Below are positions 1-64,000 of a stretch of 64,000 nucleotides of DNA, one piece after another (positions within the stretch are counted from its first letter, which is position 1; each line of letters starts with the position of its first letter). The notes beneath the pieces are model-generated. The model had not been told where the DNA came from. It saw nothing but the letters and a program-made list of their open reading frames with translations, and did not search any database. A program made the translations under genes and the position numbers. The stretch spans positions 62,001-126,000 of the forward strand of contig NZ_JAUTDN010000008.1 of assembly GCF_030646155.1 (NCBI RefSeq). Reading direction: 5' to 3'. Origin of the DNA: Conexibacter sp. CPCC 205762. Lineage in GTDB: Bacteria; Actinomycetota; Thermoleophilia; Solirubrobacterales; Solirubrobacteraceae.

Positions 1-830
<830 letters not shown>

Positions 831-1937
831 ATGGCCGAACGCCTCTTGGAGGTCGAGCACCTCCAGCTCTACTTCCCGATCAAGCGCGGCGTGATCGTCG
901 ACCGCACGGTCGGCAACGTGCACGCCGTCGACGACGTCTCGCTGACGCTCGACGAGGGCGAGACGCTCGGCATCGTCGGCGAGTCCGGCTGCGGCAAGAC
1001 GACGCTGTCGCGCTCGATCGTGCGGCTGCTGGAGCCGACCGACGGCGCGATCCGCTTCCGCGGCAGAGACATCACCAAGTCCGGCCGGCGCGAGCTGCAG
1101 CCGGTCCGCAGAGAGCTGCAGATGGTCTTCCAGGACCCGCAGGCGTCGCTCAACCCGCGCAAGCGCGTCGGGCAGATCGTCGGCGCGCCGCTGCAGCTGC
1201 ACGGCGCCTCCGCGAAGGAGATCGAGAGAAAGGTGCGCGAGCTGCTCGGCCGCGTCGGGCTCAACCCCGAGCACGTCAACCGCTTCCCGCACGAGTTCTC
1301 CGGCGGCCAGCGGCAGCGGATCGGGATCGCGCGGGCGCTGGCGGTCGAGCCGAAGCTGATCATGCTCGACGAGCCGGTCTCGGCGCTCGACGTCTCGATC
1401 CAGGCGCAGGTGATCAACCTGCTCGACGACCTGCAGGACGACTTCGGCCTGTCGTACGTCTTCGTCGCCCACGACCTGTCGGTCGTGCGCCACGTCTCCG
1501 ACCGGATCGCGGTGATGTACCTCGGCAAGATCGTCGAGTCCTCGCCGTCGGAGGAGCTGTACACGAAGCCGATCCATCCGTACACGGTCGGTCTGCTGGG
1601 GGCGATCCCGATCCCCGACCCGAGGCAGAACCGGGCGCGGCGGCGACTGGTCGTCAGCGGCGAGCCGCCGAACCCGATCGATCCGCCGAGCGGCTGCCGC
1701 TTCCGCACGCGCTGCCCGCGCGCGACGGAGATCTGCTCGCAGGTCGAACCGCAGTTGACCGAGTACGCCAACGGTCATGTGGCGGCCTGTCACCACCCGC
1801 TCAACGTGACACAGGCGGAGATCGCGAGCGCGAGACGGTCGCCGCTGTCGCCGGTCAGCGCCGGCGAGGACGCGCCCGACTTCGTCGAGGGCCACGACGC
1901 CGCGGCCGCGGCCGTCGCGGACCACAACCTCAGCTGA
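831..1937 (+). CDS. Oligopeptide/dipeptide ABC transporter ATPase, DppF/OppF type
   Basis: This 368-residue protein is a complete ABC ATPase. It shows Walker A (GESGCGKTT), Q-loop ([12 protein letters not shown]), signature (SGGQRQR), Walker B ([12 protein letters not shown]) and H-loop (VAHD), then the C-terminal oligopeptide-type extension with GCRFRTRCP. The last ~45 residues are an acidic, Ala-rich tail of no recognised function. It follows the DppD-like gene with no gap and would form the heterodimeric motor of one importer whose permeases and binding protein lie upstream of the window. Family assignment is firm; the transported peptide is unknown. Confidence 0.93.
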
Positions 1938-1946
1938 GGCGCGGCT

Positions 1947-2432
1947 TCACGGCTTCAGCGCCGCGCGCGCGACGGTCACCGCCGTCGCGCGCGCTGGCGC
2001 GTCCGCGCGTGGACGCACGACGGTGACGGTCACGAGCCGTCTGCCGTCGGTCGCCAGCAGCTCGCGGCCGGCGGCCGTCCAGGCGGCGCCGGCGCCGATC
2101 CCGTCGAGCACCTGCGGCAGCTCGGAGGGCGGGTCGCCGAGGTGCGCCTGGCCGCTCTCGACGACGGCGCGCGAGAAGCGGAACTGCGCCTGCGGGGCGC
2201 TGTCGACGCGGACGCGCGCGGTCGTCGCGCCGGCCCGGTAGGTGCAGTCGACGACGGTGTCGGAGCGGTCGTCGAGGCGGGCATCGGCGGCGGCGCCGAG
2301 CGCGGCCGCGATCGCCCGTGGGCACGGCGATCTCGCCTGCTGGGCGGTCGTCGGGGCCGGTGTCGAGCCGCCGCCGCAGGCGCTGAGCGCGAGCAGCGCG
2401 ACGAGCATCGTTTGTGAGAACCGTCTCCTCAA
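1947..2432 (-). CDS. Small secreted lipoprotein of unknown function
   Basis: A TTG start at 2432 gives an n-region of Arg residues, a hydrophobic stretch and a lipobox (LSAC-GGG) within the first 20 residues. This is a clear signal for diacylglyceryl attachment and display outside the membrane. An ATG at 2408 would remove the positive n-region, so TTG is preferred; a GAAGG lies about six bases before it. The mature part (~140 residues) is Ala/Arg-rich with two Cys that could pair, and resembles no family I can name. It converges on the peptide ABC genes (9-bp gap) and is divergent from the first glycoside hydrolase. Confidence 0.75.
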   Translation of the reverse strand: MRRRFSQTMLVALLALSACGGGSTPAPTTAQQARSPCPRAIAAALGAAADARLDDRSDTVVDCTYRAGATTARVRVDSAPQAQFRFSRAVVESGQAHLGDPPSELPQVLDGIGAGAAWTAAGRELLATDGRRLVTVTVVRPRADAPARATAVTVARAALKP

Positions 2433-2433
2433 A

Positions 2434-2443
2434 GCGCTACCTT
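2434..2443 (+). promoter_or_regulatory. Candidate -10 region before glycoside hydrolase 1
   Basis: The decamer GCGCTACCTT occurs here and again before the paralogous second hydrolase (4032-4041). In both places TACCTT could serve as a -10 element. No convincing -35 lies at 16-18 bp, so this rests only on the conserved copy upstream of two duplicated genes. Confidence 0.3.
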
Positions 2444-2564
2444 CGGGGTCGCTTCGGTTTCCCTACCGAAGAGAGCCTGTCACGTTCGCTTGCCGGCGGG
2501 CTCGGAAAGGGTGCGGGAGATCCCTCGCATCTGTCGGAACGACACACCAAGGAGGCCGCCTCAA

Positions 2565-3974
2565 GTGCGCCAACGGATCTTGCTCGTCGCCATGACGGGT
2601 CTCGCATTGCTCGTGCCGTCCGCGGTCGCGAACGCGAACAGCACGCAGTTCACGACCGTCGAAGCGCCCTCCGAGCTGCTCAACGGCTCGCCGGGCCAAG
2701 CGCTGGACGAGATCCAGGACCTCGGCGCGGACGCGATCCGCATCCAGGTCAGCTGGCGGTCGCTCGCGCCTGAGCCCGAGTCCAACTCGGCGCCGTCGTT
2801 CAACGCGACCGACCCGAAGGCCTACAGCGGCTGGGAGCGCTACGACGCCGTCGTCGACGGCGCGCGCGAGCGCGGCATCAGAGTCCACGCCACGCTCGGC
2901 GGCGCCGCGCCCGACTGGGCGACGTCGAAGCACGACGGCCTGACGCGCCCGGACGCGACCGCCTTCGGCAAGTTCGCGACCGCCGCCTCGCGCCACTTCG
3001 GCTCGAAGATCTCGTGGTGGTCGATCTGGAACGAGCCGAACCTCGGCAAGTTCCTCAAGCCGATCGCCAAGAACGAGTCGGCGACGATCTACCGCAACCT
3101 CTACCTGAAGGCCTACTCGGGCCTCAGAGCCGGCGGCACGCGCGCGCCGATCCTGTTCGGCGAGCTGGCGCCGATCGGCAACTCGCTGCGCGACATCGGC
3201 ACGATCCGCCCGCTCGCCTTCCTGCGCGCTGCACTCTGCCTCGACAAGAACTACAAGAGAGCCAAGGGCAAGCGCTGCGCCGCGATCCCGACGCAGGGGC
3301 TCGCGCTGCACCCGTACTCGACCGGCGCCGGGCCGTTCCTGATCCCGCCGGCCGACAACGTCACGATCGGCGTCCTCTCGCGCGCGACCGACGCGCTCGA
3401 CAAGGCCGCCAAGGCCGGCGCGATCGCCAAGCGCACGCCGCTCTACCTGACCGAGTTCGGCGTCCAGAGCTACCCCGACCGGCGCGTCGGCGTGCCGCTG
3501 GACGTGCAGTCGGACTACCGCTCGATCGCCGAGTACATCTCCTACTCCAACCCGCGCGTGAAGTCGTTCTCGCAGTACCTGCTGAGAGACGACGGCGGCA
3601 CCGGCCGCGAGTACGGCAACTTCGAGTCCGGCCTGTTCCTCAACAAGGGCCGCAAGGCGAAGCCGGCGCTGCAGAGCTTCCGCCTGCCGCTCGTCGTGAT
3701 CGCGAACAGAAAGTCGACGACGAAGGCGACGCTGTGGGGTCTCGTGCGGCCGGGCAAGAAGGCCCACCGCGGCGGCACCGTGACGATCCAGTACGCCGAC
3801 AAGGGCAAGAGCTTCAAGAAGCTCGCCACGCAGCGGTTCTCCTCCAGCGGCTACTGGAAGCGCGCCGTCGCGACCAGAAAGGGCCGCAAGTTCCGCGTCG
3901 TCTGGAAGGCGCCGGACGGCACGACGTACACCGGGCCGGCGACGGTCGAGCGCGCCGCCGCGCCGACCGGCTGA
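2565..3974 (+). CDS. Secreted clan-A-like glycoside hydrolase, copy 1
   Basis: A GTG at 2565 follows AAGGAGG by about ten bases and opens a signal peptide (hydrophobic ILLVAMTGLALLVPSAVA). The ~440-residue mature protein looks like a TIM-barrel retaining glycosidase: the acid/base Glu is E157 in WSIWNEPN and the nucleophile is probably E297 in LTEFGVQS, the usual NEP and TEFG strand ends of clan GH-A (GH5/GH39-like). The last ~100 residues look like a small beta-sandwich. It would cut polysaccharide or glycoconjugate outside the cell; the substrate is not readable. It is about half identical by eye to the next gene, so the two are a tandem duplication. Several Arg codons are AGA. Confidence 0.82.
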   Translation: MRQRILLVAMTGLALLVPSAVANANSTQFTTVEAPSELLNGSPGQALDEIQDLGADAIRIQVSWRSLAPEPESNSAPSFNATDPKAYSGWERYDAVVDGARERGIRVHATLGGAAPDWATSKHDGLTRPDATAFGKFATAASRHFGSKISWWSIWNEPNLGKFLKPIAKNESATIYRNLYLKAYSGLRAGGTRAPILFGELAPIGNSLRDIGTIRPLAFLRAALCLDKNYKRAKGKRCAAIPTQGLALHPYSTGAGPFLIPPADNVTIGVLSRATDALDKAAKAGAIAKRTPLYLTEFGVQSYPDRRVGVPLDVQSDYRSIAEYISYSNPRVKSFSQYLLRDDGGTGREYGNFESGLFLNKGRKAKPALQSFRLPLVVIANRKSTTKATLWGLVRPGKKAHRGGTVTIQYADKGKSFKKLATQRFSSSGYWKRAVATRKGRKFRVVWKAPDGTTYTGPATVERAAAPTG

Positions 3975-4031
3975 GCCGCTCTCACTTCGGGCGCGACGGG
4001 CTGAGACTTTGGTCTGGTCCGTCGCGCTCGT

Positions 4032-4041
4032 GCGCTACCTT
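4032..4041 (+). promoter_or_regulatory. Candidate -10 region before glycoside hydrolase 2
   Basis: This is the second copy of GCGCTACCTT, 56 bases before the GTG of the downstream hydrolase. It suggests the duplicated gene kept its own promoter. The -35 is not clear. Confidence 0.3.
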
Positions 4042-4096
4042 GCCGGAGTCGGCGCGTTGAAAGGGTCGACCGACCTCGACCCAGGAGAACGCCTTC

Positions 4097-5500
4097 GTGC
4101 GCCGATCGATTCCGCTGCTGCTCTTGTCCCTGCTCGCTCTGCTCGTCCCGTCCGCGGTCGCGAGCGCGAACGCGACGCAGTTCACGCTGCTGGAGGCGCC
4201 GAACGAGCTGCTCAGCGGCGCGCCTGACGCCACGCTCGACGAGATCAAGAGCCTCGGCGCCGACGGGATTCGGCTGCAGCTCTACTGGCGCGCGCTGGCG
4301 CCCGACCCGGAGGCGCGCAAGAAGCCGTCGTTCAACGCCTCCGATCCGGAGGCGTACAGCAACTGGGGCCGCTGGGACGCGGCGATCGACGGCGCCCGTG
4401 CGCGCGGTCTGAAGGTCCACGTCACGATCGCCGGCTCGGCGCCGACGTGGGCGACCGCCAACAAGGACCCCAACGGCATCTTCCGTCCCGACGCGTCCGA
4501 GTTCGCCAAGTTCGCGTCGGCGGTCGGCAAGCGCTACCGCTCGAAGGTCGCGCTGTGGTCGATCTGGAACGAGCCGAACCTCGGCAAGTACCTGCAGCCG
4601 ATCGCCAGAGGCGAGTCGGCGACGATCTACCGCAACCTCTACGTGAAGGCGTACTCGGCGCTCAGAGGCGCCGGCGTGACGGCGCCGATCGTGCTCGGCG
4701 AGCTCGCGCCGCAGGGCAACAGACTGAAGACGATCGGCACGGTCGCGCCGCTCACCTTCCTGCGCGGGATGCTCTGCCTCGACGCCAGATACAAGAAGAC
4801 GAGAAGCTGCGCGGCGGTGCCGGCGCAGGGCGTCGCGATCCACCCGTACTCGACCGCGCCCGGTCCCTTCCTGAGACCGCTGACCGACCTCAACAACGTC
4901 ACGATCGGCGTGCTCGACCGTCTCACGAGCGCGCTCGACAAGGCCGCCAAGGCCGGCACGATCGCGAAGCGGATGCCGATCTACGTGACCGAGTTCGGCG
5001 TCCAGAGCTTCCCCGACCGCAGAACCGGCGTGCCGCTCGACGTGCAGTCCGACTACCGCGGGATCAGCGAGCGGATCTCGTATCTGAACCCGCGCGTGAA
5101 GTCGTTCTCGCAGTACCTGCTGACCGACGACGCCGACTCCGCCGCCGGCAACTACGGCTCGTTCCAGTCGGGTCTCTACCTGGCCGACCACAGACCGAAG
5201 CCGGCGCTGTTCGGCTTCCGCCTGCCGCTCGTCGTCGTCCCCAGCAGAAGCGCGACGCGGGCGACGCTGTGGGGCCTCGTGCGCCCGGCGACCGGCGCCG
5301 GCCGCGTGACGGTCGAGTACAGCGACAACGGCCGCAGCTGGAAGACGCTCGGCTCGCAGCGGTACGCGAGCAACGGCTACTTCACCCGCCCCGTCAGCAC
5401 GACCGCGAAGCGCAGATGGCGGATCGTCTGGGACGCGCCTGACGGCACCACCTACACCGGTTCCGCGACGAGAGCGTGGACGAAGCCCTGGAGCGGCTGA
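4097..5500 (+). CDS. Secreted clan-A-like glycoside hydrolase, copy 2
   Basis: A GTG at 4097 lies nine bases after AGGAG and starts a signal peptide (LLLLSLLALLVPSAVASA) closely matching that of copy 1. The protein has 467 residues, with the acid/base Glu at E159 (WSIWNEPN) and the predicted nucleophile at E299 (VTEFGVQS). A C-terminal beta-rich domain follows (TVEYSDNGRSWKTL region). The NEP and TEFG neighbourhoods are almost the same as in copy 1, while surface loops differ. The end overlaps the start of the first TauE/SafE half gene by 25 bases, so export of a product or ion may be linked to its action; that link is inference. Confidence 0.82.
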   Translation: MRRSIPLLLLSLLALLVPSAVASANATQFTLLEAPNELLSGAPDATLDEIKSLGADGIRLQLYWRALAPDPEARKKPSFNASDPEAYSNWGRWDAAIDGARARGLKVHVTIAGSAPTWATANKDPNGIFRPDASEFAKFASAVGKRYRSKVALWSIWNEPNLGKYLQPIARGESATIYRNLYVKAYSALRGAGVTAPIVLGELAPQGNRLKTIGTVAPLTFLRGMLCLDARYKKTRSCAAVPAQGVAIHPYSTAPGPFLRPLTDLNNVTIGVLDRLTSALDKAAKAGTIAKRMPIYVTEFGVQSFPDRRTGVPLDVQSDYRGISERISYLNPRVKSFSQYLLTDDADSAAGNYGSFQSGLYLADHRPKPALFGFRLPLVVVPSRSATRATLWGLVRPATGAGRVTVEYSDNGRSWKTLGSQRYASNGYFTRPVSTTAKRRWRIVWDAPDGTTYTGSATRAWTKPWSG

Positions 5501-5859
5501 GCCGGGAGCGCCTGCTCCGGCTGGCGGCGATCGGCAGCGCCGGAGGGCTGTTCAGCGGCCTCTTCGGCGTCGGCGGCGGCACCGTGATGGTGCCGCTGCT
5601 GCTGTTGTGGATGGGCTACGAGGCGCGCGCCGCGGCGGCGACCTCGCTCGGCGCGATCACGCTCACGGCCGCCTTCGCGGCGGCGACGCAGGGCCTGTAC
5701 GGCAACGTCGACCTGCTCGCCGGCGGGCTCGTCGGCCTGCCGGCGGTCGGCGGCGTGCTGATCGGCACGTGGCTGCAGCAGCGCGTCCACAGCGACACGA
5801 TCGCGTTCGCCTTCGCCGCCCTGCTGGCGGTCGCGGCGGTGCAGCTGGTGGTGCGCTGA
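5476..5859 (+). CDS. Half-size TauE/SafE-family membrane protein, N-terminal half
   Basis: Starting with GTG at 5476 inside the end of the hydrolase gene, this 127-residue protein has about four membrane segments and the family's glycine signature (GGLFSGLFGVGGGTVMVPLL). TauE/SafE (DUF81) proteins move sulfite, sulfoacetate or related anions and normally have ~250 residues built from two such repeats. Here repeat one is a separate gene. It ends in TGATG, sharing one base with the start of repeat two. The two products presumably form a heterodimer equal to one normal transporter. Confidence 0.8.
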   Translation: MDEALERLSRERLLRLAAIGSAGGLFSGLFGVGGGTVMVPLLLLWMGYEARAAAATSLGAITLTAAFAAATQGLYGNVDLLAGGLVGLPAVGGVLIGTWLQQRVHSDTIAFAFAALLAVAAVQLVVR

Positions 5860-6263
5860 TGGGCGTCGGCGAGCTGCTGCTGGCGGGCGCGATCGGCGTC
5901 GCCGCGGGGATCTCCTCGGGCCTGCTCGGGATCGGCGGCGGGATCCTGTTCGTGCCGGCGCTGACGCTCGTGCTGGGGCTCGGCCACGTCGAGGCCGAGT
6001 CGACCTCGCTGCTGGCGATCGTCCCGGTCGCGCTCGTCGGCTCGTTCCGCCAGCGCAGCTACGGCAACCTCAGAGTCCGCGACGCGGGCGTGATCGGCCT
6101 GCTGTCGGTCGGCGGCGCCGTCGCGGGCGTCGCGCTCGCCAACGTGCTGCCGGTGCTGGTGCTGAGAATCGGCTTCGCGCTGCTGATGCTCAACCTCGCC
6201 CGCCAGCTCTTCCAGCGCGGCCGCAGAGACCGCCGCGCCCGCCTCGCGGGCGCGGGCGGCTGA
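5859..6263 (+). CDS. Half-size TauE/SafE-family membrane protein, C-terminal half
   Basis: The ATG at 5859 overlaps the stop of the preceding half gene by one base. The 134-residue product again carries the signature (GISSGLLGIGGGILFVPAL) and about four membrane helices, ending in a basic cytoplasmic tail (RGRRDRRARLAG). It aligns by eye with the preceding protein, as expected for the internal repeat of TauE/SafE. The translational coupling makes a joint complex likely. The anion carried is not known; sulfur-related or organic anions are usual for the family. Confidence 0.8.
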   Translation: MGVGELLLAGAIGVAAGISSGLLGIGGGILFVPALTLVLGLGHVEAESTSLLAIVPVALVGSFRQRSYGNLRVRDAGVIGLLSVGGAVAGVALANVLPVLVLRIGFALLMLNLARQLFQRGRRDRRARLAGAGG

Positions 6264-6275
6264 CGCGCCGTCGCC

Positions 6276-8918
6276 TCAGCCGGTGTTGCGCATTCCGGCG
6301 GCGATGCCGGCGACGGTGTGCAGCAGCGGGGTGTGGGCGTCGGCGTCGTCGGCGCGGGCGCGGCGCAGCAGGTCGACCTGGACGTGCGAGAGCGGGTCGA
6401 TCCAGGGGTTGCGGTGGGTCAGCCGCTTCAGCAGCGCGGGCGTGTCGGCCAGCAGCTTGTCGTTGCCGGTGATCTGCAGGACGCGCTCGACCAGCCGCTC
6501 GTGCTCGTCGCGGATCGGCGTCCACAGCTCGCGCGCGCCGCTGTCGGTGACGAGCGAGAAGTAGCGCTCGGCGACGCCGAGGTCGCTCTTGAAGAGCGAC
6601 ATCTCCAGCGTCGAGATCATCGTGCGGAAGAACGGCCAGCGCTCGCGCATCTCGCGCTGCAGCGCCAGGTCGCCGCTGCCGAGCGCGCTGCCGGCGCCGT
6701 ACCAGGCCGGCAGCAGCAGGCGGTTCTGCATCCACGCGAAGACCCACGGGATCGCGCGCAGCTCGCGCAGCTTGCGGCCGCCGCGCGAGGCCGGGCGCGA
6801 GCCGATGTTGAGCTGCGCCAGCTCGTCCAGCGGCGAGGCCTGGTGCAGCAGCGCGTCGAAGCGCTCGTCGTCGTAGATCAGCGCGCGGTAGGCGGCGCGG
6901 GAGCTGTCGGCGAGCCGCTGCGCCTCGTCGCGGAACTGCTGCGGCGGCTCGGCCGGCGGCGCCAGCGTCGCCAGCACGACGCCCGACAGCGTCTGCTCCA
7001 GCGCCCGCTGCGCCAGCTCCGGATGGGCGTAGCGCTGCGAGATCACCTCGCCCTGCTCGGTGATGCGGATGCGGCCGCGGATCGAGCCGGGCGGCTGCGC
7101 GACGATCGCGCGGTGGCTCGGGCCGCCGCCGCGCGAGGTCGAGCCGCCGCGGCCGTGGAAGAAGCGCAGCTTGACCTCGTGCTCGTCGGCGGCCGCCATC
7201 AGCCGCTCCTGCGCCGCGTACAGCTCCCACTGGGCCGAGACGAAGCCGCCGTCCTTGGCCGAGTCTGAGTAGCCGAGCATGATCTCCTGGCGCCGCTCGC
7301 AGCCGTTCAGATGGGTCGCGTACGCCGGGTCGGCGTACAGCAGCGTCATCGTCGCCTCGCCGGCGCGGAGGTCGTCGACGGTCTCGAACAGCGGCACGAT
7401 CGGCAGCGCCTCCAGTCCGTCGCGGCCGACGCCGGCGCGGCGCAGCAGGTAGAGCGTCGCGAGCACGTCGGAGGGCTGCTCGGCCATCGAGATGATCACG
7501 CTGCCGAGCGCGCGGGCGCCGTGGCGTCTGACGCCGTCGGCGATCGCGAGGAAGCTCGCCAGCACCTCGTCCTCGGCGGCGAGGTCCTGCTTGCGGAAGT
7601 CGCCGCCCGCCAGCGCCGGGATCGCCGCCGCCAGCAGCTCCTGACGGCCGCGCTCGTCGGCGTCGGCGTAGCCGTCGACGAGCCGCCCGACGGCCGCCTG
7701 CAGCGGGCCGGCGTTCTGGCGCACGTCGAGCGCGGCGAGGTGGAAGCCGAAGGTCCGCACCTGCACCAGCAGCCGCGCGATCGCGCCGGCCGCGACGCGC
7801 GCGGAGGAGAGGCTGTCGCGCACCAGCTCGAGGTCGGCGGCGAGCGCGGCCGGCTCGGCGTAGCCGCCGTTCTCGCGGCGGCGCGTCTTCTGCAGCCGCG
7901 CGGCGATCAGCCCGAGCTTGCGGCGGAACGGCTCGTGCGGGTTGCGGCGGCGGCTGCCGACGTTCGGCAGCTCGGCCTCGTCGTGCTCGATCGAGGCGCG
8001 CAGCGCGGGGGAGAGGAAGACGTGGTCGTCGGCCTGCGAGAACTCGCGCGCGAGCGCGTCGACGCGGCGGTGCAGCAGCCGCAGCGCGGCCGAGCGGTGC
8101 AGCTCCAGCGTGCGCGCGACCGACGCCGGCGTCACCTCCGGGTTGCCGTCCATGTCGCCGCCGGCCCACGAGCCGAAGCGCAGCGGCGGCTGCAGCGGCG
8201 GCCAGGCGACGTCGAAGCAGCGCGACAGCTCCGCCGCCAGCGGCGGGATCGCGTCGAACAGGACGGCCTCGAAGAAGAACAGCGTGCGCCGCACCTCGTC
8301 CTCGACGCGCGGACGCACGCGACGGACCTCGTCGGTCTGCCACCAGGTCGTCAGCACCTCGCGCAGCTCGTCCTCCAGCGCGCGACGGCGGGTCGCGCCG
8401 ACGCGCGGGTCGTCGAGCTTCTCCATGATCCGCCAGACCGACTGCTGGTGGTCGAAGACCGAGCGGCGCGTCGCCTCGGTCGGGTGGGCGGTCATCACCA
8501 GCCGCACGTCGAGCTGCGCGAGCCCCTCGGCGACCTTGCTGCGGGGGACCTGGCTGACGGCGCCGACGGTCGCGGCGAGCGACTCGCGCTGCGGCACGCT
8601 CGCGTCGGAGTCGTACTCGCGGCGGCGACGCAGCCGCTCCAGCTCCTCGGCGATGTTGGCGAGCTGCAGCTGCATCGAGCAGGCGCGCACGTACGGCGCC
8701 AGCCGCGCCGCCGGCTGGCCGCGCAGGAAGGTCAGCAGCTGCTCGCCCTGGGCCTGGTCGCCGTCGCGCAGCGCCAGCGCGCTGTCGCGCAGCCAGAACA
8801 GCCGCTCGCGGAAGGCGCGGCCGTTCTGCTCCTCCAGCACGTCACCGAGCAGACGCTCGAGCAGGGCGGTGTCGCGGTCGAGCGCGTCGGGGGCGGAGGC
8901 GGCGGCAGTCACGTTCAT
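6276..8918 (-). CDS. ppc: Phosphoenolpyruvate carboxylase
   Basis: The 880-residue protein carries all the hallmarks: catalytic His H145 in [12 protein letters not shown], the [15 protein letters not shown] loop, [11 protein letters not shown], the [14 protein letters not shown] mobile loop, and the C-terminal RNTG that closes the active site. It converts PEP and bicarbonate to oxaloacetate, refilling the TCA cycle. The ATG at 8918 is chosen because it gives the usual family length; a TTG at 8987 would add 23 unconserved residues. The start codon sits at the edge of a perfect 10-bp inverted repeat (8917-8940). It is divergent from a chemoreceptor gene. Confidence 0.97.
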
Positions 8919-8940
8919 CTCGCAACCATTGTTGCGAGAT
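8917..8940. promoter_or_regulatory. Perfect inverted repeat at the ppc start codon
   Basis: Two 10-bp arms (ATCTCGCAAC / GTTGCGAGAT) are separated by CATT. The left arm overlaps the ppc start codon, so in mRNA the hairpin would bury the ribosome site; as DNA it is a classic operator shape. A second inverted repeat (GGAACA-GT-TGTTCC) lies at 8948-8961. The regulator is unknown. Confidence 0.55.
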
Positions 8941-9082
8941 ACGCGGTGGAACAGTTGTTCCGCTGGTGAAAAAACGCCTGCGCTCAAGGTACGCGCGTGT
9001 CTGCCGACATACGGAGGGACGTTTCTGGAGAGCGGCGGCGCGCCCGCGCCGGCTGCCTGACGATCGTGGAGGAGTCATCGGG

Positions 9083-10846
9083 GTGAAGGGCTTCCTTGGC
9101 ATTCGCTGGACCGTCGGACGCAAGCTGGCGCTGGCATTCGGCGCGCTGGTGGCGATCGTCGTGACGATGGGCGTCGTCTCGTTCGTCGTGCTGTCGTCGC
9201 TGGAGCAGAAGCACGCGCGCGTCGTCGCGGCCGCCGAGCCGGCGTTCGACGCGCAGACACGCGCGCAGGTGCGCCAGCTGAACGCGGACTTCTCGTCGCA
9301 GGTCGACAGCTCGCGCGTGCTGCTCGTGATCGCGCTGGTCGGCGCGACCGTGCTGGCGATCGCGCTCGCGCTGTGGATCACGCTGGCGCTGAGAATGCGC
9401 ACGCGGCGCGTGCTGGCGCGGCTGCACCACCTGCGCGACGACTGCGTCAGCAACCTCAACAGCGGCCTCGCGGCGGTCGCGAACGGCGACATGACGATCG
9501 TCGTCGAGCCGACGACGAAGCCGATCTCGAGAGTCTCCAGCGACGAGATCGGCGAGATCCAGGTCGCCGTCAACGAGATCCTCGAGAAGACGACGACCTC
9601 GATCGCCGAGTACAACGCGATGCGCGAGCAGCTGCGGGGCGCGCTCGGCGACCACTCCTGCCTCGACCTGCTCGTCGCGCGGATGGAGTCGCTGCAGTCC
9701 AACTGCCTGACCGACATGCAGCGCGGCATCACCGCGATGGCGGCCGGTGACCTGTCGCTCGACATACGCGCGGTGACGGAGCCGCTGCCCCCGGCCGCGG
9801 CCGGCGAGTCGCGCGGCAGCCTGGCGGAGTTCTTCGACGGCATGCTCGGCAGCGCGCAGGCGTCGATCGCCGCCTACACGAGAATGCGCGCGACGCTGTC
9901 CGAGATGCTGCGCGAGATCGCCGACAGCAGCGCCAACGTCTCCGCCGCCTCGCAGCAGATGGCGATGACCTCGGAGGAGACCGGCCGCGCGATCGCCGAG
10001 ATCGCGACGACGATCGGCGAGGTCGCGCAGGGCGCCGAGCGGCAGGTCCGCTCCGTCTCCGACGCGCGCGAGATGACCGAGGAGGTCGCCTCCGCCTCGA
10101 AGCTGAGCGCCGAGAACGCGCAGGAGTCGGCGCGCGCCGCCGAGCAGGCGCGCGAGGTCGCCGAGGAGGGCGCCGCCGCCGTCGTGCAGGCGACGAGCGC
10201 GATGGAGGCGGTCCGCCGCTCCTCCGGCGAGGCGACCGACGCGATCCGCGCGCTGACCGAGAAGTCGGGCGAGATCGGCGGGATCGTCGCGACGATCACC
10301 GGGATCGCCGAGCAGACCAACCTGCTCGCGCTCAACGCCGCGATCGAGGCCGCGCGCGCCGGCGAGGCCGGCCGCGGCTTCGCGGTCGTCGCCGAGGAGG
10401 TGCGCAAGCTGGCGGAGGAGTCGCGCGGCGCCGCCTCGACGATCGGCGGCCTGATCGGCCAGATCCAGCAGGAGACCGGCAGAGCGGTCGAGGTCGTCGA
10501 GAACGGCGGCCGGCAGACGGAGGAGGGCGCGGCGACGGTCGAGCAGGCGCGCGCCTCGTTCGAGCGGATCGGCGGCTCGGTCGAGGACATGTCCACGCGT
10601 GTCGGCCAGATCGCGACCGCGATCGAGCAGATCGCCGCCAGCGCGCTGCGGATGCGCGAGACGATGGCGGCGGTCGCGGCGGTCGCGGAGGAGTCCTCCG
10701 CCTCCAGCGAGCAGGTCTCCGCGTCGACCGAGCAGACCTCCGCCTCGACCCAGCAGATCGCCTCCTCGGCGCAGGCGCTCGCGCGCACCGCGGAGGAGCT
10801 GGACGCGCTCGTCAGCCGCTTCACGCTCGACGGCGCGGCGGCGTGA
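9083..10846 (+). CDS. Methyl-accepting chemotaxis protein with minimal outside loop (MCP1)
   Basis: A GTG at 9083 follows GGAGGAG by eight bases. The 587-residue protein has a first membrane helix (about residues 11-35), an outside loop of only ~40 residues, a second helix from about residue 77, HAMP-like segments, and the long helical signalling domain with the conserved hairpin tip ([19 protein letters not shown]). Ser/Glu/Ala-rich flanks look like methylation helices. With no room for a folded outside sensor, it probably senses within the membrane, the HAMP region or the cytoplasm. No cheA, cheW or flagellar gene lies in the window. Confidence 0.9.
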
Positions 10847-10878
10847 GCTGGAGCCCGCCAGCGGGTACCTGTGCGGGA

Positions 10879-11064
10879 ATGACCCAGGAACACGACAGAC
10901 CCCGGCCCGACGACGACGACCCGCGCAAGCCGGCGAGCGGCACCAGAGGCGGAGAGCCCGGCTCCAGGGGGGACGACGACGCCGACACGCTGCCGGGCGC
11001 GCCCGGCGACAGCGACACGCCGCTCGGCGACACCGACCAGCATTCGAGAGTCCCGTCGCAGTAG
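10879..11064 (+). CDS. Short acidic, probably disordered protein
   Basis: This 61-residue frame starts at ATG 10879 and is made almost only of Asp, Pro, Gly, Arg and Thr (DRPRPDDDDPRKPASG and similar). It has no hydrophobic core or known motif, so it would be intrinsically disordered. No good ribosome site is visible. Its place just after the chemoreceptor and before another unknown gene on the same strand supports a real but minor gene; chance coding cannot be excluded. Confidence 0.4.
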   Translation: MTQEHDRPRPDDDDPRKPASGTRGGEPGSRGDDDADTLPGAPGDSDTPLGDTDQHSRVPSQ

Positions 11065-11091
11065 CGGCCGGTCGCCGTTACGCTCCGCCGC

Positions 11092-11643
11092 GTGGCGGAG
11101 TGGGAGCTTGACGGTGACCAGCTGAAGGCGCGCCGTCCCGGGATCGAGCCGCATGTCGTCCACCCCGGGGCCGGCGTCGTCGCGGTCGAGGACGAGCTGA
11201 CGCTGCCGAGCGAGCGCGCGCTCGGCGCGCGCTGGATCGTGCTGCCGGCCGAGGAGCGGCGGCTGCGCGTGCGCGACATGCTGCAGGCGCTGCTGGAGGA
11301 GGCGTGCGCCGGCGGCGGCGGGGCGTGCTTCCGCGTCAACGGCGCGCGCGCCGAGCCGCTCGACGACGCCGCGATCTCACGGCTGCTCGACGGCGTCGCC
11401 GGCCGCACGCTGGTCGAGCGCGACGGCGTGCGCTGGTGTGAGTTCTCATGGCGGCCGGGTGAGCCGTACCTGCGCGCGGCGATCGTCTGGCTGGAGCCGG
11501 CCGCGAGCGGTCCGCTGGAGCAGCGCCTCGGCGACGCCTGGTGGGCGCGGGCGCAGGCGCGCGAGCAGGCCGCCGCCGGACGCACGGCCGCCGGCGACGG
11601 CCGGCGCCGCGGATGGCTGCGGCGGCGGCGTGAGCGCGGCTGA
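11092..11643 (+). CDS. Hypothetical cytoplasmic protein
   Basis: The frame starts at GTG 11092 and codes 183 residues. The N-terminal ~145 residues look like a compact soluble alpha/beta domain with several Trp (ARWIVLPAEERRLRVRDM, WCEFSWRPGEPYLRAAIVW). The C-terminus is a strongly basic tail (GRRRGWLRRRRERG), which could bind nucleic acid or membrane. I recognise no family. It lies between a chemoreceptor and an ECF-like sigma factor gene, all on the same strand but with separate spacing. Confidence 0.6.
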   Translation: MAEWELDGDQLKARRPGIEPHVVHPGAGVVAVEDELTLPSERALGARWIVLPAEERRLRVRDMLQALLEEACAGGGGACFRVNGARAEPLDDAAISRLLDGVAGRTLVERDGVRWCEFSWRPGEPYLRAAIVWLEPAASGPLEQRLGDAWWARAQAREQAAAGRTAAGDGRRRGWLRRRRERG

Positions 11644-11808
11644 GCGCGGGCGGCCGGTGGCTGCTGCGGCGGCGCGAGCGCGGCTGAGGCGCGCCGCGAG
11701 CGCGACCACGCTCCACGCCGATGCGCCGGGAAGGGGCGCGTCGGCGCTCGCGCCAGTTTGGCGCGTGGGCGCAACATTCGCTGTCACGTTTCCGTTCTCA
11801 GCTTCGAA

Positions 11809-12390
11809 ATGGAGACGATGGGGTCGAGCTTCGACGAGCGCGACGACGAACGCCTGCTGCGCGCGACCGCGGCCGGCGATCCGCGCGCCTTCAGCAGCTT
11901 CTACCGCCGCCACCTCGCGGCGGTGCTCGGCTTCCTGCTGCGCCGCACCGGCGACGAGCGCACGACCGCCGAGCTGGCCGCCGAGACCTTCGCCGTCGCG
12001 CTGCTGAGCTGCCAGCGCGGCCTCACCGGCGGCGAGACGCCGCGCTCCTGGCTGCTGCTGATCGCCGAGCGCGAGCTGCGCGAGAGCCGCCGCCGCGGCC
12101 GCGTCCGCAGCGCCGGCCGGCGCCAGCTGGAGATGGACCGGATCGTGCTCGACGTCGACGACGTTCGCCGCGTGCGCGCGCTGGCGCTGCTCGACCCCGG
12201 GGCGGCGATCCTGCACGTCGTCGACGAGCTGGCCGGCGAGCAGCGCGAGGCGGTCCTCGCCCGTGTCGTCGAGGAGCGCGACTGGGACGACATCGCCCGC
12301 GAGCTGCGCGTGCCGGAGGCGACCGTCCGCCGCCACGTCCGCGTCGGCCTCGCGCACCTGCGCACCCGCCTCAGCGCGGAGCCGGCGTAG
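11809..12390 (+). CDS. ECF-like RNA polymerase sigma factor
   Basis: The 193-residue product has sigma region 2 (AFSSFYRRHLAAVLGFLLRR through the TAELAAETFAVALL helix and PRSWLLLIAERELRESRRRG) and region 4 (LAGEQREAVLARVVEERDWDDIARELRVPEATVRRHVR), the recognition helix-turn-helix. ATG 11809 is used; ATG 11818 is possible but only three bases from a GGAG. No anti-sigma gene is adjacent, which is unusual for this class, so control may be transcriptional or through a distant partner. A strong hairpin follows the stop. Confidence 0.8.
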   Translation: METMGSSFDERDDERLLRATAAGDPRAFSSFYRRHLAAVLGFLLRRTGDERTTAELAAETFAVALLSCQRGLTGGETPRSWLLLIAERELRESRRRGRVRSAGRRQLEMDRIVLDVDDVRRVRALALLDPGAAILHVVDELAGEQREAVLARVVEERDWDDIARELRVPEATVRRHVRVGLAHLRTRLSAEPA

Positions 12391-12414
12391 ACGCACCCGG
12401 CCCGTTAAAAGGGG

Positions 12415-12439
12415 CCGGCCGGGCTGAACGCCCGGCCGG
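12415..12439 (+). terminator. Strong hairpin after the sigma factor gene
   Basis: A 10-bp all-GC stem (CCGGCCGGGC / GCCCGGCCGG) closes a TGAAC loop, 25 bases after the sigma stop. There is no T-run, as is common in high-GC terminators. Confidence 0.6.
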
Positions 12440-12533
12440 TTACCCCCGGTCATGAATCGCCACTGACTGCAAACGTCCCAGGACTTGTGTCTGATGCCTG
12501 GGCAACTGGACACTCCCGGCCTCCGAAACGGGC

Positions 12534-12557
12534 CGCCGGCCGAAGCCGGCGCGTTTT
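12534..12557 (+). terminator. Hairpin with CGAA tetraloop and T4
   Basis: CGCCGGC-CGAA-GCCGGCG is followed closely by TTTT. It lies in the 230-bp gap between the convergent sigma factor and aldo/keto reductase genes. The rest of that gap holds a further CCCAGG/CCTGGG pair and no gene that I can support. Confidence 0.45.
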
Positions 12558-12620
12558 GCGGACGAGCCTCGAAGGGCTCAAGCCGAGTGGGCGATCCGCC
12601 GGATGGACCACTCTAGCGCG

Positions 12621-13664
<1,044 letters not shown>

Positions 13665-13693
13665 GTCCCCCATCCTGCCATGCGCGCGACCCG

Positions 13694-14764
13694 CTACGGA
13701 AGCGACGCGCGTCGTCGTACCCGTGCGTGCAGCAGCAGCCTGACCGCGTACGGCGCCAGCAGCACCATCACGAGCAGCCGCAGGCTCTGCACGGCGACGA
13801 CGAAGGTCGTGTCTGCGCCCGTGCCGACCGACGCCGCCAGCACCGCGTAGAGGCCGCCCGGCGTCGTCGCCAGGTAGGCGTCCAGCAGCGAGGCGTGGGT
13901 CGTCGCGTGCAGCACGACCGCGAGCCCGAAGCAGGCGAGCGCGAGCACGACGACCGAGATCAGCACCGGTATCAGCAGCCTGCCGAGCTGGCGGACGGTC
14001 GCGATCGTGAAGCGCAGCCCGACCTGCAGGCCGATCACGCCGAAGGCCGCCTCGCGCAGCAGCGGCGGGACGGCGAAGGAGCCCTCCGGCAGCGCCAGCG
14101 TCAGCCCGGCGGCGAGCAGCAGCGGGCCGAGCAGCAGCCCGGCCGGCAGCCGCGTCAGCGTGCCGAGCGCGGCGCCGGCGGCGGCGATCGCGAGCGTCGC
14201 GCCCCAGTCGCCGGGGGTGCCGAAGAACGGCTGCGCGTCCCCGGTCGCGTGCGCGGCGCCGTGCGCGCCGGGGAAGAAGAGCGCGACCAGCAGCGGCGTC
14301 GCGAGCACGATCAGCAGCACGCGCACGTACTGCATGAACGCGACGATGCGGTCGTCGGCGCCCAGCTCGCGCGCCATCGTGACGATCCCGGAGGCGCCGC
14401 CTGCGACCATCCCGAGCGCCGCCGTCCGCTCGTCGACGTCGGTCACGCGCGCCATCAGGTCGCCGGCCGCGAGGCACAGCAGCAGCGTCGCGGCGCTGAC
14501 GAGCGTCACCGGCAGCCAGGCGCCGGCCAGCGCCGACAGCGAGTCCGACTGCAGGTAGCCGCCGAGCGTGACGCCGGTGAGCGCCTGCGCGACGCCGAAC
14601 GGGGCCGCGCCGATCTCGAAGCGGCCGGGCGTCCGCAGCGCGACCGCGAGGCCGATCAGCAGGGCCGCGAACAGCGTCGCGGAGGGGAGCCCGAGCGCGT
14701 CGAGCGCCACCGCCGCCAGCAGCGTGGTCGCGCCGAGCGCGAGCCAAGCGGCGGTGCGCGGCAT
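13694..14764 (-). CDS. AbrB-family membrane protein (ammonia monooxygenase-like, PF05145)
   Basis: The protein has 356 residues and about ten membrane helices in two repeats. Each repeat carries the family's glycine-rich break ([16 protein letters not shown] in the first, [19 protein letters not shown] in the second), which is the mark of this duplicated-domain membrane family once misnamed ammonia monooxygenase. Its function is not established; a transport or regulatory role has been suggested. GAGGGAC lies just before the ATG at 14764. It is divergent from the second chemoreceptor and followed by the aldo/keto reductase. Confidence 0.8.
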
Positions 14765-14879
14765 GTCCCTCGAGGCTATCGCGGGGTCGGTCTTTCCGAC
14801 GGACCACTTCAAAGCACGGCCCCAGGAGCCGACTACACGGGCCAGGTCGCCCCCACATCTCCCAGAAGGATCGGTCCCC

Positions 14880-16955
14880 GTGAAGTTCTCTGTCCGTACG
14901 AAGCTGCTCAGCGGCTTCCTCGTCGTCATCGCCTTGATGGTGGTGCTCGGTGTCGTCGCGATCTCGCGCATGGGCGCGATCAACGACAACGTGAAGCAGT
15001 TCGGCACGAAGGTCTCACCGAGCCTCCGCGACATCGGGTCGCTCAACGCCTACCTGTTCATCTACCGCTTCGACCAGATGGACTTCATCGTCGGGCAGCC
15101 GAGAGACCGGATCGCCGCCGCCAGATCGATGGGCACCGACCTCGCGATGGTCGACAGATACGTCAGAAGACTCGAGAGCACGACCTCCGGCAGAGAGTCC
15201 AGAACGGTCAGCGAGTTCAAGCAGGCGTGGGACGGCTACGTCGCCGCGACCGCGCCGTTCAGAGCGTTCGCCGAGAGAAACGACTACACGAACGCGATCG
15301 CGACCGTGAAGAGAGGCAACGGCAGAAGAGCGTACGACGCCGCCGTCGCGCAGCTCGTCGCGCTCAACGACCAGCTCGGCGCGATGTCGACGACGCAGTC
15401 CAGAGACGCCGAGAGCACGGTCAAGAGCGGTCGCACGATAATCCTCGTGCTGCTGGCGATAGGCGCTGTCGTGGGGATAGCGATCGCCTTGTTCGTCGGC
15501 CGTCTGATCGCCGGCGGGCTGCAGCAGCTGGTGCGCGCCGCGCGGGGGATCGCCAAGGGGGACGTGCAGCAGAGAGTCGAGGTCAAGTCGCGTGACGAGC
15601 TGGGCGAGGCCGGCGACGCCTTCCGCGAGATGATCGTCTACCTCGACGGGACCGCGCAGGCGGCGAGAGCGATCGCGGCCGGCGACCTGACCGTCACGAT
15701 CGAGCCGAAGGGCGACAGAGACGCGCTCGGCAACGCCTTCGTCGAGATGAGTCAGCAGCTGCGCGAGGCGCTCGGCGACAGATCATCGCTGGAGGCGCTG
15801 GTGGACCGCATGGAGACGCTCTCCGCGCTCGACCTGGCGGCGCTGCAGACGGCGCTGGAGGCGGTCGCCAACGGCGACCTGACCGTCGCCGCCGACATCA
15901 ACACGACCAAGCTGGAGGCGGACGAGGGCTACGCGCTCGGGCGCCTCGGCGAGATCTTCAACCAGATGCTGGAGCAGATCCAGTCGTCGGTCCACGGCTA
16001 CGACGAGATGCGCGAGCGGGTCGCGGCGATGCTGCGGCAGATCTCGACCGAGACGCAGGCGGTCGCCGCGGCGTCGCAGCAGATGGCGACGACCTCGGAG
16101 GAGACCGGCCGCGCGATCGGCGAGATAGCGTCGGCCGTCGGCGAGGTCGCCTCGGGCGCGGAGCGTCAGGTCCGCACCGTCGGCGAGGCGCGCACGACCG
16201 GCGAGGCCGTCGTCGTCGCCGCCAGCTCCTCGCGTGAGAACGCCGACCGCACCGCGCAGGCCGCCGAGCAGGCGCGCGAGGTCGCGGAGTCGGGTGCCGA
16301 GACGATCGCCCGCGCGACCGAGGGGATGCAGGCGCTGGTCGAGGTCTCCGGCCAGGTGACCGAGGCGATGCGCGGCCTCGGCGCGAAGTCCAACCAGATC
16401 GGCGGGATCGTCGGCACGATCACCGGCATCGCCGAGCAGACCAACCTGCTGGCGTTGAACGCGGCGATCGAGGCGGCGCGCGCCGGCGAGCAGGGGCGCG
16501 GCTTCGCGGTCGTCGCCGAGGAGGTCCGCAAGCTGGCGGAGGAGTCGCAGCAGGCGGCCCGCTCGATCTCGGAGCTGATCGAGGAGATCCAGCGCGACAC
16601 CGGCACCGCGGTGGAGGGTGTCGAGGCGTCGGGCTCGCAGATCGAGGAGGGCGTCTCGACCGTCCAGGAGGCGCGCGAGGCGTTCCTGGCGATCGGCGCC
16701 AGCGTCGAGGACATGAACGCGCGCGTCGGCGAGATCGCCGCCGCCGTCGGCGAGATCTCCGATCGCGCCGGGCAGATGGAGGAGAGCATGGCCGAGGTCG
16801 TCTCGGTCGCCGAGCAGTCCTCCGCCTCGACCGAGCAGGTGTCGGCCTCGACGCAGCAGACGTCGGCCTCCTCGCAGCAGATCGCCGCCTCCGCGCAGGA
16901 GCTGGCGAAGACCGCCGAGGAGCTGGAGCGGCTCGTCGGAGCGTTCAAGCTGTAG
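14880..16955 (+). CDS. Methyl-accepting chemotaxis protein with multiple HAMP domains (MCP2)
   Basis: GTG 14880 follows AAGGA by nine bases. The 691-residue protein has membrane helix 1 (residues ~9-28), a ~155-residue helical outside sensor of the four-helix-bundle type, helix 2 (~185-208), two or three HAMP-like units ([41 protein letters not shown]) and the signalling hairpin ([19 protein letters not shown]) with Gln/Glu-rich adaptation helices. It reports an outside signal to a CheA/CheW array coded elsewhere. From about 15,100 to 15,430 almost every Arg codon is AGA, whereas the signalling half uses CGN. Confidence 0.93.
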
Positions 16956-16956
16956 T

Positions 16957-17000
16957 CCGCTGAGCGAGCCCGCTCTTGCGAGCGAGCGGGCTCACTGCGG
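16957..17000 (+). terminator. Terminator after MCP2
   Basis: A 10-bp stem (GAGCCCGCTC / GAGCGGGCTC) is extended outward by CCGC/GCGG. A second hairpin (CCCCCGG-GA-CCGGGGG, 17010-17025) follows and could serve the convergent peptidase T gene. Confidence 0.6.
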
Positions 17001-17039
17001 ATCTTCAGGCCCCCGGGACCGGGGGTTACGTGGGCGGCG

Positions 17040-18317
<1,278 letters not shown>

Positions 18318-18356
18318 TAGGCCACCCTACCCGCGGCGCCTATCCTGGACGACGTC

Positions 18357-18551
18357 ATGGCCAAGGCGTTCAAGCACGGCAGCACCCACAAACCGAAGAA
18401 GAAGTGCTGCAAGTCCAAGCCGCGCTGCAAGCGCTGCCCGGTCGTGCTCAAGCGCCTTCACACCACCGGCTTCGCCGAGCGCCGCGAGGACGGCGACTAC
18501 GTGATGATCGACCTGGTGCCGAAGAGGGTGCTCAAGGAGGCGCGGCGGTAG
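18357..18551 (+). CDS. Small basic Cys-rich protein (CC-x5-C-x2-C)
   Basis: The 64-residue protein starts MAKAFKHGSTHKPKKKCC and has four closely spaced Cys (CCKSKPRCKRC) followed by PVVLKRL. The spacing could hold a zinc ion or iron-sulfur centre, and the strong Lys/Arg content suggests contact with nucleic acid. I have a recollection of similar small proteins in other actinobacteria but know of no experimental role. The C-terminal half is a conventional-looking small fold (FAERREDGDYVMIDLVPKR). It stands alone, divergent from pepT. Confidence 0.75.
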   Translation: MAKAFKHGSTHKPKKKCCKSKPRCKRCPVVLKRLHTTGFAERREDGDYVMIDLVPKRVLKEARR

Positions 18552-18653
18552 CGGACACGATCCGACCCGGCGTGACCGGTTCAGTCGGCGATCGCGTCCG
18601 CGATTGGCGTAATGGTGTCCCGTGAAGCAGACGAAAACGGTAGCGTTTTCGAG

Positions 18654-19481
18654 ATGTCAGACCAAGATCCAGCCGTCTTCATCGGTTCGTCGTCGGAGGG
18701 CAAGCAATACGCCGAGTACCTTCAAGCAGCGCTTGACGAATACTGTGAGGCGACCGTGTGGGACCAAGGCGTATTCGGTCTCAGCCTGAGCAGCCTCAGT
18801 GCATTGAGTATCGAGGCGAAGCAGGTTGATTTCGCCGTCCTCGTACTCACGCCTGACGACATCACGGTCAAGCGAGGGGTTTCGGAGCCTTCGGCACGCG
18901 ACAACGTGGTCTTCGAGGCTGGACTTTTCATTGGTGCTCTTGGCGCCAAGCGGACGGCTCTTGTCTATCCCACGGATATGAGATTGGACTTGCCCACTGA
19001 CCTGTTGGGCACCACGATGTGCGCGTTCAGATCGCGGCGTGTGGATGAAAACCTCCGTGCAACGATGAACCCCGTCGCGCTGAAAATCCGTGAACTTATG
19101 AGAACACTGGGCGCGCGGAGATCCGGAGATGGGGCCCCAGTGGAAGAAATCCAGGAGCACACTGCGATGAGGCCACTCGCGGAGGAGAAGGCGGAACTCG
19201 ACCGCGAGCTGGATGCACTGAGTACAGCCGCAGAGGCGCAAGGCTGGACAGTAAAGACGAGGACGGATTCGGTCTTTCGCCTGCTCGATCGCGATGGCAC
19301 TCGTTACTCGCTCTCGATCGCAAGCCCGCGGCCCACGCGGGTCGCTCTTCGTGAGTTTGCGCGCGAGTTGAATGAGAGAGGTCTCCGCTGCAACCGGACG
19401 CTCCTGCTTCCCGTCGATGCGGTGCCGCCAAAGTCAGACCAACGTGGCAGAGAAGGCAGAGGGCGTCGAGGGGGCCGATAG
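18654..19481 (+). CDS. Orphan TIR-like nucleotide-binding protein (PF10137-like)
   Basis: The N-terminal ~150 residues match the TIR-like domain found in Pycsar and CBASS effectors: VFIGSSSEG (8-16), WDQGVF (36-41), DFAVLVLTPDD (59-69) and ARDNVVFEAGLFIGALG with the likely NAD-cleaving Glu E88. The C-terminal ~120 residues (AEEKAELDRELDAL onward) form an unrecognised domain ending in a basic tail. In known systems such domains degrade NAD+ when a partner senses infection. No cyclase or second effector is adjacent. Base composition is clearly lower in GC than both flanks and codon use is mixed, pointing to horizontal gain. ATG 18654 is preferred over ATG 18612. Confidence 0.8.
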   Translation: MSDQDPAVFIGSSSEGKQYAEYLQAALDEYCEATVWDQGVFGLSLSSLSALSIEAKQVDFAVLVLTPDDITVKRGVSEPSARDNVVFEAGLFIGALGAKRTALVYPTDMRLDLPTDLLGTTMCAFRSRRVDENLRATMNPVALKIRELMRTLGARRSGDGAPVEEIQEHTAMRPLAEEKAELDRELDALSTAAEAQGWTVKTRTDSVFRLLDRDGTRYSLSIASPRPTRVALREFARELNERGLRCNRTLLLPVDAVPPKSDQRGREGRGRRGGR

Positions 19482-19521
19482 AAGCTCCCGGTCTATGTAG
19501 GCCTCAGCCGCCCACCCATGC

Positions 19522-20004
19522 TCAGCTGCGCGGCTCGATGCGGAAGACCGGCTGCTGCGCGGCGATCCGCTCGAAGTCGGCCAGCGGGGCGCGGCGGTCG
19601 ACGGGGATGTGGGGGCGGGCGCCAGGCGCGAGGGCGAGGTAGCGCTTGATGATCGGCGCTCGTTCCGAGACAGGCACCTCGACCAGCCGGACCTCGCTGC
19701 GCTCGCCGAAGGTCAGCACCGCCTTGCCGCCGTCGGCGCGCACGTTCCGCACCCAGGCGGCCTCCTCGCCCAGCATCGAGACGAGATAGCGCTCGCCCTC
19801 GTAGTCGGCGACGACGACCGGCAGCGCCATCGTTCTGCCGCTTCTGCGGCCTCTGATCTCCAGCGTCGCGCCGACGCCGAGCGTCAGGATCCCGCGCGCG
19901 TACATCCACGCCGACAGCGCGTTCATCGCTCTCGCCAGCCCGCGCGGTCTGTTGCCGCGATACATCCAGCGCTTCGGGGAGTACCAGACGGGGCCGCTGC
20001 TCAT
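19522..20004 (-). CDS. Deazaflavin (F420)-dependent nitroreductase-family protein
   Basis: The 160-residue protein has the split-barrel features of the Ddn/F420-dependent quinone reductase family: GATLEIRGRRSGRTMALPV followed by YLVSMLGEEAAWVRNVRADGG, the pattern that holds the deazaflavin phosphate and ring. Members use reduced F420 to reduce quinones or nitro compounds, or act in redox defence. Actinobacteria generally make F420. It is a single gene, convergent with the TIR-like gene, 40 bases apart. Confidence 0.85.
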   Translation of the reverse strand: MSSGPVWYSPKRWMYRGNRPRGLARAMNALSAWMYARGILTLGVGATLEIRGRRSGRTMALPVVVADYEGERYLVSMLGEEAAWVRNVRADGGKAVLTFGERSEVRLVEVPVSERAPIIKRYLALAPGARPHIPVDRRAPLADFERIAAQQPVFRIEPRS

Positions 20005-20065
20005 GGCGCGGACGATAGCGCAGGCGCGCCACGCTCCGGACCGCGCGGCTCCTACGGTCTCTCGC

Positions 20066-20416
20066 TCACGGGTGGCTGAGGATGTTCAGCACCCGGCCGC
20101 TCGGGTCGCGGACGAAGAAGCGGCGGACGCCCCAGGGCTCGTCGGTGAGCGGATGGACGATCTCGCAGCCGCGCGCGACGGCGGCGGCGTGGGCGGCGTC
20201 GACGTCGTCGACCTCGATCGAGACGTCGGGGACGACGGGGGCGCTGGCGTCCTCGCTGAGCACGCTCAGCTGCGCCGCCGGGTTGCCGGGCGCGGCGTAG
20301 GTGACGATCCAGCCGTGGTCCATCACGGGCTCGAGGCCGAGCACCTCGCTGTAGAAGCTGCGGCCGGCGCCCGGGTCGGCGGCCTGGAGGTTGGGGACGA
20401 TCCGTCTGACGGTCAT
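20066..20416 (-). CDS. VOC-family (glyoxalase/bleomycin-resistance-like) protein
   Basis: A 116-residue single-domain protein with the paired beta-alpha-beta-beta-beta units of the vicinal oxygen chelate fold: RRIVPNLQAADPGAGRSFYSEVLGLEP, then VSIEVDDVDAAHAAAVARG and WGVRRFFVRDPSGRVLNILSH. Metal ligands (a Glu or His on outer strands) are only partly evident, so it may bind rather than convert a ligand. ATG 20416 is chosen; GTG 20425 is possible. The substrate cannot be told. Confidence 0.82.
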   Translation of the reverse strand: MTVRRIVPNLQAADPGAGRSFYSEVLGLEPVMDHGWIVTYAAPGNPAAQLSVLSEDASAPVVPDVSIEVDDVDAAHAAAVARGCEIVHPLTDEPWGVRRFFVRDPSGRVLNILSHP

Positions 20417-20453
20417 GCGCGACACGATGACGGCCCGGCCGGCGCGACGCGGC

Positions 20454-20840
20454 TCAGGCGTCGACCAGCACCGCCGCGATCGCGCTCAGCAGCGCCGAGC
20501 CGCCGGCGACGACGGCGGTCGCCTTCGCGCTGCCGGGCGGAAGGTCGGAGCGCGCGCCGGCGGTCGCGGCGACGTCGGTGAGGTCGCCGGCGATGCTGGC
20601 GGCGAGCCAGGGCCGGATCGGCTTGCCGGAGACGGTCGCGGCGAGTGCGCCGACGTGCAGCAGCGTCTCGCGCGCGCCGAAGCCGCGCAGCGCGACGGTC
20701 GCGGCCGGCTCACGCGCGCCTGCTCCGAGCCAGCGGCCGGCGGCGAGCTTGGCGGGCACGGTCAGCAGGCCGGCGCCGTAGAGGACGCGCGCGGTCAGAA
20801 GCGCGGCGGCAGCGCCGCGGGCGGGGGTGAGGGAGGGCAT
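20454..20840 (-). CDS. Small membrane protein of unknown function
   Basis: The 128-residue protein has three or four hydrophobic segments. Its pattern (LYGAGLLTVPAKLAAGRWLG, then ALRGFGARETLLHVGALAA, then WLAASIAGDLTDVAATA) resembles a group of short uncharacterised actinobacterial membrane proteins with a conserved RxxGxRE and DxxD region. No function is known to me. It is a single gene on the same strand as the VOC gene, 37 bases away. Confidence 0.6.
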   Translation of the reverse strand: MPSLTPARGAAAALLTARVLYGAGLLTVPAKLAAGRWLGAGAREPAATVALRGFGARETLLHVGALAATVSGKPIRPWLAASIAGDLTDVAATAGARSDLPPGSAKATAVVAGGSALLSAIAAVLVDA

Positions 20841-20950
20841 CGCAACGGATACGGCGTGGCCGCGGGCGGCAGATGAAACGGCGAGCCGGGGGCGTCAGCG
20901 CAACCGCGAACCGGCGCGGGCGGCAGCGCCGCGGGGCTATAGCTACGACG

Positions 20951-20970
20951 ACACCGCCCACAGGCGGTGT
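20951..20970 (+). promoter_or_regulatory. Perfect hairpin just before the KTSC gene
   Basis: ACACCGCC-CACA-GGCGGTGT is an 8-bp perfect stem ending nine bases before the ATG at 20979. In mRNA it would cover the ribosome-binding region, so a role in translation control is possible. It could equally be a simple terminator. Confidence 0.4.
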
Positions 20971-20978
20971 GCAGAGTC

Positions 20979-21197
20979 ATGGCGCCGACGATGATCCCAA
21001 CGCCTCAGAGCAGCAGCGTGCGCGCGATCGGCTACGAGCCGCGCACGCGCGAGCTGCACATCCGCTGGGACAGCGGCACCTACGCCTACGCCGCCGTGCC
21101 GGCCGTCGTCTGGGCCGAGCTGCGGGCGGCTGACTCGAAGGGCCAGTACGTCAACACGCGCGTGAAGGGCGTCTTCGCGCATCGCAAGGTCGCGTAG
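20979..21197 (+). CDS. KTSC-domain protein
   Basis: The 72-residue protein matches the KTSC domain (PF13619): SSSVRAIGYEPRTRELHIRW, then YAYAAVPAVVWAELRAADSKGQYVN and the closing VKGVFAHRKV. The family is named after a Lys-Thr-Ser-Cys motif in related sequences and is thought to be linked to RNA or lysyl-tRNA-synthetase-like proteins, but no activity is proven. ATG 20979 is chosen; GTG 20967 and ATG 20991 are also in frame. It lies opposite the region into which the frameshifted polymerase frame runs. Confidence 0.75.
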   Translation: MAPTMIPTPQSSSVRAIGYEPRTRELHIRWDSGTYAYAAVPAVVWAELRAADSKGQYVNTRVKGVFAHRKVA

Positions 21198-21235
21198 GAC
21201 GCTCGCAGCGAGCGGCTCGCGGATCGAGCAGGCGC

Positions 21236-22172
21236 TCAGTCGACGATCCCCGCCTCTGCCAGCAGCGCGTCGAGCATTCTGCGGGCGGGGCCGAGGGGGC
21301 TGGGGGTCGGCGGCGAGCTGCTCCCACGGGTCGCCGTCGCGGGCGAGGCGGGCGGGGAGGGAGCGGATCGACCAGCGGTCGGGTCTCATGCGGCGCTCCT
21401 CCAGCTCCTCCCAGGCGAGCGGCGCGGCGCAGGTCGCCGCCGGCAGGGCGCGGACGGAGTAGGGCGCGACGGCCGTGTGGGCGTAGGCGTTGCGCTGCAC
21501 GTCGACGAGGATCCGGCCGCCGCGGTTGATTCTGCGCTGGGCGAGCGTCAGTCTGCGCGGCTCGCGGACGACCGCGAGGCGGCCGAGGTCGCGGGCGAAG
21601 GCGCGCACCTCGTCGTGCTCGTGGCGGCGCTGGAGCGGGACGACGACATGGTAGCCGCGCGAGCCGGTCGCGAGCGCGAACGGCGGCAGGCCCAGCTCGT
21701 CGCGCAGGATCGCGCCGATTGTCAGCGCCGCCTGGCGGACGTCGTCGTCGTTGCCGCCGCTGGGGTCGAGGTCGAGGATCAGGCGATCGGGGCGGTCGAG
21801 CCGGTCGCGTCTGGAGAGCCACATGTGCAACGACACGCAGGCCTGGTTGGCGAGGTAGACGAGCGTCGCGGCGTCGGTGGCGACGACGTGAGTGACGCTG
21901 CCGCCCTGCTTCGGCGTGCTGGTGCGGTCGATCCAGTGCGGGAAGTAGCTCGGCAGCTGCTGCTGGAAGATGCCGTGCTTGTCGACGCCGTCGGGGAAGC
22001 GCTGCAGGTTCAGCGGCCGGTCGGCGACGTGGCGCAGCAGCGCGGGCGCGACCGCCTCCATGTAGCGGGCGAGGTCGAGCTTCGTCACCCCGCTGGCGAA
22101 CAACGCCTTCGACGGCTTGGAGACCTCGACGACGTGGTCGTCGAGCTCGATCGCGACGGGTGCGCTTGCCAT
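21236..22172 (-). CDS. LigD-type DNA polymerase/primase domain protein (apparent frameshift near its end)
   Basis: This is a stand-alone polymerase domain of the LigD family, which adds nucleotides during end-joining repair. It shows the family opening (VSKPSKALFASGVTKLDLARY), the metal Asp pair in LILDLDPSG, GSRGYHVVVPL, and RGGRILVDVQRNAYAHTAVAPYSVR. As read, the frame passes the expected end and continues over the KTSC gene to 20943 with unrelated sequence. Removing one G from the G5 run at 21302-21306 restores a normal tail (SPLGPARRMLDALLAEAGIVD) and a stop at 21236, giving ~311 residues. Sequencing error or a true mutation cannot be separated here. No ligase or ku gene is adjacent. Confidence 0.82.
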
Positions 22173-22264
22173 GGGGCGTCAGCTACCCCGCCCCGGCGCC
22201 ACGCTATCGCCGGAAGTCAGGCCGGCTCATGAGCGCCGCGCGGCGGGCGGCGGCGTGGGCGGCG

Positions 22265-23044
22265 TCAGGCCGCCTCGGAGCTGGCGAGCGTCAGCAGCGT
22301 GTCGACGTCGACGTCGCGGCTGCTGACGACGCAGGTGCGGCCGTCCTGGTACCACATCACCGCCGGCGCGCCGTCGACCGTGTAGACCCACAGCGGGATC
22401 CCGTTGCGTCTGACGAACCTGCCGCCGGCGACCGGCAGCTCGTCGCCGCCGGCGATCGCGTAGCCGATCCGCTGGCCGCCGGGGGCGTCGTAGAAGACCG
22501 TCTTGACCACGCGACCGCCGACGTCGTCGTCGCGCGCGCCGCTCGCGCTCCAGGCAGCGCCGTCCGGGCCGGGCGGATTCGCCTGCCAGTCGGGGAAGGA
22601 GACCGGCGCGACGGCCGCGTCGAGCGTGCCGGCCGCGGCCGGGGCCGGCGCGGGCGCGGTCGGCTCGCGCAGCGCGACGGCGGCGACCTGACGGACGCTC
22701 GCGGGCGCGCCGGGGCCGTCGCCGCTGCCGCCGCCGAGCACCAGCGCCAACGCGACCACGACCGCCGCCACCGCCGTCAGCAGGCCGCCGGCGACGGCGA
22801 TGCGGGGGCGGCGGAGGCGGCGGCGCGCGCCAGCCGCGCCGCGGTTTGCGTCGGATGCGCCGCGATTTGTGCCAGCCGCGCCGCGGTTTGTGTCAGCCGC
22901 GCCGCGGTTTGCGTCAGTTGCGCCCGCTGCCATCGCCTCGACCCGTTCGCGCAGGGCGGCGGGGGCGGGGACGTCGAGCGAGCGGATCGCGTGCGTGACG
23001 GCGTCGACCTGGCGCTGCTCGTCGGGATCAGGGGCGGTGCTCAT
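22265..23044 (-). CDS. Membrane-anchored protein coupled to ECF sigma (putative anti-sigma factor)
   Basis: The 259-residue protein has an N-terminal cytoplasmic part (~70 residues), four tandem heptads of the NRGAAxx type, one membrane helix (IAVAGGLLTAVAAVVVALALVL) and an outside domain with two late Cys/Trp-containing strands (PLWVYTVDGAPAVMWYQDG). The ATG overlaps the sigma factor stop by four bases, the usual arrangement for an anti-sigma factor. No zinc-binding HxxxCxxC motif is present, so the assignment is from context and topology. It would hold the sigma at the membrane until an outside signal arrives. Confidence 0.65.
   Translation of the reverse strand: MSTAPDPDEQRQVDAVTHAIRSLDVPAPAALRERVEAMAAGATDANRGAADTNRGAAGTNRGASDANRGAAGARRRLRRPRIAVAGGLLTAVAAVVVALALVLGGGSGDGPGAPASVRQVAAVALREPTAPAPAPAAAGTLDAAVAPVSFPDWQANPPGPDGAAWSASGARDDDVGGRVVKTVFYDAPGGQRIGYAIAGGDELPVAGGRFVRRNGIPLWVYTVDGAPAVMWYQDGRTCVVSSRDVDVDTLLTLASSEAA
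22836..22919 (-). repeat. Four tandem 21-bp units inside the putative anti-sigma gene
   Basis: Units start at 22836, 22857, 22878 and 22899 and each begins GCGCCGC(G/A)TTTG. They code four heptapeptides (for example DANRGAA) joining the cytoplasmic domain to the membrane helix. Unit number is likely to vary between strains through slippage. Confidence 0.85.
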
Positions 23045-23670
23045 CGGTCCTCCATCAGAGCAGACTCCGCCGCGGGCCCATTCGTTCCCGGCGCATCGCT
23101 TGTGGGGGCGCCCGGCGGCGGCGCGGCGGGGAGGGGCGCATCGCTTGCGGGGGCGCCGGGCGGCGGCGCGGCGGGCGCCGGCGCCTCGCCTGCCAGATCT
23201 CTCGCCACGCGCGCACGCGCCCGGTGCAGGCGCGACGTGATCGTCGCCTCCTTCGCGTCCAGCAGCCGGCCGGCCTCGCGGTAGGAGAGGCCGGCGACGT
23301 CGACCGCGATCAGCGCGAGGCGGAACTCCTCCGGCAGGCGGGCGATCGCGGCGAACAGCTCGTGCGCCTCGTAGGCGGCTTCGGGCTGGCTGCCGGAGCG
23401 CGGGTCGCCGGCGACGACCTCCTCCAGCGGGGCGACCGTCTGCGGCCGCCGCGACGCGGTCCGGCGGCTGCTGAGGAAGGTGTTGCGGAGCGCGCCGAGC
23501 AGGTAGCCCAGCTCCTCCTCGCCATGCAGGCGGCGCGGTCTCGCGAGCACCCGCGCGACCGTCTCCTGCACCAGGTCCTCCGCGTCCTCGCGCGAGCCGC
23601 AGAGCGCCCACGCGGCGCGGTAGAGCCGGTCGAGGTGACGGACGACCGCCTGCGGATCGAGTCGCCGCAT
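23041..23670 (-). CDS. ECF sigma factor
   Basis: The 209-residue protein has sigma region 2 (VVRHLDRLYRAAWALCGSRE with DLVQETVARVLARPRR) and region 4 (RLPEEFRLALIAVDVAGLSY and EAGRLLDAKEATITSRLHRARA, the recognition helix-turn-helix). A ~45-residue Pro/Ala tail with repeats (PPPGAPASDAP / PPPGAPTSDAP) follows, which is unusual for the class. It overlaps the downstream putative anti-sigma gene by four bases (ATGA). It is divergent from a repeat lipoprotein gene, a plausible target. Confidence 0.88.
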   Translation of the reverse strand: MRRLDPQAVVRHLDRLYRAAWALCGSREDAEDLVQETVARVLARPRRLHGEEELGYLLGALRNTFLSSRRTASRRPQTVAPLEEVVAGDPRSGSQPEAAYEAHELFAAIARLPEEFRLALIAVDVAGLSYREAGRLLDAKEATITSRLHRARARVARDLAGEAPAPAAPPPGAPASDAPLPAAPPPGAPTSDAPGTNGPAAESALMEDR

Positions 23671-23784
23671 CGCACGACTGTACTGCGGCTTCGCGACGAG
23701 GCTGGGAAGGAACCGGGAAGGGTCGGCGTCTCCAAGGGGGCAAGGCGCGCCGTACCGATCTCTCCGACAGTTCAGGAGCGCAGC

Positions 23785-24369
23785 ATGAGACTCCGCACGT
23801 TCGCGACCGCCGGCCTCCCGGTGGCGGTCGTCATCGCCCTCGCGACCGCAGGTTGCGGCAGCAGCGGCAATTCCAGCGACACCGGCTCCGGCTCCGCGAG
23901 CGGCTCCGCGCCCAGCGGCTCGGCGGCGTCGAGCGGCGGCGGCGCGTACGGCGGCGCCGCGGCGCCGAAGACGACCGCCGTCGCGCCGGCCTCAGGCGGC
24001 AGCCAGGCGACCGTCAAGACCGCCAGCACGCCGCTCGGCACGATCCTCGTCGACGGCCAGGGCAGATCGCTCTACCTGTGGGAGGCCGACAGCGGCTCCA
24101 GCAGCACCTGCAACGGCGCCTGTGCGCAGGAATGGCCGCCGCTGACGACCAGCGGCGCGGCGCAGGCCTCCGGCGGCGCGAAGGCCGGCATGCTCGGCAC
24201 GACCAGACGCTCCGACGGGACGACGCAGGTGACCTATGCCGGCCACCCGCTCTACTCCTTCGCCGGCGACACCGCCGCCGGCCAGACCAACGGCCAGGAC
24301 AGCGACGGCTTCGGCGCCGAGTGGTACGTGCTCACGCCCACCGGCGCCGCCGACAAGAAGACCTCCTAG
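23785..24369 (+). CDS. Lipoprotein with COG4315-type secreted repeats
   Basis: AGGAG lies six bases before ATG 23785. A signal peptide ends in a lipobox (ATAGC), followed by a Ser/Gly linker of ~50 residues. The rest carries two repeats of the secreted-repeat family PF03640 (LGTILVDGQGRSLYLWEAD with CNGACAQEWPPL, and QVTYAGHPLYSFAGDTAAGQ). The family is common on bacterial surfaces, with no proven role. The TAG stop forms the outer end of a 162-bp inverted-repeat element. The divergent sigma factor may control it: GGAAG and CGTCT lie 17 bp apart in the gap, but this promoter is weakly supported. Confidence 0.87.
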   Translation: MRLRTFATAGLPVAVVIALATAGCGSSGNSSDTGSGSASGSAPSGSAASSGGGAYGGAAAPKTTAVAPASGGSQATVKTASTPLGTILVDGQGRSLYLWEADSGSSSTCNGACAQEWPPLTTSGAAQASGGAKAGMLGTTRRSDGTTQVTYAGHPLYSFAGDTAAGQTNGQDSDGFGAEWYVLTPTGAADKKTS

Positions 24370-24528
24370 TGGTGTGATCGGTTGCGTTTGCTGGGTCCGG
24401 CGCCGTCATCGTCGTGGCTGGCAAGGACGCAGATCCGAGTAAGACCGGGGTCTTTCGAGTGATCGAGGACGCCGCCAGGCGCGGCGAGGACAAGCCCGAC
24501 CCGGCAAACGCCGCCGATCACGCCACTA
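24367..24528. mobile_element. 162-bp inverted-repeat element (MITE-like or bidirectional terminator)
   Basis: Two 31-nt arms, 24367-24397 and 24498-24528, match at 27 of 31 positions when one is reverse complemented (both begin TAGTGG and share GTGATCGG). Three of the four differences would be G-U pairs in a + strand RNA. The ~100-bp centre has a smaller AAGACC/GGTCTT pair and no convincing gene. The outermost TA on each side could be a target duplication of the IS630/mariner type, and removing the element with one TA leaves intact stops for both neighbouring genes. An alternative is a long transcription terminator shared by the convergent genes. Confidence 0.6.
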
Positions 24529-25182
24529 AAGCGCGTTGCCGTCGCGCAGCTGGAAGAACAGCACTGCGGCCGCGAGCGCGCCCAGCGGCGCGACCGCGAC
24601 CGTCACGACGAGCGACAGCAGCACGCGCAGCACGTCGCCGCCGACGGCGCCGATGATGCCGGCGACGAAGCCGACGACGAAGGTCAGCAGCCAGATGATC
24701 AGGATCACGGTGAAGACCTGCCAGCCGTTGCCCTTGACCAGCTGCTGACTGCGTGAGAAGGCGTCGAGCCCGCGGTTCTCGAGCACGACCGCGGGCGCGA
24801 CGACCGCCCAGATCGTCAGCAGGAAGAGACCCGGCACTATCAGCAGCAGGAAGCCGAAGAAGATCGCCACGCCGCCGAGCAGTGCGACCCCGATCAGCGG
24901 CCCGATCACCGGCGTGACGCTGCTGAAGAGCCCGCCGAGCGAGCTGTCGAGCGTGCCGTCGCGGACGTCCTCGACGAGCTTGGCGACGACGCCCTGGAAG
25001 AACAGCTGGGCGATCGCCGTGATCGCCAGCGCGATGAAGACCGACACGCCGCTGTCGAACACGTACGACGCGATCGCTGTGACGAAGAAGACGAGCACGG
25101 CGGCGATCAGCAGCGGCGCCGCGTGCTCGCGATAGATGCGGAACGCGCGGTCGATGACGGCGCCTGGGTCGATGGTGTTCAT
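24526..25182 (-). CDS. Multi-pass membrane protein of unknown function
   Basis: The 218-residue protein starts at ATG 25182 (MNTIDPGAVIDRAFRIYREH) and has about six membrane helices (HAAPLLIAAVLVFFVTAIAS, PLIGVALLGGVAIFFGFLLL, VFTVILIIWLLTFVVGFVAG and others). The opening and the WAVVAPAVVLENRGLDAFSR segment resemble the membrane domain of glycerophosphodiester phosphodiesterase-like and DUF7847 proteins, which lack catalytic residues. The function is unknown. Its TAG stop is the right end of the inverted-repeat element. Confidence 0.7.
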   Translation of the reverse strand: MNTIDPGAVIDRAFRIYREHAAPLLIAAVLVFFVTAIASYVFDSGVSVFIALAITAIAQLFFQGVVAKLVEDVRDGTLDSSLGGLFSSVTPVIGPLIGVALLGGVAIFFGFLLLIVPGLFLLTIWAVVAPAVVLENRGLDAFSRSQQLVKGNGWQVFTVILIIWLLTFVVGFVAGIIGAVGGDVLRVLLSLVVTVAVAPLGALAAAVLFFQLRDGNAL

Positions 25183-25296
25183 GCGCCGGATTGTCAGCGG
25201 CACGGCGGACGACTGCGACGGGGAGATCCCTAATCCTCACCCCAGCCCGGCGACTGGCGGAAAACCGAAGCACGGCGGCCCTGCCGATCGGCGAAC

Positions 25297-25650
25297 ATGC
25301 GCTCCGTGAGCAGACGCACCGTCATCGTCGTCGACGACCACGCAGCGTTCCGCCGCCAGGCGGCGCGGCTGCTGCAGGCGGCCGGCTGGGAGGTCGTCGG
25401 CGAGGCGCCCGACGGCGCCTCGGCCGTGCGGCTCGCGCAGGCGCTGCGGCCGGACGCCGTGATGCTCGACGTCGGCCTGCCGGACAGCTCCGGCTTCGAG
25501 GTCGCCGACGCGCTGGGCAGCGGCCCCGACGTGCTGCTCGTCTCCTCCGATGAGGACGCCGGCGAGCTGGCGCGCGAGCGCGAGCGGGCGTTCCTGTGGA
25601 AGGGCGCGCTCAGCACGGACGCGCTCGCCCGCGCGCTCGGCGCCGCCTGA
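25297..25650 (+). CDS. Single-domain response regulator (receiver only)
   Basis: The 117-residue protein is a bare receiver domain: acidic pocket VVDDH, phosphoacceptor D58 in VMLDVGLPDSSG, the Ser/Thr switch in VLLVSSDED and Lys in FLWKG. There is no output domain, so it would act by binding another protein or as a phosphate sink. It sits ~100 bases upstream of a PAS histidine kinase and a LuxR regulator on the same strand, which suggests the three work together. ATG 25297 is used; GTG 25306 is possible. Confidence 0.87.
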   Translation: MRSVSRRTVIVVDDHAAFRRQAARLLQAAGWEVVGEAPDGASAVRLAQALRPDAVMLDVGLPDSSGFEVADALGSGPDVLLVSSDEDAGELARERERAFLWKGALSTDALARALGAA

Positions 25651-25752
25651 CGGCCGCCCGGGAGGCGAGGCACGGCCAGCGGATCCGGGTTCGGTTCCGG
25701 GTCGCGCCGGTTGTCGGACCGTAAATGCGTCCGTAAGCTGCCCGCGGCCCCG

Positions 25753-26778
25753 ATGACGCTCGACGCACCCTCACCTGACGCCGCGCGGATCGCGCCCGGG
25801 ACGCTCGCAGTGCTCGACGCGGCGCTCGACGCCGTCGTCGCGATGGACGGCCGCGGCACCGTCCGCTTTTGGAACCGCGCCGCCGAGCGGATCTTCGGCT
25901 GGACCGCCGCGCAGGCCAGCGGCCGCGAGATGGCCGAGCTGATCGTCCCCGAGCGCCACCGCGAGGCGCACCGGCGCGGCGTCGAGCGGCTCGTCGGCGG
26001 CGGCGCGCCGGTGCTGATCGACCAGCGCGTCGAGATCCAGGCGGTCAAGGCCGACGGCAGCGAGATCCCGGTCGAGCTGACGGTCACGCGGATGCCGCTG
26101 GCGGAGCCGCTGTTCCTCGGCTACGTGCGCGACATATCCGACCGCGTCGCCGCCGAGCAGCAGCTGCGCGAGTCCCGCCACCGCCTGCTGGAGGCCGCCT
26201 ACGCGACCCGCCGCCGCTTCGAGCGCGACCTCCACGACGGCGCTCAGCAGCGGCTGATCGGCACCGGGATCGCGCTCCAGCTCCTGCGCGCGCGAGTAGA
26301 GGACGGCGGCGAGCTGGCGGAGCTGATCGACGAGGCGCGCGCCGAGCTGACGGCCGCGACCGCGGAGCTGCGCGAGCTGGCTCGCGGCCTCCACCCGGCG
26401 GTGCTGACCCAGGGCGGGCTGCGACCGGCGCTGCGGGCGCTGACCGGCCGCGCCCCGATCCCCGTCAGCGTCGACGGCGTGCCGGCCGGCCGGCTGCCGA
26501 TCGCGGTCGAGACGACGGCCTACTTCACGCTCGCGGAGGGGCTGACGAACGTCGCCCGCCACAGCGGCGCGCGCAGCGCCGCGATCACGATCGAGCAGGA
26601 CGCGACGCTGCTGCGCGTCACGCTCAGCGACGACGGCCGCGGCGGCGCCGTCGTCGGCGCCGGCTCCGGCCTCGACGGCCTGCGCGACCGCGCGCTGGCG
26701 CTCGATGGCCGGCTGTGGGTCGAGGACGCGGAGGCCGGCGGGACGCGGCTGGTGCTGGAGGTGCCGTGTGCGCCGTGA
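25753..26778 (+). CDS. PAS-domain sensor histidine kinase (HisKA_3 type)
   Basis: The 341-residue protein has no membrane helix. A PAS domain (LDAALDAVVAMDGRGTVRFW to VRDISDRVAAEQQLRES) precedes a HisKA_3 dimerisation domain with phosphorylated H161 (FERDLHDGAQQRL), and an ATPase domain (EGLTNVARHSGA, SDDGRGG, GSGLDGLRDR). This is the NarX/DesK-like class that phosphorylates LuxR-type regulators. It is cytoplasmic, so the PAS domain probably senses redox, light, gas or a small molecule. It overlaps the LuxR regulator gene by 11 bases. Confidence 0.93.
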   Translation: MTLDAPSPDAARIAPGTLAVLDAALDAVVAMDGRGTVRFWNRAAERIFGWTAAQASGREMAELIVPERHREAHRRGVERLVGGGAPVLIDQRVEIQAVKADGSEIPVELTVTRMPLAEPLFLGYVRDISDRVAAEQQLRESRHRLLEAAYATRRRFERDLHDGAQQRLIGTGIALQLLRARVEDGGELAELIDEARAELTAATAELRELARGLHPAVLTQGGLRPALRALTGRAPIPVSVDGVPAGRLPIAVETTAYFTLAEGLTNVARHSGARSAAITIEQDATLLRVTLSDDGRGGAVVGAGSGLDGLRDRALALDGRLWVEDAEAGGTRLVLEVPCAP

Positions 26779-27457
26779 GCACGGCGACACGGCCGCCGCG
26801 GCGCTGCGCGTGGTCGTCGCCGACGACTCGGCGATCCTGCGCGAGGGCGCCGCGCGCCTGCTGACCGACGCCGGCTTCGACGTCGTCGCGCAGGCGGCCG
26901 ACGCCGACGAGCTGCTGCGCAAGGTCCGCGCGCACAAGCCGGCGGTCGCCGTCACCGACATCCGCATGCCGCCGCGCGGCGAGGACGACGGCCTGCGCGC
27001 CGCCGTGCGGATCCGCGCCGAGCTGCCGCACGTCGGCGTGCTGGTGCTGTCGCAGTACGTCGAGGAGGCGTACGTCGAGGCGCTGCTGGCGAACGGGGCG
27101 GAGGGCATCGGCTACCTGCTGAAGGACCGCGTCGCCGACGTCGCGCGCTTCACCGACGCGCTCCATCGCGTCGCCGAGGGCGGCTCGGTGCTCGACCCCG
27201 AGGTCGTCGCGCTGATGATGGGCCGCCGCACGGCGCAGGATCCGCTGGCGGCGCTGACGCCGCGCGAGCGCGAGGTGCTGGGGCTGATGGCCGAGGGCCG
27301 CACCAACCGCGCGATCTCCGCCGCGCTGCACCTGTCCGAGCGCGCCGTCGAGCGCCACGTGACGGCGATCTTCGGCAAGCTCGCGCTCGACGCGACCGGC
27401 GACGACCATCGCCGCGTGCTCGCCGTGCTGCGGTATTTAGAAGCCGTTAGCGCTTGA
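26768..27457 (+). CDS. LuxR/NarL-family response regulator
   Basis: Starting at GTG 26768 inside the kinase end, the 229-residue protein has a receiver domain (VVADDSAILREG, phosphoacceptor D64 in AVTDIRMPP, LSQYVEEAYVEALL, GYLLKDRV) and a C-terminal LuxR helix-turn-helix (LTPREREVLGLMAEGRTNRA, then LSERAVERHVTAIFGKL). It is the natural partner of the adjacent HisKA_3 kinase and would bind DNA when phosphorylated. The targets are not evident. Confidence 0.93.
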   Translation: MRREHGDTAAAALRVVVADDSAILREGAARLLTDAGFDVVAQAADADELLRKVRAHKPAVAVTDIRMPPRGEDDGLRAAVRIRAELPHVGVLVLSQYVEEAYVEALLANGAEGIGYLLKDRVADVARFTDALHRVAEGGSVLDPEVVALMMGRRTAQDPLAALTPREREVLGLMAEGRTNRAISAALHLSERAVERHVTAIFGKLALDATGDDHRRVLAVLRYLEAVSA

Positions 27458-27474
27458 TACGCCATCATCCGGGG

Positions 27475-28755
27475 ATGCACGGACGCTTCCCCCGCACGGC
27501 CGCCGCGCTGCTCGCCGCCGCCGTGCTCGCGCCCGCCGCCGGCGCGAGCCTCGCCGCACCCGCCACCGCCGCCGCGCAGCTGCCGCCGCGCCCCGCGGGC
27601 TGGCCGGCGACGCTCCAGCTCGGGCTCAAGGATGCGCCCGGGGACGCGCTGAAGTCGCGCGCGAAGTACCGCACCGGCCTGCGCTACCAGTACCTCAGCG
27701 GCGGGGTCAACACCGGCAAGGGCTGGGCGACGTGGAACAGAGGCGGCGCGTTCGTCTCGATCTACGCGCGCGAGTCACGCCGCGCGAAGACGATCCCGGT
27801 CTTCACCTATTACAACCTGCGCCAGTCGAAGCCGGGCGCGGGGATGAAGGACGAGGCGAGAGCGGACCTGCGCAACCTCGCCGACGTGCAGACGATGCGC
27901 GCTTACTACGGTGACGTCGCGCTGGCGCTGAGACGGGCGGCGAGCATCCGCCCGGCGCGGGTGGTGCTGCACGTCGAGCCCGATCTGTGGGGCTACATCC
28001 AGCAGGCGTCGGAGGACGACGACGCCGCGACCGTCCCGGCCGCCGTCAGCGCGACCGGCCGCGCCGAGCTGCAGGGCCTGCCCGACACCGCCGCCGGCTT
28101 CGCGCAGGCGCTCGTGCGGCTGCGCAACGCCTACGCCCCCAACGTCCGGCTCGCCTACCACCTGAGCGACTGGGGCACCAGAGTCGACCTGCACGTCTCC
28201 AAGCCGAACGGGCAGCGGACCGACGCGCTCGCCGGCCGCGCCGCCGCCTTCGAGCGCTCGCTCGGCGCGCGCTTCGACCTGATCTTCACCGACTGGGCCG
28301 ACGCCGACGCCGCCTTCAACCAGAAGATCCGCAACGACGACGGGGCCTCGTGGTGGGCGCCGGCCGACTTCACGCGCGCGACCCGCTTCCTCGCCGGCGT
28401 CGTGCGCGGCACCGGCACGCGCGCGGTCGTCTGGCAGCTGCCGCTCGGCAACACGGTGATGCGGGCGATGGACGACACCTGGGGCCACTTCCGCGACAAC
28501 CGCGTGCAGACGCTGCTCGACGACGGCCCGCGCTACCGGCTGCTGAGAAGACTGGCGCGCGCCGGCGTCGTCGGGCTGCTGTTCGGCGCCGGCGCCGAGG
28601 GGGCGACCAACGCCTTCGACTGGCGCAGAGACGGCGTCACGAACCCGCCGCAGCTGTTCGGCCCGACGCGCCGCTCCTACGACGCCGACGACGACGGCGG
28701 CTTCTTCCGCCTGCTCTCGCGCCGCTACGCACGCAGCACAGTGCGGCTGCCCTAG
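27475..28755 (+). CDS. Secreted protein, possible TIM-barrel glycosidase of unassigned family
   Basis: ATG 27475 opens a signal peptide (AAALLAAAVLAPAAGASLA). The ~390-residue mature protein has alternating strand and helix segments with acidic residues at strand ends (FTYYNLRQS, VVLHVEPDLWGY, LAYHLSDWG, LIFTDWADADAAF, VVWQLPLGN), as in TIM-barrel hydrolases. VEPD recalls catalytic strand ends of glycosidases, but no named family fits. It starts 17 bases after the LuxR regulator, so it may be co-transcribed with or controlled by the signalling cluster. A strong terminator follows. Confidence 0.65.
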   Translation: MHGRFPRTAAALLAAAVLAPAAGASLAAPATAAAQLPPRPAGWPATLQLGLKDAPGDALKSRAKYRTGLRYQYLSGGVNTGKGWATWNRGGAFVSIYARESRRAKTIPVFTYYNLRQSKPGAGMKDEARADLRNLADVQTMRAYYGDVALALRRAASIRPARVVLHVEPDLWGYIQQASEDDDAATVPAAVSATGRAELQGLPDTAAGFAQALVRLRNAYAPNVRLAYHLSDWGTRVDLHVSKPNGQRTDALAGRAAAFERSLGARFDLIFTDWADADAAFNQKIRNDDGASWWAPADFTRATRFLAGVVRGTGTRAVVWQLPLGNTVMRAMDDTWGHFRDNRVQTLLDDGPRYRLLRRLARAGVVGLLFGAGAEGATNAFDWRRDGVTNPPQLFGPTRRSYDADDDGGFFRLLSRRYARSTVRLP

Positions 28756-28790
28756 CAGCGTCGCGTCTCGGCACCGGCGCAGCCCAGCCG

Positions 28791-28838
28791 GCCGCCCGCT
28801 CCGCCCGCCTGCCGGGAGGGGCGGGCGGGCGGGGCGGC
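28791..28838. terminator. Long GC-rich hairpin between convergent genes
   Basis: Arms of about 19 bp (starting GCCGCCCGCT and ending GGGGCGGC) pair with few mismatches around a short loop. It lies between the secreted protein gene and the convergent MCP3 gene and can serve both. Confidence 0.65.
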
Positions 28839-28882
28839 ATCGAGGGGCCTGCTGGGTGCTGCGTCGGGGTGCTTGGGGAAGG

Positions 28883-30970
28883 TCAGGCGAGGCGGAACTG
28901 GCCGACGAGCCGCTCGAGCTCCTCGGCCGTCTTCGCCAGCTCCTGGGCGGAGGCGGCGATCTCCTGGGTGGAGGCGCTCGTCTGCTGCGTCGAGGCCGAG
29001 ACCTGCTCGGTCGAGGCGGACGACTGCTCGGCGACCGAGACGACGTCGGCCATGTTCTCCTCCATCCGCGTCGCGCGGGCGGAGATCTCGCCGATCGCGG
29101 TCGCGATCTGCTCGACGCGGCCGTTCATGTCCTCGACCGACGTGCCGATCTGCAGGAACGAGGTGCGCGCCTGCTCGACCGTCGCGGCGCCGTCCTGCGT
29201 CTGCCGGGCGCCGGCCTCGACGACCTCGACCGCACGGCCGGTCTCGCGCTGGATCTCGGAGATCAGCGTGGAGATCGAGCGGGCGGCCTCCTGCGACTCC
29301 TCGGCCAGCTTGCGGACCTCCTCGGCGACGACGGCGAAGCCGCGGCCCTGCTCGCCGGCGCGTGCCGCCTCGATCGCGGCGTTCAGCGCGAGCAGGTTCG
29401 TCTGCTCCGAGATGCCGGTGATCGTCTCGACGATGCCGCCGATCTGGTCGGACTTGGCGCCCAGCTCGCGGATCACCGAGGTGACCTCGGAGGAGGAGGC
29501 CTGGACGGCCTGCATCGCCTCGGTCGCCTCGGCGATCGCGGAGGCGCCCTCGTCGGCGACGGTGCGTGCCTGCTCGGCGGCGCGGGCGGTCTGCTCGGCG
29601 TCGCTGGTCGAGTTGCGGGTCGCCTCGACGACCTCCTCGGTCAGCGTCCGCGCCTCGCCGACCGAGCGCACCTGGCGCTCGGCGCCGGAGGCGACCTCGC
29701 CGACGGCGGAGGCGATCTCGCCGACCGCGCGGCCGGTCTCCTCGGAGGTCGTCGCCATCTGCTGCGAGGCGGCGGCGACGGCCTGCGTCTCGGTCGAGAT
29801 CTGGCCGACGAGCGCCGCGACCTTCTGGCGCATCGCGTTGTAGCCCTCGACCGAGCCGCGCAGCTGGATCAGCATCGCGTCGAAGATCTCGGCGAGGCGG
29901 CCGGGGGCGAGGCCGTCCTCGATCTCCAGCGGGCCGGTCGCGGCGAGCGCGTCGACCGTCAGGTCGCCGTCGGCGACGGCGGCGAGCGCCTGCTCCAGCG
30001 ACGCGAGGTCGTTGGCGGAGAGGCTCTCCATCCGCTCGACGAGCTGCTCCAGCGAGGAGCTGTCGCCGAGCGCCGTGCGCAGCTCGTCGCTCATCGCCTT
30101 GAAGGCGGTGCCGAGCGCGTCTCTGTCGGACTTCGGCTCGATCTCGACGGCGAGGTCGCCGATCGAGATGCGGTGGGCGGCCTCGGCGGTCTGCTCGAGG
30201 TAGGCGATCATCTCGCCGAAGGCGGCGCCGGTCTCGCCGATCTCGTCGCGCGTCTTGATGTCGACCGTCTGCTGCACGTCGCCGACGGCGATGCCGCGGG
30301 CGGCTCTCAGCATCTGGCGCACGCCGTTGACGATCTGACGCGACAGCAGCAGGGCGATCGCGAGGCCGACGATGACGGCGGCGACCAGCAGCACGACGAT
30401 CAGCGTGCGTGCGCTGGAGGCGGTGTCGTCGGTCTGCTTGACGGTCGCTCTCGTCAGCACCTGCTGGTACTCGCGCGCTGCGACGACGGCCTCTCTGAGG
30501 ACGTTGAAGGCGTCAGAGCCCGCGGGGCCGCCGAGGACGTTGATCGCGTCGGCCGTTCTGCCGGCGTTGACCGCGTCGGCCAGCGGGCCGACGGTCGTGT
30601 CCTGGTAGTCGGTCCAGGCCTGCTTGAGCCTGTCGTAGTTGGCTTTGTCGGCTGGGTCGACCGAGAGCGCGGACGCGGCGGCGATCGCTCTGTCGACGAG
30701 CGGTGGCGTCGTCTTGAGCGAGTCGGCCATTCTCGCCTTGTCTCTCGGCAGGATCGCCGTCGCCCAGCGGATCTGCACGAGCCGGTAGGTGAAGACGGAC
30801 TCGCGGATGTCGCCGAGCGCCTCGGTCGCGGGCACGGTGTTGCCGCCGAGCTGGTTGGCGTCGTCGCGGACCGAGCCGATGCGCGAGATCGCCAGCACGC
30901 CGACGATCACCATCAGCGCGAGCACGATGAGGAAGCCGCCGAGCAGCTTGGAACGGACGTTGAGCTTCAT
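28883..30970 (-). CDS. Methyl-accepting chemotaxis protein (MCP3)
   Basis: The 695-residue receptor has helix 1 (~residues 9-28), a ~155-residue helical outside sensor, helix 2 ([21 protein letters not shown]), two or three HAMP-like units ([41 protein letters not shown]) and the signalling hairpin ([19 protein letters not shown]). It is the second gene of a pair: MCP4 lies upstream with a 14-base gap holding GAGGAG. Its cytoplasmic half is nearly the same as in MCP2 and MCP4, while the sensor differs, so it should read a different signal into the same array. About half of the sensor Arg codons are AGA or AGG. Confidence 0.93.
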
Positions 30971-30984
30971 GACTGCATTACTCC

Positions 30985-33087
30985 TCAGCGGGTGAGCGTG
31001 AACTGGCCGACGAGGCGTTCCAGTTCTTCGGCGGTCTTTGCCAGCTCCTGGGCGGAGGCGGCGATTTCCTGGGTGGATGCGGAGGTCTGCTGCGTCGAGG
31101 CGGAGACCTGCTCGGTCGAGGCCGACGACTGCTCCGCGACGGAGACGACATCGGCCATGTTGTCCTGCATGCGGGTGGCGCTGTGCGAGATCTCGCCGAT
31201 CGCGGCGGCGATCTGCTCGACGCGGCCGGAGACGTCCTCGACGCTGGAGCCGATCCGCAGGAACGACTGGCGCGCCTCCTCGACGGTGTCGACGCCGGTC
31301 TGCATGTGCTCGCCGCCGGCCTCGACGCTCGTGATCGCGTTCGCGGTGTCGCGCTGGATCTCGTCGATCAGCTCGGAGATCGAGCGGGCCGCCTGCTGCG
31401 ACTCCTCGGCGAGCTTGCGGACCTCTTCGGCGACGACGGCGAATCCGCGGCCCTGCTCGCCTGCGCGGGCGGCCTCGATCGCGGCGTTGAGCGCGAGCAG
31501 GTTGGTCTGCTCGGCGATGCCGGTGATCGTCGCGACGATGCCGCCGATCTGGCCGGACTTGGCGCCGAGGTCGCGCATCGCGACGTCGACGCCGGAGGAG
31601 ACGTCGGCCAGCTGGCGCATCCCCTCGCTGGCGCGGGCGATCGCGTCGGCGCCCTCCTCGGCGACCGCGCGCGCCTGCTCGGCGGAGCGGGCCGTCTCGG
31701 CGGCGTTGTCGTTGGAGGCGCGCGTGGTCGAGACGACCTCCTCGGCGAGCGAGCGTGCCTCGCCGACGGTGCGCACCTGGCGCTCGGCGCCGGAGGCGAC
31801 CTCGCCGACGGCGGAGGCGATCTCGCCGACCGCGCGGCCGGACTCCTCTGAGGTGGTGGCCATCTGCTGCGAGGCGGCGGCGACCGCCTGCGACTCCTGC
31901 GCGATCTGGCGCAGCATCTCGGCGACCTTCGCGCGCATCGCGTTGTAGGCCTCGACCGAGCCGGCGGTCGTGGCGTGCATCTCGTTGAAGATCGTCGCGA
32001 GGCGGCCGAGGTCCTTGCCGTCGCCGGCGGAGATCGTCGTCGTGGCCGGCGTGACCGCGACGGTCAGGTCGCCGGCGGCGACGGCGGCCAGCGCCGCCTC
32101 GAGGTCGGCGAGGTCGCTTCTGCGCAGCGACTCCATCCGGTCGACCAGCGCCTCCAGCGCCGACTCGTCGCCGAGCGCGTCGCGCAGCTCCCGGCTCATC
32201 GCCGCGAAGGCGGTCCCGAGCGCGTCCCTGTCGGACTTCGCGCGGACGTCGACGGCGAGGTCGCCGGCGGCGATCCGGCGTGCGGCCTCGGCCATCTGCT
32301 CGAGGTAGGCGATCATCTCGCGGAACGCCGCGGCGGTCTCGCCGAGCTCGTCGCGCGACTTCACCTGCACGTCCTGCTCGACGTCACCGCCGGCGATCCC
32401 GCGGGCGGCGCGCAGCAGCTGCGAGAGCGCGCCGGAGATCCAGCGGGCGCTTGTCAGCGCGAGGCCGACGCCGATGATCGCGGCGACGATCGCGAGCACG
32501 ATCACGATCGTGCGGGCGGAGGAGACGGTGCTGTCGGCGGTCTCGTCCTGGGCGGCCGCGCTTCTCGCGTTCGCCGCCTGGATCGCCGCGAGGCCCTCCT
32601 TGATCGTGTCGTAGGCCTGGTCGGCGGAGCCGCCGTCGGCGATCAGCGTCAGCGCGGCTCTGTAGTCGCCGGCGGCGACGAGCGGTCTGAGCCCCTGCGA
32701 CTCGCTTCTGTAGGTCTGCCAGGCGCCCTGCAGCGTTCTCAGGCCGGCGGCGCCCGCGGCGTCGTCGGTCAGCGTTCTCGTCGCCTCGATCGCTCTGTCG
32801 ACGTCGACGTACTCGCCCTCGATCTCGGCGGCCGTCTCGGCGAGCGCTCTGGCGTCGGCGCCGAGCGAGGCCTTGAGGATGTACTGGCCCTGGTCCTTGC
32901 GGACCTCGCCGATCGTCGTGCGCAGGTCGCCGACGTTGTTGGCGCTCGGCACGGTGTCGGCCGAGTAGTCCTCGGTGACCTTGTGGATGCTGTCGAGCTT
33001 GACGATCGCCACACCTCCGACGATCACCACCATCGCCACGACCGCGAGGAACCCCGCGAGCAGCTTCGTCTGGACATTGAGCTTCAC
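30985..33087 (-). CDS. Methyl-accepting chemotaxis protein (MCP4)
   Basis: GTG 33087 is preceded by AGAAGG at five bases. The 700-residue receptor has the same plan as MCP3: two membrane helices, an outside helical bundle, HAMP repeats ([41 protein letters not shown]) and the conserved hairpin. In the sensor, eight consecutive Arg codons are AGA, while the cytoplasmic ~480 residues hold only one AGA. It is first in the two-receptor operon and divergent from the sulfonate operon, with a 219-base gap between them. Confidence 0.93.
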
Positions 33088-33267
33088 TGCGACCTTCTCT
33101 CCCTTTTGGCACGGCGACGGCGGACCTCTGGCCTGAGTGATCGGCAGTGGTTGTTGTTGATCGCAACGAAAGTTCTCGAACGGTCGCGTTCATGGCGCGC
33201 CGGCGGGGTCCAACTTGACTAACTCGCTTATTTCGATCGAGATTGGTACATTGCGCTCGCGCCATGT

Positions 33268-33287
33268 CTCCGGGTGCTCGCCCGGAG
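33268..33287 (+). promoter_or_regulatory. Leader hairpin before the sulfonate operon
   Basis: CTCCGGG-TGCTCG-CCCGGAG forms a perfect 7-bp stem 20 bases before the ssuC ATG. A lower-GC patch with TTGACT at 33215 and TACATT at 33247 lies upstream and may hold the promoter, but their 26-base spacing does not fit one sigma-70 promoter. No known SAM or cysteine riboswitch pattern was recognised. Confidence 0.35.
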
Positions 33288-33306
33288 GCCTCTCGCACCA
33301 CTCTCC

Positions 33307-34119
33307 ATGACTGCACTCGCAACCCCTCAGCCCCGCGCCGCGCGGCGAGTACGCCGCCCGCGCCGCACGACGATCGTGCGCTGGCTCAGCCCGCTCGTGA
33401 TCCTGCTGCTGTGGCAGCTCGCCAGCAGCAGCGGCGTCCTCGACGAGAGAACGCTCGCGTCGCCGCTCGAGCTGGCCAGAACGGCCGGCGACCTGATCGA
33501 CTCCGGCCAGCTGCAGGACGCGATCGGCGTCTCGCTGCGGCGGGCGCTCGTCGGCCTCCTGATCGGCTCCGTCGCCGCGATCGTGCTCGGCACGATCGCC
33601 GGCCTCTCGAAGCTCGGCGACGCGGTCGTCGACCCGCCGATGCAGATGGTCCGCACGCTGCCGCTGTTCGGCCTCGTGCCGCTGTTCATCCTCTGGTTCG
33701 GGATCGGCGAGACGCCGAAGGTGCTGCTGATCGCGCTCGGCGTCGTGATCCCGCTCTACCTCAACCTCGTCGCCGCGCTGCGCTCGATCGACCCGGAGCT
33801 GATCGAGGTCGCCAGAACGCTGCGGCTGACGCGCTGGGAGCGCGCCCGCCACATCATCATCCCCGGCGCGCTGCCGGGTGCGCTGGTCGGCTTCCGCCAG
33901 TCGCTGGGGATCGCCTGGCTGGCACTGATCGTCGCCGAGCAGGTCAACGCCGGCGCCGGCCTCGGCTTCATGGTCAACAACGCCCGCGACGTGCTGCGGA
34001 CCGACATCATCGTGGTCGGCCTGCTCTGCTACGCGGCGCTCGGGCTGCTGACCGACTCGATCGTGCGCGTGCTGGAGAAGCGCGCGCTGCGCTGGCGCGA
34101 CTCGGAGCTGGCGGCATGA
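33307..34119 (+). CDS. ssuC: ABC transporter permease, sulfonate/nitrate/taurine type
   Basis: The 270-residue protein starts at ATG 33307 with a basic cytoplasmic lead, then about six membrane helices. The ATPase-coupling loop reads EVARTLRLTRWERARHIIIPGALPG, the standard EAA motif. The family imports aliphatic sulfonates, taurine or nitrate; the SsuD gene downstream favours sulfonates. It overlaps the ATPase gene by four bases (ATGA). It is first in the order permease, ATPase, binding protein, monooxygenase. Confidence 0.9.
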   Translation: MTALATPQPRAARRVRRPRRTTIVRWLSPLVILLLWQLASSSGVLDERTLASPLELARTAGDLIDSGQLQDAIGVSLRRALVGLLIGSVAAIVLGTIAGLSKLGDAVVDPPMQMVRTLPLFGLVPLFILWFGIGETPKVLLIALGVVIPLYLNLVAALRSIDPELIEVARTLRLTRWERARHIIIPGALPGALVGFRQSLGIAWLALIVAEQVNAGAGLGFMVNNARDVLRTDIIVVGLLCYAALGLLTDSIVRVLEKRALRWRDSELAA

Positions 34120-34850
34120 CGGCGACCGCGCGCAGCGCCGCCACCGCGTCGGAGCCGGTCGTGCGCCTGCGCGGCGCCGGCCGCAGCTTCGGCGACAACG
34201 TCGTCCTGCACGGGATCGACCTCGACATCGCGCCCGGCGAGTTCGTCGCCGTGCTCGGCCGCTCCGGCTGCGGCAAGACGACGCTGCTGCGGCTGCTGGC
34301 CGGGCTCGACAGGGGGATGACGGGGGAGATGCGGACCGGCAGAGAGCCGGCGGTCGTCTTCCAGGATCCGCGCCTGCTGCCGTGGCGCACCGCGCTGCAG
34401 AACGTCGCGCTCGGGCTGCGCGACGGCGACCCGAAGGCGCGCGCGACCGCCGCCCTGGCCGAGGTCGGCCTCGCCGGCCGCGAGCGCGCCTGGCCGCGCC
34501 AGCTGTCGGGCGGCCAGCGTCAGCGCGTGGCGCTGGCGCGAGCGCTCGTGCGCGAGCCCGACCTGCTGCTGCTCGACGAGCCGTTCAGCGCGCTCGACGC
34601 GCTCACGCGCGTCTCCGCGCAACGGCTCGTGCGCGAGCTGTGGGAGCTGCACCGCCCGGCGGTGCTGTTCGTCACCCATGACGTCGAAGAGGCGCTCCTG
34701 CTGGCCGACCGCACGCTGCTGATCGAGCGCGGCGCGATCATCCACGACGAGCGCTTCGACGTGCCGCGGCCCCGGCGCCGCGACGACCCCGAGCTGGTCG
34801 CCCGTCGCACCGACCTGCTCCGCCGCCTCGGCGTCGACGACGCCGAATAG
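34116..34850 (+). CDS. ssuB: ABC transporter ATPase, sulfonate type
   Basis: The 244-residue ATPase has Walker A (GRSGCGKTT), Q-loop (VVFQDPRLLPW), signature (LSGGQRQR), Walker B (LLLLDEPFSALD) and H-loop (VTHDVEEALLLADR). DPRLLPW and VEEALLLADR are typical of the SsuB/TauB/NrtD branch. It powers uptake through the overlapping permease. Arg codons are nearly all CGN, in contrast with the exported binding protein next to it. Confidence 0.93.
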   Translation: MTATARSAATASEPVVRLRGAGRSFGDNVVLHGIDLDIAPGEFVAVLGRSGCGKTTLLRLLAGLDRGMTGEMRTGREPAVVFQDPRLLPWRTALQNVALGLRDGDPKARATAALAEVGLAGRERAWPRQLSGGQRQRVALARALVREPDLLLLDEPFSALDALTRVSAQRLVRELWELHRPAVLFVTHDVEEALLLADRTLLIERGAIIHDERFDVPRPRRRDDPELVARRTDLLRRLGVDDAE

Positions 34851-34891
34851 CACCAAAAACGCACACATCACGAAGGGGAGGTCCTTCTCGT

Positions 34892-35905
34892 ATGACACGT
34901 ACGTCCGTACGCGCCGTGCTGCTGTCCCTGCTCGCGCTGGTCGCCGCCGTCGCGGTCGGCTGCGGCTCCTCCGACGACGACAGCTCGTCGGCGTCCACCT
35001 CCGGCGGCTCCGGCTCCGACAAGAAGGTCGTGCTGCGCGTCGGCACGCAGAAGGACGGCATCAGAGCGGTGCTGCAGAAGTCGGGCCAGCTGGACGATCT
35101 GCCGTACGAGATCGAGTGGTCGACCTTCGTCGCCGGCCCGCCGCTGGTCGAGGCCGCCGGCGCCGACAGAATCGACGTCGCCTGGGTCGGCTGCGCACCG
35201 CCGATCTTCGGCGCCGCCGCGGGCGCGAGCTTCAACGTGATCGCCGCCGTCAAGGAGCGCGACAGCCAGGAGAACCGGCTGCTCGTCCCGAAGGACTCGT
35301 CGATCACGTCGATCGCGGATCTGAAGGGCAAGAAGATCGCGGTGCCGAGAGGGACCTCCGGCCACGCCTTCATCCTCAACGCGCTCAAGTCCGAGGGGCT
35401 GTCGAGCAAGGACGTCGAGTTCGCCTTCCTCGCCCCGCCGGACGCGCTCGCCGCCTTCCAGTCGGGCTCGGTCGACGCGCTGTCGGTCTGGGATCCGTTC
35501 GCGACGCAGGCGATCGCGACGCTCGACGCGAAGGAGATCGCCGCCGGCGAGCCGTACGAGCACGGCCTCGGCTTCGAGATCGCCTCCTCGGCGCAGCTGA
35601 GAGACCCGGCGAAGGTCGCCGCGATCCAGGACTACCTGAGACGGCTGCAGGCGGCCTGGACGTGGGCCGGCGACAACCCCGACGAATGGGCCGCCGCCTG
35701 GAGCGAGGACTCCGGCCTGCCGCTGGAGGTGACGAGAATCGCCGCGCGCAGAAAGGCCTCCGACATCGTCCCGCTCGACGGCGAGATCGTCGACTCCCAG
35801 CAGAGACTGGCCGACCTCTTCTTCAGCGAGGGCGAGCTGACGAGAAGAGTGACGTTCACCGACATCGTCGACGAGTCGGTCTACGGCGACAGAGCGGCGA
35901 ACTGA
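34892..35905 (+). CDS. ssuA: Sulfonate ABC transporter substrate-binding lipoprotein
   Basis: AGGGGAGG precedes ATG 34892. The signal peptide ends in a lipobox (AVGC-GSS), then a Ser/Gly linker. The mature ~290 residues match the SsuA/NrtA-like binding fold: VLRVGTQKDGIRAVLQKSG, VEAAGADRIDVAWVG, and the hinge region LKGKKIAVPRGTSGHAFIL. It captures sulfonates outside the membrane. It shares TGATG with ssuD. Eleven of about eighteen Arg codons are AGA. Confidence 0.92.
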   Translation: MTRTSVRAVLLSLLALVAAVAVGCGSSDDDSSSASTSGGSGSDKKVVLRVGTQKDGIRAVLQKSGQLDDLPYEIEWSTFVAGPPLVEAAGADRIDVAWVGCAPPIFGAAAGASFNVIAAVKERDSQENRLLVPKDSSITSIADLKGKKIAVPRGTSGHAFILNALKSEGLSSKDVEFAFLAPPDALAAFQSGSVDALSVWDPFATQAIATLDAKEIAAGEPYEHGLGFEIASSAQLRDPAKVAAIQDYLRRLQAAWTWAGDNPDEWAAAWSEDSGLPLEVTRIAARRKASDIVPLDGEIVDSQQRLADLFFSEGELTRRVTFTDIVDESVYGDRAAN

Positions 35906-37047
35906 TGCCGGTCTCGCTCCACTGGTTCCTGCCGACGACCGGCGACTCGCGCACCGATCTGTCGAAGGGGAACGCCGTCGGCGCGAAGAAGCACCTCGAC
36001 TTCAGCGGGGCGAGCGAGCGGCAGCCGACGGTCCAGTACATCGGCCAGATCGCCCGCACGGCGGAGCAGCTCGGCTTCGAGGCCGCGCTGACGCCGACGA
36101 GCAGCTGGTGCGAGGACGCCTGGGTGATGACGGCGGCGCTGTCGCAGGTGACGGAGCGGCTCAGATTCCTGGTGGCGTTCCGCCCGGGGCTGGTCGCGCC
36201 GACGCTGGCGGCGCAGATGGCGGCGACCTTCCAGCGCGTCTCCGGCAACCGCCTGCTGCTCAACGTCGTCACCGGCGGTGACGACGTCGAGCAGCGCCGC
36301 TTCGGCGACTTCCTCGGCAAGGACGACCGCTACGCGCGGGCGGGCGAGTACCTGGAGGTCGTGCGGCGGGCGTGGGAGGGGGCGCCGGTCGACTTCGACG
36401 GCCGCTTCATCAGAGTCGAGGGCGCCCACGTCCCGAACCCGCCGGACGTGCAGCCGGGCATCTACCTCGGCGGCTCCTCGCCGCCGGCGCTGGAGGTGGC
36501 GGCCAGATACGCGGACGTGTACCTGACCTGGGGCGAGCCGCCGGCGCAGGTGGCGGAGAAGATCGCCCGCGTGCGCGAGGCGGCCGACCGGGCGGGCCGC
36601 GAGCTGCGCTTCGGCATCCGCCTGCACGCGATCTCGCGCGACACCTCCGAGGAGGCGTGGGCCGAGGCCGACAAGCTGCTGGAGGGCATCGACGAGGCCG
36701 CGATCGCGCGGGCGCAGGAGACGCTGAGAGGCTCCCAGTCCGAGGGCCAGAAGCGGATGCTCGCGCTCAACGCCGGCACCAAGGACGGGCTGGAGATCTA
36801 CCCGAACCTGTGGGCCGGCGTCGGCCTCGTCCGCGGCGGCGCCGGCACGGCCCTGGTCGGCTCCCACGAAGAGGTCGCCGAGCGGATCGCCGAGTACCAC
36901 GAGCTGGGCCTGGACGAGTTCGTCCTGTCCGGCTATCCGCACCTGGAGGAGGCCTACCGGGTGGGCGAAGGCGTCATCCCGGCGCTGCGCCGCCGCGGCC
37001 TGCTGGCCGAGCCGCAGCCCGCGCCCGCCGCGCCCGTCCCCGCCTGA
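35905..37047 (+). CDS. ssuD: FMNH2-dependent alkanesulfonate monooxygenase
   Basis: The 380-residue luciferase-like flavoprotein starts at ATG 35905 with one-base overlap. It shows the SsuD opening (LHWFLPTTGDSR), GFEAALTPTSSWCEDAWV with the active-site Cys, RFLVAFRPGLVAPTLAAQMA, LNVVTGGDDVEQRRFGD, and the C-terminal YPHLEEAYRVGEGVIP. It splits alkanesulfonates into aldehyde and sulfite using reduced FMN, supplying sulfur. No flavin reductase (SsuE) gene is adjacent, so FMNH2 must come from elsewhere. A terminator follows. Confidence 0.94.
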   Translation: MPVSLHWFLPTTGDSRTDLSKGNAVGAKKHLDFSGASERQPTVQYIGQIARTAEQLGFEAALTPTSSWCEDAWVMTAALSQVTERLRFLVAFRPGLVAPTLAAQMAATFQRVSGNRLLLNVVTGGDDVEQRRFGDFLGKDDRYARAGEYLEVVRRAWEGAPVDFDGRFIRVEGAHVPNPPDVQPGIYLGGSSPPALEVAARYADVYLTWGEPPAQVAEKIARVREAADRAGRELRFGIRLHAISRDTSEEAWAEADKLLEGIDEAAIARAQETLRGSQSEGQKRMLALNAGTKDGLEIYPNLWAGVGLVRGGAGTALVGSHEEVAERIAEYHELGLDEFVLSGYPHLEEAYRVGEGVIPALRRRGLLAEPQPAPAAPVPA

Positions 37048-37059
37048 GCCGCCGAGCCC

Positions 37060-37096
37060 CGGTCGATTGCTGTCGTCTATCGACAGCGATCGACCG
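37060..37096. terminator. Bidirectional terminator between ssuD and the channel-like gene
   Basis: A 16-bp stem with one wobble pair (CGGTCGATTGCTGTCG / CGACAGCGATCGACCG) closes a TCTAT loop. It stands between two convergent genes. Confidence 0.8.
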
Positions 37097-37103
37097 CGGC
37101 TGC

Positions 37104-37718
37104 CTAGCCGCGGGCGGCCCGCTGCCGGCGGCGGTGCAGATGCGCGACGCAGCTCGTCAGCAGCACGCCCGCGACGATGAGCGCGACGGTGTTGCCGAGG
37201 TCGTCCAGCGGCGCGTCGTCGGTGACGATGTAGACGAGCGTCGCCAGGCCCAGCGTCAGCCCGACCGCGGCGAGCACCAGCTCCCCGCGCGGGCTCAGCT
37301 GCAGCTTTCTGCGCAGCAGCTTGACGGCCTTCCCGAGCTTGCCGAGCTTCGCCAGCTTGACGATCTTCAGCGCCTTGAACAGCTTCGCGACGACCAGCAG
37401 CCGCAGCGCCGGAGCCGCCGCCAGCGCCAGCGGCAGGAACGGCGAGCTGACGACCACGATCAGCAGCTCGAAGCGGTGCCCCGACGCCCACCCGAGCCGA
37501 TCCTGGCTGACGCTCAGCATGATCACCGCCTCGGCGAGGAACAGCGTCCACACGACCCAGTGCCCGATCGTCTCGACCTCGTGCAGGGTCCCGTGCGGTC
37601 TCGCCAGCGACAGCGCCAGCAGCGGCAGCACGGCGATCGCCGCACCGAGCACGAGAGGAGTCAACCGCCGCTCCCAAGCGGCAGCGCGCGGATCGGCAAC
37701 AGCAGTGGCAGCGGTCAT
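37104..37718 (-). CDS. Voltage-sensor-like membrane protein lacking a pore signature
   Basis: The 204-residue protein has six hydrophobic segments in the order of an ion channel: S1 (PLVLGAAIAVLPLLALSL), S2 (HWVVWTLFLAEAVIML), S3 (FELLIVVVSSPFLPLAL), an S4-like helix with basic residues every three or four places (RLLVVAKLFKALKIVKLAK), and two last helices. The stretch between those two is only ~10 residues and has no TVGYG-type filter or other pore loop. It may be a decayed potassium channel, a proton-channel-like sensor or a subunit. No regulatory domain follows. Confidence 0.7.
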   Translation of the reverse strand: MTAATAVADPRAAAWERRLTPLVLGAAIAVLPLLALSLARPHGTLHEVETIGHWVVWTLFLAEAVIMLSVSQDRLGWASGHRFELLIVVVSSPFLPLALAAAPALRLLVVAKLFKALKIVKLAKLGKLGKAVKLLRRKLQLSPRGELVLAAVGLTLGLATLVYIVTDDAPLDDLGNTVALIVAGVLLTSCVAHLHRRRQRAARG

Positions 37719-37757
37719 CGCGCGCCAGGGTAGCTGGAAGCGGCCGAGGTCGACGGC

Positions 37758-38483
37758 TCAGCCGCGGACGTTCGCTGCGACCGCGGCGGGGATGGGGGTT
37801 GAGCCGCAGTTCAGCTCGAGGATCTGGCGGCTGATGCGGGGCTCGTGCAGCAGGGCGGCGAGGGTGGCGGCGACGTCGGCGCGGGGGATCTGGTCGTGCA
37901 GCTCGGCGGGGCCGAGGGCGACGGTGCCGGTGGGCGGGTCGTCGACGAGCAGGGAGGGGCGCAGGATCAGCCAGTCGAGGACGCTGCGGGTGAGCGCCAC
38001 CTCGGCGCGCTTCTTGGCCGCGAAGTAGAACTCGACCTCGTCGCCGTTGTCGCGCTCGCGCCACGACTCCGGCAGCACCGAGACGAGCGCGAGGCGGGGG
38101 CTGCCGGCCGGCGGGCTCGCCGGCTGCGCGGGTTGGCTGCTGGCCGGAGCGCTCGCCGGCCGCGGAGGCTGGCCGCCGGCGCGGCGCGCGGCCTCGATCG
38201 CCGTCGCCACGCCGTCCTCGTCGATCGCCTTCGTGACCGCGGCGCTGCCGCCGTTGGAGCCGGCCGCGAAGACGATCGCGTCGGCGCCGCCGATCGCCGT
38301 CGCGAGCGCGTCGGCGCCGATGGCGGCGAGGTCGCCGACGACGGCGTCGATGCCGCGCGCGGCCAGCGCGGCGCGCTGCTGCTCACGGCGGACGAGGCCC
38401 CGGACGCGGTCGCCGCGCGCGAGCAGCTCCTGCGCGAGCAGATCGCCGACCTTGCCGGTGAGACCGATGACAAAGACCTCCAT
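37758..38483 (-). CDS. NAD(P)-binding atypical short-chain dehydrogenase-like protein
   Basis: The 241-residue protein opens with a nucleotide-binding turn (VFVIGLTGKVGDLLAQELLA) and continues as an NmrA/YwnB-like Rossmann protein (GDLAAIGADALATAIGGADAIVFAAGS, LDWLILRPSLLVDDP, ADVAATLAALLHEP). A Pro/Ala/Ser-rich insert (about residues 103-127) interrupts the domain and looks like slippage-prone filler. Such proteins often sense NADPH or reduce small substrates; the substrate is unknown. It is on the same strand as the channel-like gene, 39 bases away. Confidence 0.8.
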   Translation of the reverse strand: MEVFVIGLTGKVGDLLAQELLARGDRVRGLVRREQQRAALAARGIDAVVGDLAAIGADALATAIGGADAIVFAAGSNGGSAAVTKAIDEDGVATAIEAARRAGGQPPRPASAPASSQPAQPASPPAGSPRLALVSVLPESWRERDNGDEVEFYFAAKKRAEVALTRSVLDWLILRPSLLVDDPPTGTVALGPAELHDQIPRADVAATLAALLHEPRISRQILELNCGSTPIPAAVAANVRG

Positions 38484-38535
38484 CGGCGGTCAGAGTAGCT
38501 GGACGCTCACCAGCGACATTTCTAGGATGGGACGT

Positions 38536-38805
38536 ATGTGCCGGAACATCAGAACGCTCTACAACTTCGAGCCGCCGGCGACCTCGGACGAGGTCCACGC
38601 CGCCGCGCTCCAATACGTGCGCAAGATCAGCGGCTTCACGAGACCGTCGAGAGCGAACGAGGAGGCGTTCGCGCGGGCCGTCGAGGCGGTCGCCGAGATC
38701 TCGCGCGAGCTGCTCGCGGAGCTGGAGACGAACGCGCCGCCGAAGGACCGCGAGGTCGAGGCGGAGAAGGCGCGCGCCCGCGCCGCGCAGCGCTACGCGG
38801 CCTGA
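38536..38805 (+). CDS. DUF2277 protein
   Basis: The 89-residue protein starts MCRNIRTLYNFEPPATSDEV, the family signature, with AGGA eight bases before ATG 38536. The rest is helical (YVRKISGFTRPSRANEEAF, VAEISRELLAELETN). The conserved Cys and Asn at the start are invariant in the family, whose role is unknown. The last ~20 residues are charged. It is a single gene divergent from the NAD-binding gene. Confidence 0.88.
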   Translation: MCRNIRTLYNFEPPATSDEVHAAALQYVRKISGFTRPSRANEEAFARAVEAVAEISRELLAELETNAPPKDREVEAEKARARAAQRYAA

Positions 38806-38838
38806 CGCCGCCGGCGCCGCTCGCGAGCTGTCGCGCCG

Positions 38839-39651
38839 CTACGTCGCGTGCGCGGTGACGTCGCGGCCGACCGCGTCGAGCACGACTCGCGCGACCAGGC
38901 GCGGGTCGTCCCACATCGGCAGGTGGCCGCAGTCGGGCAGCGACAGCGAGACGACGCCGTCGGGCAGCGCACGCGGCGGTGACAGCAGGCGGTCGCGCTC
39001 GCCCCAGGCGAGCGTCACCGGCACGTCGAGGTCGGCGATGCGGGCGAAGCGGCTGGCGCGCATCGCGGCGTCGGCGGCGAGGAAGCCGGGCGCCGAGGCG
39101 TAGGAGGAGATCATCCGCGCGGCCGACCTCGGCGGCACCCGCTCCGGGTGCGCGACCGTGCCGGCGAGCGCGGCCTGGCGCACGCGCCCGCTGCGCGTCA
39201 GCAGCGGCAGGAAGCGGCGGGTCGCCTGCGCCAGTCTGCGGGCGCCATCCCTGCGCGGGCCGAGCGGCCGCGTCCAGAAGCCGGCGGGGCAGAGCGCGGT
39301 GACGGTGCGGGCGCGACCGAGCAGCGCGAGCTCCAGCGACACCCAGCCGCCGAGCGAGTTGCCGACGACGTCGGCCTCCACGATCCCCAGCTCGTCGAGC
39401 AGGCGCGCGACCGAGGCGGCCAGCGCGGCCGCGGTCGCCGGCTCGTACGCCGGCAGCTGCGGCGAGGCGCCGAAGCCGGGCAGGTCGGGGATGACCAGCG
39501 TGTGGTGCTCGCCCAGCGGCGCCAGCAGCGGCTCCCACACGTGCCGCTCGCCGCCGAGGCCGTGCACCAGCACGAGCGGCGGGCCGCTGCCGATTCGGTC
39601 ATAGGCGAGCGGGACGGTTGCGAGCGTCGGCGGGCGGTCGAGGGCGGTCAC
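38839..39651 (-). CDS. Alpha/beta hydrolase
   Basis: GTG 39651 gives a 270-residue hydrolase with oxyanion motif (LVHGLGGERHVW), nucleophile elbow GNSLGG (S99), acid in LAWGERDRLL and catalytic His in DCGHLPMWDDP. The cap region (AGFWTRPLGPRRDGARRL onward) is helical and basic. The fold is that of haloalkane dehalogenase-like or ester hydrolases acting in the cytoplasm; the substrate cannot be read. It stands alone, convergent with the DUF2277 gene (33-base gap). Confidence 0.88.
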   Translation of the reverse strand: MTALDRPPTLATVPLAYDRIGSGPPLVLVHGLGGERHVWEPLLAPLGEHHTLVIPDLPGFGASPQLPAYEPATAAALAASVARLLDELGIVEADVVGNSLGGWVSLELALLGRARTVTALCPAGFWTRPLGPRRDGARRLAQATRRFLPLLTRSGRVRQAALAGTVAHPERVPPRSAARMISSYASAPGFLAADAAMRASRFARIADLDVPVTLAWGERDRLLSPPRALPDGVVSLSLPDCGHLPMWDDPRLVARVVLDAVGRDVTAHAT

Positions 39652-39717
39652 TGTCAGGTCATCGGACGGCGGTCACGAGTTCTTCACATACGGTACGCGA
39701 TCCGCTTTTGGATCAAA

Positions 39718-39743
39718 CGCGGGCGCGCCAGCGCGCGCCCGCG
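39718..39743 (-). terminator. Terminator of the NHL-propeller gene
   Basis: An 11-bp GC stem (CGCGGGCGCGC / GCGCGCCCGCG) with loop CAGC is followed, on the minus strand, by TTTGATCC. It lies 12 bases after the stop at 39755. Confidence 0.7.
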
Positions 39744-39754
39744 CCGCCCCGCCC

Positions 39755-41149
39755 TCAGCGCCGTCTCGCCCGCAGCGTGATCGCGATCGTCTTCGTGGCG
39801 CTCTTGTTGCCGGCCGTGTCGCGGGCGCTGTAGTCGACTCTGTAGCGGCCGGCGGCGAACCCGCCGCGACGGCGCAGCGTCAGCCGCACGCTTCCGGCGC
39901 CGCGCGTGCTCGCCTTCGCCGACGCGAGCGTCACCCAGCGCAAGCACGAGCGCGCTCTGCGCAGCTTGCGCGTCGGCTTCACGCACGAGCCGCCGCGGCG
40001 CTTGCCGGCGACCCGCTGCCGCAGCGTCGCGCTGACGGTGGCGGCCTCGCTGACGCGTCCGCTGACGACGAGCGCTCTCGCCCCGGCCGCCGCTCTGCCG
40101 CTCAGCCCCAGCCGCACGGTCGGCTTGGCGGTGTCTCTCGGCACGTCGGTTCTCGGCGGATCCGTTCTGGGCGGATCGGTTCTCGGCGGATCGACTCTCG
40201 GCGCCTCGACCCCGCTCACGCGCGCGACTCTTCTCGTGTTCAGCAGCGACACCCACAGCGTTCCGTTGGCGCCGGAGGTGACCCAGCGCGGGCCGGCGGC
40301 GGGTGGGAAGCCGCCGAGCGTCGTGACGGTGCCGTCGGGCGTCAGGCGCGCGAGGTCGTCGGCGGCGAAGCGCGCGATCCACCACGCGCCGTCGATCGCG
40401 AAGGTGAGGCCGAACGGGTCGCTGAGCGGCAGCTGCGTTCTGAGCGGGGGACCGGGCGGTGTGATCCGCCCGACCTCATTCTGCGGGTCGGTGTAGGCGA
40501 CCTGCGTGCCGGGGCCGGCGGCGATCTCCTGCGGGCCGGTCCCGGCACCGACGTCGAACGTCTGTACGTCGCTGCCGTCGCGCCCGACCGAGATGACGCT
40601 CGCACCGAGGAAGTCGACGATCCACAGCCGTCTGTCGCCGCCGAAGGCGATCCCGCGGGCGCTGAGGAGCCCGGTGACTCTGAACGATCTGACGACACCG
40701 GCGGTCGTCGTGCTGACGACGTTGTCGTCGGATGCGGTCCACAGCACGCCCGCGTCGTCGACGACGACGCGGTTGACGAATCTGATCTGCGGGGCCGGCA
40801 CCTCGGTCGCGCTGCCGACCGGGTCGGCAGGCGAGAAGCTGACGAATCTGCCGGGCTCGGTCAGCCAGACTCTTCCGTCAGGGCCGCTGACGATCCCGAC
40901 CGCGCCGTTCAGCTTCGCGTCTCTGAACTCCTCGACTCTGCCGTCGGGCGCGATCTTTGCGATGTCGCCATCGCCGCTGGAGAGGGTGACCCAGATGTTG
41001 CCGTCGGGCCCGAGCGTCAGCTGGCCGGGCGTGCCGGAGACCGGGAAGTCGCCGTCGACGGCCGGTGCCGCGACGGCCGGGGCGGCGGCGACGGCGAGCG
41101 TCGTCGCTGCCGTCGCCAGCAGGGTGGAGGGAAGGCGGGAGGCGCGCAT
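39755..41149 (-). CDS. Secreted NHL/Vgb-like beta-propeller protein with basic C-terminal module
   Basis: ATG 41149 begins a signal peptide (LLATAATTLAVAAAPAVAAP). Residues ~35-310 form propeller blades of the streptogramin-lyase/NHL type (LTLGPDGNIWVTLSSGDGDI, IVSGPDGRVWLTEPG, TSGANGTLWVSLLN). A short RTDPP repeat linker follows, then a ~120-residue basic beta domain ending ARDTAGNKSATKTIAITL-RARRR. Propellers of this kind usually bind ligands or surfaces rather than catalyse; true lyase residues were not verified. Many Arg codons are AGA. Confidence 0.8.
   Translation of the reverse strand: MRASRLPSTLLATAATTLAVAAAPAVAAPAVDGDFPVSGTPGQLTLGPDGNIWVTLSSGDGDIAKIAPDGRVEEFRDAKLNGAVGIVSGPDGRVWLTEPGRFVSFSPADPVGSATEVPAPQIRFVNRVVVDDAGVLWTASDDNVVSTTTAGVVRSFRVTGLLSARGIAFGGDRRLWIVDFLGASVISVGRDGSDVQTFDVGAGTGPQEIAAGPGTQVAYTDPQNEVGRITPPGPPLRTQLPLSDPFGLTFAIDGAWWIARFAADDLARLTPDGTVTTLGGFPPAAGPRWVTSGANGTLWVSLLNTRRVARVSGVEAPRVDPPRTDPPRTDPPRTDVPRDTAKPTVRLGLSGRAAAGARALVVSGRVSEAATVSATLRQRVAGKRRGGSCVKPTRKLRRARSCLRWVTLASAKASTRGAGSVRLTLRRRGGFAAGRYRVDYSARDTAGNKSATKTIAITLRARRR
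40148..40205 (-). repeat. Tandem 15-bp repeat coding RTDPP
   Basis: Four near-identical 15-bp units (GTTCTCGGCGGATCG-like on the + strand) encode a proline spacer between the propeller and the C-terminal module. It is prone to slippage. Confidence 0.75.
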
Positions 41150-41222
41150 GACGGTCAGCTTTCCCGATCGGAGCGCTGCGTGCATCCGTATCGACCCTGA
41201 ACTTTCGCGCCGGCCCGCGCGC

Positions 41223-41570
41223 TCACTCCTCGTCGAGCAGCAGCAGCGTCTGCTGGTAGGGCTCCGCCAGCGTCACGCTGACGACCGTGCAGGCGACGAC
41301 GCGGCCGCGCAGCGTGCGCTCGACCTCCAAGTCCGGTCGCGGCTCCTGCGAGTAGGCGTTGACGCGGTCGGAGCGGAACATCCCGTAGCTGCCGAACTGC
41401 CACTCGGGCCCGTACGCGATGCCGCTGTCGAGGTCGCGCAGATGCGGCTCGAACGGCTGCGAGGACGGCTTGTTGCCGCGCAGCCCGCCGAGCTTGACGA
41501 GCCAGGTCAGCTCGACGCGGTGGCCGAGCGGGATCGGGGCGGGGTAGGCGAGTGGCACGGTGACGCTCAT
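41223..41570 (-). CDS. Hypothetical small protein
   Basis: The 115-residue protein (MSVTVPLAYPAPIPLGHRVE) is probably soluble, with mixed strand content and several aromatic residues (YGPEWQFGSYGMFRSD). It ends in acidic residues (LLLLDEE). No family is recognised. Codon use is ordinary and composition is protein-like, supporting a real gene. It lies between the propeller gene and a divergent membrane protein gene. Confidence 0.6.
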   Translation of the reverse strand: MSVTVPLAYPAPIPLGHRVELTWLVKLGGLRGNKPSSQPFEPHLRDLDSGIAYGPEWQFGSYGMFRSDRVNAYSQEPRPDLEVERTLRGRVVACTVVSVTLAEPYQQTLLLLDEE

Positions 41571-41652
41571 GGACGCACCGTAGCGCCCGGCTGCCGGCGC
41601 TCACCCGCGCAGGGTGAGGCGGGCTCACCCGCCGCCGCGCGAGGGTCGCCGG

Positions 41653-42042
41653 ATGAGCACAGGAACGGGAGCAGGTTCGCGCACGAGCGGCTGGGTGCTG
41701 TTCGTCGGCGTCTACCTCGGGATCGCCGGGGTCCTCAACGCGCTGTGGGGGATCGCCGCGCTGGCGCAGAAGTCGAACTTCGCCTCCGACAGCCTCATAT
41801 GGTCGACGATCAGCACCTGGGGCTGGGTCGCGCTGATCGTCGGCGTGATTCAGATCGCGGGTGCGCTGCTCGTCGGCGCGCAGCGGGCGGCGGGGGCGAT
41901 CACGGCCGGCTTCCTCGCCTTCCTCGGCCTGCTCGTGAACTTCCTCTCGCTCGGCGCCTACCCGATCTGGTCGGTGATCCTGCTCGTGACCAACGCCCTG
42001 ATCCTTTGGGCGACGACCGTCCACTCGGACGAGTTCGTCTGA
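41653..42042 (+). CDS. DUF7144-family membrane protein
   Basis: The 129-residue protein from ATG 41653 has four membrane helices with the pattern common to this actinobacterial family: GWVLFVGVYLGIAGVLNALW, ISTWGWVALIVGVIQIAGAL, ITAGFLAFLGLLVNFLSLGA, YPIWSVILLVTNALILWATT. The conserved TWGW and YPxWS motifs are present. No function is known. It is convergent with the SDR gene. Confidence 0.83.
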   Translation: MSTGTGAGSRTSGWVLFVGVYLGIAGVLNALWGIAALAQKSNFASDSLIWSTISTWGWVALIVGVIQIAGALLVGAQRAAGAITAGFLAFLGLLVNFLSLGAYPIWSVILLVTNALILWATTVHSDEFV

Positions 42043-42075
42043 GCGCGCCCGCCGCGGCGGCGGGCGACGGCCGGC

Positions 42076-42870
42076 TCAGCGCTTCGCTCTCTGGCCGTCG
42101 GCGAGCGCGCGGGTGACTCTCTCGTTGCCGAGCAGGCGGCTGACGTTCGCCGACAGCTGCGGCGCCAGGCCCGATATCGCCGCGCCGGCGCGCAGGCTGA
42201 GCGGCGCGACGTCGACCTCGGCCTTGTTGCCCTCGATTGCCTTCACGACGCCGGCCGCGACCTCCTCGGGCGAGCGCGTGCCGACCCCTCTGGGCAGCTC
42301 GACGCCGGCCTCGGCGAACATGCCCGCGTCGCGCACGAAGCCGGGGAAGACGGTCGAGACGCCGACGCCCTGGTCGCGCAGGTCCGCGCGCAGCGCGAGC
42401 GCGAAGCCGCGCAGCCCGAACTTGGTGGCGGAGTAGAGCGACCCGCCCGGCTGCGCCGACTTGCCCGACAGCGAGGAGATGAAGACGAGCTGCCCGCGCC
42501 CGCGCGGCGCCATCTGCGCGGCGAGCAGCTTCGCGAGCGCGATCGGCGCGCGCAGATTGACGTCGAGCGCCCGGTCGATCTCCGCCTGCGTGTAGTCGTC
42601 GAGCGTCCCGCTCGCCGGCAGCGCGGCGTTCGCGACCAGCACGTCGACGTCACCCGCCTCCGCGACCAGCCGCGCCGGCGCGTCGCGGTCGGCGAGGTCG
42701 ACCGACAGCGCCCGCCCGCCCAGCTCCTGCGCCAGCGGCTCCAGCACCTCGGCCCGGCGCCCGGTCAGGATCAGCCGCCCGCCGCGCGCCGCCAGCGCCC
42801 GCGCGATCGCCTGCCCGATCCCACCGCTCGCGCCGGTGAGCAGAATTGTGGAGCCCTGGATCTGCGTCAT
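42076..42870 (-). CDS. Short-chain dehydrogenase/reductase
   Basis: The 264-residue protein has the classical SDR motifs: cofactor turn [16 protein letters not shown], catalytic Ser in FISSLSG and YSATK (Tyr-x-x-x-Lys). [12 protein letters not shown] after the first strand suggests NADP(H) preference. ATG 42870 fits the family start. The C-terminal part ([20 protein letters not shown]) is helical. The substrate is unknown. Confidence 0.92.
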
Positions 42871-42916
42871 GGCCGGAAGCCTGCCACAGACGGCGCTGTG
42901 AAACCGCAATTGCTAT

Positions 42917-42949
42917 CTAGCTAAGCCGGCTAGCTAGGCGCGCTACACT
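42917..42949 (+). promoter_or_regulatory. Operator and -10 of the toxin-antitoxin operon
   Basis: A perfect 7-7-7 inverted repeat (CTAGCTA-AGCCGGC-TAGCTAG, 42917-42937) lies in a locally AT-rich patch. TACACT at 42944-42949 is a good -10; transcription would start at or next to the ATG at 42956, giving a leaderless mRNA. The repeat overlaps the -35/spacer, as expected for autorepression by the antitoxin. Confidence 0.6.
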
Positions 42950-42955
42950 GTTGGA

Positions 42956-43189
42956 ATGGCGCAGATCGGGATGCATGAGGCGAAGACGACGCTGTCGAAG
43001 CTGGTCGAGCGCGCGCAGGCCGGGGAGGAGATCGTCATCTCCCGCAACGGCACGCCGGTCGCGAGACTGGTGCCGGTGGAGGCGCGCAACGGCTTCGCGG
43101 AACTGCGCGGCCGCTGGCGTGGTGAGGTCGAGATCGCCGACGACTTCGACCAGCTGCCGTCCGACATCGCCGACGCGTTCGGCGCGTGA
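42956..43189 (+). CDS. Phd/YefM-family antitoxin
   Basis: The 77-residue protein begins MAQIGMHEAKTTLSKLVERA, then EEIVISRNGTPVARLVPVE, the Phd/YefM dimer fold that binds DNA. The C-terminal ~35 residues (GRWRGEVEIADDFDQLPSDI) are acidic and flexible and should wrap the toxin. It would repress its own promoter through the palindrome upstream. The stop overlaps the toxin start (GTGA). Confidence 0.92.
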   Translation: MAQIGMHEAKTTLSKLVERAQAGEEIVISRNGTPVARLVPVEARNGFAELRGRWRGEVEIADDFDQLPSDIADAFGA

Positions 43190-43560
43190 AGCTGCTGCTC
43201 GACACGCACGCGGCGCTGTGGTGGTTGGACGGCGGTGAGCGGGTCGGCCCGCGGGCGTCGGACGCGCTCGTCGACTCCACCAACGAGGTGCTGCTGAGCG
43301 CGGCTGTCGTCTGGGAGGTCGCGATCAAGCGGTCGCTCGGCAAGCTGCGCGCGCCGGCTGGCTTCGCGGCCGAGATCCAGAGCGCCGGTGCGCTGCCGCT
43401 TCCTGTCACCGTCGCACACGCTGAGGCGGTCGAGCAGCTGCCGTGGCACCATCGCGACCCGTTCGACCGCCTGCTGATCGCCCAAGCGCTCGCCGAGGGC
43501 GCCACGCTCGTCAGTCGCGACGAGCAGTTCGCCGCCTACGGCGTGCCGCTCGTCTGGTGA
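43186..43560 (+). CDS. VapC-like PIN-domain toxin
   Basis: The 124-residue PIN ribonuclease shows the metal-binding acids: D6 (LLLDTHAALWWL), E44 (VVWEVAIKRSLGKL), D91/D94 (DPFDRLLIAQA) and D112 (LVSRDEQF). Such toxins cut tRNA or rRNA when the antitoxin is degraded. All four positions are intact, so the toxin should be active. GTG 43186 overlaps the antitoxin stop by four bases. Confidence 0.92.
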   Translation: MKLLLDTHAALWWLDGGERVGPRASDALVDSTNEVLLSAAVVWEVAIKRSLGKLRAPAGFAAEIQSAGALPLPVTVAHAEAVEQLPWHHRDPFDRLLIAQALAEGATLVSRDEQFAAYGVPLVW

Positions 43561-43576
43561 CTCGTCGCCGGCGGCG

Positions 43577-44734
43577 CTAGCCGAACAGCGCCACCGTCGC
43601 CGTGAACGAGTGCATGAAGCTCGCGGCGCCGACGGGGCCGATCTCGCCGGCGGCGAAGAAGCCGGCGGAGGGGGCGCCGGCGAGTTCGGCGGCGAGCGCG
43701 CCGGCGTCGTGGTCGGCGACGCCGAACATGTCGCGGCCGCGGGAGTGGCAGGCGAAGGCGAGCGCGCCGGCGGGGGCGCCGCCGAGCGCCTCGACCCGCA
43801 GCCGGATCTGGTCGTGCAGGTCGCGGCCGGCGGCGGCGGGGTCGCGGGCGTGGAGGCGCAGGACGGCGCCGGGCTCGACGCGGGCGGCGATCGCGATCGT
43901 GCCGGCGACCGGGTCGGCGCCGAGCAGGCCGCGCACGAGGAAGTCGCCCTGCTCGTAGTCGACCTGGCCGCCGTCGACGACGACGCCGATCAGCAGGCCG
44001 CCGGCGACGAGCGTCCGCTCGCGCGCGTCGAGCTGCTCGATCGTCTCGCGTATGTGGTCGAGCGCCGGGCGCCCGGCCAGCTCGGTTATGACGTTGCCCT
44101 CGGCCGCCGTCACCGTCATCTCCGGCCCGACCGGAGTCGCGCCCTGGGAGACGCACGGCAGCAGCTCGATCCCGTCGAAGCGGACCCCGACCGTGCCGGA
44201 CTCGACAACGCGGTCGCCGTGGAAGAGGGCGGCCGAGCCCTCGGCCGTGCGGGCGCTCGCGAGCCCGCCGACGATCGGCACGCCCGCCGCGCGCTCGGCG
44301 AGGTCGGTCAGCAGCGCGTCGGTCGGGAAGCTGTAGGGGTCGGGCAGCAGGATCGCGCCGCGTGCGCCTGCCAGATCCTCCATGCCGGTGATCGCGATCG
44401 TCTCCTCGATCTGCTGCGCGGTCGCGTGGAAGGTCGTCGCGCTGCCGCCGCCGAGCGCCGCCGCCCACACCGTCACGGCCGTGCCGCCCTCGTGCTCGGC
44501 GCCGCCGCCGAGCACGCCGCCGGCCCCGCAGCCGATCAGCGCCGGCGGTCGCAGCGCCTCGTGGACGCCCTCCAGCGTCGCCTCCGGCGCCGCCAGGTGC
44601 GCGCCCGCGGCGAAGACGATCGCGAGGTCTGCCTTCGCGCCCGCGAGCGCCCGCCCGGCCGCGTGCGCGGCCTCGATCGCACCGATGCGAGCATCGCCGT
44701 GCGTCGAGATTCCAGTTCCGATCCGTACCCCCAT
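43577..44734 (-). CDS. FIST-domain sensor protein
   Basis: The 385-residue protein comprises a FIST N domain (IGTGISTHGDARIGAIEAAH, LIGCGAGGVLGGGAEHE, GVPIVGGLASA) and a FIST C domain (LLIGVVVDGGQVDYEQGDFL to FACHSRGRDMFG and GEIGPVG). FIST domains are thought to bind small ligands such as amino acids and usually feed kinases or chemoreceptors; here there is no fused output domain. It is divergent from miaA, 64 bases away. A soluble ligand-binding partner for the window's chemoreceptors is possible but unproven. Confidence 0.85.
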   Translation of the reverse strand: MGVRIGTGISTHGDARIGAIEAAHAAGRALAGAKADLAIVFAAGAHLAAPEATLEGVHEALRPPALIGCGAGGVLGGGAEHEGGTAVTVWAAALGGGSATTFHATAQQIEETIAITGMEDLAGARGAILLPDPYSFPTDALLTDLAERAAGVPIVGGLASARTAEGSAALFHGDRVVESGTVGVRFDGIELLPCVSQGATPVGPEMTVTAAEGNVITELAGRPALDHIRETIEQLDARERTLVAGGLLIGVVVDGGQVDYEQGDFLVRGLLGADPVAGTIAIAARVEPGAVLRLHARDPAAAGRDLHDQIRLRVEALGGAPAGALAFACHSRGRDMFGVADHDAGALAAELAGAPSAGFFAAGEIGPVGAASFMHSFTATVALFG

Positions 44735-44798
44735 CACACCACCATACTGCTGGCTGGGATGCCGCTCGACGGTTCTCGCCGCCATACTGACCGCACCG

Positions 44799-45746
44799 AT
44801 GCCGCCGACCGTGATCGCCATCTTCGGGCCGACCGGAATCGGCAAGACGGCGGTCGCGCTGGCGCTCGCGCGGCGGCTGCGCGCGGCCGGCGAGGAGCCG
44901 CTCGCGATCTCCGCCGACGCGCTCCAGGTCTACGCAGGGCTGGAGCGGCTGACCGGCGCCGCCGACGCGACCGAGCAGGCCGAGCTGGAGCACCGGCTCG
45001 TCTCCTTCCTGCCGGTCTCCGAGACCTTCAGCGCCGGCGCCTACGCGGACAAGGCGCACCACGAGATCGACGCCGCGCTCGCCGCCGGCCGCACGCCGAT
45101 CGTCGTCGGCGGCACCGGCCTCTACCTGCGCGCGGCGCTGACGCAGCTCGACCTCAAGCCGCCGCCGGCGCCCGGCGCGCGCGAGCGCTGGACGGCCGAG
45201 CTGGAGCGCGTCGGCGCGCCCGCGCTGCACGCGCGCCTGGCCGAGCGGGCGGCGTGGGCGGCGGCGCCGATCGAGCCGAGCGACCGCCAGCGGATCGTGC
45301 GCGCGCACGAGCTGCTCGACGCGGGCGCGCTCCGGCCGCCTGCCGCAGACAACCAGCTGTGGACCGACACGATGCGCCGGCCGACCGTGCTCGCCGGCCT
45401 GACGCTCGAACGCGCCGAGCTGTACGCGCGGATCGACGCGCGCGTGGAGGCGATGGTCGCGGCGGGGGCGAGGGAGGAGGTCGAGCGCGCGGTCGCCGCG
45501 GGCGCGTCGGCGACCGCCCGCAGAGCGCTCGGCTTCGACGAGCTGCTGGCCGGCGACGTCGAGCAGATGAAGACCCGCACCCGCCAGTACGCCAAGCGCC
45601 AGCTGACCTGGATGCGCAAGCTCGCGGGTGTCGAGACGATCGACGTGACCGGCCGCGACGCGGACGAGGTCGCGGCCATCATCGATACCCTTCGCCGCCG
45701 GCAACCGCCCGTCCCAGACCCGTCCCAGACACCGGAGGCAGCGTGA
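44799..45746 (+). CDS. miaA: tRNA dimethylallyltransferase
   Basis: The 315-residue enzyme begins with a P-loop (IAIFGPTGIGKTAVALALAR) and has SADALQVYAGL (the substrate-binding Asp region), VVGGTGLYLRAAL, and RTRQYAKRQLTWMRKL, which binds the anticodon stem. It adds dimethylallyl to A37 of tRNAs reading UNN codons. DALQVY replaces the usual DSxQ(V/I)Y, a mild change. GTGA overlap links it to the dapF-like gene, the usual actinobacterial order. Confidence 0.95.
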   Translation: MPPTVIAIFGPTGIGKTAVALALARRLRAAGEEPLAISADALQVYAGLERLTGAADATEQAELEHRLVSFLPVSETFSAGAYADKAHHEIDAALAAGRTPIVVGGTGLYLRAALTQLDLKPPPAPGARERWTAELERVGAPALHARLAERAAWAAAPIEPSDRQRIVRAHELLDAGALRPPAADNQLWTDTMRRPTVLAGLTLERAELYARIDARVEAMVAAGAREEVERAVAAGASATARRALGFDELLAGDVEQMKTRTRQYAKRQLTWMRKLAGVETIDVTGRDADEVAAIIDTLRRRQPPVPDPSQTPEAA

Positions 45747-46612
45747 AGTTCGAGAAGTGGCAGGCGCTCGGCAACGACTACGCCATCATCGAGGCCGACG
45801 CGCTCCCGTTCGAGCTGACGCCGGCCCGCATCCGCGCCTTCTGCGCCGGCCATTTCGGCGTCTTCGCCGACGGCATCCTGCTGCTGTCCAGAAGCGCCCA
45901 GCCGGGCTTCGCCGCCGACCTGAAGATCTTCAACCCGGACGGCTCCGAGGCCGAGCTGTCGGGCAACGGCGCGCGCGAGGCGATCATGTACCTGCGCCAG
46001 CGCGGCTGGGTCGACGCGGACGAGTTCTCGATCATGACCGCGGCCGGCGAGATCCGCCCGAGCATCACCGGCCCGACCACCTGCAAGGTCGACATGGGCC
46101 GCGCCAAGCTCGTCTCCAAGGACTTCCCCTCCGGCCCCGACGACGGCGCCGCGGAGCTGATCGCCGACGGCACGACGTGGCGCTTCCAGCACGTCTCGAT
46201 CGGCAACCCTCAGTGCTCGATCAAGGTCGACTCGCTCCAGGCGCTGGAGGCGCTCGACCTGCCGGCGATCGGCGGCGCGCTGGAGCACCACGAGCTGTTC
46301 CCCAACCGCACGAACGTCTCCTGGTACGCCGAGCTGGCGCCCGACCGGATCCGCGCTCGCATCTTCGAGCGCGGCGTCGGCGAGACGCTCTCGTCCGGCA
46401 CCGGCGCGACCGGCGCCGCGGTCGCGCACGTGCTGCGCGGCGGCGGGGGCGACGATCCCGACCTCTCGACCGTCACCGTCGTGCTCGACGGCGGTGAGCT
46501 GGAGGTCGAGGTCGCCGAGGACCTGCACGTGAACCTGACCGGCTGGGCCGTCCCTGTCTTCAGAGGCGAGCTCTCCGAGAACTTCGTCAAGGAGCTCCAT
46601 GAGACCGAGTAA
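45743..46612 (+). CDS. dapF: Diaminopimelate epimerase-like protein lacking both catalytic cysteines
   Basis: GTG 45743 (GGAGG five bases before) gives 289 residues with the DapF scaffold: FEKWQALGNDYAIIEAD, IFNPDGSEAELSGNGARE, VSIGNPQCSI, PNRTNVSW and ERGVGETLSSGTGATGAA. DapF converts LL- to meso-diaminopimelate using two Cys, in GNGARC and in ETxACGxGA. Here these are Glu79 and Ser218; the bases read GAG and TCC. Substrate-contact motifs are kept, so the protein is not simply degraded. Either it uses another acid/base pair (PhzF, same fold, uses Glu) or it does something else. It overlaps dapL by 14 bases, supporting a diaminopimelate-related job. Confidence 0.85.
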   Translation: MKFEKWQALGNDYAIIEADALPFELTPARIRAFCAGHFGVFADGILLLSRSAQPGFAADLKIFNPDGSEAELSGNGAREAIMYLRQRGWVDADEFSIMTAAGEIRPSITGPTTCKVDMGRAKLVSKDFPSGPDDGAAELIADGTTWRFQHVSIGNPQCSIKVDSLQALEALDLPAIGGALEHHELFPNRTNVSWYAELAPDRIRARIFERGVGETLSSGTGATGAAVAHVLRGGGGDDPDLSTVTVVLDGGELEVEVAEDLHVNLTGWAVPVFRGELSENFVKELHETE

Positions 46613-47762
46613 GCGACTCGACCTGATCCCGCCGTACCTCTTCGCCCAGCTGGAGAAGAAGATCGCCGACAAGAAGGCGGCCGGGATCGACGTCATCTCG
46701 CTCGGCATCGGCGACCCCGACACGCCGACCTACGCGCCGATCGTCGCGGCGATGCAGAGAGCGGTCGCGGACCCGGGCACGCACCAGTACCCGTCCAACC
46801 GCGGTCGTCAGGACTTCCGCGCCGCGGTCGCCGCCTTCTACCAGCGCCGCTTCGGCGTCACGCTCGACGCCGACAGCGAGGTGATGCCGGCGATCGGCGC
46901 GAAGGAGTGCATCTTCAACCTCTCGCTCGCGTTCCTCGATCCCGAGGACATCGCGCTCGCGTCGGACCCCGGCTACCCGGTCTACACCGGCGGCCCGCTG
47001 CTGGCCGGCGCCGGCGCGGTGCTGATGCCGCTGAAGCCGGAGCTGGGATTCGCGCCCGACCTCGACGCGATCTCCGACGCCGACGCGGAGCGCGCGAAGC
47101 TGCTGTTCATCAACTACCCGAACAACCCGACCGGCGCGATCGTGCCGGACGGCTTCTTCGAGCAGGTGGTGGCGTTCGCGAAGCGGCACGACATCCTCGT
47201 CGTGCACGACAACGCCTACAGCGAGACGACGTACGACGGCTACGTGGCGCCGTCGTTCCTCGCGACGCCTGGCGCCAAGGAGGTCGGCGTCGAGGTCTTC
47301 TCGCTCTCCAAGGGCTACAACATGACCGGCTGGCGCGCGGCCGCGATCGTCGGCAACGCCGACGCGATCGCCGCGTACTGGAAGCTCAAGAGCAACGTCG
47401 ACTCGGGCCTGTTCGAGGCTGTCCAGCTGGCCGCCGTCGAGGCGCTCTCGACGGAGGTCGACAAGGACGTCGCGGCGATGAACGCCGTCTACACGCGCCG
47501 CCGCGACCTCGTCGTCGAGGCGCTGAGACAGGCCGGCGTCGAGGTGACCGCGCCGAAGGGCACGATCTACGTGTGGGCGCCGATCCCGGCCGGCTACGAG
47601 AACTCGGCCGCCTACTGCGAGCACGTGCTCGAGCAGGCCGCGGTCGTGATCTCGCCCGGCGGCGCCTACGGCGCCAGCGGCGAGGGCTTCTTCCGCATCT
47701 CGCTGACGACGCCCGACGAGCGCCTCGTCGAGGCCGTCGAGCGGATCAAGCAGCTGGGTTAA
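46599..47762 (+). CDS. dapL: LL-diaminopimelate aminotransferase
   Basis: The 387-residue PLP enzyme begins SKRLDLIPPYLFAQLEKKIA and has VISLGIGDPDTPTY, HQYPSNRGRQDFRAAVAAF, INYPNNPTGA, and the PLP Lys K238 in SLSKGYNMTGWR. This pattern is that of DapL, which makes LL-diaminopimelate directly from tetrahydrodipicolinate in one step, bypassing the succinyl route. Its product is the substrate of DapF, whose unusual homologue overlaps it by 14 bases. General aspartate-type aminotransferases are the main alternative. Confidence 0.88.
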   Translation: MRPSKRLDLIPPYLFAQLEKKIADKKAAGIDVISLGIGDPDTPTYAPIVAAMQRAVADPGTHQYPSNRGRQDFRAAVAAFYQRRFGVTLDADSEVMPAIGAKECIFNLSLAFLDPEDIALASDPGYPVYTGGPLLAGAGAVLMPLKPELGFAPDLDAISDADAERAKLLFINYPNNPTGAIVPDGFFEQVVAFAKRHDILVVHDNAYSETTYDGYVAPSFLATPGAKEVGVEVFSLSKGYNMTGWRAAAIVGNADAIAAYWKLKSNVDSGLFEAVQLAAVEALSTEVDKDVAAMNAVYTRRRDLVVEALRQAGVEVTAPKGTIYVWAPIPAGYENSAAYCEHVLEQAAVVISPGGAYGASGEGFFRISLTTPDERLVEAVERIKQLG

Positions 47763-47805
47763 CGCCCCGCGCGGGTCGTCGTCGCGCCACTAGACTGGGT
47801 GGCAG

Positions 47806-49149
47806 ATGACGACGACCCGCAGCCGCAACGGCCGAACCGGAGAGAACAGAAGCGGTCACGAGACCGCCGCCGCCGGGCGCGCGAAGCAGCGTGCGCTGAT
47901 GATCGGAGCGCTGGAGCAGGGCGACGACCTCTCCGAGCTGCAGGAGCTGCTGCGGACCGCGGGCGTCGCGGTCGTCGGGCAGCTCGTCCAGCACCGCGAG
48001 AGACCGCACCCGAACACCTACCTCGGGCCCGGCAAGATCGACGAGCTGAGAGCGCTGCTGAAGAGCGGCGACGCGAACGTCGTCGCCTGCGACGACGAGC
48101 TGTCGCCGCGGCAGGAGCGCAACCTCGAGAGACTGCTGGACGTGCCGGTCGTCGACCGCACGACGGTGATCCTCGACATCTTCGCCGGCCACGCCCACTC
48201 GGCCGAGGGCAAGCTGCAGGTCGAGCTGGCGCAGCTGCAGTACAACCTCGCCCGCATGCGCGGGCTGTGGACCCACCTCGAACGACTCGGCGCCGGCGCC
48301 GGCGCGCCCGGCGGCGGCCCCGGCATCGGCACCCGCGGACCGGGCGAGTCGCAGATCGAGACCGACCGCCGCCTCGCGCGCGATCGCATCACCGCGCTGC
48401 GGCGCAGACTCGAACGCGTCAAGGGCTCGCGCGAGACGATGCGCGCCGAGCGCTCGCGCGCGCAGCTGCCGACGGTCGCGCTCGTCGGCTACACGAACGC
48501 GGGCAAGTCGACGCTGCTGAACAGACTGACCGGCGCCGAGGTCGGCGTCCGCAACCGGCTCTTCCACACGCTCGACCCGACGACCCGCTCCTACAGACTC
48601 GGCGGTCGCGACTACCTGCTGACCGACACCGTCGGCTTCATCCGCAAGCTGCCCCACCAGCTCGTCGACGCCTTCGGCGCGACGTTGGAGGAGACGCGGA
48701 TGGCGGACCTGCTGCTGCACGTCGTCGACGCCTCCGCGCCCGAGGACGAGCTGAACGAGATGATGAGAGCGGTCGACTCGGTGCTGGGCGAGATCGGCGC
48801 CGGCGAGCAGCCGCGGATGCTGATCCTCAACAAGGCCGACGCGCTCGAAGACGACCAGCGCGTCGACGTCGGCCTGCGCCACCCCGAGGGCCTGCTCGTG
48901 TCGGCGCTGACGGGCGAGGGGCTGGAGGACCTCGGCGAGCGGATCGAGCACGAGTTCGAGCGCCGCCTGCGCGACGTCGAGCTGCTGCTGCCCTACAGCG
49001 AGGGCGGCAGACTGGCCGAGCTGCACAGAATCGCCGGCGACCTCGTGCGCGAGGACACGCCGGAGGGCGTCCGCGTCACCGCGCGCGTCCCGGCGACGGT
49101 CGCGGCCAGATTCCAGCGCTACGTCGTCAACGGGAACCACGCCTCGTGA
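47806..49149 (+). CDS. hflX: Ribosome-associated GTPase HflX
   Basis: The 447-residue protein has the HflX N-domain ([52 protein letters not shown]), the Gly-rich hinge ([17 protein letters not shown]), and the G domain ([19 protein letters not shown]). It rescues or splits stalled ribosomes, often under stress. TAGACT at 47791 is a candidate -10 giving a very short leader. AGA codons are frequent although this is a cytoplasmic protein, an exception to the trend in the window. The stop overlaps the dut GTG. Confidence 0.96.
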
Positions 49150-49661
49150 GCGCGGAACGACTCGCCCCGGGGGCTCGCGTTCCGGGCGAGAACTCGCCGG
49201 AGGCTCCTTCTCGCGGCGAGCTGTCGCAGGAGCCGCTGCGCGTGAAGCGCCTCCATCCGGAGGCGCGCGTGCCGGTGCGCGCCCACGACGGCGACGCCGG
49301 CCTCGACCTCCACGCCGTCGAGGCGCTGACGCTCGCGCCCGGGGCCCGCGCGATGGTGCCGACCGGCATCGCCGTCGCGATCCCGCACGGCCAGGCCGGC
49401 CTCGTGCTGCCGCGCTCCGGCCTGGCAGCCAAGAGAGGGATCGCGCTCGTCAACGCCCCCGGCCTGATCGACGCCGGCTACCGCGGCGAGCTGCGCGTGC
49501 TGCTGCTCAACACCGACCGCGACGAGCCGTGCGAGATCGCCGCCGGCGACCGCATCGCCCAGCTCGTGCTGATCCGCGTCGAGCTGCCCGCGACCATCGA
49601 GGTCGCCGAGCTGGACGACAGCGAGCGCGGCAGCGGCGGCTTCGGCTCCAGCGGCAACTAG
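49146..49661 (+). CDS. dut: dUTP diphosphatase
   Basis: GTG 49146 overlaps the hflX stop (GTGA). The 171-residue protein has the five trimeric dUTPase motifs: [42 protein letters not shown] and the C-terminal arm [11 protein letters not shown]. It removes dUTP and supplies dUMP for thymidylate. An N-terminal ~35-residue Pro/Glu-rich lead is not part of the fold; an internal GTG near 49242 ([14 protein letters not shown]) would be closer to the usual length. Confidence 0.94.
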
Positions 49662-49723
49662 CCATTTTCCAGTCTTTCGACTAACGTCCTCCGCGGGGAT
49701 CGTCCGCGATCGAGGAGGAGACG

Positions 49724-50434
49724 ATGAGACCAGGATTCAGGCGGCTGCTCGCGCTTGCCGCGTTGACGGCTGCGCTGCCGGCGATGGCCGCGACTGCCGC
49801 TGGGGCGGCGCCCGCGGGCGCCGGCTCGTGGAAGCTCCAGCCGCTGCGCGTGCCCGATCCCGACGGCGGGCCGCCGTGGGGTGTCGCGACCGCGCGCGGG
49901 ACGGCGTCGCCCGGCGCGGTGCGGCCGATCGCCTGCTATGTCGCCGGCCGCGTCGTCGACGGGCGGCTGGGCACGCTCGACGCGGCCGGGGCCTTCCAGC
50001 CGTACGCCGCGGGCGCCGGCCCGTGGGGCTGCGGCAGCGCCGGCATACACGCCGATCGGTATCCGATGACGAACAACGGGCTGCGCTACGCGCAGGAGCC
50101 CGGCACGCCGTGCGCCCCCGGCAGCGAGCTGCCGCTGTGCGGCCTGTCGAACCTCCGCACGGTTCGCTTCGGGGTGCTGGGGCCGCACATCCGCAGCGCG
50201 GTCATCGTGCTCTTCCGCAGCGGGCAGCCGCCCACGCGCACCCGCGTCCCGGTCACACGTGACGGCGTCTACCTGCTCGTCGGCAGAGGCTGGGACGGGC
50301 CGCTGGCGGAGGCGACGATCTTCGCCTCGTTCAGCACCTGCGGCGCGAGTGCTCGCCGGGATCTGGAGCACGCACGCATCGCCGGCGGCAGCGGCTGCAG
50401 AGATCTGATCCAGCTGCCGGGGAACACGGCCTGA
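49724..50434 (+). CDS. Secreted protein of unknown function
   Basis: GAGGAGGAG precedes ATG 49724. A signal peptide (LLALAALTAALPAMAATAAG) is followed by ~200 residues with eight Cys (for example PIACYVAG, WGCGSAGI, TPCAPGSELPLCGLS, STCGAS, GSGCRDL), likely disulfide-bonded outside the cell. No family is recognised. It is a single gene between dut and the esterase-like gene. Confidence 0.75.
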   Translation: MRPGFRRLLALAALTAALPAMAATAAGAAPAGAGSWKLQPLRVPDPDGGPPWGVATARGTASPGAVRPIACYVAGRVVDGRLGTLDAAGAFQPYAAGAGPWGCGSAGIHADRYPMTNNGLRYAQEPGTPCAPGSELPLCGLSNLRTVRFGVLGPHIRSAVIVLFRSGQPPTRTRVPVTRDGVYLLVGRGWDGPLAEATIFASFSTCGASARRDLEHARIAGGSGCRDLIQLPGNTA

Positions 50435-50521
50435 CGCAGTTCGGCGCATTCACACCAGGGCCACGGGATCTTCACCGGCCGATCACGAAACGGTGAAATC
50501 TCTGGACGTAGCGTCGCGGTC

Positions 50522-52861
50522 ATGAAGATCACGACGACCCTGGCCGCCGCCGTCGGTGCGGCCCTCGCGCTCGCGGCGCCGGCATCCGGCGCCGCGCTGA
50601 GCGATCCGACGGAGGCCGGGCGCTATGAGCTGGCGCGCGACCTCGTGCTGCCGACGCCGACGCTGACCGACGCGAGCCCGATCATCAGCGTCGGCGACGC
50701 CGCCGGCCGCAGAGGGATCCGCGAGGGCGGCCTGTCCGCGCTGCAGGTGGTGCCGGGGAGCGGCAACCGTCGCTTCATCTCGATCTCCGATCGCGGCCCC
50801 AACGGCGCGGTCGACGGCGCCGTCGGCGGCAGAAGCTACCCGTCGCCCGGCTTCTCGCCGATCATCTACGAGCTGGAGGCCGACGACTCCGGCCGTCTTG
50901 ACGTGCTCTCGCGCAAGCAGGTCTACGTGCCGGCCGGCGACCCGATCCGCCAGCAGGACCAGTTCAGAGGCGACTCGCAGCTGATCTCCGGCATCCGCAA
51001 CGTCGTCACGACAGGCGTGGACGACCGTACGTACCTGATGGCGAGCGACACCACGCTGTCGGAGTTCACGCCGACCGACCCATACGGCCTCGACTCCGAG
51101 GGGATCCAGCGCGACCCGCGCGACGGCTCCTACTGGATCTCCGACGAGTACCGCCCGTCGATCCTGCACGTCGCCCGTGACGGCCAGCTGCTGGCGCGGA
51201 TCGTGCCCGACGGCGCCGGCGACCTCGACACCGACCCGACCGCCGCGACAGTCCCGCTGTCGAGCTTCTACGGCGGCATCGGCCAGCCGCTGCTGCAGCA
51301 GATCCTGCCGCGCGAATACAACGCCCGCCGCATGAATCGCGGCCTCGAGGGCCTGGCGCTCTCGCCTGACGGCACGAAGCTGTACGCGATGATGCAGAAC
51401 TCGCTCGACACCGGCAGAGCGTCGCTCGCCGCGCTCGGCTACGGCACCGCCTGCGGCCCGGCCGGTGACGCCGGCAGCGACACGCCGGCCAGCAGCAACT
51501 GGTGGCGCGACCTGCGCATCGTCGAGCTGGACGTCGCCGACGGCGGCGTTCCGAGAGTGACCGGCGAGTGGGTCTACCGGCTCGACTCGCTCTCCACGAC
51601 GAGAGTCGCGACGCAGGCCTTCCTGCGCGTCAGCGACATCGCCTGGACCGGCTCGCGCAGACTGATCGTCGACGAGCACGACGACGTCAACACGGCCAAG
51701 AACGGCCGCAAGCTGTTCGAGGTCGACCTCAACCAGGCGACCAATCTGATGGCCGCCGGCTCGTACGACACGTACGCCGAGCGCCAGGCGCCGGTCACCG
51801 TCGGCAGCCGCACGCAGCCGCTCGGCTGCTTCCTCGACAACGGCTCGGCCGACGAGCTGTCGCAGCTGGCGACGCCGGTCACGCCGACGCCGAAGTCGGT
51901 CTACCTCAGCCTCGGCTTCCAGAGAGACGGCGGCGTCGAGTTCCTGCAGGGCAAGATCGAGGGGATCGCGCCGCTGCAGGGGATCGACGGCATCGCGATC
52001 GTCAACGACAACGACTTCGGCTTCGACCAGAACGCGACGACGAACATCTTCTCCGCCGCCGCCGATCCCGCCTCGCAGCTGCGCGTCTACACCAGCCGCC
52101 CGCAGGTCAGCGGCGGCGGCCCGGCGGTCAGCGGCAGCGCCAAGGCCGGCCGCACGCTCACCTGCGCGCCCGGCGACTTCAGCGGCAGCGGCACGCTCTC
52201 GACCGCGATCGCCTGGCTGCGCAACGGCAGCGAGATCGCTGGGGCGGAGGGGACGCGGCTGACGCTGTCGGCGGAGGACGTCGGCGCGACGATCGCCTGC
52301 CGCGTCACCGCGACGCGTCGCTACGGCGCCGTCAGAGCGGTCTCGGCGCCGGCCGACTCGGCCGCGACCGCGGCCGTCGCCGACTTCGACAGAGGCGCTG
52401 ACGGCCAGAGAGGCGACACGGGCGCGCAGGGCCCCAGAGGCGACAACGGCGCGCAGGGCCCGAGAGGCGACACGGGCAGCGCCGGCAGAGACGGCGCGAA
52501 CGGCGCGAAGGGCGACAGCGGCGCCGCCGGGCCGAAGGGCGACGGCGGCCCCGCCGGACCCGAGGGCGACAGCGGCCCGGCCGGCCCGCAGGGCGAGCGC
52601 GGCCCCGCCGGCCCGACGCCGAGGGTCTCCTGCACGCTCGTCAAGCGCAAGCGCGTGATCGCCGGCGTGCGCTGCAAGGTGAGCGCGAGCAGGGCGGCGA
52701 CGATCGTCGCGCGCAGAGGCGGCCGCACGCTCGCCCGCGCGACGGCGCACCGCGGCAGCGCCGCCCTGCGCCTGCCGGCGACGGCGCGGCGCGTCACGTT
52801 CGCGGCGCTCGACCGCCACGGCAAGACGCTCGCGCGCGTGACCGTGAAGGTCCGCCGCTAG
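50522..52861 (+). CDS. Secreted esterase-like (phytase-like) protein with collagen-like stretch
   Basis: The 779-residue protein has a signal peptide ([20 protein letters not shown]) and an esterase-like phytase domain (PF13449-like; about residues 25-530: [73 protein letters not shown]). A bacterial Ig-like segment ([16 protein letters not shown]) follows, then 25 uninterrupted Gly-x-y triplets (52393-52617) and a basic C-terminal module. The collagen-like part may form a trimeric stalk holding the enzyme away from the cell. Substrate is unknown; phosphate esters are suggested by family. Confidence 0.85.
52393..52617 (+). repeat. Collagen-like Gly-x-y coding repeat
   Basis: Twenty-five consecutive Gly-x-y triplets, rich in charged residues (GDT, GPR, GDN, GPK, GER), code for a predicted triple helix. 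Hydroxyproline is absent in bacteria, and charge pairs are the usual stabiliser. Confidence 0.85.
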
Positions 52862-52871
52862 CACGCTCCCA

Positions 52872-52900
52872 GGCGCCGCTCGCCCGCTGCGAGCGGCGCC
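52872..52900 (+). terminator. Terminator after the esterase-like gene
   Basis: A perfect 12-bp stem (GGCGCCGCTCGC / GCGAGCGGCGCC) with loop CCGCT starts 11 bases after the stop. Confidence 0.75.
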
Positions 52901-52937
52901 CCGAAGGGCCAGCAGTCGGAAATGCCATCATCTGCGG

Positions 52938-53768
52938 ATGGCGCTTCCGATCGCTGGACCTGACGCGCAGCCGCTCCTCAGCTCGCGGCCGCTGCGCGGC
53001 CTGACCGCCGCCGCGATCCTCATCGGCGGGCTGCTGCTGACGCTGCTCGCGATCGTCGTGTCGCTGTTCGAGGGTGCGTCGCTGTTCCTCTACGGAAGCA
53101 TCCTCGTCGGCTACGGCGTCTGCGCCGCAGCCGCGGTCACCGACCGCGGCTGGCGGTCGGACCGCTACGGCATGGTCGAGCGGTTCGGCGTGGTCGTCCT
53201 TGCGCTCGCCTGCCTCGGGCTCGCCGGCGACGCCGTCGTGAGCGGAGTCGCGCTGCTGCTGGAGCTGGACACGCTCGGGACGGCGCCGGCCGACCTCTTC
53301 TGGTCGCTCGCCCTGCTCGCGTTCGCGCTCCTGGCGCTGGTGCTGCTGGCGGCCGTGCTGCCGCTCGGCAGCGGCCGCGCGCGCGTGCTGATCGGGCGCG
53401 GCGTGGGGGCGACGGCGCTGCTGGCGCTGCTCGTCGCCGCTGCCGGCGCGCTCGCCGCCACCGCTCCGGCCGACGTCGGCTGCGGCCGCTTCGACTTCCA
53501 GCCGGCGCGCTGGCAGGCGGCGCTGAGAGCGCCTTCCGGCGACGCCAGCCGGATGGCGGCGGCGATCGACCGCTGCGGGGTCGTCGCGCCCGGCACCACC
53601 CGTGCCGAGGCGCTGGCGCTGCTCGGCAGACCAGGATTCGCCTCCGGCGGCGCATGGCAGTGGTCGGTCGGCGACCTCTCCGACGACTACGGCAGCCAGC
53701 TGACGGTCCAGCTCGACGACGACCGCAGCCACGTCACCCGCGTCAGCTACTCCGGCGCGGTCGACTGA
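52938..53768 (+). CDS. Membrane protein with C-terminal BamE/SmpA-like domain
   Basis: The 276-residue protein has four or five membrane helices in its first 180 residues ([76 protein letters not shown]). The outside tail has two Cys (VGCGRFD, IDRCGVV) and a segment like the SmpA/BamE fold (GTTRAEALALLGRPG, WQWSVGDLSDDYG, LTVQLDDD). The similarity is by eye only. No function is assigned. A shared terminator separates it from the convergent osmoprotectant genes. Confidence 0.65.
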   Translation: MALPIAGPDAQPLLSSRPLRGLTAAAILIGGLLLTLLAIVVSLFEGASLFLYGSILVGYGVCAAAAVTDRGWRSDRYGMVERFGVVVLALACLGLAGDAVVSGVALLLELDTLGTAPADLFWSLALLAFALLALVLLAAVLPLGSGRARVLIGRGVGATALLALLVAAAGALAATAPADVGCGRFDFQPARWQAALRAPSGDASRMAAAIDRCGVVAPGTTRAEALALLGRPGFASGGAWQWSVGDLSDDYGSQLTVQLDDDRSHVTRVSYSGAVD

Positions 53769-53791
53769 CGCGCGGTCTGCTGCAGAACGCA

Positions 53792-53823
53792 GAACGCCCG
53801 GACGATCGCTCGTCCGGGCGTTC
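53792..53823. terminator. Bidirectional terminator, perfect 14-bp stem
   Basis: GAACGCCCGGACGA and TCGTCCGGGCGTTC pair perfectly around TCGC. It stands between convergent genes ending at 53768 and 53847. Confidence 0.85.
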
Positions 53824-53846
53824 GCACGTTCAGCGGCTGAAGCGGC

Positions 53847-54851
53847 CTACAGCAGGCCGTTGGCCTCGAGGTAGGTCTTGGCGACCTCCGCGGGCGACTG
53901 CTTGTCGAGGTCGACGGCCCCGTTCATTCTCTGCATCGCCTCCGTCGTCAGCTTCTGGCTGACGGCGTCGATCGTCTCGGCGAACGCCGGACCCTCGGCC
54001 TCCAGCACTCTCGACGACACCACGGGGGTGACGTTCTGGAAGCCGAATATGTTCTTCGGGTCGGTCAGGACGACGTATCTGCCGCCCTCCAGCTTGCCGT
54101 CCGTCGTGAACACCTGGGCGACGTCGATCTTGCCGTTGTCGATCGCGTCGTACTGCAGGCCGATCGTCAGCGGCGAGAACTTCAGGTCTCTGACGCCGTA
54201 CGCTCTCGCGAGCCCCGGCAGACCCGTGGCGCGTCTGCGGAACTCGGGCGCCGCGCCGAGCCGGAAGCCCGGCACCTTCGTCAGGTCGGCGACGCTTCTG
54301 ACGCCGTTTCTCTCCGAGTACTCGGGCGTGACGGCGAGCGCGTCGACGTCGGTGAAGGGCGTCAGCGGCAGCAGCGTGAAGCCGTTTCTCTCCGCGTACG
54401 CCTTGCCGGCGTCGTAGGCCGCCTGCACGTCCGGGTACGTTCTCGTGTCACCGGCGACGACGTTGTCGAAGATGCCGATGTACTCCGGGTAGAGGTCGAT
54501 CTGGCCGCTTCTGAGCGCTCTGTCGGCGATCTCGGTCGAGCCGATGTTCTCCTTCAGGTTCACTCTGAAGCCTCTCGCCTCCAGCGCCTGCTTGTACAGC
54601 TGACCGAGCACGAACTGCTCGGTGAAGTTCTTCGTCCCGAGCGTGACCGCCGGCTTGCCCTCGCCGGGCAGCGCGCCGTCGGCGCTCGTCTCGGTGCCAC
54701 CGGTCGTGCTCGCGGACGTGTCCGCGCTGGAGCTGCTCGACGACGAGTCGTCATCGCCGCAGGCGGCCAGCCCGAAGGCGAGCACGAGGGCGACCATCGC
54801 CATCAACAGCGTGCGCAACGTTCCCTGCTTCACGTCGGTGTGTCCTTTCAT
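53847..54851 (-). CDS. Osmoprotectant (glycine betaine/choline) ABC binding lipoprotein
   Basis: ATG 54851 overlaps the permease stop by four bases. The 334-residue protein has a signal peptide with lipobox (LAAC-GDDD), a Ser/Thr linker, and an OpuAC/ProX-like domain (VTLGTKNFTEQFVLGQLYKQ, SGQIDLYPEYIGI, VDALAVTPEYSERNG, KLEGGRYVVLTDP). KNFTEQ-x-x-LG is typical of OpuCC/OsmF. It captures quaternary amines outside the membrane. About fifteen of roughly nineteen Arg codons are AGA, unlike its permease and ATPase partners. Confidence 0.92.
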   Translation of the reverse strand: MKGHTDVKQGTLRTLLMAMVALVLAFGLAACGDDDSSSSSSSADTSASTTGGTETSADGALPGEGKPAVTLGTKNFTEQFVLGQLYKQALEARGFRVNLKENIGSTEIADRALRSGQIDLYPEYIGIFDNVVAGDTRTYPDVQAAYDAGKAYAERNGFTLLPLTPFTDVDALAVTPEYSERNGVRSVADLTKVPGFRLGAAPEFRRRATGLPGLARAYGVRDLKFSPLTIGLQYDAIDNGKIDVAQVFTTDGKLEGGRYVVLTDPKNIFGFQNVTPVVSSRVLEAEGPAFAETIDAVSQKLTTEAMQRMNGAVDLDKQSPAEVAKTYLEANGLL

Positions 54852-55567
54852 GAGTTGGCGTACCTCACCAGCACACGTCTCCCTTCCCCTGGAGGCGGGA
54901 CGGCCTCCTCTCCGTCCCGTCTCCCCGCCCGCAGCCCGCGCGGCGTGACCGCGCGTTGCAGAAGGGCGAACGACAGCTCGGCGACCAGTGCCAGCACAGC
55001 GACGCAGATCGCGGCCCCGAGCACGCCCGGGAGCCGGTAGGTCGCCTGGTCGACGATCACGTTGCCGAGGCTCGAGGCCCCGGCAAGTGGAGCGAGCGTC
55101 GCCGTCGCGATGACGTACACGACGGCAGTGCGGACGCCCGCGAAGATCAATGGCAGGGCGAGCGGCAGCTCGACCCGCAGCAGCACCTCGGTCGGCGTCA
55201 TCCCCATGCCCTGCGCGGCCTCGACCGCGTCGGGGTCGACGCCGTCGACCGCCACGTAGGCGTTCGTCAGCATCGGCGGTATCGCCAGCACGACCAGCGC
55301 CACCATCACGTTCACGAAGCCGATCCCCAGCAGCGCGACACCGAAGGCGATCAGCGCCAGGCTCGGCAGCGCGCGGCCGATGTTGGAGATGTTGATCGCG
55401 ACGAACGAGCCGCGGTGCAGATGGCCGAGCCAGACGCCGAGCGGCAGCGCGACGACGAGCGCGATCGCCATCGCCGCGCCGGTCAGCGCGAGGTGGTCGA
55501 GCGTCAGGTGCCACAGCAGCGAGACGTTGTCGCCGATGAACCTGAACGCGTCGGTGAAGTCGTTCAT
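54848..55567 (-). CDS. Osmoprotectant ABC transporter permease (second)
   Basis: The 239-residue permease has five or six helices and the coupling loop VEAAQGMGMTPTEVLLRVELPLALP, as in OpuCB/OpuCD. It overlaps both neighbours by four bases (ATGA at each end), giving a tightly coupled operon. The C-terminal ~30 residues are basic and polar (RAGRRDGEEAVPPPGEGRRV). It would pair with the other permease as a heterodimer. Confidence 0.92.
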   Translation of the reverse strand: MNDFTDAFRFIGDNVSLLWHLTLDHLALTGAAMAIALVVALPLGVWLGHLHRGSFVAINISNIGRALPSLALIAFGVALLGIGFVNVMVALVVLAIPPMLTNAYVAVDGVDPDAVEAAQGMGMTPTEVLLRVELPLALPLIFAGVRTAVVYVIATATLAPLAGASSLGNVIVDQATYRLPGVLGAAICVAVLALVAELSFALLQRAVTPRGLRAGRRDGEEAVPPPGEGRRVLVRYANS

Positions 55568-56295
55568 CGTCGTGCCACCCGCGCCCATGGGCTGATCGCC
55601 CGCTGCAGCAGCACCAGCAGCGCGTCCGAGAACAGCGCCAGCAGCACGCAGAGGCCGCCGGCCGCGATCAGCTCGGTGCTGAAGGTCTGCTGCAGGCCGT
55701 TGTAGATCGGCGCGCCGAGTCCCTCGTTGACGACGAAGACGGCGATCGTCGCGAGGCTGATGACGGTCACGACGGCGATCCGCAGGCCGGCGAAGATCGC
55801 CGGCAGCGCGAGCGGCAGCTCGACCTTCCACAGCAGCTGCCGCGCGGTCATCCCCATCCCGATGGCGGCGTCTCTGACCTCCGCCGGCACGGCTGCGAGG
55901 CCCGCGAGCATGTTGCGGAAGAGGATCAGCAGCGTGTAGGAGACGAGCGCGATCTCGGCCGTCGTGCGCGTCAGCCCGGTGAAGGGGACCAGCAGCTGGA
56001 ACAGCGCCAGCGACGGGATCGTGTAGAGGAAGCCGGTGACGACCACGACCGGCGTCGTCAGCCAGCCGCGGCGGTGGGCCGTGAGCGCGAGCGAGAAGGC
56101 GATGGCGCTGCCGATCCCGATCGCGATCAGCGTCAGCGCGATGTGCTGCAGCAGCGCCGGCTGGAGCGTGTCGGACCAGTTGTCCTTGACCCAGCCCCAG
56201 CAGAAGAGGGCGTCGGGGTCGCGCACGCACGAGGAGCCTCTGCCGAACTCCGGGATCACCGGGTCGGACTGGGCGAGGGGGAGGGCGAAGGCCAT
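55564..56295 (-). CDS. Osmoprotectant ABC transporter permease (first)
   Basis: The 243-residue permease starts three bases after the ATPase stop. Its coupling loop reads VRDAAIGMGMTARQLLWKVELPLALP. The first ~35 residues (DPVIPEFGRGSSCVRDPDALFCWG) are an unusual outside lead with two Cys before the first helix, perhaps joined by a disulfide. Otherwise it is a standard OpuC-type channel subunit. Confidence 0.92.
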   Translation of the reverse strand: MAFALPLAQSDPVIPEFGRGSSCVRDPDALFCWGWVKDNWSDTLQPALLQHIALTLIAIGIGSAIAFSLALTAHRRGWLTTPVVVVTGFLYTIPSLALFQLLVPFTGLTRTTAEIALVSYTLLILFRNMLAGLAAVPAEVRDAAIGMGMTARQLLWKVELPLALPAIFAGLRIAVVTVISLATIAVFVVNEGLGAPIYNGLQQTFSTELIAAGGLCVLLALFSDALLVLLQRAISPWARVARR

Positions 56296-56298
56296 CGG

Positions 56299-57456
56299 CT
56301 ACCCCGGCGGGCGCAGCGCGTCGCTGATCAGCTCGAGCGAGACGAGCCCGGCCAGCCTGCCGTCGTCCTCGACGACCACGAGCGGGCGGTTGCGGTCGGC
56401 GACGACGAGCGAGAGCGCGTCCCGCAGCGAGGTCGAGCGGCCGCCGATCGCGGCGAGCGGGTCGGCGTCGTCGGCGGAGACCGGCTGGCCGTTGAGCCGC
56501 GCGACCGGCAGCCGGCCGAGCGGCTTCTCGCCGCCGTCGAGCACGACGACCTCCTCGACGCCGTGGTCGGCGGCGCGGCGGCGCGCCTCCTCGGCCGGGT
56601 CGCCGACCTTCACGACGACGCCGTCGGTCAGCTCGATGTCGCCGAGATGGCTGAGCGTCAGCCGCTTGAGGCCGCGGTCGGCGCCGACGAACTTGGCGAC
56701 GAACTCGTCGGCCGGCGCGGCCAACAGCTCGTCCGGCGTGGCGTATTGCGCCAGCCTGCCGCCCTCGCGCATGATCGCGATCCGGTCGCCCATCTTGATC
56801 GCCTCGTCGATGTCGTGGGTGACGAAGACGATCGTCTTGCGGATCTCCCGCTGCAGCCGCAGGAACTCGTCCTGCAGCCGCTCGCGGTTGATCGGGTCGA
56901 TCGCGCCGAACGGCTCGTCCATCAGCATCAGCGGCGGGTCTGCGGCGAGCGCGCGGGCGACGCCGACGCGCTGGCGCTGCCCGCCGGACAGCTGCGACGG
57001 GTAGCGCGCGCCCATCTCGGCCGGCAGCCCGACCAGCTCCAGCAGCTCGGTCACGCGCGCGGCGATGCGGCGCTTGTCCCAGCCGAGCAGCTTCGGCACC
57101 GTCGCGATGTTCTGCGCGATCGTCTGGTGCGGGAAGAGGCCGATCTGCTGGATCACGTAGCCGATCTCGCGCCGCAGCTCGGCGGGCTTGCGGTCGTTGA
57201 CGGAGCGGCCGTCGAGCAGGATCTCGCCGGAGCTGAGGTCGATCATGCGGTTGACGAGCCGCATCGCGGTCGTCTTGCCGCAGCCGGACGGCCCGACGAG
57301 CACGCAGATCTCGCCGGCCGGGACCTCGAAGGAGAGGTCCTCGATCGCTGCGCCGTCGGCACCGGGATAGCGCTTGCCGACATGCCGGAATTCCAGCGGG
57401 GCCGCGCTTGGGTAGGCCGTAGGCCCCTCGGTCTGGGCGGTGTTCTCGCTGTTCAC
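56299..57456 (-). CDS. Osmoprotectant ABC transporter ATPase with CBS domains
   Basis: GTG 57456 (GGGAG upstream) gives 385 residues. The ATPase part has Walker A (GPSGCGKTT), Q-loop (YVIQQIGLFPH), signature (LSGGQRQR), Walker B (LMLMDEPFGAID) and H-loop (VTHDIDEA). QQIGLFPH and the C-terminal CBS pair (RRAADHGVEEVVVLDGGEKP; LRDALSLVVADRNRPLVVVE) mark the OpuCA/ProV type, in which CBS domains gate transport by ionic strength. It is first of the four-gene operon. Confidence 0.93.
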   Translation of the reverse strand: MNSENTAQTEGPTAYPSAAPLEFRHVGKRYPGADGAAIEDLSFEVPAGEICVLVGPSGCGKTTAMRLVNRMIDLSSGEILLDGRSVNDRKPAELRREIGYVIQQIGLFPHQTIAQNIATVPKLLGWDKRRIAARVTELLELVGLPAEMGARYPSQLSGGQRQRVGVARALAADPPLMLMDEPFGAIDPINRERLQDEFLRLQREIRKTIVFVTHDIDEAIKMGDRIAIMREGGRLAQYATPDELLAAPADEFVAKFVGADRGLKRLTLSHLGDIELTDGVVVKVGDPAEEARRRAADHGVEEVVVLDGGEKPLGRLPVARLNGQPVSADDADPLAAIGGRSTSLRDALSLVVADRNRPLVVVEDDGRLAGLVSLELISDALRPPG

Positions 57457-57515
57457 AGAGCAGGCTCCCTGTGGGAGGGAACGACCCAGTCTAGCCTTCG
57501 CCCGGACGCCACGAC

Positions 57516-57550
57516 GCAAACGAGCGTTGGCGCGCCAGCGGTCGTTTTGC
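57516..57550. promoter_or_regulatory. Imperfect palindrome between divergent osmoprotectant and protease genes
   Basis: Arms of about 17-18 bp, from GCAAACGAGCG to GGTCGTTTTGC, meet at a GCGCGC centre, with a few mismatches and one gap. It stands in the 190-base gap between two divergent genes, so it could be an operator for either; a hairpin role is also possible. Confidence 0.4.
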
Positions 57551-57646
57551 TGACGAGATGTGTTGGAATCGCTCAAGCGCATCGTCGTCGTGCCGATCAC
57601 GCGTAGAGCGCCTCCGTCAGCCCGTGCCGTCCGAGGAACACACCCC

Positions 57647-60600
57647 GTGAACCGATCCCGTCGCCGTCCACGCCGACCCCTGCCGGTCGCGCCGCTGCTG
57701 GCCGCGACGGCGGCCGCGCTCGCTCCGGCGGCGCTGACGACGGGGATCGCGCAGGCCGCCGGCAGCGGTCAGCAGCAGACCGGGCAGGCGCCCTACGACG
57801 TGCGCGCGGCGCTGCCGCAGAACGATCCGGCCGCGCCTGGCGCGGCGGCGACCGCGCTGACGCGCCAGCTCGGCCCGCAGGCGGTCGTGACGCTCGACCC
57901 GGCGACCGGCACCCCGCGCCAGGTCGGCCGCACCGACGGCGCGCTGACCGGCCGCAGCGGCGCCGCCCCGGCGACGATCGCGCTCGACTGGGTGCGCGCC
58001 CACGAGCGCCTCTTCGGCCTCGGCGACGCCGAGCTGGCCGCGCTCTCGGCGCCGGCCGCGACGACGACGCCCTCCGGAATCCGCGTGCTCAGCTGGACCC
58101 AGACCTACCGCGGCCTGCCGGTGCTCGGCGCCGGCCTGCGCGCCGCCGTCGCCGCCGACGGGCGGCTGCTGACGGTCGGCGGCGCGCCGCTGGCCGACGC
58201 CTCCGTGCCGACCACGACGCCGGCGGTCGCGAAGCCGGGCGCGATCGCCCGCGCCCGCTCCAGCGCCGGCGCGGACGCCGGCGGCAGCGCCAGGCTCGTG
58301 ATCTTCGCCGGCGACGACGGCGCGCGGCTGGCCTGGAGCGTGCGCGTCGACGCCGACAGCACGCACCGCTACCGCTACGTCGTCGACGCGACCGACGGCG
58401 CCGTGCTCAAGCGCGACAACCTCGTCCGCTTCGCCGACGCGACGGGCAGCGCGACGAGCGTCTGGGACTACGCGCCGAGCGACGACAACGCGCCCAACCC
58501 GCGCTACGTCGTGCCGGCGGAGCCCGATCCCGGCGATCCGGACGCGCCGCCCGCCGCGATCGCCCCGTGGGCGCCGCAGCAGCGCAGCTTCGGTGCCGGC
58601 TGGATCAGCTCGATCGACGGCTCGAGACTGCAGGGCGAGAACGCGCACGTCTTCTCCGACGTCGACGACGACGACCGCGACGACGCGCTGGAGGAGGTCG
58701 CCGCCAACAGACTCGACGGCGACGGCCTGCCGGTGTGGGACTACCCGATGGCGCCGGTGGCGCCGTTCGGCGGCAGCTTCCCGCTCTGCGAGGCGACCTA
58801 CCCGTGCACCTGGCGCGCGCTCACCGAGCAGGTGCCGGCGGCGAGCTGGAGACGCAACCGCGAGCAGAACGCGACGCAGGTCTTCTGGTTCCTCAACAGC
58901 TACAAGGAGTGGCTGCAGACGCCGCCGATCGGCTTCGGCGCCAGCAGCGACGAGAACTTCTCCGGCGCCGACCCGGTGATCGGCCAGACCAACGACGGCG
59001 CCGACCAGAGCATCGCGGTCAGATTCGGCAACGGCAGAACGGGGGTGATCGACCACCACCCGGACGTCAACCATCTCAACAACGCGAACATGTACACGCC
59101 GCCCAACGGCCAGTCGCCGACGATGCAGATGTACCTCTTCTACGGCGGCGGGATCGCCCCCGACGCCAACGGCGGCGACGACGCCTCGATCGTCTTCCAC
59201 GAGTACACGCACGGCCTCTCCAGCCGCCTCGTGACCGACGGCGACGGCTACCAGGCGCTCAACGCGCCGCAGTCCGGCGCGATGGGCGAGGCGTGGAGCG
59301 ACTGGTACGCGATGGACTTCCTGACCGCGAGCGGGGCGCAGAAGGACGATCCGGCCGTCGACGGCGAGGTGCTGCTGGCCAGCTACATCAGCGGCGGTCA
59401 GACGAGATCGCTGCGCGAGGAGGCGATGGACTGCCCGGTCGACGCGACCGCGAGCAGATCGGACGCCTGCGGCGACGGCGGCTACACCTACGCCGACTAC
59501 GGCAGAGTGATCGGCAGCTTCGGCCCCGAGGTCCACGCCGACGGCGAGATCTGGGGTCAGACGCTGTGGGACCTGCGGACCGCGCTCGGCGCGACCTACG
59601 CCCGCCAGCTGATCACCGACGCGATGCGGATCTCGCCGCCGGAGCCGTCGTTCCTCGACATGCGCGACGCGATCCTGCTCGCCGACCGCGCCGCCGGCGG
59701 CAGCGGCCACGACCAGATCTGGCAGGTCTTCGCCGATCGCGGGATGGGCTACTTCGCGACGACCGAGGGCGCCTGGGACCCGGCGCCGACGGCCGACTTC
59801 CACCTCCCGCCGGCCGACGAGGGCGCCGCCGTGACGACCGTCAGCGGCACCGTCACCGACGCCGACAGCGGCCAGCCGGTCGCGGGCGTGGTCGTCTCGC
59901 TGCCGGGCCAGACCAACCGCAGCGACGACACCGACGCCAACGGCCACTACGAGATCCCCAACGCGCTCGACGGCTTCAGCTACCCGCGGATCGTCGCCAC
60001 CCGCAACGGCTACGACGACGCGACCGGCCCGCCGGTCGACCTCGCCGGCGGCGCCGTCAGCGGCGTCAACCTGCAGGTGCGGCGCAACTGGGCGCTCTAC
60101 TCGGGCGGCACGACGGTCGACTTGGCGCAGCTGACCGGACCGGACCTGACCGCGCTCAACTGCGGGCCGGAGTACGCGATCGACGGCACGCGCGCCAACG
60201 GCTGGGGCTCCTACATCCCCAGCTACGACGGCTCCGCGCACGCCGGCTTCGGCTTCCCCGTCGTCGCCAGAGGGCCGCGCAGACTGGTGCTGAGACTGCC
60301 GGCGACGATCGACGTGACGAGCTTCGCGATCGATCCGGGCGCCGTCTGCGGCGACGACGACAGCTCCTCGCTCGGCAGCTTCCAGATCGAGACCTCGGTC
60401 GACGGCAGCGCTTGGAAGACGGCCGCCAGCCAGACGTTCGGCCGCGCCAACAACCACAGACGCAACAGCGTCCCGGTCAGCGCCAACGCGGCCTCCGGCG
60501 TCAGATTCGTGCGGCTGACGATGCTCAGCCCGCAGGGCGGCTCGGGCGGCTCCTCCAGCTACTTCATGGACATGGCCGAGTTCGCGCTCTACGGCACGCC

Positions 60601-61162
60601 GGTGAGAGCCGTCGACCCGCCCGATCCGCCGGACCCGCCGGACCCGGGCGACCAGGATCCCCCCGGCGGCGGTGGCGGCCAGCAGCCGCCGCCGGTCAAG
60701 CAGCCCGATCCGCCCCTGGTGACGAGAGATCCGCCGCAGACGAACCCGACGCCGACCCCGGGCGGCGACCCGAACGCCGACGCGCTGCGGCTGACGAACG
60801 CGCAGATCGTGCTGCCGAAGCGGCGCTCGCTCGCGACGCTGCTGAGCCGCAAGGGCGTGCCGCTGCGCCTGCGCGCCAGCCGCCGCGTGAAGGTGACCGC
60901 GACCGTGACGCTGCCGGCCGCGACCGCGCGCAAGCTGAGACTGACGAGACAGCGCACGGGCACGGTCGCGATCGCGCGCCTCTCCAACGCCGCGCTCGCC
61001 GCCAACCGGGCGACGGTCTTCTACGTCAAGCTGCCGCGCAACACGGCCGCCTGGATCACGCACGCGAAGCTGAAGACGCTGACGTTCGGCGTCGCGATCC
61101 TCGCGACCGACAACGCCGGCAAGATCACCAGCAGAATCCTCAGAGCGACCGCGAAGCGCTGA
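57647..61162 (+). CDS. Secreted M36 (fungalysin) metalloprotease with accessory domains
   Basis: GTG 57647 follows GAGGA. The 1171-residue protein has a basic n-region signal peptide, an FTP-type propeptide (ALDWVRAHERLFGLGD, SWTQTYRGLPVLGAGLRA), and the M36 catalytic domain with zinc motif HEYTHGLSSR (H518, E519, H522) and third ligand E548 in GEAWSDW. Then follow a carboxypeptidase-regulatory-like beta domain (VSGTVTDADSGQPVAGVVVS), a discoidin-like domain (~residues 815-985), a Pro/Gly linker and a basic C-terminal module. It is an outside-acting endopeptidase activated by propeptide removal. Confidence 0.93.
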   Translation: MNRSRRRPRRPLPVAPLLAATAAALAPAALTTGIAQAAGSGQQQTGQAPYDVRAALPQNDPAAPGAAATALTRQLGPQAVVTLDPATGTPRQVGRTDGALTGRSGAAPATIALDWVRAHERLFGLGDAELAALSAPAATTTPSGIRVLSWTQTYRGLPVLGAGLRAAVAADGRLLTVGGAPLADASVPTTTPAVAKPGAIARARSSAGADAGGSARLVIFAGDDGARLAWSVRVDADSTHRYRYVVDATDGAVLKRDNLVRFADATGSATSVWDYAPSDDNAPNPRYVVPAEPDPGDPDAPPAAIAPWAPQQRSFGAGWISSIDGSRLQGENAHVFSDVDDDDRDDALEEVAANRLDGDGLPVWDYPMAPVAPFGGSFPLCEATYPCTWRALTEQVPAASWRRNREQNATQVFWFLNSYKEWLQTPPIGFGASSDENFSGADPVIGQTNDGADQSIAVRFGNGRTGVIDHHPDVNHLNNANMYTPPNGQSPTMQMYLFYGGGIAPDANGGDDASIVFHEYTHGLSSRLVTDGDGYQALNAPQSGAMGEAWSDWYAMDFLTASGAQKDDPAVDGEVLLASYISGGQTRSLREEAMDCPVDATASRSDACGDGGYTYADYGRVIGSFGPEVHADGEIWGQTLWDLRTALGATYARQLITDAMRISPPEPSFLDMRDAILLADRAAGGSGHDQIWQVFADRGMGYFATTEGAWDPAPTADFHLPPADEGAAVTTVSGTVTDADSGQPVAGVVVSLPGQTNRSDDTDANGHYEIPNALDGFSYPRIVATRNGYDDATGPPVDLAGGAVSGVNLQVRRNWALYSGGTTVDLAQLTGPDLTALNCGPEYAIDGTRANGWGSYIPSYDGSAHAGFGFPVVARGPRRLVLRLPATIDVTSFAIDPGAVCGDDDSSSLGSFQIETSVDGSAWKTAASQTFGRANNHRRNSVPVSANAASGVRFVRLTMLSPQGGSGGSSSYFMDMAEFALYGTPVRAVDPPDPPDPPDPGDQDPPGGGGGQQPPPVKQPDPPLVTRDPPQTNPTPTPGGDPNADALRLTNAQIVLPKRRSLATLLSRKGVPLRLRASRRVKVTATVTLPAATARKLRLTRQRTGTVAIARLSNAALAANRATVFYVKLPRNTAAWITHAKLKTLTFGVAILATDNAGKITSRILRATAKR

Positions 61163-61181
61163 GCGGCGAGGGGCGCCGCCC

Positions 61182-61865
61182 TCAGTCGTGCGCGATCGTG
61201 ACGTGCTCTATGACGACCGGGTCGATCGGCGGCGCGCCCTGCGGGTCGCCGTTCTGGACCGGCCGGCTGTCGATCGCGTCGATCACGCCGAGGCCCGCCG
61301 TGACGGTGCCGAGCACCGCGTACTGCGCCGGCAGCTGGGCGTCGGCGCCGGTCACGACGAAGAACTGGCTGCCGGAGGTGCCGGCCGGCTCGGCCGCCGT
61401 CTTCGCCATCGCGACGACGCCGTGGGTGTATCTCATCCCTCTCGGCGGCGCCTCGTCGATCGTGTAGCCGGGGCCGCCGGGACCCTGGTTGGTCGGGTCG
61501 CCGCCCTGGATCACGAACCCTCTTGCGATCCGGTAGAAGGCGAGGCCGTCGTAGAAGCCGGAGCGCGCCAGCTGCGCGAACGAGCCGGTCGTACGCGGCT
61601 GGCGGGCGGCGTCGAGCGTGATCTCGAACGTGCCGCAGTTGGTCACGACCGTCGCCGTCCATCTCAGCTGGCCGGACAGCATCGCCGTCGATCTGCGCCG
61701 CGCCGGGACCGAGCGCGGCTCCGGCGCCGGCACTCTGCGGCAGACGGCCGCGGTCGTCTCCTGCGTCTGCGCGCCGCCCGATCCGCAGCCTGCCAGAAGC
61801 GCCGCCAGCGCCGCCGCGGAGGCGGCTGCGAGCACGGTCGTGGAGGTCGGGAAGGGCGATCGCAC
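61182..61865 (-). CDS. Cyclophilin-type peptidyl-prolyl isomerase lipoprotein
   Basis: From GTG 61865 (TTG 61874 also possible) the ~227-residue protein has a signal with lipobox (LLAGC-GSG) and a cyclophilin domain (TNCGTFEITLD, FYRIARGFVIQGGDP with the catalytic Arg, PAGTSGSQFFVV, YAVLGTVTAGLGVIDAI). It would speed proline isomerisation in exported proteins at the outer membrane-facing surface, apt beside the large secreted protease. The His and Trp of the classical pocket were not all traceable. It is divergent from the HAD gene. Confidence 0.92.
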   Translation of the reverse strand: MRSPFPTSTTVLAAASAAALAALLAGCGSGGAQTQETTAAVCRRVPAPEPRSVPARRRSTAMLSGQLRWTATVVTNCGTFEITLDAARQPRTTGSFAQLARSGFYDGLAFYRIARGFVIQGGDPTNQGPGGPGYTIDEAPPRGMRYTHGVVAMAKTAAEPAGTSGSQFFVVTGADAQLPAQYAVLGTVTAGLGVIDAIDSRPVQNGDPQGAPPIDPVVIEHVTIAHD

Positions 61866-61879
61866 GCCGGGCAAGGATA

Positions 61880-62806
61880 ATGCGTGGTCGCGTGCCCCAG
61901 ACCGTGCCGACCATCACCCCGCTCGTGCGGGCCTACGACCACCTGCTGCTCGACCTCGACGGCTGTCTCTGGGTCGGTGGCACGCCCACGCGCGACGCCC
62001 CGCTCGCGCTGCAGACGCTGCGCGAGGCGGGCAAGCGCGTCGCGTTCGTCACCAACGACACCCGCTCCAGCGCCGAGGAGTACGTCCGCAAGCTGTGGTC
62101 GCTCGGCTTCCGCGCCTCGCTGGAGGAGGTCGTGACGGTCGGCGGCGCGCTCCAGCACCATCTCTCCGAGCGCCACGGCATGCGCCGCGCGAGCGCCTAC
62201 GTCGTCGGCACGCCGGCGATCGTCAGACACGTCTCCGACGCCGGCCTGCGCGTCGTCAACGGGATGGCGGAGGCGCCGCACGCGGAGGTCGTCGTCGCCG
62301 CCGGCCACGACCGGCTCGTGTTCGAGGAGCTGAAGGTCGCGACGCAGGCGCTGCTGGCCGGCGCCGACTTCATAGCGGCCGGTCGCGACCGCACCTTCCC
62401 GATGCCGGACGGCATGTGGCCTGGGACGGGCGCGCTCGTCGCCGCGCTGGAGTACGCCTCCGGCCGCCGCGCGACGACCGTCGGCAAGCCCGAGCCGGAG
62501 ATATTCGCGACCGCGCTCGACCGCCTCGGCGCCGGCAGAGCGCTCGTCGTCGGCGACCGCCTCGACGTCGACCTCGCCGGCGCCCACGCCGCCGGGCTCG
62601 ACGGCGCGATCGTGCTGAGCGGCGCGACCAGCCGCGCGGAGGCGGAGACGGCCGGCGCCGACGGCGGCCCGCGCCCGGTCGCGATCGCCGCCGACCTGGC
62701 CGAGCTGGTGCTCGGCGAGGCGCCGCCGCTGGCGCCGCTGCCGCCCGCCGCCCCGCCGCAGCCGCCGGACCTGCCGCCGGCCGGCTACGGCCGCGCGGCC
62801 GGCTGA
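61880..62806 (+). CDS. HAD-superfamily (NagD/IIA-type) phosphatase
   Basis: The 308-residue protein has the HAD motifs: nucleophile in LLLDLDGCLWVGG, motif II Thr in FVTNDTRSS, and motif IV in VVGDRLDVDLAGAHAAGL, with a Lys in TTVGKPEPE. The large C2-type cap between motifs is the NagD/phosphoglycolate phosphatase type. The substrate may be a sugar or glycerol phosphate. The last ~30 residues are Pro-rich with no fold. The start (ATG 61880) is divergent from the cyclophilin gene by only 14 bases. Confidence 0.88.
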   Translation: MRGRVPQTVPTITPLVRAYDHLLLDLDGCLWVGGTPTRDAPLALQTLREAGKRVAFVTNDTRSSAEEYVRKLWSLGFRASLEEVVTVGGALQHHLSERHGMRRASAYVVGTPAIVRHVSDAGLRVVNGMAEAPHAEVVVAAGHDRLVFEELKVATQALLAGADFIAAGRDRTFPMPDGMWPGTGALVAALEYASGRRATTVGKPEPEIFATALDRLGAGRALVVGDRLDVDLAGAHAAGLDGAIVLSGATSRAEAETAGADGGPRPVAIAADLAELVLGEAPPLAPLPPAAPPQPPDLPPAGYGRAAG

Positions 62807-62867
62807 GCGCGGCATGCGCCGCATCAGTGCCGTGCCCGTCGGAGCGGCCGGCTAGATTTCCCTGCTC

Positions 62868-63737
62868 ATGGATCGAGACGTCGTCCTGATCGTCAACCCG
62901 TCGGCCGGTGGCGGCCGCGTGCAGCGGCTGCTCCCGGGCGTCGAGAGATGGCTGCGCGTGCACGGCGTCGCCTACCGCGTGCAGCGCACGCGCGACATCG
63001 AGCACGCGCGCGAGCTGGCCCGCGCCGCCGGCGCCGCCGGCGAGGTCGCGGCGGCCTTCGGCGGCGATGGGATGGTCGGCGCCGTCGCGGGCGCGCTCGC
63101 CGGCAGCGACGGCCTGCTGGCGGTGCTGCCGGGCGGCCGCGGCAACGACTTCGCCCGCGCCGCCGGGATCCCGCGCTCGCCGGTCGCCGCCTGCTCCGCC
63201 TTCGAGAGCGGCCGCGAGCGGGCGATCGACCTCGGCGAGGTCGACGGCCGCCGCTTCGTCGGGATCGCCTCCTGCGGCTTCGACTCCGACGCCAACCGGA
63301 TCGCCAACGCGACCCGCATCCCTGGCGCCGCCTCCTACGCCTGGGGCGCGCTGCGGGCGCTGGCGGCGTGGAAGCCGGCGACCTTCGAGCTGACGATCGA
63401 CGGCGAGGTGCGCTCCTTCAAGGGCTACACGACCGCGGTCGCCAACAGCTCCGTCTACGGTGGAGGGATGTACGTCGCGCCCGCCGCCCAGCTCGACGAC
63501 GGCCTCTTCGACGTCGTCACCGTCTCCGGCGTCTCGAAGCTGCGCTTCGCGACGCAGCTGCCGAGCGTCTTCAGAGGCGGCCACGTGCGCAACCCCGAGG
63601 TCGACGTGCGCCGCGGGGCCGAGGTCAAGATCGTCGCCGACCGTCCCTTCACGCTGTACGCCGACGGCGATCCGATCGCCGCGCTGCCCGCGACCGTCCG
63701 GGTGCTGCCGGGCGCGGTTCGCATGCTCGTCCCGTGA
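62868..63737 (+). CDS. Diacylglycerol/lipid kinase (DAGKc family)
   Basis: The 289-residue protein has the DAGK catalytic features: VLIVNPSAGGGRVQRLLP, FGGDGMVGAVAG (nucleotide loop), LPGGRGNDFARAAGIP, and the C-terminal beta domain (SFKGYTTAVANSSVYGGGMY, ALPATVRVLPGA). It phosphorylates diacylglycerol or a related lipid or sphingoid base at the membrane, recycling lipid from cell-envelope synthesis. It shares one base with murT, so a link to envelope growth is likely. Confidence 0.92.
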   Translation: MDRDVVLIVNPSAGGGRVQRLLPGVERWLRVHGVAYRVQRTRDIEHARELARAAGAAGEVAAAFGGDGMVGAVAGALAGSDGLLAVLPGGRGNDFARAAGIPRSPVAACSAFESGRERAIDLGEVDGRRFVGIASCGFDSDANRIANATRIPGAASYAWGALRALAAWKPATFELTIDGEVRSFKGYTTAVANSSVYGGGMYVAPAAQLDDGLFDVVTVSGVSKLRFATQLPSVFRGGHVRNPEVDVRRGAEVKIVADRPFTLYADGDPIAALPATVRVLPGAVRMLVP

Positions 63738-64000
63738 TGGCGGGGCGGATGCTGGGAGCGAAGCTGGCGCTGGCCCGCACCGCGGGCGCGCTCGCCCGTC
63801 GCTCGGGCCGCGGCGGCGGCACCTCGCTGCCGGGCAAGGTGCTGATGAAGCTGGAGCCGCACGCGATCGGCGCGCTCTCCGCCCGCCTGCCGCAGGGCTC
63901 GGTCGCGATCTCGGCGACCAACGGCAAGACGACGACCGCCGCGATGGTCGCGGCGATCCTCGAGCGCAGGGGAACCCGCCTGGTCCACAACAAGGCCGGC
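63737..64000 (+). CDS. murT: MurT, lipid II isoglutaminyl synthase subunit (3' truncated)
   Basis: ATG 63737 overlaps the kinase stop (TGATG). The 88 residues in the window show the MurT-type lead (MLGAKLALARTAGALARRSG, LPGKVLMKLEPHAIGAL) and the Mur-ligase P-loop AISATNGKTTTAAMVA. With GatD it amidates the D-Glu of lipid II, as in other Gram-positive bacteria. The gene runs off the right edge; gatD would be expected next. Confidence 0.88.
   Translation, partial: MAGRMLGAKLALARTAGALARRSGRGGGTSLPGKVLMKLEPHAIGALSARLPQGSVAISATNGKTTTAAMVAAILERRGTRLVHNKAG

What the first reader, a model, noticed from the sequence alone, without database searches (positions are those of the whole stretch)
45743..46612. 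DapF-like protein with both catalytic cysteines replaced, fused by overlap to dapL
Seen: the translation keeps DapF substrate motifs (GNDY, NPDGSE, SGNGAR, GNPQC, NRTNVSW, ERGVGET) but the two Cys needed for two-base epimerisation are Glu79 (GAG) and Ser218 (TCC). Known: DapF uses a Cys thiolate/thiol pair; PhzF, of the same fold, uses a Glu and no Cys. Inference: either this enzyme makes meso-DAP by a new acid/base pair, or it is a DapF-derived enzyme or regulator tied to DapL, which makes LL-DAP. It occupies the usual dapF place after miaA, so if no other dapF exists the cell must either make meso-DAP in an unknown way or use LL-DAP.
Basis: partly seen in the sequence, partly recalled or inferred. 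Interest (0 to 1): 0.8.

Follow-up and report, generated by a model that had tools for sequence, protein, structure and literature searches.

The report
Serine-for-cysteine DAP epimerase in soil bacteria
A soil bacterium's only detected copy of the enzyme that makes a key cell-wall and lysine building block has both of its supposedly essential cysteines replaced by serines, and the same swap is fixed in its relatives, which suggests that this chemistry can run without thiols.

Summary
The gene is real: a full-length DapF (TIGR00652, 185 bits against a 114.65 cut-off) between miaA and dapL. The N-terminal catalytic Cys is the one before GNG, so the replaced pair is Ser73/Ser218, not Glu79/Ser218. 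Residue 79 varies in ordinary Cys/Cys DapFs.

It is the only DapF found in its genome, and the pair is fixed: Ser73 in 72/72 and 80/80, Ser218 in 72/72 and 79/80 sequences read from the order. Substrate-binding residues are intact. Two other families of the class are Ser/Ser, and Ser/Cys and Cys/Ser forms occur elsewhere in the phylum (at least 9 and 8 changes on a weakly resolved tree). It sits near dapL or dapD, so it is not tied to DapL. LysA is present, DAP dehydrogenase was not found over cut-off, and meso-DAP walls are published for the order. The predicted fold is DapF, with both serines at helix N-termini.

Best reading: a working DAP epimerase with a Ser/Ser pair, a new variant of DapF. 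The proline racemase superfamily has a Ser/Cys epimerase; my searches listed no natural Ser/Ser one. Activity is inferred, not shown.

The parts
45743..46612 (+). dapF orthologue, Ser/Ser variant (289 aa, GTG start)
   Evidence: TIGR00652 185.2 bits vs cut-off 114.65; PF01678 131.7 bits, two stretches; AF2 model pLDDT 95.3 with DapF as best PDB matches
45959..45961 (+). Ser73 (TCG), in place of the N-terminal catalytic Cys of C-G-N-G
   Evidence: codon; alignment with DapFs of known structure; Ser in 72 of 72 and 80 of 80 order sequences, sets overlapping
46394..46396 (+). Ser218 (TCC), in place of the C-terminal catalytic Cys of A-C-G-T-G
   Evidence: codon; Ser in 72 of 72 and 79 of 80 order sequences, sets overlapping
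45977..45979 (+).
   Evidence: M/I/V/Q in 22 Cys/Cys relatives, Q in 6 of 72 order sequences; inside helix 74-86 of the model
46211..46213 (+). Gln157, where all other DapFs I aligned have His (GNPH to GNPQ), an order-specific change
   Evidence: Q in 72 of 72 and 80 of 80 order sequences; H in all 108 rows outside the order
44793..45746 (+). miaA, upstream, 4-nt overlap with dapF (start position approximate, chosen by me)
   Evidence: TIGR00174 163.8 bits vs cut-off 148.65
46599..47762 (+). dapL, LL-diaminopimelate aminotransferase, 14-nt overlap with dapF
   Evidence: NF006756 536.6 bits over cut-off 507; below the cut-off of TIGR03540 (513.6 vs 593.25)
47806..49149 (+). hflX, downstream
   Evidence: TIGR03156 425.4 bits vs cut-off 216.75

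Best explanation
The protein is the cell's diaminopimelate epimerase. It converts the LL-DAP made by DapL (next gene) into meso-DAP for the wall (MurE) and for lysine (LysA), but uses two serines, Ser73 and Ser218, where the characterised DapFs in the papers I saw use two cysteines. Shown here: sequence, fixation, no second copy found, conserved substrate site, operon, and the pathway genes on both sides. Inferred: that it epimerises LL-DAP, and that the serines take the proton on and off the alpha carbon, their alkoxide form favoured by the N-terminus of a helix and by exclusion of water when the two domains close.
For: Fixed pair: Ser73/Ser218 in 72 of 72 sequences of families f1-f4; in 80 named loci Ser73 80 and Ser218 79. 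Both TCN and AGY serine codons are used at each site (77 order rows including a few repeats). The eight binding residues whose alanine mutants were nearly dead in CgDapF (mapped by motif and spacing) are kept: seven identical in all 185 rows, the eighth Thr or Ser. Only DapF found in the own genome and in seven single-contig genomes of the order whose residues I read (G006, G023, G087, G144, G263, G303, G109). LysA found in 57 of 57 class genomes, over cut-off in 56. DAP dehydrogenase over cut-off in 0 of 57. MurE over cut-off in 22 of 22, with TSDNPR in all 17 order genomes. Meso-DAP stated as diagnostic for the order as it stood in 2010 (PMC3035278, passage) and reported for Solirubrobacter deserti CPCC 204708 (PMC10722151, passages). 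Ser at either site recurs in the phylum. Precedent in the same fold: a Ser/Cys 4-hydroxyproline epimerase (PMC4113996, passages). Model: each Ser directly precedes a helix, 74-86 and 219-231.
Against: Chemistry: engineered Cys-to-Ser in a relative greatly reduces turnover (HisR C67S, C209S; PMC11602996, passages), and C83A and C221A nearly abolish CgDapF. Serine is harder to desolvate and less acidic than Cys (review section 7). The order also lost the His of GNPH (Gln157), so the site is changed beyond the two serines. In G463 a Ser/Ser copy coexists with a Cys/Cys copy, so Ser/Ser can also be a paralogue. One of 80 has Gly at 218 (L194) and one His at 75 (L193). Two Ser/Cys genomes (G432, G455) have no LysA hit and G508 only one below cut-off, so the lysine argument does not cover them. 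The TSDNPR motif was not found in MurE of the f11 genome G155. One order MAG (G360) has a second, CGNG-type hit. No activity data; an unrelated epimerase cannot be excluded by sequence.
Confidence: 0.68

Rival explanations
1. The Ser/Ser protein is no longer a two-base epimerase. An unknown, non-homologous epimerase makes meso-DAP, and this protein is kept as a DAP-binding scaffold or regulator of the dap genes.
For: Cys-to-Ser mutants of a relative are crippled; Gln157 replaces a His found in all 108 rows outside the order; only known families could be searched.
Against: The substrate-binding residues are kept; the swap recurs at exactly these two positions in several lineages (weakly resolved tree); it stays in place whether dapL or dapD is the neighbour, which a DapL-specific role would not predict.
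Confidence: 0.14
2. The reaction or its direction changed: a racemase for another substrate, a one-way LL-to-meso enzyme, or an eliminase, as with the Cys/Thr dehydratases and the Cys/Thr Asp/Glu racemases.
For: In the proline racemase superfamily a Ser/Thr pair was found in a dehydratase (PMC4113996, passages); Cys/Thr Asp/Glu racemases are reported or predicted to be one-way (PMC8142540, section 7).
Against: Residues that hold the distal DAP amino and carboxyl groups in Anabaena DapF (here Asn64, Asn155, Asn191, Glu209, Arg210) are invariant in 185 rows; the operon and the need for meso-DAP remain. A one-way LL-to-meso enzyme would still be a DAP epimerase in practice.
Confidence: 0.12
3. 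Glu79 is the new base, as in PhzF.
For: Glu in 66 of 72 and 72 of 80 order sequences, otherwise Gln.
Against: Not aligned with the catalytic Cys; position is M/I/V/Q in 22 Cys/Cys relatives and I in the 8 Ser/Ser proteins of f7 and f11; Gln could not serve as the base in 6 of 72 and 8 of 80; lies inside a helix.
Confidence: 0.03
4. A decayed paralogue with a canonical DapF elsewhere in the genome.
For: The own assembly is 90.86% complete; one MAG of the order (G360, 4% contamination) has a second CGNG-type hit (L314).
Against: Seven single-contig genomes of the order have one hit, the Ser/Ser copy. The same query finds the Cys/Cys DapFs of other families of the class at E 8.8e-64 to 6.5e-32 and most phylum ones at 1e-10 or better, so an ordinary paralogue should have been seen. 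No stops in 80 loci, and identity to relatives like that of miaA and hflX (medians 67, 66, 68%; 44 loci).
Confidence: 0.02

Closest known systems
Canonical DapF (Haemophilus influenzae, Corynebacterium glutamicum, Anabaena, Arabidopsis)
   Same: Fold (Foldseek E 3.5e-31 to 9mro_A, TM 0.86), length, operon role, DAP-binding residues.
   Different: Both catalytic cysteines are serine; in the order the His of GNPH is Gln.
Laboratory C73S and C217S mutants of H. influenzae DapF (PDB 2q9h, 2q9j)
   Same: Serine at the same site, one at a time; ranks 4 and 13 in the fold search.
   Different: Such mutants are made because the change hinders catalysis and helps to crystallise the open form (PMC12039745, passage); here both serines are natural and fixed.
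Ser/Cys 4-hydroxyproline 2-epimerase and Ser/Thr trans-3-hydroxyproline dehydratase of the proline racemase superfamily (PMC4113996)
   Same: Same overall fold; natural serine as catalytic residue; function assigned and structures solved there (passages).
   Different: Members of that superfamily match the model at 14-19% identity; other substrates; only one serine, with Cys or Thr opposite.
Cys/Thr aspartate/glutamate racemases (EcL-DER, MMP0739; PMC8142540)
   Same: A natural hydroxyl residue replaces one catalytic Cys (section 7).
   Different: Unrelated fold family (recalled); Thr, one side only; reported or predicted to be one-way.
PhzF / YddE
   Same: DapF-like fold (best E 7.8e-17, 16% identity).
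   Different: Uses a Glu at another place (recalled); clearly more distant than DapF.

Membership tests
DapF (diaminopimelate epimerase, TIGR00652) | Profile score over the curated equivalog cut-off | tested here: met
   185.2 bits vs 114.65
DapF (diaminopimelate epimerase, TIGR00652) | Two-domain DapF fold | tested here: met
   AF2 model pLDDT 95.3, pTM 0.91; the 26 best PDB matches are DapF or the related O-ureidoserine racemase
DapF (diaminopimelate epimerase, TIGR00652) | DAP-binding residues (Cg N15, N74, N85, N159, N194, E212, R213, T223) | tested here: met
   Window N11, N64, N75, N155, N191, E209, R210, T220, mapped by motif and spacing
DapF (diaminopimelate epimerase, TIGR00652) | Catalytic Cys/Cys pair | tested here: not met
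   Ser73 and Ser218. It is a DapF by descent, fold and substrate site, not a canonical Cys/Cys DapF
DapF (diaminopimelate epimerase, TIGR00652) | Epimerisation of LL-DAP | not testable with these tools
   Needs an enzyme assay; inferred from pathway context only
DapF (diaminopimelate epimerase, TIGR00652) | Place in the DAP/lysine pathway: LL-DAP made upstream, meso-DAP used downstream | tested here: met
   dapL adjacent; own genome has LysA and MurE over cut-off and no DAP dehydrogenase hit
PhzF | Catalytic Glu and closest relationship to PhzF | tested here: not met
   PhzF first appears at rank 27 of the fold search, 16% identity; Glu79 is not at a catalytic position
Proline racemase superfamily | Closest sequence relationship to that superfamily | tested here: not met
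   Pfam gives only DAP_epimerase at E up to 0.001; members of that superfamily appear from rank 37 of the fold search at 14-19% identity

The most novel reading that the evidence does not exclude
A cofactor-independent amino-acid epimerase that runs two-base proton transfer with a Ser/Ser pair and no thiol, fixed across an order of soil Actinomycetota and reached repeatedly in the phylum through Ser/Cys and Cys/Ser forms. Cysteine would then be replaceable in DapF, perhaps as an escape from disulfide or oxidative inactivation, and thiol-directed DapF inhibitors would not bind covalently to such enzymes.
Probability: 0.62. Interest if true: 0.85.

Novelty: new variant of a known kind. Interest (0 to 1): 0.72.

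Why it matters
DapF is a textbook case of a thiolate/thiol pair pulling a very weakly acidic alpha proton, and engineered Cys-to-Ser changes in such enzymes cost most of the activity. A natural enzyme with serine on both sides and no second copy found, in bacteria with meso-DAP walls, would show that the thiols can be replaced. That makes an open question directly testable: what lowers the barrier in cofactor-independent racemases if not the sulfur? It also gives a natural series (Cys/Cys, Ser/Cys, Cys/Ser, Ser/Ser) for studying how a catalytic pair changes one residue at a time, and a caution for annotation, since family profiles call these proteins DapF without checking the catalytic pair.

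Tried and rejected
Glu79 as base: rejected on alignment, on its variation, and on its place inside a helix. Cys158 or Cys34 taking over: Cys158 is 71 of 72 in the order but also 9 of 22 in Cys/Cys forms, and is Thr in one Ser/Ser order member; Cys34 is invariant in alignments A1 and A2, but I did not test it further. DAP dehydrogenase as bypass: 0 of 57 and 0 of 21 genomes over cut-off; the weak hits (7 and 4 genomes) are partial matches far below it. LL-DAP walls: against published statements for the order. A DapL-specific partner. DapX as an alternative epimerase: in GapMind it is an acetyl-DAP aminotransferase (PMC7311316, passages). A look for Gaiella wall chemistry gave nothing on DAP in the passages seen, so f7 and f11 rest on genes alone.

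Novelty searches in the held library. Listings and, for a few papers, passages were seen; one search found 35 papers and listed 20. Nothing seen describes a natural Ser/Ser DapF. Most subscription papers are not held, so this is not proof that none is in print.

Limits: the tree is quick and weakly resolved (44 of 123 inner branches open); starred branches alone force only one change for the Ser/Ser label. The 185-row table contains repeats of the same gene fetched twice (L220, L221, L283, L284, L297, L299 at least) and two copies from G361; L297, L299 and most order rows were left out of the tree. The phylum sample had 149 genomes, 138 with a match; I read residues from part of them only, chosen by spread over the match list, not at random.

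Full report
WHAT IS THERE. Its nearest named relative in the search is Conexibacter arvalis DSM 23288, 90% identical in this protein. G001 of the same genus code has its hit at the same coordinates as that record, so I infer the genus Conexibacter. The ORF at 45743-46612 (+) is 289 aa with a GTG start. It scores 185.2 bits to TIGR00652 (DapF; cut-off 114.65) and both halves match PF01678. Neighbours are miaA (4-nt overlap), dapL (14-nt overlap) and hflX. No other PF01678 protein was found in the genome.

WHICH RESIDUES ARE REPLACED. The C. glutamicum paper names Cys83 and Cys221 as catalytic and Asn85 among the binding residues; Gly84 follows Cys83 (PMC5296763, passages seen). The N-terminal catalytic Cys is therefore the first letter of C-G-N-G. 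In the printed alignments to solved DapFs this is Ser73 of the window. The true pair is Ser73 (TCG) and Ser218 (TCC). The eight residues whose alanine mutants were nearly dead in C. glutamicum are all present, mapped by motif and spacing: N11, N64, N75, N155, N191, E209, R210, T220.

IS IT FIXED? In the class search, 367 of 399 genomes had a match, most of them one. I read 72 order sequences (the window plus L004-L074, families f1-f4; two are from one genome, G361): Ser73 72 of 72, Ser218 72 of 72, Gln157 72 of 72, Glu79 66 and Gln79 6. A scan of named genomes kept the best 80 of 446 relatives: Ser73 80, Ser218 79 (L194 has Gly), Gln157 80, position 79 Glu 72 and Gln 8; Asn75 is His in one (L193). 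The named strains include Conexibacter arvalis, Patulibacter medicamentivorans, P. americanus, P. minatonensis, Paraconexibacter antarcticus, Solirubrobacter soli and S. deserti. The two sets overlap. Serine codons of both boxes (TCN and AGY) are used at each site, no dapF match among the 80 has a stop, and dapF is about as conserved as miaA and hflX (median identity to the window 67, 66, 68%; dapL 73%; 44 loci).

OUTSIDE THE ORDER. In the same class, families f7 and f11 are also Ser/Ser (8 of 8 read; L282 adds one); those 8 have His157 and Ile79. The 22 sequences read from families f5, f6, f8, f9, f10 and f12 were Cys/Cys; a further f5 one (L223) is Cys/Cys and a further f9 one (L222) is Ser/Cys. 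With part of a phylum sample added, 185 rows (with a few repeats) gave Ser/Ser 89, Cys/Cys 78, Ser/Cys 10, Cys/Ser 8. Seven of the eight binding residues are identical in all 185 rows and the eighth is Thr or Ser. On a tree of 126 rows with the two columns masked, parsimony needs at least 9 changes at site 73 and 8 at site 218. The tree is weak: starred branches alone force only one change for the Ser/Ser label, three for Ser/Cys and two for Cys/Ser. Of 21 genomes outside the order that I chose for a Ser-bearing DapF, LysA was over cut-off in 18, below it in one (G508) and absent in two (G432, G455); DAP dehydrogenase was over cut-off in none. Against a simple reading, G463 has both a Cys/Cys and a Ser/Ser copy.

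DOES THE CELL NEED MESO-DAP? LysA, which decarboxylates meso-DAP (recalled), was found in 57 of 57 class genomes tested and over cut-off in 56 (31 genomes of the order, 11 of f7/f11, 15 of the other families; the one below is G091 of f7, split in two pieces). DAP dehydrogenase, the known bypass, was over cut-off in 0 of 57. MurE was over cut-off in 22 of 22. The motif TSDNPR was read in 20 of 22, including all 17 order genomes; it was not found in G155 (f11) and G012 (f9). That DNPR marks DAP-adding MurE is recalled. The C. woesei genome paper of 2010 says meso-DAP is diagnostic for all members of Solirubrobacterales (PMC3035278, passage); the order used by the search tool is wider. The S. deserti paper reports meso-DAP in the type strain's hydrolysate (PMC10722151, passages). 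For f7 and f11 I found no wall chemistry.

SECOND COPIES. Seven single-contig genomes of the order whose residues I read (G006, G023, G087, G144, G263, G303, G109) have exactly one hit, the Ser/Ser copy. Order genomes with extra hits were re-examined: the extras were pieces of one gene or contig-end fragments, a second Ser/Ser copy (G361), weak hits (G083, G168), or one CGNG-type ORF in a MAG with 4% contamination (G360, L314). Five genomes in that call had no hit (G228, G352, G363, G373, G356); they are fragmented assemblies, 77-93% complete.

OPERON. dapL is adjacent in 59 of 80 named loci. Of the other 21, 17 carry dapD nearby, among them Solirubrobacter, Patulibacter and Paraconexibacter. 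In Paraconexibacter antarcticus (L180) dapD is the next gene; in S. deserti (L209) one ORF lies between. Both routes deliver LL-DAP (established pathway knowledge). So the Ser/Ser protein follows the pathway, not DapL.

STRUCTURE. AlphaFold2 with 48 sequences gave pLDDT 95.3, pTM 0.91; Ser73 directly precedes helix 74-86 and Ser218 helix 219-231. This is the placement described for the catalytic cysteines at helix N-termini (PMC12039745, passages). The best 26 PDB matches are DapF or O-ureidoserine racemase; the laboratory C73S and C217S mutants of H. influenzae DapF rank 4 and 13.

MECHANISM. Shown: the pair, its fixation, the intact DAP site, no second copy found, and the pathway around it. 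Inferred: that the protein epimerises LL-DAP by a two-base path with Ser73 and Ser218. [quoted passage not shown] Two facts soften it. The proline racemase superfamily has a natural Ser/Cys epimerase and a Ser/Thr dehydratase (PMC4113996, passages), and in DapF the change recurs exactly at these two positions in several lineages. The GNPH to GNPQ change in the order suggests the rest of the site was tuned; its role is unknown.

WHY SERINE? A speculative reason is escape from oxidation: C. glutamicum DapF closes by a disulfide between its two catalytic cysteines, which its authors propose as a redox switch; a Ser/Ser enzyme cannot form it. I did not test this.

VERDICT. The finding is real, one of its two residues was misassigned, and the corrected version is stronger than the original. 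I file it as a Ser/Ser variant of DapF: a DapF by descent, fold and substrate site that fails the Cys-pair criterion. Activity remains to be shown.

Noticed in passing
L314 (G360:C165:5078-5812 plus flanks): A second, CGNG-type DapF-like ORF, 36% identical to the window protein, in one Solirubrobacterales MAG; possibly contamination or a true paralogue.
   Followed up: partly
L194 (MAG JOPF084), L193 (MAG RYN_254): Single departures in the otherwise fixed site: Gly at 218 in L194, His at 75 in L193.
   Followed up: no
L246 (G463): A Ser/Ser DapF paralogue in a genome that also has a Cys/Cys copy; its second half reads SSATG instead of SSGTG.
   Followed up: partly
L078-L104 and L222-L301: In Ser218 DapFs outside the order, position 222 is Ser in 12 of 20 and 221 is Ser in 8 of 20, against 1 and 0 of 88 in Cys218 forms: possible companion changes.
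   Followed up: partly
L162, L176, L180, L187, L198, L209: Solirubrobacter, Patulibacter and Paraconexibacter have dapD instead of dapL near the same dapF: a swap of lysine-pathway branches within one order.
   Followed up: partly
window 43577-44845 (-): FIST N/FIST_C domain protein beside miaA.
   Followed up: no
window 50522-52861 (+): Large protein with a phytase-like esterase domain and collagen triple-helix repeats.
   Followed up: no
G303:C1:4599664-4600880, G091:C1:879886-881101: LysA matches split into two pieces in these genomes; frameshift or assembly error.
   Followed up: no
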